A stretch of 64,000 nt of DNA from Cololabis saira (taxonomy: Eukaryota > Chordata > Actinopteri > Beloniformes > Belonidae): positions 30,840,590-30,904,589 of the forward strand of contig NC_084591.1 in NCBI RefSeq assembly GCF_033807715.1, given 5' to 3'. Shown here one piece after another: positions 1 through 64,000 of this stretch. The first letter of the stretch is position 1, and the number at the start of each line of letters is the position of its first letter. The notes below the pieces were generated by a model. That model saw nothing but the letters and a program-made list of their open reading frames with translations, did no database searches and was not told the DNA's origin. The position numbers and the translations under genes were made by a program.

Positions 1-2361
1 GGGAACTGGCTCCCTTGAGTAGAGCATGATGTCGGAGGTGCAAAAGTAGAGTTACTGCATCGCATAAGTAATCAAAGTTTGCTCGAGTCATCCCGAACTT
101 GTGAATTGACGCCTCCTCCATGAACTCGAGGACCTGTAGATATTCTCCACTCACAAGGAGCTCGTTGCAGACATCTGTCTTTTGCAAGTAAAAGTAATGA
201 TGGCTGCAGCGGTTGCAGGAATAGAAATAAATCAGCTAAAATTGAAGAAATCGCCATTATTCAGTGGACGACTTATTGCAACAGAAGTAAACACAAATTT
301 CTCACGTAACAGGACTTAATGAAAAATGCATTCTTTCACAGTTGGCTTTTATCAACATTTTGAAATATTACTTAAGTTTTGCCTGCCTGTTTGTCACAAC
401 CCCAACAAGCTGGTGGGCTCATACAAATACCATCTACAGTACGCACCCAGAGCATTTCAGGTGTTCGTCTCAGATTAAACAGCACAGTTTGTCCTGCCTG
501 ATCATACAAATGGGTGACAGCTGTGGATAAGTAAGTAAAACCAGGCGTCCACTAATCACAAGGTTGGCAGTTTAATCCCCAGCCCCTGTCCCCTGTCCCT
601 GGGCAAGACTTGGCTGTTCACCTTGCTTAGCAGCCCTGCAGTAACTGTCGTGTGTGAATATGTAAATGAAAACGGGATGAAAATCACTTTACAAAAGCTT
701 CTTAAGCTCAAAAGGTTCTCAGTATAGACCTCTAGTAGGTTTGCTGTCATTTCTGAGAGTTACATTTCCTGGGTCCTTGACGAAAAGACTAGGCATTTGG
801 GTTTCACGGTTTCATGATGTCAGCTTCTAGCTTTGCATTAATTTGTATCCTGTTAGGGTCCAATTTTATAGATGAACAACTGCCATTTAAAGAAGCCGGT
901 TGGCTGAACTATATTTGAATTAACCAGTGATGTTTGTGTTGTAGCAGATGGTCAAACGAACCAAGAGTCAGCCAGCAGTCGAGCTCTTTCTCAAAGTCAA
1001 GGATGTAAGAATGTGGGGTCACACCTGGGAGTTTAAGTCGAGTTTTTCTGACTTGTCAGCCCTTTTCAGCACTCGGAGAGCACGTAATTGAACACTCTAG
1101 CAAATGCGTAGATGTACCGTAAGTTATTGAAAAGGTCCTTGAACTTGCAGACGGCTGTGGATTCTTTAAGAATGCTGAAAATACATACTTGAACATTTTC
1201 TAAGAGTGTCTAAGCCCTTGATAGAGCTCTTGTTTTTCAGCAGCTTTCACTGTCATGGCATGTCGTTGAAGATCCTTTCTTGACTGTGAGAAACAGAAAA
1301 TGACTGAGCGACCACATACATGAGCTTTCCTGTCGCCGTAGAGAAGTGTGCTGCTTGTGTCAGGTTAGACATGCTTGCTAACAGATGCACTGCTTAGCTC
1401 AACCACACGAAACCACAAGTAAACTTGTAAATGTCCTCTTACTTGAGGATCTGGTCCCAACGGTACACTGCGTGACCGTCGCTCGTAAGCTTCAGGATAG
1501 ATGTGTTTGCTTTGTCTTGTATTCCCCTGCTAGAGCCCAGCAGCATCTGTCAATCAAACACATGCACCCTCCAGCCAGCTGAAATGAAAAGAAACATTTT
1601 CTAAAGATATTTTCTCTTAATAGATAAATTAGTCACTCCACAGATGGACGATGAACAGATTTCAATGATACGTAAACAAAGTCTCTGTCAGAGGTCATTG
1701 TTTTGTTTTATTTTGTCGGTACAGATATAATCAGTACTCGAGTTGTAAAAAAAAATCAGGGGGGATGGTGGATTTTATCATATGGGGACAGATAATTTGT
1801 GCTGATTACAAATAATATAATATATTATAAATATAGCAGTGACCAAAACACCTGCAGAAATACTGCAGGAATGACATAGCAGCAGTTAAATGCAGCCTTC
1901 TGTAAGCTTTAAATATCCACTGGGCTTACATCAAATACATCAAAACACAACAATTAAAACAGTTTTCTGAACTTATCAATATGACTCTGTCCTTCACAGG
2001 ATAAGTAAAATGGATCACTGCAAAAACTCAAAATCTTAACAAGAATATTTGTCTTATTTCTAGTTAAAATGTCTCGTTTTAGTAAAAAAATCTCATTACA
2101 CTTAAAACAAGACTCATCACTGGAAAAAACAACAATTTTCATCTGTTTCAAGTAGATTTTCACTTAAAATAAGTAGAAAAATCTGCATGTGGAACAAGAT
2201 TTTATTGCTTGTAATGAGAAGATAAATCTTGTCCCACTGGCAGATTTTTCTACTTATTGTTTCAAGTGAAAATCTACTTGAAACAGGTGACCTCTGTGGC
2301 GTTAGCTTCACCAGCATGTTCTTTTCTCCTCATCCCTCCATCTTTGTTTTGTCCCCATCAG
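1..2361 (+). other. Intron of furin (5' part outside window)
   Basis: No exon is visible before the acceptor at 2360-2361. The preceding catalytic-domain exon, which should end near the GVGRK-type sequence of furin, was looked for and not found, so it lies upstream of the window. The stretch is AT-rich with only short unsupported reading frames, apart from the palindromic repeat at 2016-2291. I read it as part of one long furin intron. Confidence 0.6.
2016..2291. mobile_element. Palindromic MITE, truncated copy A
   Basis: It begins CACTGCAAAAACTC and runs through a left arm and a mirrored right arm (reads ...CTACTTGAAACAGGTGA). The right arm is cut off before the expected terminal repeat. 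The same family occurs at 42818-43189 (complete, both ends) and 49998-50291 (right arm truncated). This copy lies only about 70 bp upstream of a furin exon. The family has no coding capacity. Confidence 0.75.
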
Positions 2362-5300
2362 TGAGTCACTCGTACGGTTACGGGCTCCTGGATGCAGGGG
2401 CGATGGTGGCTCTGGCTCAGAACTGGACGACTGTGGGACCGCAGCACCAGTGCGTTCACACCATGCTCACAGAACCGAGGTTAGAAGGATCACACGAATG
2501 TGTGTTTGTCTGGAGATTACGCCGGCTTTCAGTTTCAGTACAAGTGCTTGCTGTGCCATCGCCCCTCTCGCCCGGATTGATATCGCAGCATCCTCCTCGA
2601 GGCTCGGGAGGTCACTCAGATTCTCAGCGCTGTGCGATTGTCTGTGGCCGCTGCTGCAGCCACACAACATTAACCACTCTCCTCTTCATTTGTCAAACCC
2701 GCAGAGACATTGGGAACAAGCTGGTGTTCAGCAAGAGTGTGGATGCCTGCTGGGGGCGAGCAGAGTATGTCGGTTCTCTGGAGCACGTTCAGGCTCGCCT
2801 CACTCTCTCACACAATCGAAGAGGAAAATTGGCCATTCATCTCATCAGCCCACTGGGCACACGTTCCACCCTGCTGTTCCCCAGGTACACAGTTAAGCAA
2901 CGCCACTGCAGCCACTGAGCACTAATGTACATCTTTTTTAGTCTTTTTTCCCCCAATGTGCCTATACTTTATTTTTTTATTGTACCAAGACGCTCCTGTG
3001 GGCAAACTTTGAAATAAACGCACAAAAAATTTTAAAAAAGACAAATGGTGTCTCCTCTTGTGTTCAGGCCCAATGACTATTCCTCGGAGGGGTTCAACGA
3101 CTGGGCCTTTATGACCACCCACTCATGGGACGAGGATCCTCAAGGAGAGTGGACCCTAGAAATAGAAAACGTGGAAGCAAATGGACGTGACTATGGTAAC
3201 TCCACTCATCACCGTTAATTGTTCAGTCTGGTCACACCACATCAAACCCACAATCATGCCAGCATTAGCAGCCCCCTTGCGATTCAAGCCTCGCTGCATA
3301 TTTTTTACGCTTTTTAAAATATCCTCTGCAGTTTCTCTCTTCTTTTTCTGTGCCACTCCTTCTTTAATAACAGTTTGTAACATTTTCCTCCGAGCGGAGA
3401 GACTCTTGAGAGGGGCATCCACATTAAAAACCGTTAGGCAAAGATCGATTTATCTGGAGAGAACTCACACACACATATGGAAAGATTTAAAAGAAAACTT
3501 CTTGCAACTGTTTCTTTTTTTCCAACACTTGGCCTGCATTTTCCCTCAAAAGACCACATGTGGTCAAGAAGAGTGAACAACTCAGGATTTATCCGCTGGT
3601 TTTGTTTACTCGGAGCTACTGAGAGGAATGAGATAGGAACGCCTCTCCTCCTGTGCTGGAGTTGATCCTCCTCCAGAGGTGTGTTTGCCCAGCTCACATC
3701 ACTCGTTTCCTCGCCTTCCACCCCCGTATCCTCGTCTCAGGCACTTCACTCTCTCAGAGGTGCTAAATTAATATTTGCCTCCACTTCTCTATACCCGGCT
3801 GCCCTCCTCACTTCTCCTCTGTGTTTCCTCTCAGGTGTGTTGAGTCAGTTTACCCTCATCTTGTGGGGTGCCGGACCCAGCGTCATCAACCCCTCTTCAC
3901 CTGACTTCCCTCGGCCTTCAAACAATAGCTGCAAGACGTTTGATGCCCAGCAAATCTGTATTGGTGAGATAAAATCCCTCTGCTTTCGCTGACACGGAGC
4001 ATTTGAGCTGGAACAGCTCATGGTGAATGGGCTCATTTATGTTGTTGCTGGCCGCAGACTGTTTGGGGTATTGTAACTAGTGAAAAGCAAACGTTGTGCA
4101 TGCATATTAGCCATTCACAAGCCTCGTGTGCATCTGTTTATGAGTTTACAATGAATTAGCACATGGCCATATGTCATATTAGAGTTCCGTGTGTATTGGG
4201 ACCAGCAGACGAGATTATAACTACAGCCCAATTGCCAACAAGTGAGTTCCTCTGTGAACGGCGGAGGGGTCAGACTTCTGTCTGCTTTCTGGCAGGTGCT
4301 TTCTTCTGAATCCTTCCAGTTCCTTACTCACTCTGATATTTCACAGTTGATGCTTTAATTTACACATCTCCAGTTCTTAATGACTGCAGAAATTGACTTC
4401 AACGCTGCACATAATAAATCTAAATTTCATACAAACTAGAAAAGAAAGAAGTGATCTGCCAGCAGAGTAAGTTAATTACACTTGGTAAATTTCTTCAAAT
4501 GAGAAAAAGTATTTATGCTCTGCAAATGATATTTCAACACCTACCCAGAAATACAGCAGCTCCAGACTGCAGGGACACAGAAGGAAGAGCTTGTGGTATC
4601 ACTTTACTACCACTTTACAGTCCTGAAGAATATATATTTATGGCATTCAATTTTACCACGTAGATGCTGCAATGGGTTTGACTGCAGTCGCGTCCGTAAG
4701 TGACAGCGAAGGGAAGCAGCTACGGAAAAGTAAATACAACTGTAAATACATATGAATGTAGCTAAATCAGTGAAAGTGAATCTGCAATTTGCTGCCTCAT
4801 TTTTCAGTTACTTATGAAACTACAGAGTAACAAACACGGATCGTACATTAGAGAACTTTTAGGGGATTTATTGCAAACAGTAAACAGGCAGTCAGTAAAG
4901 CTGATTATTCTAAATGGAAAAAAATGCACGAGTGCAAGCTCTCTGAAAATCACCCCAGCAGAACAGAATCTCTCCTTTGATTTATAAAAAACATTTATGA
5001 GGACGCCAGTTGATTGAAAATCAGCTTTATGAGCGACTCCTTTTTGAACGGAGTTGTTTCAGCAGATGAAGTTGCTGAACCTCCTCTAGCCCGGACGTGG
5101 CGGTTGATAAATGCTAAAAGGCAATTTCATTATTCATCATATTGTCCAGTCAGTTTCAATAACGCCATGCACGGCCGGAAAGAATCTAACTAATGAGAAA
5201 CGGAGTTAATATCCTTAGTGCATAAGGTTTGGGAGTGGAGTCGGGAGCCGATGCTGCTGACACGGTCTGTCACTTCTTCGTAAATGAAAGTGTTCACGCA

Positions 5301-6359
5301 GACGTGCCACCAGTATCTGGAATTCATGTTTTGATTATAACTATGATCACTGCACTGCAGAGACTCCTGCTCTGACAAAGACTCAGCTTTAAATCTGCAT
5401 TGATCTTGTTAAGTCTTTTATGACAACAGGCTATATTCCCAGTTTGAGAGTCTTTGCACTGAAGTTGCTCTGAACAGATGATAGAAAGTGTTGCATTGAT
5501 ACCAATATTAAAACTTTTATTTAGAAATAAATTGAGAAAAGTATGAAAGATTTGTGATGCAGGCTACACTTAAATAAATACCTAAAGTTGGTTATTTGAG
5601 AAAGTTTGATTTCCTGAGATGTTAATTATTCAATCTCTCTCCCTCCTTCCAGAGTGCAGCCCCGGCTTCTCCCTGTTCCTCCAGGGTTGTGTGAAGGTTT
5701 GTCCCCTGGGCTTCACGTCGGGGCCTCAGCTCCTCAACCTCTCTCTGGAGAACTGGGTGGACCTTTCCTCCGTGCAGGCTTGTCTGCCCTGCCACCCCGC
5801 CTGCCTCACCTGCTCAGGCCCGGGGCCGGCGGACTGCCTGTCGTGTCCGCCTCACGGCCACCTGGTCCTCACCTCCTGCCTGCACCAGAACCAGGTCCAG
5901 CGGAAATCCCCCTCCACAGGAAGACTCCAGGACGACGAAGTCGGGCCGCAGGCCCAGAGCCCGGCGACAGCAGACCACGACAGCGATCAAACCGATGAGC
6001 CCCCAGGTTTCGATGTAGCTCCACCCACCCAGTTGCCTGTCGTCGTGGTCATTCTGAGTTGTGCCTTCATCCTGGCAGCCTTCGCCGGGGTCTTCTTCTT
6101 GTTACAGATGCGCTCGGGTGGCGCTTCTTTGGGCTGGAGGACCAAACTTCCCTCTGTGTTTTCAGAGACGAGAGGGATGCGAGTGGCTTTTAGTTTGGGC
6201 CTTCACCACGGACAGGAGAGGAAGGCTCGGATATGGTACAAGGGGATCCCCACTGTGTGGGCAGATGATGACATGATCGCTTATGAGTCTGAATCAGACA
6301 ACGAGGAAGCAGACGGTCACGAGAGGACAGCTTTTATTAAAACGCAGAGCTCCGTCTAA
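2362..6359 (+). CDS. furin: Furin proprotein convertase, 3' part (partial)
   Basis: Calcium-dependent subtilisin-like endoprotease of the trans-Golgi network that cleaves secretory precursors after RX(K/R)R. Five exons: 2362-2479, 2705-2884, 3068-3195, 3835-3963, 5653-6359, all joining in frame. The first encodes the end of the catalytic domain (HSYGYGLLDAGAMV). Then come the P domain (FNDWAFMTTHSWDEDP), a Cys-rich region (CLPCHPACLTCSG), a membrane segment (VVVVILSCAFILAAFAG) and a tail with a YKGI sorting motif, an acidic SES/DNEE cluster and a C-terminus ERTAFIKTQSSV that closely matches human furin. The catalytic triad is outside the window. The P-domain RGD of human furin reads RGK here. 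A teleost furin ohnolog (a or b) cannot be assigned. Paired PCSK types are less likely because of the tail. Confidence 0.95.
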
Positions 6360-8190
6360 CTGAGGCTGCTTCAGCTGCCGTGGGACAGGCGGCTGGAGCT
6401 GATCAATGGTTCAGATATTAACACAGAACACAGTCCTTATCGTCCCATCAGCACCTCATCCACATCCATTCCAGTCCATCCCTTTTTTCTGTTATTTATT
6501 AACATTTGTTAAGTGTAATTTTTTGATTAATACTTTCATTTACCTCATATTCATATATCTAGGGCTGTACAGTTCATTCAATTTCCGTGGGGAGCAAAAC
6601 TTGAAATATACAATATTCACAAAAGGAATGTAACAGAGAAAACTTCATCAGTTTGAAATTAAGTTTGATTAATGTAACATGCTTCAAAGGTCAGTTGGTA
6701 ATATTAATGGTTTCTTTAATCATGATTATTATTTTTTCCATCAAGCAGCCCTCAGTGTAACGGTTTATAATGCCCTTGATTTTTTATCACCTCTATTAAG
6801 TGCTGCTAATTTCCTTGCATACTAAGAACATCCATCCATCCATCCGTACATATATATATGTACATATTCCTCCTTATTCAGGGTGACGGGGGGGGGGGGG
6901 GGGGGTTCTCCCATTGGTCTCAATTGGTCGCCATGCCAGTTTGAACATGAACAAAATGTTTAATTGAAAAGGCAGAGTGCAAAGTGTCAGCCCCAGAAAG
7001 GTTGGACCTTATGTGGAATCAGGAGCCACTGTCATTAAACTAAACCCCGAACAGCTGCATTGCTGCCAGACAAATGGTCAGAAATGTACACCTTCCTAAG
7101 AACCAGGTGTTACAAAGTCGAGAGTTACCCTGGTGATGTCACGAGGATTCAGTTTTTCACTCTTGACACATCGCCTCCAGAGCCACCACAAACGTGACGC
7201 ATGCTTTGTCGGAGCGTGGGAAGTGTAATCGGGTCTGAGAGGAGTTAACTGAGCTCGATGTGGGGGAAAAAAATCTATTTTTACTTTATCAAACATGCCT
7301 TTGCTGTTACACATGTTACTATTATAAATAATGATGGTCACTGTTTGAAAATATTCAGTGATGGATTTATTAAAAAACAACACAACGTCAAATAATTTTC
7401 TTCAGTTATTTCTATTTCATTTCTATTAATTTAAGCTACAATGGCATAACTTTCCCTTTAGGATCGATAAAGTAATGCAGTTGGGTACATTTTCTGGCAA
7501 ATTGCTGGGAAGTGTTAAAAGTTTCATTTGCTCTTCATTAATAGTGAGACAACTTTAAATTGAAGGTTTCTGCAGTACAGTGGGATGGAGTTATGAAACA
7601 TCCTGCAGGCTGTTTGAGCAGGAAACTGTGGAGGATGTGCCGTTTTCAGTCAAGCTGCAGTTGGGAAAAGACATATCTAATAAATCACTCAGAAAAGCTT
7701 ACTGCCTTCTTGTAGAGTAACACTGTGTATGTGTGTTGTTTTTTTTTAATGACATTAAAAAACCACTTAGCCCAAAGCTGCTTGGCTGACCTTTCACAAC
7801 ATTGTCCCTTTTGGTTTCGGCTGGTAAGAAATACGATCGTTTTCTCCTCATTTTCTCCCAGAGAGCATACTGTATATTGATTTTGAGGCTTCTCCGCCAG
7901 AACATTTTCATCAAGGTGAAGCTTGCTCCCCTTCTATTGTCAGCACCATACATAAAAAAGGAGATACTCATGCTTTATTTCCCATCTGTGTAGGCTCACC
8001 CCTACACGTGCTGAATCCAAGCCTTTGAATCTAAAGGCCACAATTGTTACCGTGATTTAGAAAAAAAAACAACCTTGTATTGCAATTTCTATGTTTGTTT
8101 TATATGCCTTTTTTTATTTACCTGATAATGGGTGTTAATATTGTGAAAATCAGTTTCATGCTGGAATAAAAAGACTTTGGCTGTTGCATA
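6360..8190 (+). other. Probable furin 3' UTR
   Basis: This follows the furin stop codon without another gene. The first good polyadenylation hexamer on this strand is AATAAA at 8165-8170, giving a UTR of about 1.8 kb. It contains a CCAT-rich run near 6830-6845, a short ATAT stretch and a run of about 20 G at 6887-6906, probably the antisense tail of an old retroelement. The end point is inferred only from the hexamer. Confidence 0.45.
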
Positions 8191-9397
8191 ATTTTGACTG
8201 TCTTTGCAGGAATATTTTAAAACTTGCAGGGGTTTTTTTTTTTTTTAAACACATCTTAAATTCAGCGCCTGACACGGCAACACCACCCAAGAGAGCAGAT
8301 GGTTCATCACTTCTTCATGGCCGTACGTCAGAGCTGCGAGCCGCTTCCTTCACTCCGGGCGCCAGGCTCTAACAGAGTGCCAGCATTCTGTCGTTTCCTT
8401 GTTATCCAGTTGCAGTGAGCGAGCTGCCAAAACGCCCTCAAGAAAGTGTTTTCACGAGCTCCAATAAGGAGGCCTCCTTAAAGTTTATTTGAATTTTAAT
8501 GGAGGTTTATGTGCATGCAGAAAAACAATGCCTACTGGTAGAAAGCTTTATTCATTAGCAGCTTTCCCTCCTACAGAAAGGAGCAGGTAACTGGGTTCAG
8601 AGGTAAAGGGGCATATTTATATCTGCCAGGAGAACTCGTTGCACTGCTCGGGGCCCCTCAGATGCATTTTCTCCCCCTTTTTTCCATTATAAAAGCCATT
8701 TAGCTCCCTTTTCACAACATCATTACATGTTCCTATGAGCTGTGTATCAACTGCATGCCCTTTAGCTTTTATTAATGAGCTGCCATGTACTGTACAGTGC
8801 CGAAGAGCAACTAGGCTCGCCGACAAGAGATATTACATTAATTTAAAAAACAAAACAAACAACAAATCAGATTCCCATTAGCTGATTTTGCATTTAGATA
8901 AATTAAGAATCTGTTTGTCTCATGTTTTCTTTTTGTGCTCAACCTGAAGCTTGTTTCCCTCTTCACACCCACAGAAAGCTCGGAGAAACAATGCTGGCGT
9001 ATGCAGTGTGAGGTGCACAGCATGCCTCATGCACCACCACCTCCACTACAGAGACACTGTTGCCATGTTTCTCTTGTTTTATGAAGCAAGAAGTCATTTG
9101 GATTATCCTGATTATTTTCCAATATTTGTTTGTTTTGTGTTTTTCCAGGTAGTGAACCTGGGAAAACTTGCTGCTGTTTGCTGCACGGGGTTTGAACTTT
9201 ACTCAGGTCAGACCAGTGAGTCCGAGAGAGAGCCTGACAGCTGGAGAGACCGGCTGATCTCTCACTGCACGGATCTGACAGCATCTGCAGGCCTGGGCTG
9301 CACGACCCAACGCGACTCAATACTGCCCCCTACTGACCAAGAATGAATGAAGCAGCAGGACGCTGATCAGAATGCAAATTAAAAGTGTTAAAGCCAT
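8191..9397. other. Furin-man2a2 intergenic spacer, no gene seen
   Basis: The spacer lies between two convergent genes. A reading frame at 8951-9346 has no recognisable domain. In human a FES tyrosine kinase gene occupies this interval; no SH2 or kinase motif is seen here. Confidence 0.5.
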
Positions 9398-9750
9398 GTT
9401 ACAACCAAAAACGTAATAATGGCCAATAACGTAATAATTTTGGCCATTTCAAATGTAATAAAGCCAATAGTGTAATAATGTGCCAATAATGTAAAAAACT
9501 TTTGAGCCAATAACGTAATAACTTTTTGCCGATAATGTAATAAGGCATCACATTATTGGCTGGTTATTACGTTATTGGCCTGGTATTAAAAAATTATTAC
9601 AAAATGATTACATTATCGGCAAAAAGTTATTACATTATTGACTCAAAAGTTTTATTACACTATTGGCTTTATTACATTTGAAATGGCCAAAATTATTACA
9701 TTATTGGCAGTTATTACGTTATTGGCCGTTATTACGTTTTTGGTTGTAAC
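9398..9750. repeat. 353-bp near-perfect palindrome (fold-back MITE)
   Basis: The left end GTTACAACCAAAAACG is mirrored exactly at the right end (CGTTTTTGGTTGTAAC). Inside, both arms carry imperfect repeats of a unit like GCCAATAACGTAATAA, in mirrored order, around a centre near 9550-9590. It has no open reading frame. This is the form of a non-autonomous fold-back DNA transposon. I could not define a clear target duplication or assign a superfamily. Confidence 0.8.
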
Positions 9751-11959
9751 AAGTCTGAACAAAGGAATCATATATGAATAGAAGAGTTTTCAAAAGACTT
9801 CTTCGTGTTTTGATATTTATTTATGCTCCAAATCATCTGGTTCTTTAATCCATCGTGCCTTTTTTATAATTAAAAAAAACAGCGCTACAACAGATATTGC
9901 ATTTTAAAAAGGAAAATACATTTACACAAAGTCAGACGCACAAACAGAAGGTTTTAAGACACCAGCAGAAAGTGCAATAGAGGATTTGGTGACATCTGGT
10001 GTGACAGTTAGATGTTAACCCCAGCTGGGGGGCTGTGGGGTCTGCAGCACTGAGACGAGGCAGAGGCTCTGACAGGCCCGACCTCGGGGTCAGACGAGGA
10101 CAGCTGTGGAGGAGCGCAGCGGGGCAGGTGAGGTGGCTGCACGGTGCTCAGTGCAGCTCAGGTGGGGTTGCGAGAGTTCAACCCTCAACTCCACACGCGA
10201 CATCATCCCTCACAGCAGGTGCAACAGGCAGAAACTATGCCTGAGGACAGACCCGAGGTGTAAAACACAGCAGAGCTCCAGCTCGGCTCCTCTCCTCTGT
10301 AGTTGGATATTTACTTCTGAAGGGTCAGAACACTACAATTACGTTTAAGAAAAACAAATGACCCCTGCAAATGTTTCTTCCTCACTACATATTAGTTACG
10401 TGTTCTGATCTTCACAGTAAAGAGAAAAGCGTAGCTCAAACTGTTCAATAGAAGCCAAAAAAGGAAGAAACGCAGTGGCGGATGATCACTGCTGCTTCCC
10501 TGGCATTGTCATGTTTTTTTTTTAATTCTTCTTTACTCAATAATTAACCAAATATGGCAGGCATTCTCCATTTTCAGTTTCTCAAATGCCAGTATCTTGT
10601 GTTTTATTAAAACCTTTATAAATGTCACATTTCTAGGTTTTGAATTATACACAGTATAAATTAAGTGATGTAAAAAGGAATGACTTATCTAGGCCCCTAT
10701 AGTTCCCAGTCCAAAGGAAGTTTAGCTTTTTATATCCTATTGATCATGCAAAAAAAATAATAATAATAATTCCTCTCCTTTTGAAATTTTGAGCGACTGA
10801 CCCTTTAATTTATCTTACGCTCACTAACGGGTATTCTTCGCCCTGCAATGATATGGCCCAATGCTCCACACAGATATTAATCAATGATATCCCAAAGAAT
10901 TATGGCTGGTCCCTGATATGCCGTCACCGCAATACAAAAACAATACAAACTCTCAAGCGTCACATTAACACCTCCTACAGACACACATACTGATATATCT
11001 GCTGCATGGTACATATGAGGTATAGTCTTTGCCTAATCTACTGCATATGGTATGCTACACAAACACACTTTCTCAACAGCCTAAAGAAACAACTGAAGGG
11101 AGCTGTGACAGGCACAGCCTTCCACGGTTTTTCTCCTTAACAAAGAGGAAGCAGAGAGACTTGACAACAGACAGACAATCAGCTGACTATTTACATGCAG
11201 AAAGTGGAGAAAAGGGGAGGAGTCCACCTTTATGATTAATGAGCACACCGTCATCCCCTAGTGACCACTGTGGGACTCTTGGAATCAGACAGCTTAAGGA
11301 TTTGCAGCTTAAGTCTCAGAGAGACCACACATTCTCTTTGCTGCATTCAAGTCTGTCCAAAAAAAAAAAAAAAAAAACAGTCAAAATTAGACTGATTTGT
11401 ACAAAAACTATATCCATATGGGATTTCCACATTTAAAAAAAAAAAGGGAAAAAATTAAAAAGAATAATAATAATCCCTACACTGAATAAAGCTGTGTAAA
11501 TTGCACTCTTATGAGGAACCAGTCCCAGCCCCCCACACACACACACACCATCATTTGCAATATTTACATTCAGTAGTTTAGTCCAGAATGGCAGAAAGAT
11601 AGAAAAAGACAAGTCCTTGCCAAGCAGAATAGAAAGAGAATTCATTTGTGATTGCAGACATACACATTTGCATCTGATGAGCCGTTCTGGCGGTCTTTCT
11701 TGATGTGGAACAACTGCGGAGTCACTCTGTTTTCTGCTGCTCTCTGACGTGTCTGCAATAAAAGTTATGTTCTGCCCCCTGCTGTGCAGTCTGTCCCACT
11801 ACAGCCGACCCCGGCTTTTCGGAGCTGTAGGATTTGTGTTTCAGCTTAAAAGACACAGAGACCCAGATCCCATTGTCCCCAGTTTGTGGCTGGCTTTGGG
11901 TCGGTTGCTGATCCAAAGGAGTTTAGTGCATTTTTGCTGCTTTGTAATCCGCTCAGCTC
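9751..11959 (-). other. Probable man2a2 3' UTR and flank
   Basis: This is downstream of the man2a2 stop codon on the minus strand. Minus-strand AATAAA hexamers occur at 10608-10603 and 9821-9816, so the transcript probably ends in this stretch. No coding frame is recognised. Short A-runs at 11360-11380 and 11435-11445 and a CA run near 11528-11548 are present. Confidence 0.4.
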
Positions 11960-27923
<15,964 letters not shown>

Positions 27924-29244
27924 CCTCCCGCCTCTTGAACGCTCTTCTCTTCAGGATTTTTGTATTTTTCTTTTTTAACAAGCTTGCCTGGAGAGTTTGT
28001 TATCAGCACAAAGGGGGAAAAATGAACTCCTTCAAAGTGCAAAAATAAAATGATGTAAAGTATGTATTTATGCCAGTGTGAAATCTCTAGTCCCACTCCT
28101 GTGAGGCTTGCAGCCTCCACACACCATAATGGAGACCACAGTTATGGGGGTGGCAGTGGTAGCAGTGAAGAAGGGTACTAAATCAGTAATCACTGGCAAG
28201 AAGTCTGTGAGCTCTGGCCAAACCACATCCACTGGTGGTCTCCTTCAAAGTGGCCCTTGTGCTCCACACAGAAGGGCTCAAATAGGGAGACCTAGTGTCT
28301 CTGCAGCATGATGTGCGTTGGTGCGAGCCTGCTCCTCTGGTCTGGTCCCCACTCCCAGAGCAAAGTGCAATCCTCCAGTACAGACAGTCAGTGCCCTTTT
28401 CCTCAGCTGGTCTCCTGTGTCATAATGGTTTGCATACTGGGCAGAAGCAGTGCAAAGGAGTAGGCTGACAATGAGACCAACTCCGCTCTGAGCAGCATCA
28501 GCAACTTTTTCATCAAGCCTCAACTCTGTCCAAAGCTGCTCCAGGAATTAAAATGAGACAAATGTCATTTCTTTTCTCAGTGGCATAGCGATTGAACATT
28601 TACTGCGGCAGCATGTTTGGTGCATCTGTCTTTAAAGTCAGGGCCAGCTTTAAAAATCACATGAGGGGGGTCCTCTTCAACTGCTGAGAAAAATGTTAAG
28701 ATAAGTTTAACCTACACAAACAAATATCCAGTCTGCCATTTCAATGCTTAGGCTTTCAGCGACAAAATCTAACTGAGTGGATTGCCTGGTGCTCCTAATA
28801 GGTGTTGTTATTTTCCTCAGAGTGTAAATCCACAGCCATAATCCGCTCACAGCTCACAGCCGAGACCATCTTAGACTCTCCACAGAGACTTAACCATTAG
28901 GCATTCATACCTGCAAAGACCGCCTGAAAAGCACCATCGATATCAGCTACGGCAAGACTTTATTTCTTAGACCATCTAGGGCCAGAAAACATCCAACTTG
29001 AAAGGGTTTCAAGTTTCACAAGGATGTGGATGACAGAGCCTTCAAACGACTCCAGCCCTGTGTTCATGTCACAGTATGCAAATGTGGAGCTTATCCCCTG
29101 ATGCTCACAAGACTAGACTAGATAACCAGCAGAGGGGAACAGTCCAAATGGTCCAGTGTATATCGCATTTCCTCTGCCCAGTATTATCCAGGTTACTGAC
29201 CGAGTGGTTAACACCATGTCAGTGACTCAATTTGGCAGGATGTT
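27924..29244 (-). other. man2a2 5' intron/flank, no gene seen
   Basis: This is upstream of the man2a2 start codon. No conserved coding frame is recognised. If the promoter near 30.7 kb is real, most of this is a 5' intron. A minus frame at 28278-28523 has no known domain. Confidence 0.4.
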
Positions 29245-30171
29245 ACAGGGTTCCTACACATTTTTCAAGGTCAAATTCAAGCACTTTTCAAGCACTTTCA
29301 AGGGTCATTTTCAAAATCTTCAAGCACCTTATCGCTGGGGTAATTTTTTTTCAATCACAATTATGTACATTGTATCATGCTGTAAACATCTAGTTATGTT
29401 TCATCTTTCACCAGGCCTGCTCTCAGTAGCCAGTGGACAATAATATGACAATAAGATGTGCAATAATATAAGATGTGCAATATCTGCCAGTCTACCTCAC
29501 AACACTCCACCTGCTTTTTCTGCACCGTTTCTTCTTTCAACCAACTGTATATACTGTTCATATTCTGTGATTATACATATTTTATATGTATTTTTTATTT
29601 CTGACTTTTCAGTCTTTTTACAACCTCCCCTGCATGTGTGTGCTAAGTTACTGCTGACAACAAAAATAAGTTTCCCCACTGAGGGAGAAAATAAAGGATA
29701 TCTTATCTTATCTTACTGATTTTATTTCTCCTTGTAATAACTAAACCATACAGTCTGATCCCAATTTTATGAAGGACACAGAGTTATAATTTCAAGCACT
29801 TTCAAGCACTTAAACTAAAATTCAAGCACTTTTCAGGCCTTTTCAAGGGTCATTTTCAAAATCTTCAACCACCTTATCGCTGGGGTAAAATATCTACAGG
29901 AATATATATACTCATAATTATTTTTTCCACTTTTTTTAATCACAATTATGTACATTGTATCGTGCTGCAAACACCATCGTTATGTTTCATCTTACTGATT
30001 TTATTTCTCCTTGTAATAACTAAACTATACAGTCTGATCCCAATTTTGTGAAAGACACAGAGTTATAATTTCAAGCACTTAAACTAAAATTCAAGCACTT
30101 TTCAGGCCTTGAAAACACAACATTGAAATTCAAGCACTTTCAGTGATCCCCAGCCCCCGTAGGAACCCTGT
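29245..30171. mobile_element. DNA transposon with inverted ACAGGGTTCCTAC ends and internal duplication
   Basis: The left end ACAGGGTTCCTAC is mirrored at the right end (GTAGGAACCCTGT). The body repeats TTCAAGCACTT many times. A block of about 280 bp (starting TTACTGATTTTATTTCTCC) occurs twice, at about 29713 and 29992. Between the copies, 29436-29712 looks like an inserted retroelement tail ending ...GGATATCTTATCTTATCTTA. I see no 8-bp target duplication. Confidence 0.6.
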
Positions 30172-30619
30172 CCATCACATATAATACATGCATGTATCGC
30201 CTTTATCTCGTCTGAGCTCAAACGCAGTCGTCAATGACATTATCTCTGCTGGCCATGATAAGTGTCAAACTTAACCCGTCCCAGTCACGTCCAAGCCTCA
30301 GGAATAAAGACAGATATGCGGCTAAAACAGGGCTAGCCTTAGCCACCTGTGCTGGGAGAACCACAAAGTTACCACAAGTCCACTCACTCGCAAATTGCAG
30401 TCAAAGAGTGGGAGAAAAATGTGCATGAGACTGAGAATGCCCGGTGTGTTGCTGCTCAGACAGATGTGTCACAGCCAGCCCAGCCGGGCTGGTAACCAGG
30501 ATAATTCAAGGAAAACTATTCACTTTCTCTATAAACCTCAGCCAACATGTATGTAAGACCTTCTGTCCCCCGTTTCCCTGCAAACGAATGAGGTTAAACA
30601 ATAATAATAAGTACGTTAC

Positions 30620-30800
30620 CCATCGAAAGACAATAATCCGGAGGATGTCAGCAGTCTCCGTGCCGTTAGCGCTGATGACAGATCACCTATTAGCACTTTT
30701 AGCTTAGCGCTTAGCACCGCCGAGCCGCCGCAAAGCATTGTGGGAAGAAAAAGACAAGCGATCCACCAACAGCTTGATACCAATACTGCGCATGCGTGTA
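30620..30800 (-). promoter_or_regulatory. Candidate man2a2 promoter and non-coding first exon
   Basis: This short GC-richer stretch contains GCATTGTGGGAAG (ZNF143/THAP11-like) near 30736 and TGCGCATGCG (NRF1-like palindrome) near 30786. On the minus strand a possible first-exon donor (GATGG|gtaacg) ends at 30620. It lies 2.7 kb upstream of the man2a2 start codon. Transcript data are needed; it could instead be unrelated CpG sequence. Confidence 0.4.
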
Positions 30801-30881
30801 AGCAGCAGGCTCAGATTTTAAGGGTTATTAAAATAATATATAAAATATATAAAATTAGTGATTTGATTTGATTTTTATAAT

Positions 30882-30883
<2 letters not shown>

Positions 30884-30935
<52 letters not shown>

Positions 30936-31312
30936 TGGCTTAGTGGTTAGCACTGTTGCCTCACAGCAAGAAGGTCCCTGGTTCAACTCCCAGGCCCGGC
31001 AGGGGCCTTTCTGTGTGGAGTTTGCATGTTCTCCCCGTGCTTGCGTGGGTTCTCTCCGGTAATCCGGCTTCCTCCCACAGTCCAAAAACATGCATATTAG
31101 GTTAATTGGTGATTCTAAATTGCCCGTAGGTGTGAGCGTGAGTGTGGTTGTGAGCATGGTTTGTGTTTATATGTGGCCCTGTGATGGACTGGTGATCTGT
31201 CCAGGTGAACCCCTGCCTCTCACCTGAAAATAGCTGGGATAGGCTCCAGCAGACCCCCGTGACCCCGCAAGGGATAAAGCGGGTATAGATAATGGATGGA
31301 TGGATGGATTAG
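30884..31312 (+). mobile_element. SINE-like retroelement with 50-T leader and GGAT tail
   Basis: A run of 50 T (30884-30933) precedes a tRNA-like head with an A box (TGGCTTAGTGG) and B box-like GGTTCAACTCC. Then comes the very common fish body CATGTTCTCCCCGTGCTTGC and a tail of GGATGGATGGAT. Non-coding. Confidence 0.75.
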
Positions 31313-31369
31313 ATTTTTTTAAGGATGAAGGTAACATGTAGACTGCACCTTTATTTTTAATTTTTTTTA

Positions 31370-31655
31370 TTTCTTGAGGAAATGTTGTTATCCCCATGGA
31401 GGCAATTTGTTTTACTGTCAGTCTTTTCTCTTACTTCTTGCTTTCATTTCATTACTTTAATTAATCTTTTTGAGGGTAGGCAAATAATAAGCTTTGCTTC
31501 AGCCTACACCTTTTTCGGTCTAGATGGTATTTGTATATTGGACATTTTTTGTAATGTTTTCTTTGAACAGTGTATTAGTTTTCTTGTTGTCATTTTTATT
31601 CTTTTTTTTTAGTGATGTCATGACCGAAATAAACTAAACTAAACTAAAAAAAAAA
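31370..31655 (+). mobile_element. LINE 3' end fragment
   Basis: The sequence GCTTCAGCCTACACCTTTTT, then a T-rich stretch and a terminal repeat of AAACT ending in an A-run, resembles the 3' UTR of a fish LINE, as does the fuller copy at 43.7-44.3 kb. No coding sequence is left. Confidence 0.55.
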
Positions 31656-31813
31656 AAAAGGGGGGGTTTGTAAATTGCTTTAGATTTGTGTTAACTCAGT
31701 TTGTCAAGATACGAGCTGTGACAACGGAACTGTTTCAGTAAACACATATATCTATTTATTTTTAATTTATTTATTTAGAATAGGGACAGCGCATAAACAT
31801 TTAAAAAAGTACA

Positions 31814-32183
31814 TACAGGACTGTCTCAGAAAATTAGAATATTGTGATAGTTCTTTATTTTCTGTAATGCAATTAAAAAAACAAAAATATCATACATTCT
31901 GGATTCATTACAAGTCAACTGAAATATTGCAAGCCTTTTATTATTTTAATATTGCTGATTATGGCTTAGAGTTTAAGATTTTAGATTCCCAGAATATTCT
32001 AATTTTTTGAGATAGGATATTTGAGTTTTCTTAAGCTGTAAGCCATGATCAGCAATATTAAAATAATAAAAGGCTTGCAATATTTCAGTTGATTTGTAAT
32101 GAATCCAGAATGTATGACATTTTTGTTTTTGTAATTGCATTACAGAAAATTACAATATTCTAATTTTCCGAGACAGTCCTGTA
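31814..32183. mobile_element. Mariner-type MITE with long inverted repeats
   Basis: TACAGGACTGTCTCAGAAAA at the left is mirrored at the right (...GAGACAGTCCTGTA). The arms pair over nearly the whole 370 bp, and TA dinucleotides bound both ends as for Tc1/mariner insertions. No transposase. Confidence 0.85.
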
Positions 32184-32189
32184 CATAAA

Positions 32190-32416
32190 TGTAAATATGG
32201 CAGATATAGCCATCAGGCTAATTTTCATCTGCAGTCCCTTGTCAGGTTGATGTCAACAGAGTAAAAGAAGAAGTCACAATTACAAGTGCACAGTACATAT
32301 AACATAGACCTAGAACTTACTCTACACAGTAACACACCTATATACATAAAATCAAATATACATAAAATGTTAAAATGATGGCTAAAAACAGGCAGTCTCT
32401 CTCTATCTCTCTCACT

Positions 32417-32501
<85 letters not shown>

Positions 32502-32830
32502 CATATCAGTGTTGACACTGTTGGTTCTCCAGGAGCCACTTCTTAACACTACTTTTGAGAATGAGTAGTAGGATGGGGACTCTCTAATTGATTGTGTCAC
32601 TGAATTCCACTGACGGGATGCGTTGAAGGAAAGACTCCCTGTCTCAATGCACTGATTCTAAATGGGCATGTGCAGTCACCCCTAGCTGCACCTCTAGTAA
32701 CCCTGGTTGAGGTAGATTTGAGTTTGACGAACCTAGATAGAGGAGGAGGAGCTAACCCGTGCATGATTTTAAAAACCAAGCAGAGATTTTTGTATTCAAT
32801 AAGATTTTCCCAGCTAAACAGATTATACTT
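32190..32830 (-). mobile_element. Antisense LINE C-terminal fragment with (CA)n
   Basis: The minus strand at 32597-32779 encodes MVFKIMHGLAPPPLSRFVKL, a signature of the C-terminal part of fish LINE ORF2. The frame is broken. A CA microsatellite (32418-32500) interrupts the adjacent 3' sequence. Confidence 0.65.
32418..32500. repeat. (CA)n microsatellite
   Basis: About 41 uninterrupted CA units. Confidence 0.97.
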
Positions 32831-34590
32831 TTTTTAAATATCCATATGATATTTCAAAGTATAGTCATGCAAAATACTATAGTAGTCATTTAGTTAAAAC
32901 ACTCATAATTATTAAACCTTAATCCAAAAAATGCTTTTAACACTTTGAGTTCTGCCAATATAATAAATAGATTATAAATATATAAAACGGTTACATTAGG
33001 GGGGTAGTGGTTGGTATTTAGATCAGGTCATAGCAAGTAACTCTTACAATTACTTGTTGCTATAAACAAAGCCCAGAATTCAAAAATGTGGCACTATTCA
33101 GTCAGATACCAAATTTGTTCAAAGTTGACCCAATCAGGCATAAAAATGTTTCCAAATTAATTTTTTAATGTTTAGAAAAAGCAAAAAAAGTATAAGGGAG
33201 ACTGAGGCGAGTGGAATGAGGCAACTTTTGAGTTTATTGCTGTAATGTTTGAGATAAATTGCTAAATAACTGCTAACAATGTAAAGATAACTCAAATATA
33301 AACATGCTCAGTTAGGTAATCTACCAGTCAATGGGACAAAAGGTTCACTATTTTGTCCTTTATACTGAGTGCTTGCAACAAATGCAGGTCTTTAAAAATT
33401 GATCGCAGGATGTGCTTTTATTGGGCTTTTTCAGAGGCATTCCTGTGACTGTTCTATCTGACCTCCAGACATAAAATCTGAGAGCAAAATTCAAACAAAG
33501 TGCAGGTGAACAACCCTTGACAAGCGGTAAATATAATGGTGAGTCCCATTGTTGGCCCATTCAGTAATCTTTTGTGTTTATTAGAACAGGAGATGAGCTA
33601 ACGCTTCAATAATAAATCAGTCGGGACATGCTGACATGACCAGATGGAGTTAATTTATTTTGAGTCCATTCCATGGAGACAGCTTACTTTAATGGGATCT
33701 ACAAAAACTATTAAAACATTTAAGAAGCAATGATTAAGGTGTATGACATAGTTATTAGGTTCGGCTCTCAAGAGTGTACCAGTGATGACAGCATAATCTC
33801 CCACCAAACACACTGGCGATATGGAACAAATGTTTGCACAGCTGCTTTTGAGTTTGAATGCTGGAAGTCTCTGCTGTGTCCCTGGCCGTGTCACCGAGCC
33901 TCATGGATCTCCCGCAGTTATCTCTTATGCGTGGGGTTTCACAGAAAGCCCTGCCCCTGGGAGACAAACACCCATTGTCCAGGCTGGATATTATTTTCAA
34001 TTAACAAAGCTCCCATGGTAATGTGAGAGTCCAAACAGGTATGGGATCTACCTGGCCTCCAAGGCAACAGACTCAAGAATAATAGTGCTTAACTTAACTA
34101 CAGAGTTTTCAGGGGGACTGATACAAAGAGTGGCATACAACCCCAACTTCAGTGGTTTTACTTATCTGTGCTACATAAGAGTACAGCTAGTTATAGATAG
34201 ATCCATCCAATCACTCAATAATTTTTGTATACATGCGTCAGTCCTGTTCAAGGGACAACAGATGAAAAATAGTCAGAAATATTAATTCATGTGCATTGTC
34301 CCTACCAAATAAATACCATTTTTTAAAAAAAGGTCTTAAACAGCTCATCCTAGCTGACACTATGTACTATGTCCTTTATAAAGCCTCACATAAAATACTT
34401 ACTCCAACTGAATGCATTAGAAATAATTTCTTATGCATCTTATTCTCTTTAATGTCTTACACAAGTATCTTAAAATAACCTTCCTTGTATGTGCAAACTG
34501 TAGAAAGCCAAGGGATGGATGTGTAACCAAATAAAGAAAGGAGGGATGATTTCGCTCCTTCATTCCTTTTATGGTCATGTCTGGTGGGAG
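32831..34590. other. man2a2-unc45a spacer, no gene seen
   Basis: AT-rich sequence between two divergent genes. Frames at 33.6-34.0 kb carry no known domain. In human the HDDC3 gene lies in this interval; no HD-domain sequence was recognised here. Confidence 0.45.
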
Positions 34591-34753
34591 GATAGGGGCG
34601 GGGCTTACGTGTCGACGTCATCGCCGTGCAGCGGATACCCGGAAGAGGGGCAGGATAACCAGCATGTTTGATGAAAGTTGTGTGAAAATAGTGATATTAA
34701 ACTGAAAATCCATCGTACTAAACCACTCCGAAATTGTATCGCAAACATTGAAG
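34591..34753 (+). promoter_or_regulatory. Likely unc45a promoter
   Basis: A GC box (GGGGCGGGGC, 34595-34604), a CRE-like GACGTCA near 34614-34620 and an ETS site (CCGGAAG, 34639-34645) lie 110-160 bp upstream of the start codon. No TATA box is seen, as is usual for housekeeping genes. Confidence 0.6.
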
Positions 34754-37700
34754 ATGTGTGAGAGTGCGAAAGAAAAGGTAAGGGAATAATAGCATTTTCT
34801 AGAAGCTCTTCTTCCTAATCCTTGAAGTCCGTTGCTCACCTTTCCTCCTGAATTTAGGACCATTTGGCCCTAAAGGAAAAGGGAAACACCTGCTTCAAGG
34901 CAGGAGACGTGCAGGGCGCTCTGTGCAGCTACACCAAAGCCCTGAAGCTGACAGACAGCCCGGCAGACCATGCAGTTCTGTACCGTAACCGCTCTGCCTG
35001 CTACCTGAAGCTGGAGGACTACAGCAAAGCTGAGGCTGATGCCTCCAGAGGTTGGTCTGTCTGTGTTGCATTATTCACCAAAACACGGAATAAGATACCA
35101 TCTATATTGATAATAATAATCACACATGTGTAATTTTGAATTGCTGAGACCACGCTTCAGTTACCTGCTGTACAGGCTGTCCAATACTTTTTATGGTCAC
35201 TTGCAAATGTTCATATCAGGGGCTGTACATCATGCAAACTAGATCCCCGAATTTGGATGGTTGCCACAAAGCATGAACATTAAGAAAAAATATAGAAATA
35301 AACTGATCAGATTAAATCATAAACTAAAGATTGCAACATTTTAGGTAGAATAAGAATTGGGTTACTAATTGATCGTGAGACAACACTTTGGATTCCTTTG
35401 CTGTCTATGCTCAAGCTGAAAAAATTGCACTTCTTCCTCTTCTTCTTCTTCTTTTGCTTTCGGCTTTTCCCTTCAGGGGTCGCCACAGCGAATCAGTTGC
35501 CTCCATCTGAGCCTGTCTTCTGCATCCTCTTCTCTTACCCCAAATACCTTCATGTCCTCTTTCACTACATTTATAAACCTCCTCTTTGGTTTTCCTCTGA
35601 GCCTCCTGCTTGGCAGTTCATAACTCAGCATCGTTCTACCGATATATTCACTATCTCTCCTCTGGACATGTCCAAACCATCTCAGTCTGGCCTCCCTGAC
35701 TTTATCTCCAAAGCCTCTAACATGTGCTGTCCCTCTGATGTACTCACTGAAAAATTTTCACAATCTGTATTATTATTAAGCATCAAACAATAGTTGAACC
35801 ACCACACTAATGAACTACAAATCATTCACTCTTGTATCTCAAGTGTTTATTGGTTTACATGTGTCAATCTGGGACAGATATGAAACACGTAGACCAGTGA
35901 ATGCTTGGATACAAGCGCTGATCTTCATGATGAGGAGCAACCAGAATACACAAATGCAATTGTCCCAATGCCTGTTTTATTTCAAATAGAACAATGGACT
36001 CTATTTAAGCGTAGGCAACAGCGAGTTAACGCTGAGTTATGGTTCACTTACTGAACACTGTTGTTTAGTGTACATTAACACAAGTAACTATGATACTCCA
36101 CAGAAATGATCCGTCAGCATGAGTTCTGTCAAATGTGTGCGCGTCTCTATTGCTACAGTGAATGTCGTCCCTTTCCTTTTTCAGCACTTGAAACTGACCC
36201 CGGCGATGTGAAAGCTAGGTTTCGGAGAGCCCAGGCCTTTCAGAAGCTTGGTAGGCTTGACCAGGCTTTTTTGGATGCTCAGAGGTGCGCTCAGTTGGAG
36301 CCCAAAAACAAAGCTTTCCAGGATCTGCTCAGACAGCTGGGAGCACAGATTCAGCAAAAGGTAAAGTGGCATTGACAAGGCCGTGGATTTTTTTTTTCCT
36401 ATTGTATTTGGAGCAGAATCTTCATGAAACTTTCACTCATCAAAGTTTTATTTTTTCCTCTCAACCCTTTAGTCACAACAACTAAACTCCACAGATGCTC
36501 GTGTGCAGCAGATGTTTTCCCTCCTCTTGGACGCTTCTTCCAAAGAGTGTGATCGACAGAAGGTTAGCAAGGTTCCTATGTCCAAACAAATATCACTCTT
36601 TCTTTCTTAATATATTTAGATTTTCTTCTTGCATATGTGAAAGGAAAATAAATCAAAAAGTTGTTTTTTTTTTAATAAAATTTTAAAATTCCCAACCCAT
36701 TTTCAGGCAGCTCAGAATCTAGTGGTATTATCTCGAGAAGAGGCAGGAGCCGAGCAAATCTTCCGCAACGATGGAGTGAAGCTCATTCAGAAGCTTCTTC
36801 AGTCAAAGCAGGAGGATGTCATCCTTTCTGCCCTCAGGACATTAGTAGGCTTGTGCACGGGACATCAGTCGAGAGTAAGTGCAACGGCTCACTCTAAAGT
36901 TAGCCAGTGTATCATCTTTAAAGTGGTGTTTTTATCGGAAACATTGTTAAGGTGGGCAGTGCATAGTAATAGTAGTCATAGTAATAGCCATATAACAAGT
37001 GTTATAAGTCTTGTTCACAGGTTATCATCAGATAAAATTCATATGTACAAAACATGATTTCAACACTTAAAATGGATGGGTTTGTTTGGATTTTTAATGC
37101 TGACATTTGCTGTTTTATTGCCAGACTATGGCTATAGTGAATGAGTTGGGAATGGACCAACTGTGCGCAGTAATGGGTTCAGGAGCCTCCACTGTGTCTC
37201 TGGCTGCCTGCCACCTGCTGCAGGTGATGTTTGAGGCTTTGACTGAGGGCATGAACAGAGACATTAAAGGCAAAGATGAAGCTATACTTCCTGGTGAGTT
37301 TGACACATTTGTTGTTTATATCTGAACTTTGGATGTTGAGATACAACATGCTTTTGTGTTTGTCAGCTGTTTGTTGATTATTTCTATGAATTTTGCACAG
37401 AGCCTTCCAAAGAGCTACGTTCAATGTTACGCCATCTTTTGGAAATGATACCAGCATCTAATGTGTCAGGCCCGGGCAGAGACAGCGCCATTAACCTTCT
37501 GGTCAAACAAGTGCCTCGAAAGTCCATGAAAACCTCTGACAACTCTCTCACCTTATGGGTGATAGACCAGGGTATGAAACACGTCTGCAAAGTCTATTGC
37601 TTTGATAGATGCAAAACAACGCCAGTACACATTTATTACTTTATTATGAGAAGAACATATGTTTTTAAGCCTGTTTTATACTGGTTGACTGTTGCTGGAT

Positions 37701-40700
37701 TAAATGAGTACTGTGTTTCCCCTACAGGACTGAAGAAAATCCTGCAGGTGGCTGGGACCGTTCCTGAGCTCTCACAGGGACCAACTCTCACTGACAACAC
37801 TCAAATGAGCTGCTCCGTTTTGCTTAACAAACTCTATGATGACCTGAAGAGTGAAAAAGAGAGGGAAAACTTTAACAAACTATGTGAAGAATATGTTCAG
37901 TGAGTTGATCACCAGCATTTTCTCTTTCTAGAAGTGATTGTCAAAATAAAAGTCATTATCAACAGCTTTAAAAAAATATGTTGCATGAATAATTCTGATC
38001 TTTTTTTTTTTTTTTTTTGCATAGACAACACTTCAACCAGCATGGGTTAGATGGCAAGTTGCATGCCATCCAGACAGTGTCGGTGCTCCTTCAAGGGCCC
38101 AGCGAAGTGGGTAACAGAACTCTGGAAATGTCAGGAATGATGGATGCAGTAATTTCTCTCTGTGCCTCCGAAGATGTAACTCACCAGCAGGTTGCAGTGG
38201 AGGCTCTTATACATGCTGCAGGCAAAGCCAAGAGAGCCTCCTTCATCACAGCCAACGGTGTCGCTCTTCTGAAGGACCTTTACAAGAAAAGCGAGAATGA
38301 CAGGATACGTGTGAGAGCCCTTGTGGTAAGTGTCTCAAGTAGCTGGAGAAAATTACATTTTTAAATATAGTCTGAGTAAAGTAAACATTTAATTTAATTC
38401 TGAGTTTGTCACAAAAGATTTGTAATCAACGGTTCAAATTAAAACAGGCATGAAGTATGTGAAAGCTAGCTTTCAAAATCACAAAAAAATGAGGATGTTT
38501 GTTGACAGATCTCATAGCAGCTTAAATGAAAGGTAAACTGAGCAGTTATTTTTAACAGAACCAAAGCTCTTGGATGTGAAATCCCAGACATGAATTATTT
38601 TGGTCATCTCACAGCTGTCAAATAAGTTTACAACATCATTACATTTTCAAACTTAAACTTTAACAGCGAGGCAAATTTGAAATATTTCAGTGCCAGTGTC
38701 TTAATGACCTTTCCCTGATCTCAGAGCAGCCCTAAAACTCCTGGATAGAAAATTGATTGAAATGCAACAATCTAACTCCATAATCCTGTCCATCTTCATT
38801 CTCAGTCTCTTAATGTCTTTTAGGCAGCTGTTGTGTAACACATATCCATGTAAATCTTTTTATATCCCTTAGTCTGAATCTACGTGAAACTTACAATTTT
38901 ATGTGTGCTATAATGGCAGGGTTTGTGCAAGCTCGGATCAGCAGGAGGGACAGATTTCAGCATGAAGCAGTTTGCAGAGGGATCTACACTCAAGCTTGCC
39001 AAGCAATGCAGGAAGTATGTACCTTATATTAAATCTGGAATATGTGAAGAGATGTGTTACTCTATTTTTAAACGATCTAACTGAAAAAAAAAAAAAAAAA
39101 CAGTTAAACCTTGATTTCATGGCCTGAATATTTAAGTTAGCCTCTTTCTCTCATAGGTGGCTGTGTAATGAGTCTCTTCCCCCAACCTCCCGTCGCTGGT
39201 CTGTGGAAGGTCTCGCCTACCTCACCTTTGATGCTGATGTGAAGGAAGACATGGTGGAAGACAAGAATGCTCTCTTGGCCATGTTTGAATTAGCAAAGGT
39301 TCCAATATTCATTTTATTTATAGAATATATATTTTTTGTGTTTTAGACACAACAACAAAACAAAAAAAACAATTAATAAGCTGGATTCACGACAGATGGT
39401 CTTATTATTTTATATATTTTTAATGCAGTCAGAAGACAAGACTGTGCTCTTCGCTGTGGGCTCAACGTTAGTGAACTGCACAAACAGCTATGATGTGGAG
39501 AAACCAGATCCTCAAATGGTGGAGCTGGCCAAGTATGCAAAGCAGCATGTGCCCGAGGAACATCCAAAGGTACCTTTTTTTTTCTTTTTTTTTTTCTTTG
39601 TTTTTCCTGTCACATAATGTATCTTTAATACAACCCAAACTTTTTCCTATGTCTGTAGGTTTTTTTTCTTTATAAAGTGAATATTTTCCTTTTTATATGT
39701 CAGGATGCATCTTCTTATGTGGAGAAAAGGCTGGTTAAGCTCCTGGAAGCTGGTGTGGTGTCTGCATTGGTGTGTATGGTCAAACAAGAGAGTCCTGCCC
39801 TTACTGAGGCTTGTAAAGAATGTATTGCCAGGTAAATTACAATAAGATAGGTGTTTTACACAGCGTATTATTCCTGTGGATTTTTGCTTAATACACTTTG
39901 TCATGGCAGAGTTTTTTTGGCTGTGGTGGAGCGGCAGGAAGACAGAGGCACAGTTGTGGCCCAGGGTGGAGGAAAGGTAGAACACCATGAAATATGCAGA
40001 CCTTTTCATGCCCACTGATCTACAGTCCTTGTTTCGGGCGGATTAATAATTGATGTTTTGTATTTCACATCTGCAGGCTCTCATCCCGCTTGCAACTGAC
40101 AACACAGATGTAGGAAAAGTCAAAGCTGCACAAGCACTGGCAAAAATAGCCATTACATCTAACCCAGAGATTGCCTTTCCAGGAGAGAGGGTAAACATAC
40201 AGCCAGTAACACAAAGCACTTTAGTCATAAAATCAACTTGAAACCTTTTCTTTTTTTCACTTTGTTTAACCTCTCCTAACATTGTGTTGGCAGATTTATG
40301 AAGTGGTCCGCCCGCTTCTGAACCTTTTAAGTCTTGAGTGCACCTTGCTTCAAAATTTTGAGGCACTCATGGCTCTCACCAACCTCTCCGGCATCAGCGA
40401 AAGACTCAGGTTGGCCACTAGAGGGAACCCTTTACCAAGAAATACACAGACACTAGTCATGTTTTTTGTTTTTTGCTTTTTAAATATTTAATTTAAAGAT
40501 TTCAAGCTCAACTCAATATTTTTTACAATACTGTCAAAATATTACAAATAAAACATTTTCTTCATTTTTTAGGGCAGTGACAAATGAATAGTCCTCATTA
40601 GAACTCAATTATTGTATCAATTCAAATAATACCCTGCCCAGCCATGTAGCATATTTTCAAATGATATTGCTGTCTCAGTTGTGTGATCGTACAAGGCACA

Positions 40701-41604
40701 CCTGGTTTCTTCTTCTTCTTCTGGTTATGATTATGATTATTATTATGTTTTACACAGTTACATATTGGCACTTAAATTGTCTTGGTTTAAAGTCTGATAG
40801 TGTGACTTTCTTGAAATGCATCTTGTGTTTTAATGATCATAGTGCTTTTGAGTTTTTGAATTTAATAAGTATTTTTCTTCCTCAGACAAAAGATAATAAA
40901 AGAAAAAGCAGTATCAAAGATTGAAGGTTACATGTTTGAGGAACATGAGCTGGTTAGAGCTGCTGCCACAGAGTGCATGTGTAATTTGGTTTTAAGTAAA
41001 GAGGTAAGTCACATGTTATTAACCAAATAATTTGTGATACATGTCTGAAGAAACATTGTACTAACAGCAGTGTGTCCTCAGGTGCAGGAGCTGTACTTGG
41101 CCACAGGGAATGATCGTCTGAAGCTGCTTGTGCTTTACAGCGGTGAAGAGGATGACAGGCTCAGGAAAGCTGCAGCAGGAACTTTGGCCATGCTGACAGC
41201 TGAGCAGCCTGAGCTCTGCTCCCGCATCCCTGGAACTGTAAGAAAACCCCTTCAGCAACATTTTCAAGAACATCATTCACTCAGGTTTACCTCACATTAC
41301 CCCTGTTTGCCTTTTTTCTTAGACAACCCACTGGCTAGAGATAGTGCAGGCTCTGCTGCTGAGTGAAATTCCTGACCTACGTCATCGCGGAGTGGTAATC
41401 GTTCAGAACATGATGCAGGCAGAGAAAAGCTTGGCTGAGGCACTAATGGAGAGTGAAGCCTTGGAGATTCTCTCTGTCCTTGCAAAGGGGGGAGGGGGCA
41501 TACCAGAGCCAGTCTCCAAAGTTGCACAGAACTGCCTTGACCAAGCAGTGGAGTATGGTGTCATCAGAGGCAGGGATGGGAAGGAAACAGGAACTGAGCC
41601 CTGA
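34754..41604 (+). CDS. unc45a: UNC-45 myosin chaperone A, 19 exons, complete
   Basis: Cytosolic co-chaperone that folds the myosin motor domain and binds Hsp90. Exons: 34754-34777, 34858-35050, 36185-36360, 36473-36562, 36707-36874, 37125-37293, 37401-37571, 37728-37899, 38025-38325, 38920-39014, 39157-39298, 39429-39569, 39704-39831, 39910-39976, 40077-40190, 40294-40409, 40886-41003, 41082-41237, 41323-41604. Total 2,823 nt, 940 aa (human 944). Three TPR repeats fill roughly residues 10-115 ([42 protein letters not shown]). The central region and UCS armadillo domain follow, with near-identical blocks such as [20 protein letters not shown] and [16 protein letters not shown]. The start is MCESAKEK. 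The strong match to human UNC45A and the neighbourhood favour unc45a over muscle unc45b. Intron 2 holds a LINE fragment. Confidence 0.96.
35425..35765 (-). mobile_element. Antisense LINE C-terminal fragment in unc45a intron 2
   Basis: Read on the minus strand, the segment resembles the last part of a fish LINE ORF2 ([19 protein letters not shown], then GKPKRR and REKPKA) with small breaks. The plus strand shows the common TTCCCTTCAGGGGTCGCCAC block. Confidence 0.65.
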
Positions 41605-42180
41605 CACCACAGATGCACTATGTCGATGCGTCTCCAGGCAGTTTTAGCTACTTGGAGAATTATTTTGAATAGTAAAGTCATTTAATTTTTGTCACAAATG
41701 GGTTTCTGGATTTCTCAAGAGTCTTTTTTTTTTTTTTTTTAAGTAAAAATGATCAAGTAATTGAATGAAATGAGATATCAAATGAAAACCAGAACACACG
41801 TAAGTATTTTGTCAGCTCAAACGAGCTTTGATTCCTGTCACAATGAAACAAGTGCGAATTCCACTTGTGGACCAATAAGGCTTTTCTAAATTGTATTTCT
41901 TTTGCTAAAGATGGCTATTTTCTCATTTTCCAAATATGTTATTTTATTGTTATCCCACAGCTATATTGTTTGTAATTACACTTTGTTTAACGCACTACTT
42001 AACTCGTCATTTTCCATTGTTTTAAAACGTAAACATTGTGTGCTTTTGGTTTGTTTGCTTTTTGGAATGTTTCTCTTTTCAATAATATTGTCATTTCATC
42101 ACATTCCTGGTATATTAAATGTATACATTTCTGTGTTTTAGCATTTGAACTCAGCACAAACGAAATAAATAAAAAAGAAA
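41605..42180 (+). other. unc45a 3' UTR
   Basis: The stretch runs from the unc45a stop codon to a cluster of AATAAA hexamers at about 42163-42186. No other gene is visible before the rccd1 promoter. Confidence 0.5.
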
Positions 42181-42239
42181 TAAATAAAAAACGCGTGTAA
42201 GTGAATTTATTGACCCATTTGTTTTATTTTGCAGATCGG

Positions 42240-42373
42240 GTTCATTCATTGGCCACCATGCCGTTGTCAACACAACAGCGCATGCGCAACACTTCCTAGT
42301 TGCGTTATTAGCACAAACGGTGCAGGAGTGTTTCTGTGACAAACTGAAAGTAACGGAGGCACAATTTGATTAA
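42240..42373 (+). promoter_or_regulatory. Likely rccd1 promoter
   Basis: A perfect NRF1 palindrome GCGCATGCGC (42278-42287), an inverted CCAAT box (ATTGG near 42249) and an ETS-like CTTCCT just downstream lie within 130 bp of the start codon. No TATA box. Confidence 0.55.
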
Positions 42374-45300
42374 ATGCGCTGGTTTGGTTTTGGTTTCAAC
42401 GCTTTTGGACAAATACGTGTCCAAGAGGGATTAGTAAAAGACGAGAATAGTGAGGCTGTAAAAGAAGTCAAAGTGAGTGAACCGACGGAGCTGAGCTGTC
42501 ATGCAGACAGAAGAGGCTGCTGCAGGAAACCTGCTCAAGTCAGGGCGAGCTGGAGTCGAACAGCCTGTTTGCATTTCGATGGTAAGGGAAAAGCCACGAC
42601 CTTGTGAACCCAAGGCAAGTACGCATATTATTTAATCACAATGTGAGGTTGTGTTCAGTGGCGTCAATTCAGTGGAAGCTAAGGTATGGCAAGGTTTTGA
42701 GTCACAGAACTTAACTAGAGTATCAATCAACACGTCCAGCAAATACTCATCACAGAATTCTATGTAGCTTATCTGTGTGGTCAAGAAAATTGGAACTTTT
42801 TCAAATGCAGTCTCGCTCACCGCAAAAACTCAAAATCTTACCAGGAATATTTGTCTTATTTCTAGTTAAAATGTCAAATTTTTAGTCAAAAAATCTCATT
42901 ACACTTAAAACAAGAGTCATCACCAGATGATTTCAAGTAAATTTTCACTTGAAATAAGTAGAAAAATCTGCCAGTGGGACAAAATTCATCTTCTCATTAC
43001 AAGCAAAAAAATCTTGTTCCACTGGCAGATTTTTCCACTTATTTTAAGTGAAAATCTACTTGAAACAGGTGAGAATGGTTGTTTTTGAGTCTTGTCTTAA
43101 ATGATATGAGATTTTTTTTTACTAAAAATTAGACATTTTAACTAGGAATGAGACAAATATTCTTGTTAAGATTTTCAGTTTTTGCAGTGTATAATAACTA
43201 GTGAAATCAATCATGTTGTTCTGATTTGCATTTGTAGTTATTCTATATGTATTAAGTAATAGAATAATCAATACAAATAGACACAGAGTAATTCCATAAA
43301 TGTATTTAAAAAACAAACATTTACATTTTCCCTTGAAGCCAAGGTGTGGCGGCTGCCATACCTTGCCATACCCAATTGACGCCCCTGGTTGTGTTTCCCT
43401 GTCCGGCAGGAGACAGCCGTGTGAGTCTGGCAGGTTTCGGTGCGTCCATCTCCAACCAGTGTTGTGAAAGCGGCGGCTGCACGGATGCATTCATCACTGA
43501 ATCACACCTCACACTCGCTTTCCCGGACAGGGTGGAATCCTGGGATCTGCAGAAGAAGGATAAAACTCCATGGAGCATGGAGGTGCCCTCTCAGGCAGGC
43601 AGCTCTGGTAATTATTATTTTATATTTTTAAAACTTTGTTTAATTAAGATTTTCAGTTTTGTTATAAAGACAGGTACTAAAAACAAGATTATGGTCAACA
43701 TCTGTTTTTAAAGTCGCATGTGTTGAAATTCTGGGACATTGTCAAACTAAAAACTCTACAAATCATATTCAAAGTGAGAACTGATTCACTTCCAGGGAAT
43801 TTAAAGAAAATGTTTTGTGACAGGGAGGGGGGTTATAATTTAAGAGGAAAATATAATTTCAAAAAACAATGTGTTCATTCTAAAAGGAAAAGCATGTGTA
43901 TCTCAGTTGTTGGAGTGGATCTATGGAATGGGTTGGGTGATGGGTTGAAGCAATGTACAAATATAAATCAATTAAAAAAACGGTACAAAAAGGAAGTTCT
44001 GGGAAGTTATTTGGTTGAGGAGGAGTTATGTTAAGGCAATATGGTGTTTGTTAGCTGGTTATTCCCAAAGGCACAACCAATGGGAAAATTGGTAGCCTGT
44101 TAGGTAACTGCAGCTATTTATTATTAATATTTATGTTTAATTTATGATAGAGGTAACAAAGGGGCAGGGTTAAATAAGTTTTACTTCAACCTGCTCCTTT
44201 TCGGACACTGTTTTTTTTTTTTTTTCCCCCCTGTTACGTTTTTGTTGTTGTTGCTTTTTTTTCTGTATGTTTTGAATTTGTTTTAAAATCTTATATTTTT
44301 TTATGTGTTTGAAATAAACAATTCAATCAATCAAATCAATCTAGGTAGAGGCAGAACATGCATGAACTACAATATAAAACATGGTATGTACAATAAAGTA
44401 AGTGATACCCTCAGCAAAATGTAGTCAGAGATAACAACAAAACAAAAAAAAAACAAGTAGGCACTGTCACACATGACGCATGGGGATCAGAAGAAAAGAT
44501 GCATGGTGGTTTTTAAATTGGTAGGCAGGATTAAGTGATTATGGGACTGCAGACAATTGAATATTTTCTTTAATGTGTTTCAGGAAAGGGTTGCACAATT
44601 TAGAAAAGGTTTTAGCAGAGCCTCTCATGGAATGCTTTATTTTCTCTAGTTTCAAAAAGTAAATCCCTTATCCAGTGAGTGAAGATGGGTGGGTGTGCCT
44701 CCTTGCATTTGAGTAAAATGAATCGCCTGGCGAGCAGAGTGGTGGTAATTATTATTTTTATCTGTTAGGTTTGTTCACTTGATCAGAAATATTAAGTTTC
44801 AGTAATTGTTTTTTTTCTGCAGCTGTGAATTTGCCCTTGGTTCCTGGCGGTTATGTAGCCTTAAAACTGCCTTTCTTCCGCACGTTGTCACCTCAACTCC
44901 AAGCCAAGAGCCTGGCACTGGGTGGGGAACATGCCACCCTTCTTACTGCCACTGGGGCTGTCTACACCTGGGGTCAGGGCAGGTACAGCTGTTACTGACA
45001 CACAACAGACACTGGAGTATTAACACCTTCATCATATCCATTCTTGTGTGTTTGGTGACACGTGCTTATTTGGCAGCCACGGTCAGTTAGGGCATGGAGG
45101 ACTCGTCTCTGAGGAGGAACCCAGGACAGTGGAGGCTCTCTGGGGGATGCCCATGAGCTCTGTGGCTGCAGGAGGATGGCACACCGTCTGCATTAGTGGC
45201 AAGTATTGAATAAAGATAAGCTAGGTCTGGTGCAAAAGATTACATCATAAACTGGAGAGGTAAAATTGATATTGCAGTGGCTTTTCTTCTCAGATGCCGG

Positions 45301-46464
45301 TGACCTGTATGTGTGGGGCTGGAATGAGAGCGGCCAGCTTGGACTTCCTTCACGAGGTCTAAGAAAAGCTTCGCAACAAAAAAGTTGTCAGCAAGGTTTG
45401 TAATGGTTAAATAGAAAGTTTTGATATAAGCAGACATTTTCATAATAGTAGTGGGGTATAAAAACACAGATAAATCATCCCCCAATAGTATAAAATTGTC
45501 TTCTGTACATTGCCTATTTCAGTGCTTTTTTAAGGCACTTGTTGATGGTATCTTCTCTACTTAACAGGAGAACTGCATCCCGATGCCAGCACATCTATTT
45601 GCAAGGAGCAACAAGAGGGGGAGAAACTTGAAGAGGTGTTCATTTCAATCCAGGCGTTCCCAGCTCTGCTGGATGTTAGTCCATCCTGTGAAATTAGGAC
45701 AGTCAGCTGTGGCTCACGGCACACTGCTGCAGTAACAAGTAAGCTTTACATGGTTTACATGGTGTTTTTTCCCCTTATTTTCTAAAAGCTTCAAGTACAG
45801 TTTCTTACTTTTAGTGCTAACTTTGATAATAGATGGTGTTAAAGTTTCATAACTCCTGTATGAGCAGACCATTTGACAAGATACCTTATTTTGATTAAGG
45901 TGTTGCATGTTTATATTTTACCTCAGCGATGTAACTATGACCAGAATACTCCATCTTATAATGATTGTTTAGTTTTAAGTTTTTGAGGGCTTTTTTAAAA
46001 TTATTATTAACAATGTGGTCTTTATCAACTAAATAATGGAGTTCTGTTGTCCATGTACATGCATTGCCTGATGCACTTTCTTTTCTTATTTATATGTCAT
46101 ATATTATCATTTCAGCCACAGGTGACCTCTACACTTGGGGATGGGGTAAGTTTTATTTCAGGCATTTAAACTGTTAATGAAAAACTAACACTAGAACTGC
46201 CAAGTGAATAAGACCTAAATGTAATGTATAATAAGTGTTTGTTGACCATTTTCAAGTGTCTCTTCTTGTATTATCTTTTAAGGTGAATATGGCCAACTAG
46301 GACACCAAACATCTGTCAGTTCGGATGAACCTCAGCTCGTGGAGTTTTTCAGGGAAAAGCAGATGCAGGTTGTTGACGTGGTGTGTGGGCCGTGGAACAC
46401 TTTCACTGCAATTCTCGAGGAGGACGTCCTTGGACTTAAAAATACCACAAAATCCCCCACATGA
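42374..46464 (+). CDS. rccd1: RCC1 domain-containing protein 1, 8 exons, complete
   Basis: RCC1-type beta-propeller protein. The human protein is a reported partner of the demethylase KDM8 in chromatin and mitotic regulation. Exons: 42374-42581, 43410-43607, 44823-44982, 45077-45198, 45294-45395, 45568-45738, 46116-46145, 46283-46464. Total 1,173 nt, 390 aa (human 376). The N-terminus [13 protein letters not shown] matches human WFGFGFCGFGQ. An in-frame TAA directly precedes this ATG, which fixes the start. RCC1 motifs include [43 protein letters not shown] and [15 protein letters not shown]. Exon 7 is only 30 nt. Intron 4 uses a GC donor. Introns 1 and 2 carry transposable elements. The product is probably nuclear. 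Confidence 0.94.
42656..43387. mobile_element. hAT-type element, composite, copy 1 (rccd1 intron 1)
   Basis: The ends CAGTGGCGTCAATTCAGT and the complement of ATACCCAATTGACGCCCCTG are inverted repeats, including the shared AAGGTATGGCAAGG-type stretch. GTTGTGTT is duplicated exactly at 42648-42655 and 43388-43395. A second palindromic MITE (42818-43189) lies inside. Copy 2 is at 49833-50460. Its right end is 22 nt from the rccd1 exon 2 acceptor. Confidence 0.88.
42818..43189. mobile_element. Palindromic MITE, complete copy B, nested
   Basis: Near-palindrome with ends CACCGCAAAAACTCAAAATC and the complement of GATTTTCAGTTTTTGCAGTG. The arms include AAATAAGTAGAAAAATCTGCC and its mirror. Related copies are at 2016 and 49998. 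Confidence 0.85.
43730..44335 (+). mobile_element. LINE 3' end with ORF2 C-terminal remnant
   Basis: The frame from about 43720 ([20 protein letters not shown] ... [15 protein letters not shown]) is the terminal part of a fish LINE ORF2. It is followed by a 3' UTR with TTTTACTTCAACCTGCTCC and a CAATCAAT tail. 5'-truncated, in rccd1 intron 2. Confidence 0.7.
44340..44760 (-). mobile_element. Antisense L1-like LINE 3' fragment
   Basis: The minus strand at about 44640-44750 reads [19 protein letters not shown] then [18 protein letters not shown], like the end of fish L1/Tx1-type ORF2. Non-functional, in rccd1 intron 2. Confidence 0.55.
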
Positions 46465-46774
46465 ACATCAACGGTTAACTTTGGTCAGGGTATCAGGAAG
46501 TACAAATTATGCCAACAAATACTTTGACATATGGAATTTAAAATATTTTGTATATTAAAAACACATTTGGGAATGAATGTTTTGTGTATATTTTTAATTA
46601 TTAAACCATCATTAAAAATTAGTAATAAATTCCACACATAATATATAAAACAGTTAAGGCAGTAAAATTCACACGTAAAGATAATTTAAGGCAAGTATCT
46701 AAAAATATTTTTCACTTAAAATTAAACAGTTAAATGAGAAGGGTTGATGCTTTTCCACAGCCCGTAAGAGGTCT
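46465..46774. other. Shared 3' spacer of convergent rccd1 and cib1
   Basis: Only 310 bp separate the two stop codons. A plus-strand AATAAA lies at about 46624-46629 for rccd1. Minus-strand hexamers are weaker (ATTAAA near 46595). The two 3' UTRs must abut or overlap. Confidence 0.6.
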
Positions 46775-47796
46775 TCACAGCACGATCTTAAAAGAACTGC
46801 AGAGAGATTAAATGTTAATAGGTGTTAGAGCGAGAAAAATTGAGTTTCGTAAAATGTATATGCATTGAAATATTAAGTCGAGATTTTGATTCACCTGACA
46901 AAGTCTGGTGATCTTGAGATGACATGCTGAAACTCTGAGAGGTTCACAGTCCCATCTTTGTCAATGTCTGACTCCTCAAGTATCTAAATAATATACAAGG
47001 GAAACAAAGTTTAGGCCCACAATGCCTCAAGTTAGCACCCTACAACCACATGCTGTTTGAACTTAGCACTATTCCTCCATTTGCCACCAAAGATAAGGAG
47101 CCACATTGAACTCACGTTGCTGATGAGCTGTTTCATCTCTTCGCTGGATAGCCTCGTCTCCTCTGTCTCACCAGTCAAGCGGTTAACCAGCTTCTCCAGA
47201 TCACCACAGTCAAGAGTTCCATCGTCATCAAAGTCTGAAAATGCCAAACTCATCAGTACACAGATTGGCATCGTTACATAACCGGTCGACCAGTGCTTTA
47301 AGTGGGCCGGTACGGAGCAGTACGCAGTACCGGCACTTCTAAATTTTACCCATCAGCGTACCGGAAATTATTTACTGTGTGCGGCGCGTACCGGTACTGT
47401 TCTTCCCAGATTCCCCATCAGTCAGTAACTCCCCCCGATCTCCCCAAAGTCTACAGGTTGGATTTGTTGATTAAGGTGTTTTGATGCTCAAAGCTTGCCG
47501 TACAGACGTAAAGGCGCGCTTGGCCAACCCGCGGCTCGCGTGCCGCATGCGGCTCTTTGGCCGGTGTCATGCGGCTCTTGCAACTTTATTTGATAGATGC
47601 AGTGAAAGACAGACTCGTAGGAAGTGGGTGCAAAATATGCCACAACTGGAATCGTGTGTACGCAAGTCGCCTGCTCATCCCGTTGAGCTAGACGGGCGTG
47701 CTCGCGGTTGTGACGGAAATAAGTTGGAGGGACAAAATGCACGGCCAAACGGAAATATGAAGGTAAACACAGGAGGTTTTTAACAGAGCGGGAGAG

Positions 47797-47867
<71 letters not shown>

Positions 47868-48577
47868 TTTTCTTTTGATATATTGTTCAATTCTAAAAAG
47901 AGTGTTGTTATGATCTGCAAAACAAAGGACAATCTGAAGCTTACCTTTCCCTCTTTTTCCTTGGCAGGAGAAGTATTAGAGGTTGTAAAGAAGTTTAAAT
48001 ACCTGGGCCATAGAATTAGGGATGATTTCTGTGATGCTGATGATTTGCAGCTTCAGTGCTGTAAGCTATATGGCCAAGCCAATATGCTGGCACGTAAGTT
48101 TCATATGTGTACGGATAGTGTTAAGGACATCACTGTTTAAAACATATTGCACTCCGCTATACACTGCTCACTTGTAGTGCCATTACACAAGTGCTAAAAT
48201 AAAAAAGCTACAGGTGGCATATAATAATGCTTTTAGAATTTTTTTTTAAAACTCCCTAGATGGACAAGTGCAAGTGTAATGTTTGTGACCAGTGATGTAC
48301 CCACTTTCCATGCTGTATTGAGGAATTTTATGTTTAGATTTATGTGTAGACTGAAGGAGTCAAAGAATGTTTTAATTATGGCCTTAACTGACACGACACA
48401 GAGCGATAAAAGGTTCTCCTCCTGTTTCTGGAAACACTGGAGGAAATGTGTGTATGTTTTTAGCTAACTTGAATGGCACAAGGAAATGTTTGTATGTTTT
48501 TAACTTATTTGAAGGGTACAAGTGAATCTCTTTCTGTCTATCTTGTTTTGTATTCTGGACCCAGTGTCTGCAAATAA

Positions 48578-48627
<50 letters not shown>

Positions 48628-49613
48628 AATTTACATAGTCCCATATTTGTATGACTGGAGGGGGAGAGTACCGGCACTTATTTTTTCCCACTTAAAGCAC
48701 TGCGGTCGACCAACTCGTATGTTATTAACTTATTTACCAAATATACGGAATGCATAGTGGGATTTGATTTCCAGGGTGGCGGAGTCACTGAAGGCACTCA
48801 AAAGGTCTAGGAAGTCTTCAAAGGTGAGGCTTCCATCTTTCAGATCAGATGTGGAGAATACTTGGCAGATCCTGTCTTTGAAAGGGTTGGACTGGGATGG
48901 AAACAAGTACAAGGGTCAGTTCAGGATGACGACACATCAGTCACTCCACAACAGGTTACAGGATCAGCAGCTATAAAAATCATAATACCGTGTTTCTTCC
49001 GTCTTACTGTGTAACATGTTCTCACCTTAAGCTCGGGCAGAGTGAGAATCCTTTCCAGGGGAAGTCTGGCACTTTGAAGACTTTTCTCCTCTCTAGTGAG
49101 CAGCTCTGTGAATCTTTTGTGTGCCCTAAAAACAGCAACAAATTAATCACTAATCACAATACAACGTGTTCAGTTAAATGGCATACATCTTATCACTTAC
49201 AGGAGGATTTCTTGTTTGGTCAGGAAGGTCAGCTCCTATAAGCAGAAGTTTAAATCATTATAAATACAGTGATGACTGCTAATCTAGACTTTTTCCCCGA
49301 TTCACTATGTTTATTACGTATTTTGAGAAAAATGCCAGTGAAGTTATGTTTAACTTACAAGAAATACTTTGACGACAAAAGTCAAAACAAAAAAAAATAG
49401 TTTTTTTTCTAAGGCAAAGCTCTTAATAATGTTGTTTTGCCTTGTTTAATGTAGTTAGGGTTATTTTAGTTTTTTGCGACTGAAAAAAGAAACTGTTTCC
49501 AAACTTTAGCCGCTTGGTTGATATCCGTGAAACAGCAGTTAACATAGACAGTGATCACTCACCTGATATTCTGATAGCATGTCCTTTCCAAGTTGACTCG
49601 CCGTAGTTCCCAT
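46775..49613 (-). CDS. cib1: Calcium and integrin-binding protein 1, 7 exons, complete
   Basis: Small EF-hand adaptor that binds integrin alpha-IIb tails and several kinases. Exons: 49613-49563, 49235-49201, 49125-49026, 48891-48738, 47234-47116, 46983-46895, 46796-46775. Total 570 nt, 189 aa (human 191). The start MGTTASQ has Gly2 as an N-myristoylation candidate. ELTFLTKQEILLAHKRF and the C-terminus ISRSPDFVSSFKIVL match human CIB1 nearly residue for residue. Two calcium loops are intact: DFDDDGTLDCGDL (EF3) and DIDKDGTVNLSEF (EF4). The N-terminal pair is degenerate, as in the family. Intron 4 is almost entirely a transposon. The gene is convergent with rccd1. The C-terminal match favours CIB1 over CIB2-4. 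Confidence 0.95.
47291..48702. mobile_element. hAT-type element filling cib1 intron 4
   Basis: The ends CAGTGCTTTAAGTGGG and its inverted copy CCCACTTAAAGCACTG are exact. CGGTCGAC is duplicated at 47283-47290 and 48703-48710. GCCGGTACGGAGCAGTACG-type sequence follows each end. Inside are a CCAACCCGCGGCTCGCG block typical of another hAT family, two AT microsatellites (47803-47864, 48580-48617) and a LINE fragment. No transposase is left. Confidence 0.9.
47876..48578 (+). mobile_element. LINE reverse-transcriptase C-terminal fragment nested in the hAT element
   Basis: The frame at 47883-48140 reads FNSKKSVVMICKTKDN ... VVKKFKYLGHRIRDDF ... LYGQANMLARKF, the region after the RT palm of a fish LINE. 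After frame breaks it resumes at 48279 (MFVTSDVPTFHAVLRNFM). It ends in AATAAAG and an AT repeat. Confidence 0.75.
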
Positions 49614-49780
49614 CTCGAAGGTTTGGATTAGAAATTACGCTTTAGTTTTTGTAAACATTTAACAATTTTCGATCCACCCGAGGCTGCTCGGGTTACTGAC
49701 TTCCGGTTTCTGCCGAGCGCGCTCCCGTAGCGTTCACGCGCCTGTAACCATAGCAGGTAACAGTTTCCATCGTGACGCGG
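49614..49780 (-). promoter_or_regulatory. Likely cib1 promoter
   Basis: A GC-rich stretch directly upstream of the cib1 start codon. It contains an ETS site (CCGGAAG on the minus strand, 49706-49700) and several CpGs (GAGCGCGCTCC). No TATA box is evident. LINE sequence begins shortly upstream. Confidence 0.5.
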
Positions 49781-49789
49781 GTCATTGAA

Positions 49790-51900
49790 ACCTGCTGCTA
49801 TAACCTGTCCCTATACACTTTCTCACTGGCCTCAGTGGCGTCAATTCAGTCGAAGCTAAGGTATGGCAAGGTTACGAGTCACAGAACTTAACTAGAGTAT
49901 CAATCAACACGTCCAGCAAATACTCATCACAGAAGTCTGCTATGGAGTTTATCTGTGTGGTCAAGAAAATTTGAACTTTTTCAAATGCAGTCTCGCTCAG
50001 TGCAAAAACTCAAAATCTTACCAGGAATATTTGTCTTATTTCTGGTTAAAATGTCTCATTTTTAGTCAAAAAATCTCATTACACTTAAAACAAGAAAAAT
50101 AACTTGTTATTTGACCATTTTCACCAGAAAAATAACTTGTTATTTGACCATTTTCACCTGTTTCAAGTACATTTTCACTTGAAATAAGTAGAAAAATCTG
50201 CCAGTGGGACAAGATTTATCTTCTCATTACAAGCAAAAGAATCTTGTTTCATTGGCAGATTTTTCCACTTATTTTAAGTGAAAATCTACTTTATTCTTTA
50301 TTAGCATTTGTAGTTATTCTATATGTATTAAATAGAATAATCAATACAAATAGACACAGAGTAATTCCATAAATGTATTTAAAAAACAAACATTTACATT
50401 TTCCCTTGAAGCCAAGGTGTGGCGGCTGCCATACCTTGCCATACCCAATTGACGCCCCTGCTGGCCTCTGGTCTCAAACTGAACATTTCAAAATGTGAGC
50501 TTCTGCCAGTTAAAGGTTGTAGACAGTATCTCAGGGATCCCCGTCAAACATAAGATTAAATATCTGGGTATTATAATTGAAAAAGACCAAAACTCTAGAT
50601 TGTCTGAAAATTTTGATCCTCTAATTGCTTCAGTCCAAAAGAGATTTAATCTTTGGCTTCAGAGAGATTTGACCATTACTGGAAGATCCTTAGTAGCTAA
50701 AGTTGAAGGCCTCTCCAGACATATACAGCTATGGCTCTTGATGTTTCAAAAGACATATGCACAAAAATAGCCAAAATTGTATTCAATTTTATTTGGAAAA
50801 AGAAAATACATTATATTAAGAAAGGTGTGATGATAAACAAGTTATGCTCTGGCGGCGTGTCTTAGATTTCACTTCCCTAAATGCTTCCTTCAAGGCTTCC
50901 TTCAACTTTTCTTGAAAAATTCCAACTCAATTTGGAACTTTATTACTGCCCATTTGTTTAATTTATTAGGAGGACAAAATTTTCTGCTCAGATGTAATAT
51001 TTCCAAATTACCTGTGAAACTATCTAACTTTCACAGCCAACTTCTATTATCCTGGTCCATGATGTACACACACAATTTCTCTCCCCACAAATATTTCATT
51101 TGGAACAATCAAGATATTAGATTCAAAAACAAATCTTTATATATTAAGAGATGGGTTGATAATAATATTTTACTGGTTAGTCAACTATTGAATGACAATG
51201 GTCGATTACTCAATTATGAAGAATTTCTTTCAATCTATGGTTTTCCTGTTACTGCTAGAGAATATTCAGTTGTGTTTGATGCAATACCAGATGATGCTAG
51301 AAGGTTACTGTGTTTTGCTCCTAAAGGTAGAAATTGCAATATTCCAAGGTTGAATCCTGATGACGTATATGTTGGTAATATTTGTCCTTTACTAAGTAAT
51401 AAAACTACGAATCATTGCATTAGATATATTATACAGAGAGATATTGTTTCTAAACCTGCAGGAATAACTTATATAATGAGATGGATTGGAAAAACACATG
51501 GGTCTTGTCAAGAAAATGTATTATTACAAACAAAGTAAGAGAGGTTACTTTTAAAATACTTCATAGATACTATCTGTTCTTTTTGTGGTAATGTGGATTT
51601 GCACATTTATTATATATTCTGGAATTGCACATATACTCATGTTCTCTGGATTGACCTTAATAATTTTATAAATGCTAAAGTTGATTCTTCCTTTAAGTTG
51701 AGCATTCAACATGTACTATTTGGTGTATCAAAAAATGATATGACCTTCTCTTAATTATTGCTAAATATCATATTCACTGTACTAAATTTGCTAGCCAACG
51801 TCCAAATATCTATCAAATCTCAAAGCTAGTCTTAAACAGAGCATAAACCCCAAAGCGTTTAAAACGAGAAGCCTATGTGAAAAAATATGATATTTCCTGA
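49790..51900 (+). mobile_element. L1/Tx1-like LINE fragment, interrupted by hAT copy 2
   Basis: Reverse-transcriptase sequence (SGLKLNISKCELLPVK, then KIKYLGIIIEKDQNSRLSEN) begins at 50461. It continues with the C-terminal region at 50912-51538 (FHSQLLLSWSMMYTHNFSPH, YGFPVTAREYSVVFDAIPDD). The same frame is recognisable just left of 49833 (TFSLA). The hAT element therefore landed inside this 5'-truncated LINE. Frameshifts and stops show it is dead. Confidence 0.8.
49833..50460. mobile_element. hAT-type element, composite, copy 2
   Basis: Same termini and near-identical body to copy 1 at 42656. The flanking duplication is CTGGCCT (7 bp, 8 if the first base of the element is shared). The nested palindromic MITE (49998-50291) has lost most of its right arm. 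A short segment near 50093-50160 is tandemly duplicated (AAAAATAACTTGTTATTTG). Confidence 0.85.
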
Positions 51901-52440
51901 TCTTTTCTTTATTTATTTTTCCTCCTAAAGCTGTGCAGTCAAAAGGTACATGTTCCATGCTTGCCTTTGGATTTTCTATATTAGGTTAAACATTTTGGTT
52001 TTGCTACTTTGGCATGCAGTTCATTTGGAATTATTGTACTTTTCACTTCACAAAAAATATATTAAATATTTATGAGTTAAGAGCAACATTATAGATATAC
52101 ATAATAGATTAACACAATACAAAACAATACAAAGAAAAAAATCCAAAGATCAGTTTTTTTATTTTTTATTTGTTAATAATAATAATAATAATAATAATAA
52201 AAACAACAAAAAATGTATCTTCTTATTCTTATAACAATTCTTATCATTATTATTAGTAGTAATACTTGATGTATGTATTTCATACACGCAAGATGTCCAG
52301 TTAGGTTCAGAAGTATTTAGAAAATCATAGTTTTTATGATTTTGCCATTATATGCCCCAATTCATTTTAAACAAAGCATGTGGTGTATGTTTTGTTCCTT
52401 TCCTTTTCCATATTTTTTCCCCTGTTGTTCTGAGATCTTA
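51901..52440. other. AT-rich spacer with (AAT)n, no gene seen
   Basis: It includes an AAT/ATA microsatellite at about 52176-52205 and no coding signal. Confidence 0.5.
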
Positions 52441-53425
52441 GTTTCATCTGTCCGAATATTGCAGACAACATGTAAGCCCGGTCACCGGTCCTGTTCATAA
52501 TGTTTATGGACAGGATTTCTAGGCGCAGCCAGGGGCCGGAGGGGATCCGGTTTGGGAACCTCAGGATTTCATCTCTGCTTTTTGCAGATGATGTTGTCCT
52601 GTTGGCTTCATCGGACCAGGACCTCCAGCATGTGCTGGGGCGGTTTGAGGCCGAGTGCGACGCGGCAGGGATGAGAATCAGCACCTCCAAAACCGAGGCC
52701 ATGGTTCTCCATCGGGAAAGGGTGGCGTGCCTTCTCCGGGTGGGTGGAGAAGTCCTGCCTCAGGTGGAGGAGTTTCAAGTATCTCGGGGTCTTGTTCACG
52801 AGTGAGGGAACGATGGAGCGTGAGATTGACAGACAGATCGGTGCAGCGTCCGCAGTTATGCGGTCGATGTACCGGACCGTCGTGGTGAAGAAAGAGCTGA
52901 GTCGAAAGGCGAAGCTCTCGATTTACCGGTAAATCTACGCCCCTACCCTCACCTATGGTCATGAACTTTGGGTAGTGACCGAAAGGATTAGATCGCAATA
53001 ATAATAATAGATCGCGGATTAGATCGATACAAGCGGCCGAGATGAGTTTCCTCTGCAGGGTGGCTGGACGCTCCCTTAGAGATAGGGTGAGGAGTTCGGT
53101 CACCCGGGAGGAGCTCGGAGTCGAGCTGCTGCTCCTTCACATTGAGAGGAGTCAGCTGAGGTGGCTTGGGCATCTGTACCGGATGCCTCCTGGACGCCTC
53201 CCTAGGGAGGTGTTCCAGGCATGTCCCTCCGGGAGGAGACCCCGGGGAAGACCCAGGACACGCTGGAGAGACTATGTCTCTCGGCTGGCCTGGGAACGCC
53301 TCGGACTCCCCCCGGAAGAGCTGGAGGAAGTGTCTGGGGTGAAAGAAGTCTGGGCATCTCTGTTGAGACTGCTGCCCCCGCGACCCAGGAACGGATAAAC
53401 GGCAGACAATGGATGGATGGATGGA
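52441..53425 (+). mobile_element. LINE ORF2 fragment, frameshifted, with GGAT tail
   Basis: Reverse-transcriptase sequence including the catalytic FADDVVLLAS box (52500-52805), then FKYLGVLFTSEGTMEREI in another frame, APTLTYGHELWV, and a C-terminal frame at 53042-53398 (VAGRSLRDRVRSS ... RPRGRPRTRWRDYVSRL). It ends in ATGGATGGATGGATGGA. At least two frame breaks and a short insertion near 52998 inactivate it. A very common fish non-LTR family; the clade is not assigned. Confidence 0.85.
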
Positions 53426-54840
53426 CATGTAAACCCTCTTGATTTACATTAATGAAGACTTTTCTTGATTCTAGAGTTTGACAACAAGTTGTTTACCTTC
53501 TGCACAGTATTGTTGAAGTCTGCTGATGATCTGACAGGGTTTTCAACAAGGACATGTCTCTTGGATAATTCACATTTCTTGTCTTTTGTGGTCTTCCAGA
53601 CGTTGAGTTCACCAGTGCTTTATCTTCTTAAGAATGTGTTGATTTGTCCACACATAAGCTTTTTGCTGTCTTATAGGTTTAATCTACTTGTGACCTCCCT
53701 CACATTGAGATCTTCTTGGACTATTACTGGTTCCAATCAAAAAGCTGCCAATGATAACTTGGCTCCTGAAATCAATTCCAAACCTTTGATCATTTTAATT
53801 TGTGTTAAAGTAAAGAAGGCATAGACTTCACCTACACACTTACTGTAGGTACATTACCCTTTTGAGTCCCTGAATATGGAGGTACTTTGCTTGAAATGAC
53901 TGTAATTCCGACATTGTAAATGCTATATTTTTGTGAAACCTCTTAAATTAAAGCTGAAAATCTACATAATAATTAGATCTTGATTATTTTATTTTAAATC
54001 TATGGTGTGTGTTGTGAATTGTGTATAAAAGCAAAGTCATAAAAACTGACTTTGCCCAAATACTTCTGGATATATCTGCATATTTAGGACTAGAACTTTT
54101 TATTCCTGACATTGATAAAGAAATTAAATATATAAAAAATTGTCAGCTGTGGGGTAAAGTCATAACTTTTTTTTAAAAAAAGGCTATGAATTAAGAATGT
54201 TAAAAGTGATCACAGTATATATTTTTTTTTAATTATTAAAAAATGTATGTTATGCATATGTTCTTAATCTTTGTTGCCATAAGTTTCTTTCTCAGTTACA
54301 ATTCAGGCTCAGTGGCGTAAAGATATAGAGAAACTACTGAAATTGCATTACTGCATCAGACATCTCCTTTGTAACACTTTTGGGTCTTGAAATGAAAACA
54401 GTTACTGTAATATCACAGCATGTCTTGTTGCCCTATCAGTTGTTTTATAATTATTAATATGTTCCCGTTTTGTTTTTGTGTCTTGTACGTTCAGTTAGTC
54501 TGTAACTTTGTGTTTTGCTGCTGCCTACCTAAAACAGGTCTCTGTTGTAAATGAGACCCTGGGTCTCAATGAGATTTTACCTGTATAAATTAAAGTTATA
54601 AATAATAATAAAATAAAACAGGTGATTATTTCATTGTATTCTAGTTTAAAAGACAAATAAATACATTTTTTCGCAATGACTTTCCCTGCTGCACAATACA
54701 ATTAATACATTTTCAGATGAATATCTTTGAATTTTATTGTCATTTGAAAGAAAACAGTGCAACTGGTTCATTCTGATGCTATAAAAATCTTAATTACTGT
54801 ATGGTCTCTAGAATCAGCATTTAAAAAGTTTGCTGTAATA
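53426..54840. other. AT-rich spacer downstream of the titin-like gene, no gene seen
   Basis: The frame at 53465-53824 has no domain. A retroelement-like end (GTCTCTGTTGTAAATGAGACC with a TAATAATAAAATAAAA tail) lies near 54537-54620. Confidence 0.45.
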
Positions 54841-55063
54841 ACTTGATAATATAGAGGCTTTTTATTTAGTTATCAAACACAATATCACAAATCTTTCACT
54901 GACTGAGAAAATACATTTAATAACACAATACGTTTAACTTAATCCACAAATATTTAGAACTAAATTAACACTTCAAAGGAGAAACAACAAAGGCATTGCA
55001 GATCAGAAGTGATCTTCTCAAAAAAATAGATGATGGTTCTTGCAATAATGACAAGGAAACAGC
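54841..55063 (-). terminator. 3' UTR and polyadenylation signal of the titin-like gene
   Basis: A minus-strand AATAAA (54866-54861) lies about 200 bp past the stop codon at 55064, giving a short 3' UTR. Confidence 0.5.
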
Positions 55064-58000
55064 CTAGGCTCCTTGGTTCGTCTCCCAGTCTGTTGTATCT
55101 GGAATAGGACAGTAAGAATTATTTATAAATAACATGCAGAATTATATGCAGGTGAGATAAAATACAAAATATTTGTATACCTGTCATTTTGGCCCCCTCT
55201 TGGGTCTCGGCTGGAACCCCAGTGCCATATTCATTTACACCAGTGACTCTAAAGAAGTAGATTCTTCCCTCTTCCAGGTCAGACACCTTGTAGGAGGACC
55301 GGCGGCATTTGTCCGTGAGCCTTGTCCACCCCTTTCTGCTGATGTCACGTATGTCAACAAGATAGTGCTTCACCGCGGCTCCTCCCTCGTTCTCTGGGAT
55401 GTCCCAGGTGACCGTGGCAGAGTTCTTGGTCACATCTTTGACAGTTATGTGAGAGGGGGGACCAGGTGAATCCAAAACCCTCACATTTAGGGTTAAAGAT
55501 GCAGATCCAGCATCATTTTGCAGTTTAATTGTGTATTTTCCAGAATCATCACGTGTTGCTTGCTCCACTGTGATGGAGCTGACAGTCCTGCTAGTGTTGA
55601 TAATTCCTCGGACCCTAAGGTCTACGTCTGCTTTCTCCCATGACACAGTGGGAGTGGGTTTGCCTGCAAAAGGCACGGTCAAAGTAAAGGAGCTGTTATC
55701 TTTAACAAGCAGGGTCTTCCTCATCTCAGGGGAAATGTCAAACCTTGGCTTCTCCTCTCTCTCCATGGCAACTTCAGGATCAGTTTCAGGGCTGGGCTCA
55801 CTGATACCGACCTTATTCATGGAGATCACTCTGAAGACATACTCTGCCCCTGTTATGAGTCCATTTACTGTAAACTCTGTCTTATCTGTGTTATGAACAC
55901 CAATTGTCCAGTCTCCCGCGGGTAATTTTTTTAATTCAACTTTGTAACCTGTAACTGGTGCTCCACCATCAAACAGTGGCTTGTTCCATGTCAGAGTGAT
56001 GGAAGACCGAGTTGAATCATTTACAGATGGCTTTGCTGGAGGAGACGGTAGAAATTTTGGATCCTCAGCCAGCGTTAGGGGGCATGGTGGACTGGGTTCA
56101 CTTAGACCACCAGCATTTTCAGCGAAAACTCTGAATTCATACTCGCATCCCTCATGCAAGCAGGAGGCTTTGACTCGGAGGTCATAGACTGTTTTTTTAT
56201 TGACCCTGACCCAACGGACACCCTGCTTCTCCCTTTTCTCTACAATGTAACCACTGATGCGACTGCCACCATCAGAAGCAGGCCTCTTCCAACAGATAGT
56301 CATGGCGTCACTGGTAGCACTTGTAACCTCAACATCTGTGGGAGGAGAGGGGGATGTGTAGGGATCTAGCGCCTTGATTGGTTCACTTTCCAAAATCTCA
56401 CCCTCCCCATATTTGTTCACTGCCTTCACCCTAAAAAGGTATTCATTTCCTCTGACCAGCTTCGTTATCTTACAAGTAGTTGTCAGTATATCCCCATACA
56501 CAAGGGTCCAGGCAACACGACTTGTTTCACACTTCTCAACAATGTAGTACATGATCTCAGAACCACCTGTCTCATGAGGAGCTCCCCAGGACAGGGTGCA
56601 TTTTTCTGCTGACAGCCCAGACACTTCCAGAGGTCCACCAGGAGGACCTGGCCTGTCCAGCACCTTACAGGTGACACACTTAGATATTGTACCACCTGTG
56701 TTCTGCAGGGTCAGAGTATACTGTCCAGAGTCTTTCCTAACAGTCTCTCTGATAACAAGGGAGGTGCATGCTTTTGCTGCAGTTATCTCAACCCTTCCCT
56801 TGCTGCCAATATTTCTTCCATTTTTTGACCAAAAAACTGTTGGGTTAGGGCGGCCTGAGATGGAAGCATCTATTTTAATGAGGTCTCCTGCTTTGACAAC
56901 CAAAACCTGTCTAAACTTGTCATCCATGATCATTTTGGGCGGCTCCACATCATGTTGCACTGTAACCAGTCCAGTGGTTTCAGAAGGTGCACTTAAGAGC
57001 TCAGCTGCATTCTTTGCTACAACACGAAAGTCATACTGTTCACCCTCCGTGAGGCAGGTCACTTCCAAGAAGGTGTCCTGTAAATTTGTGAAGTTGCACT
57101 TCAGCCAGCAGCTATCTGGTAGTTCTTTGCGCTCAACAATGTACCCAGTTATTTTGGCTCCGCCATCATATTCTGGTTTTACCCATGAGAGTGAAACCGA
57201 AGTATTAGTTATATTGGTGACTGTGAGGTTGCCCGGGGGGTCACACTGGTCCCTTGCTGCTACAGGTTCAGACGGATTGCTCCATGGTCCAACACCTGCC
57301 ATATTCTCAGCACAGACCCGGAACTCATATATCAGACCCTGTTCAACACTTGTAACCTTGTATTGGTTCTCTGTCACCGGGTTTCTGTTTAGTTTTGTCC
57401 ACAAAATACTGCTTTGATCTTTGCTTTCAATATGATAACCCACAATAGGGCTCCCACCATCACTTTCTGGTTTGCTCCACGTAATGACCACTGCAGACTT
57501 TGAGGCCTGTATAATATAAACATTTGTTGGTGGAAAAGGTGGTTTGAAAGGATACTGGGCAACAACGGATTCGGTTTCCACAAACTGGCTCTTCCCATAA
57601 CGATTCTCTGCAGCAACACGAAACTGATATTCAGTGCCCTGGGTCAATCGGTTGATTTTGATGGATAATCTTGCCACTGTAGCTGAAACAGTATGCCATA
57701 TTATGCTGCTTGTATCTCTTTTCTCTACAACATAATTAGTGATTTCACACCCCCCAGTGTGAAGTGGGGGTTGCCATGACAGAGAGACAAAGTCAGCACT
57801 CAAATCATCCACACTGAGGTCAGTTGGTGGTCCAGGTCTTTCAAAAACATTCACAAAGATTTCAGCTGATGCCGTTCCAACAGAGTTGGTCATAGTCACT
57901 TCATACACGCCGATATCAGTCCTGGCTGCATCCTTGACAGTCAGTTGAGATACTGAGTCAGATGTCTGTACATTTACCCTGCTTGTCTCTTTCAGTAGTT

Positions 58001-61000
58001 TACCCTCTTTTTTCCAAACTACTGTAGGTAGTGGCAGACCCTTGACTGGAACATCAATCTTCAAATCATTCCCTGCCTTCACACTGAACGTGTTGGACAG
58101 AAGAGTAATGACAGGCTCCGAACTTGTATCCATAACTATAACAGGTGCCAACAGGGACTTTGGTTCACTCTTCCCTTTTTCATTGACAGCACTCACTCTG
58201 AAGAAATACTCATTTCCTTTAGTCAGCCCATCAATAGTCATCTCCAGTACCTTACTCTCTGAATATTTTGTCCATGTTTCATCACCCTTGGCTTGCATTT
58301 CTACAATGTAACGTGAGATTTTGCTTCCTCCATCATGAGCAGGCTTCTCCCAAGTAAGTCTTGCATTATTGGAAGTGACATTACAAAGTGTGATTTTACC
58401 AGGAGGTGGGGGAGCCTCAGAGACTTTGACAGGCTCCATGGTCTCTACTGGTACTCCAGTGCCAAACTCATTTACAGCCAGGACACGGAAGTAATAGAAG
58501 CATCCTTCCTGTACATTTTCAATCTTATATGAAGTCCTCATACAGTTGCTACAGACGCTTGTGAATGCCTTCCTGGACTCTTCTCGCTTTTCCACAATGT
58601 AGTGTGAAATATTTGATCCTCCATCAATAAGGGGTGATTCCCAGGAGATGGACACAGAGTCCCTCTTTACATCTTTTACTTCTAAATTTGTTGGTGCACT
58701 GGGAGAATCCATCACTCTAACATTGATGAATGCTGATTTGGAGCCACTACAGTTCTCAGCAGTCAACACATACTTTCCACAATCATTTCTGTTAACATTT
58801 TCTATCAGTAAGACGGTATAGGAGCTTGTTACCTCAATTTGGGCACCCTCACTTAGACAGCCACCTTCCTTTGACCATTTAACTATTGGGTCTGGCCTTC
58901 CCCTGATGGTGACAAAGAGACGTAGGGTTGAGCAGGCTCTAACATTAATGATTTTCCTTAAGGAACTTTCCAGCTCAATCTCAGGTGCCTCAACTTTCTC
59001 AGTCGGTATCACAGATCCAGGCAGATCCACATGTTCTCCGACTCCAGCCCCATTTATTGCACGTATACGAAAACTGTACTCTGCATTTTCCGTTAGTCCT
59101 TTGACGGTGTAGTTTGTGTCTTTTACACCTGTGCTAGGTGTGCATGTAATCCATTCATCTTGTGTGGCTCCTTTCATCTCAACTACAAATCCACAGATGG
59201 CTGCTCCACCATCATAGATGGGTTTTGACCAAGTCAATGACGTGGTACTACTGGAGTAGTCTGTCACTTTGGGGTTGGTGGGTGGACCAGGGGGGTAAAC
59301 AGCTTCACATACTTTTATATACTCACTCGGTTCACTGGGTGCTCCCACACCAGCTGCATTTTCTGCAAGGACTCTAAACTGATAATAATGTCCATTTGTG
59401 AGCCCTGTGCATCGGAATCGCAAATCATTAAGCCTTCGTTTGTTGCATTTCGTCCATCTGATACCATCTTTGTCACATTTCTCCAGGATGTAGCCATCAA
59501 TTTCTGAGCCCCCATCACTCTCAGGCCTTTCCCATGTTAGCAGTACAGAGTCATCAGTCACAGCACCGGCTGTAGGAGTAGACGGCGCGCTAGGTGTTGT
59601 GAAAGGATTTTGTGCAATGAAGGGCTCTGATTCAAGAAAGTCACCAACACCAAATCTATTCACGGCAGCAATTCTGAATATGTATTCTTTGCCAGGCCCC
59701 AGTTTTGACACTTTGTAACTCATGGCTTCAATGTTAGAATCTACCCCTGTCCATGTAACACGGCTGGTCTCCCTTTTTTCAATAACAAAGTGGGTGACAG
59801 GGGCACCACCATCATTTAGAGGAGGGTTCCAGTGAAGATGACACTTCTCTGCACTCACAACTTTCACCTTTAGATCTCCATCAGGAGGACCAGGTCTGTC
59901 TAATACTTTCACATTAACTGGAATAGATATACTTCCACCAATGTTGGTGAGGCTTAACACAAAGCGTCCTCCATCTACACGTGTGCAGTCCCTGACAGTG
60001 AGCGTTGTATGGGTGAGGGTGTTTTTGAACTCCATTCTTGGTGTAACTTTGTCAATCTCCCTTCCGTCTTTCATCCATATCACTTCTGGAAGAGGTTTCC
60101 CAAAGTAATCGGCATCAATAATAAACGTCTCCCCAGACTGAACAGCAGTAGTAATCTTGTACTTAGGGTCAATGACAGCAGTGGGTGCTTCAATCACATC
60201 TTGAGCCAGGATGATTACACCTTCAGAGGGTGTACTCCAAACACCAGCACCATTCTTCGCGGTTACCCTAAACTCATACCTTTGCCCCTCTGTCAGCCCT
60301 GTGACCGGGAATAGATTCTCAATAACATTAGTGAAATTTGCCTTCATCCATCTGCCATCTGGGAGCTCCTTCTTTTCAACAACATACCCTGTAATACTAC
60401 TTCCACCATCATACTTGGGTTTTTCCCATTGGAGTGTAATGGTCTCTCTGGTTACAACGACAGCTTCAGGTCTACCAGGGGGATCACAGCGGTCTCTTGC
60501 CACATAGCATTCAGATGTTTTACTAGACGGACTGAGTCCAGCAATATTTTCAGCAAAGACTCTGAATTCATACTCAATGCCTTCCTCCAAGCCGCTTGTT
60601 TTGAAGCGAGTATCAGTTATAACAAACTTGTTTAGTTTGGTCCATAAAATACTGTTCTTCTCTTTACGTTCAAGGTGATACCCAGTGATGGGGCTGCCTC
60701 CGTCTTTGACTGGAGGCTCCCACTCAACCACCATGCTGTATTTTGTCACAGTAGACACCCAGGGGGTACCAGGAGCAGCAGGCACACTGAATGGATATTG
60801 TGCCATTACAGCTGGAGAGGTGATTGCAGAACTTTTTCCATACCTATTTTCCGCAAACAGTCTGAATTGGTATTCACTTCCTGTCTTCAGCTTGGTAACC
60901 TTGATTGTGGTTCTCACCGTTGTTGCTGACACAATCTGCCAATCTGTGCTTGTAGTTTCCCGTTTCTCAACTACGTAGTTGTCTAGCTGACAGCCACCTG

Positions 61001-62749
61001 TATATTCGGGTGGCTCCCATGAGATGATGGCATAGTCAGAACTAATCTCATCGATCCTCACAGGCCCTTTGGGTGGATCTGGCTTTTCAAGAACAACCAC
61101 GGTGACTTCTCCAGTGAATTTTCCAGCATCGTTACTTGCTGTGACAGAGTACTGACCAGAGTGGTCCCTTGCAGCATGTCTGATATGAAGGACAGTTAAT
61201 GACGCTTTAGTTAAAATCTCTAGTCTTGATGTCTCTTTAACTGCCTGACCATCTCTTCTCCATTCAATCTTTGGTGTTGGGTGCCCAGCCACAGGGATCT
61301 CTACTTTCAGATCTTGGCCATTCTTTACCGTGAATGTGGTAAAAGTTATCTGCAGTTCAGGCTTGACAGCATTTTCTTTTTTTGTAGCAGAGGCGGTCTG
61401 GACTTGGAGCTGGTTTCCTTGATCTTCTGCAGAAGAAGGCTGACCTGGGTTGGAGAAGTATAAGTATTAAATAAAGTATGTCTTTTGAAAAAAGAAAATC
61501 CCTTCAGAAAGACAATCTGAATGTCAAACACACAATATTCATTTTGAAATACGGATGTATTATTTCACTGCCAGTGAGAGCAATGGTCAGCTCTCTTTGT
61601 AAAGTAAAGAGAACATTTGTAGAGAGAAAGGTCAACATTAACAAAGGTGGAAACAAGAATTCATTTTTGGTGTTGATTGGGACCACTTTTCTAACAATGT
61701 TCAAATATAGCATGTGCGTGCGTGCGTGTGCACTCTTTTATGGAGTATCTGAGCATTTCATCTGTCAAAAAATGTCATAAATAAATATGTCAAAAGCATA
61801 ACATTTCTTAGGGATTTGAAAATACAATTTTGACAGTAATATAAATTGTATGACTACCATTTGAATCAAGGTACTGTTAATATATATAACAAAAGGCTTT
61901 ACAAATGTATAGAATAGAATATAAATGCTTTATTTATCCCATGTGGTGCAAAAAGCTAGGATGAAAAATGTAATATGGAAAAAACAAGTTTGAGATATGT
62001 ACGGACAAATATCTGTACAAATATAAATAGCTGTAACAATCTATGGTCTTACACTGTCACACTTACACATATGACTAACGTGTACATGATTTTATGTGTA
62101 GAAAATACTGTAATGTTAATTTAAAATATCTATTAGTGGGTGAGTGCCCAGGATACCTTGGACAAAAGGTCTGGAGGATGATGAAGCAGCTGCTGTGAGC
62201 TCTGCATCAGACTCCTGTGTCGTGTTTCTATTTGGAGCTTGAGCGTTTGGTCCCGCTTCATCTTCCACCTACAATAGGGAATGGGTAAAAGAAAAATGAA
62301 AGCGAAACGTGTTCCCTTTGAGAAATCAAAGGCAAGCCAACACAAAATGTTTTCCTTTTTTTCTTGTTCTAAGCAGAAATTCCACATTAAATGGTGTAAT
62401 CCATAGCCCCTTTACAACTGTGTTTGGGGAAACTTTCCAACATGTTTGGAAGCCATCTGATTGTTGGTAACAGCAACACTTGACAGTGCTAAAAATAGAT
62501 TTAAGATCCTGCAGAGCTGACTGCTATCTGCTTTGCCAAACACAGGAATGTATATTATTATCTTACTCTCAAAGTTCTAATTAAATAGTTCACTTTAAGA
62601 AATCATCAAAAGGAACAATCAATAAAATAAAAAATAGTTATGACACTACCTGAAATTATTCTATACTATGCTACAATACATTTGAAGACACAAAATGTCA
62701 AGTAACCAATGTCAAGCTCAGCTTTACTTACAGTTCTGGTTGTCTCCAT
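55064..62749 (-). CDS. Stand-alone titin A-band (C-zone)-like protein, 4 exons, complete
   Basis: Exons: 62749-62732, 62268-62157, 61444-55181, 55098-55064, all GT-AG and in frame. Total 6,429 nt, 2,142 aa. The 6,264-nt third exon carries every domain. The N-terminus (METTRT, then an acidic/Ser-rich linker to about residue 71) has no signal peptide or membrane segment. Six Ig and 15 FN3 domains follow in the order Ig-FFF-Ig-FFF-Ig-FF, Ig-FFF-Ig-FFF-Ig-F, then an 11-residue end DTTDWETNQGA. This is the 11-domain super-repeat of the titin C-zone, the thick-filament segment that contacts myosin and MyBP-C. FN3 hallmarks such as DGGSPITGYHLERK, YEFRVFAENIAG and ALTWxxP-type strands recur. Kinase, PEVK, Z-disc and M-band parts are absent. 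A sarcomeric thick-filament role is inferred. I know no named gene with this exact layout; igfn1 or myosin-binding proteins fit the domain order less well. Confidence 0.88.
62489..62498. promoter_or_regulatory. MEF2 site in intron 1 of the titin-like gene
   Basis: CTAAAAATAG is a perfect match to the MEF2 consensus YTAWWWWTAR. It lies 234 bp downstream of the exon 1 donor, consistent with a muscle gene, but a match this short can arise by chance. Confidence 0.35.
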
Positions 62750-62970
62750 CCTCTTTTTCACTTGAATTTGGGATATATATCAAAGTCAAGCGCGCTCTCA
62801 AAATCCAGCTTGTTCATATAGTTTGCCAAGAAGCACAGAGGGAGATGAGTCCATGGGTGAGCCCCGAAACTTGTAAGTAGACACTCACAGCCCACTGCCT
62901 GCTTTATCTCCAACAGCATTGAATGACCAAAATAAACACTGAGCTGGGTTGGTCAGCTGCTCATTCTTTC
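62750..62970 (-). promoter_or_regulatory. Candidate promoter of the titin-like gene
   Basis: On the minus strand a TATA-like CTATATGAA lies near 62820-62812, about 65 bp upstream of the start codon. A CAGCTG E-box (62954-62959) lies further upstream. The transcription start is unknown and further 5' exons cannot be excluded. Confidence 0.35.
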
Positions 62971-63589
62971 AGAATTAGTTTAGCCCATGTGGGTCAACTA
63001 TGAAAAACTGGAAAGTTACTCAAGGGTTAGATATTGTGCCCCCACTATTATGTGAAATTAAAGGATCACATAACTTTACAAGTCAGTTGCCTTCTAATTA
63101 TATTTGAATATGTGTGTAGTCATGCTAGGGTATATAAGTGAGTTGTCCAGAGAAAAGCAATCAATATACTATTATATATAGGGTGTTTAAGTATAAGGTC
63201 CGAGTGGGACTAGGAGTTTCATGTCCAAGACCAGAGCACTTCTTTTCAACATGGTAATAACTGAAAAATTAATCAAACAAGTTCTTACAATTCTGTAGTT
63301 TGAGTTAGGAGTTGTATCCATATTTCTTTTTTTATAGTAGAGGAATGTTTCACTACAGCTGAAGTGTTTCTAAGTATGATCTTATTTTCAGTGGACTTTT
63401 CAGTGAACATGAGCATTAAACCCACTTTAGCTGGTGAGGTTTTGACAGTTCACTTCACATTGTTTAGTCTTGAGGAGCTTCTCTCACTTGCAATTTAAGT
63501 AGGCTTCATTGGGTAATGAATAGACATTTTAGACCTATCATTTAGATTGTAATAATATATTGAAGTTATTAAAGAACTTGCACTCCCCC
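62971..63589. other. Upstream flank of the titin-like gene, no gene seen
   Basis: AT-rich, without a recognisable frame. A plus-strand GGTATATAAG near 63129 has no coding sequence after it. Confidence 0.4.
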
Positions 63590-63599
63590 ATGACTTCAG

Positions 63600-63990
63600 C
63601 GCCCACACCCTTGGTGGGGTTGGCAAAAGGGCCTTTCTGTGTGGAGTTTGCATGTTCTCCCCATGTTCCCTTGGTAGCTAATGTGAGCTACCCTCACAAA
63701 AACATGCACACAGTCCTGGGCACATACACATACATGCCCCCTCTGGCCAGCCGGGGCGCCAGATGGGGTGGGGGAGATCTGGCCGGAATAACGTGATCCT
63801 TCCATGCACTACGTCCGGCCAGAGAAACCCCACCCTGTCTGGTGAAAAGAAGCGGCCTGCTCACTCCTCGGGTTAAGGAGGAGACTTGAGCTCAGTGCAG
63901 GGCCCTCCTGGGGTTGGTAGAGGATGGCAATGCCCAGGACTGACTTAGGTAGGAGCACGGGGTGGTAAAAATGAGAAAAAATCGGGGATA
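63600..63990 (+). mobile_element. Mosaic SINE-like repeat
   Basis: GGGCCTTTCTGTGTGGAGTT, CATGTTCTCCCC matches the SINE body seen at 31005. It is joined to another frequent fish repeat segment (CGGAATAACGTGATCCTTCC, then CCCCACCCTGTCTGGTGAAA). Non-coding. Confidence 0.6.
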
Positions 63991-64000
63991 AAAATATACA

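Follow-up and report, generated by a model that had tools for sequence, protein, structure and literature searches.

The gene referred to here as mini-titin lies on the minus strand of a 64-kb window (the whole stretch of DNA that was analysed). It consists of four exons within 62749-55064, which are joined in frame:

62749..62732, minus strand: exon 1, ATG and six residues; donor GTAAGT
62268..62157, minus strand: exon 2, remainder of a unique, poorly conserved N-tail; acceptor ..TTGTAG, donor GTATCC
61444..55181, minus strand: exon 3 (giant exon), 6,264 nt with all 21 Ig/FN3 domains; acceptor ..AACCCAG, donor GTATAC
55098..55064, minus strand: exon 4, a new short C-tail; acceptor ..TTCCAG, stop TAG

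All introns begin with GT and end with AG. Joining the exons gave 6,429 nt with the sole stop at the end, encoding 2,142 residues. The first-pass annotation had described a gene with its own start and stop exons, in-frame splice joins and a product of this length, and its figures were reproduced exactly. One open frame of 2,115 codons contains the whole of exon 3. The C-tail encoded by exon 4 reads ..TDTTDWETNQGA, its D being common to exons 3 and 4. C-tail ends matching a loose pattern numbered 66, including 2 of another kind, and the commonest was TDTTDWETNPGA (n=15). Spliced N-termini of the exon-1 type are also present in records P0005, P0009, P0024 and P0058.

A profile search of the window located a UNC45-central domain at 37999-38364 (2e-17) and an EF-hand at 47032-47352 (E 0.007, under the Pfam cut-off). 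Among the neighbours proposed earlier, unc45a is borne out by the first of these, and cib1 is weakly supported by the sub-cut-off EF-hand; rccd1 was not confirmed. No RNA family reached the Rfam gathering score in the 64-kb window. A further domain is found in the window:

2226-2918: furin-type P-domain

The 21 Ig/FN3 domains of the mini-titin protein correspond to positions 4-11, 1-11 and 1-2 of an 11-domain unit. Matched domain by domain, they are arranged as follows:

58995..61364, minus strand: domains matching titin C6.4 to C6.11 (Ig-FFF-Ig-FFF)
55755..58994, minus strand: domains matching titin C7.1 to C7.11 (a whole 11-domain super-repeat)
55182..55754, minus strand: domains matching titin C8.1 and C8.2 (Ig-F)

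The array is made of the 11-domain super-repeats of the C-zone, with 20/21 domains matching the collinear titin domain. The earlier description as two C-zone super-repeats nearly holds: the type is right, and the 21 domains are one below 22. The Z-disc, I-band and PEVK parts of titin are absent, the gene beginning 70 residues ahead of C6.4; the kinase and M-band part is absent as well, the gene stopping about 12 residues past C8.2. At least 25 Pfam families matched the protein, headed by fn3 (735 bits), the DSCAM FN3 model (369) and I-set (313). Other families above cut-off, among them the purple-acid-phosphatase N-terminal domain and tissue factor, we take to be cross-hits of Ig/FN3 folds. 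Neither a kinase domain nor any domain added beyond the titin array was found among the 25 families listed. The Pfam listing and the gene ends thus agree with the first reading of titin A-band-type Ig/FN3 domains without Z-disc, PEVK, kinase or M-band parts. The best PDB matches were titin C-zone chains at 1,543 and 1,424 bits, scores that exclude chance similarity. An identity as MyBP-C or a MyBP-C-like protein, which had been held possible, was rejected. The best MyBP-C chain scored 232 bits against 1,543 for titin, the domains number 21 and not 10-11, and the domains of the protein are a collinear copy of titin C6.4-C8.2 (repeat numbers deduced).

The central titin C-zone is encoded by one long exon (PMC10665226, available part). 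With a clupeiform titin-like protein as query, 23 open frames of 5,618-5,718 residues were obtained, which are taken to be the giant A-band exon of titin. They contain 58 domains in P0122, P0127, P0134 and P0137, where the annotation is clean, and 59 matches in P0139. When the window protein, from residues 61-70 to 2131-2134, was aligned with these frames, the final register was best in 23/23, with 2-16 residues left. Identity in this register was 60-68% in 15/23 frames and 51-55% in 8/23; other registers gave at most 52%. One by one, 20/21 mini-titin domains best matched the collinear domain among the last 21 of the giant exon. The single exception, at 60491-60186 on the minus strand, prefers C5.7 (350 vs 340 for its collinear partner). 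The two giant exons also have splice donor and phase in common, titin reading ..EGTKIT/G and mini-titin ..EGAKMT/D (slash at the junction). Beyond the common donor, Megalops titin (P0099) reads EKPSPPAKLG and mini-titin ends after TTDWETNQGA, exon 4 standing in place of titin's next exon. The collinearity of the last 21 domains, the final register in 23/23 frames and the common donor together indicate that mini-titin duplicates the 3' third of the giant A-band exon in titin; its first exons and its short tail are new. This one-to-one domain match, the final register and the splice donor common with the titin giant exon are new here. Comparison of the two exons suggests that the 3' end of the titin exon was copied as DNA, splice donor included. 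The 5' cut would have fallen inside the giant exon, whose shortened end would then have acquired an acceptor and a pair of small first exons; the tail would be new. The repeat numbers C6.4-C8.2 are deduced from the 58 domains beginning at position 11 and from the mouse C1-C2 exons, which are exons 305-325 (PMC5648799, available part).

To place the gene relative to titin, a 30-row IQ-TREE phylogeny was built, in which the group labels rest on few named rows (Dissostichus, Megalops, Labeo, Acnodon, Xenopus and hagfish). The acanthomorph mini-titin form was recovered as one clade (100/100). Together with four giant exons of titin and the salmonid/pike forms it makes up a larger group (100/99), which in turn lies inside presumed teleost titin (100/100). 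A single clade of the 13 presumed teleost titin rows excluding mini-titin was rejected (AU p 1.7e-38). By these branches and this test the gene is placed as a paralogue descended from within vertebrate titin, and it appears nested inside bony-fish titin. Over C3-C6 the four giant exons cluster with a titin fragment named as Dissostichus mawsoni (100/100), which indicates that they are of acanthomorph type; titin's own exon appears to persist there in separate records. The acanthomorph form joined the salmonid/pike forms in FastTree (1.0) and in IQ-TREE (71/62). An alternative clade of the acanthomorph form with acanthomorph titin was not rejected (AU p 0.33), and grouping of the salmonid/pike forms with acanthomorph titin was rejected (p 5e-6). 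The best 120 matches of a further protein search added one new protein only, a Dissostichus eleginoides titin piece. These results are consistent with a scenario in which, in an early euteleost or acanthomorph, a segment of titin was copied to a new location and has been retained there. A wider reading is put forward tentatively, as possible but doubtful: the giant exon may repeatedly have been a source of free-standing thick-filament modules. These would comprise the two-repeat acanthomorph form (C6.4-C8.2), a 22- or 32-domain salmonid/pike/mudminnow form (C6.8-C8.7) and perhaps an exact three-repeat herring/anchovy form (C3.4-C6.3), each of which would act on myosin filaments in trans, tuning them as a third titin without anchors.

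The protein search with mini-titin gave 889 matches, of which the best 120 were taken. A best local match at least 70% identical to the joined window protein was found in 94/173 retrieved proteins. A search for fish orthologues had been suggested as a check, and its outcome was the opposite of an absence of orthologues. Of the 94 relatives, 69 are 2,100-2,148 residues long and 88 are 2,030-2,150. In this latter class all 21 domains are kept in 86/88 records and 20 in the other 2; in 50/88 all 21 domains best match the collinear titin domain, and in 36/88 20 of the 21 do so. The window protein belongs to this acanthomorph family, with 21 domains C6.4-C8.2, an N-tail of its own and a short C-tail. 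Its closest relative among the matches listed is from the needlefish Xenentodon cancila (92% identity over 89% of the query). Named titin-like relatives, mostly predicted proteins, include those of Embiotoca, Seriola, Perca, Gadus, Gasterosteus, Xiphophorus, Syngnathus, Solea, Nothobranchius and Oryzias, which we take to be acanthomorphs; the databases name these genes 'titin' or 'titin-like'. No zebrafish row appeared in the best 120 matches of any of three protein searches, in which many rows carry no species name. Over 600 sampled pairs from 89 sequences, mean identity was 81% in the domains and 41.5% in the N-tail (residues 1-70). The mean within mini-titin is thus 81% vs 89% within titin, for species sets that differ. 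The proposal of a separate gene is supported by its own ends and by its conservation in other fishes; judged from these proteins, it is a conserved gene across many fishes, many of them spiny-finned.

Evidence on transcription comes from 32 orthologues tagged 'lgn', a tag taken to mark public read assemblies. At the 3' end, 24/32 run from the giant exon into the intron; the 'lgn' records are therefore not spliced by prediction. The spliced last-exon tail is present in the remaining 8/32 (P0005, P0009, P0024, P0058, P0076, P0085, P0089 and P0100), of which 6 start at the exon-1 methionine and 2 inside exon 2. Their contigs are 6,485-7,429 bases long, little above coding length. Such spliced records on short contigs fit mature mRNA and indicate, indirectly, that mini-titin is transcribed. 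A scan with the MEF2 consensus gave two weak candidate sites near the start of the gene:

62489..62498, no strand assigned: MEF2-like site CTAAAAATAG, in mini-titin intron 1
63172..63181, no strand assigned: MEF2-like site TTATATATAG, about 420 bases upstream of the ATG

MEF2-like matches in the whole window number 24 vs 8.6 expected, and are equally common away from the mini-titin gene. At the protein level, two salmon 'titin-like' peptides from proteomics (PMC12413489, available part) were found in none of the proteins compared. Icefish and horse-mackerel proteomics report 'titin-like' matches that could not be linked to the mini-titin gene (PMC9330239, PMC6473766, available parts).

Mini-titin is best explained as an intact stand-alone copy of 21 consecutive titin domains, and on balance its protein probably attaches to myosin filaments in their C-zone, in 43-nm register, beside titin and untied to it. 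The chain would run along the thick filament for about 80 nm as an unanchored C-zone strand and modulate myosin heads and tails locally. Being short and lacking anchors, it may bind the filament with low affinity. The super-repeat positions have been placed structurally (PMC10665186, available part), and conserved surfaces are carried by the position-1 Ig and the position-7 FN3 (PMC10665226, available part). Positions 1, 6 and 7 each occur twice in mini-titin, which also contains two repeat borders. Repeat-invariant titin residues are kept at 0.78-0.99 per domain. For positions 1 and 6 retention is 0.99 in either copy, and for positions 2, 4, 10 and 11 it also reaches 0.98-0.99 in one copy each; as these high values extend outside the binding positions, they show that the array has been conserved and do not mark a binding site. 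The position-7 surface motif is LPDGR-x5-FTN-xx-D/E (PMC10665226, available part). In its strict form it is whole in the first copy in 69/89 mini-titin sequences and in the second, altered copy in 0/89. Neither place has it whole in acanthomorph titin (0/10 each), one reason being that titin has LPNGR there. The position-4 Igs (50% and 60% to titin) and one position-8 Ig (55%) have diverged strongly; the most diverged mini-titin domain is the first Ig, now the end of the chain (50%). In the available part of Tamborrini et al. (PMC10665186), no direct contact between titin and MyBP-C was observed in relaxed muscle, and the MyBP-C side of the proposal is therefore weak.

Other roles were weighed against binding along the C-zone. 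The protein might be active outside the sarcomere C-zone, for instance in non-muscle or smooth-muscle cells, or during development as a soluble decoy that partners of titin or myosin would bind. The new N- and C-tails could recruit new partners, and the C-tail is well kept; the domain array, however, is fully retained, with no added domain among the 25 Pfam families listed, and such a role is considered improbable. Slightly less probable still is a true ruler in trans, by which mini-titin would help to set thick-filament length or a C-zone scaffold during assembly, as titin C1-C2 does. In mice whose titin has 2,177 residues deleted, each half filament is about two 43-nm steps shorter (PMC5648799, available part). 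The 2,142 residues of mini-titin are close to the length of that deletion, and the domain order is strictly kept in 86/88 records. Rulers, however, are thought to need continuity between anchors, and the mini-titin chain has none. A transcribed relic, its function invisible to selection, would agree with a divergence above that of titin (81% vs 89% mean identity, in different species sets), but it is very unlikely for a 6.3-kb open frame with all 21 domains in 86/88 records. That the exons are an annotation fragment of a longer titin transcript, as the database name 'titin-like' and the splice donor common with titin could suggest, hardly merits credence given the gene's own start and stop exons, the spliced records on 6.5-7.4 kb contigs, the separate group formed by titin giant exons with their own C6-C8 (anchored by the Dissostichus titin fragment) and the presence of unc45a in the same window.

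The preferred reading, a free copy of C-zone repeats beside titin, was compared with known systems. Mini-titin resembles the giant exon of the titin C-zone in its 11-domain super-repeat, in the order of its domains (20/21 best match C6.4-C8.2) and in its 3' donor. Unlike titin, it is without Z-disc, I-band, PEVK, kinase, P-zone and M-band parts, has its own ends and shares the window with unc45a. The invertebrate mini-titins (twitchin, projectin, kettin) are shorter titin relatives on thick filaments, but they are separate families, several of them with a kinase; among the retrieved proteins, those from named invertebrates show 28-34% identity. Like MyBP-C, which is placed at super-repeat borders, mini-titin is built of Ig/FN3 domains, but MyBP-C has 10-11 and mini-titin 21. 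Cronos titin (PMC4720518), an A-band to M-band isoform from an internal promoter, is likewise a short titin product without the Z-disc half. It is made by the titin gene, however, and retains the M-band end, whereas mini-titin is a separate gene without that end. In the Ttn deltaC1-2 mouse the two deleted repeats (2,177 residues) are about the size of the whole mini-titin (PMC5648799, available part); there the deletion is within titin, whereas mini-titin is a free copy of other repeats.

A description of a stand-alone gene was not found, by title or start of abstract, among the top 10 to 20 matches listed per search of the open-licence literature, a body outside which most subscription papers lie. 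A titin-evolution survey covering eel, zebrafish and fugu gives two tandem titin genes in teleosts, between Wnt and Hox clusters, and in its available part states that no titin copy remains from the teleost genome duplication (PMC12198301). A word search of its main text found titin-like, unc45 and cib1 absent. A second paper also gives two teleost titin genes (PMC12241362, available part). The novelty of mini-titin is titin's C-zone as a gene of its own, beyond the two titin genes described for teleosts, and it would amend the published teleost count of two tandem genes (PMC12198301, available part). Titin is considered to measure thick filaments by virtue of being one continuous end-to-end chain. 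In mini-titin, a natural, conserved gene with about two C-zone repeats and no anchors, the repeat is set apart from such a chain. If placed along myosin filaments, mini-titin would be a natural test of how titin measures them.

Coding stretches elsewhere in the window included the following:
2226-2918, furin-type P-domain coding stretch
37999-38364, UNC45-central coding stretch
The genes to which these two stretches belong are likewise close together at human 15q26. The stretch 52476-52805, about 2.3 kb from the 3′ end of the mini-titin gene, encodes part of a reverse transcriptase (RVT_1) from a LINE-like element, and the sequence as far as 53398 looks like a continuation of this element. The MEF2-like pattern YTAWWWWTAR occurred 24 times in the whole window against 8.6 expected from shuffles; the excess is probably due to AT-rich non-coding stretches.

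Titin-like proteins of salmonids, Esox and Umbra (P0002, P0003, P0111-P0113, P0115 and P0117) span C6.8-C8.7 (titin C-zone super-repeat and position, repeat numbers inferred) and have similar C-termini (..CVDT..). Their start points vary from record to record. Domain annotation, which covered five of the seven, gave 22 domains each for P0111, P0113 and P0115 and 32 each for P0002 and P0003, with C7.4-C8.2 present twice in both of the latter. The clupeiform proteins P0050 (Alosa) and P0065 (Engraulis) are both exactly 3,267 residues long and share an identical set of 33 domains, C3.4-C6.3, corresponding to three super-repeats; the titin frame P0077 groups with them. These two proteins represent either another free-standing form or matching fragments of titin annotation.

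One position-7 motif has drifted to HPDTR in the acanthomorph titin giant exons P0125, P0127 and P0130, whereas the first position-7 domain of the free-standing mini-titin retains LPDGR, as if an older surface had been preserved in the free copy.
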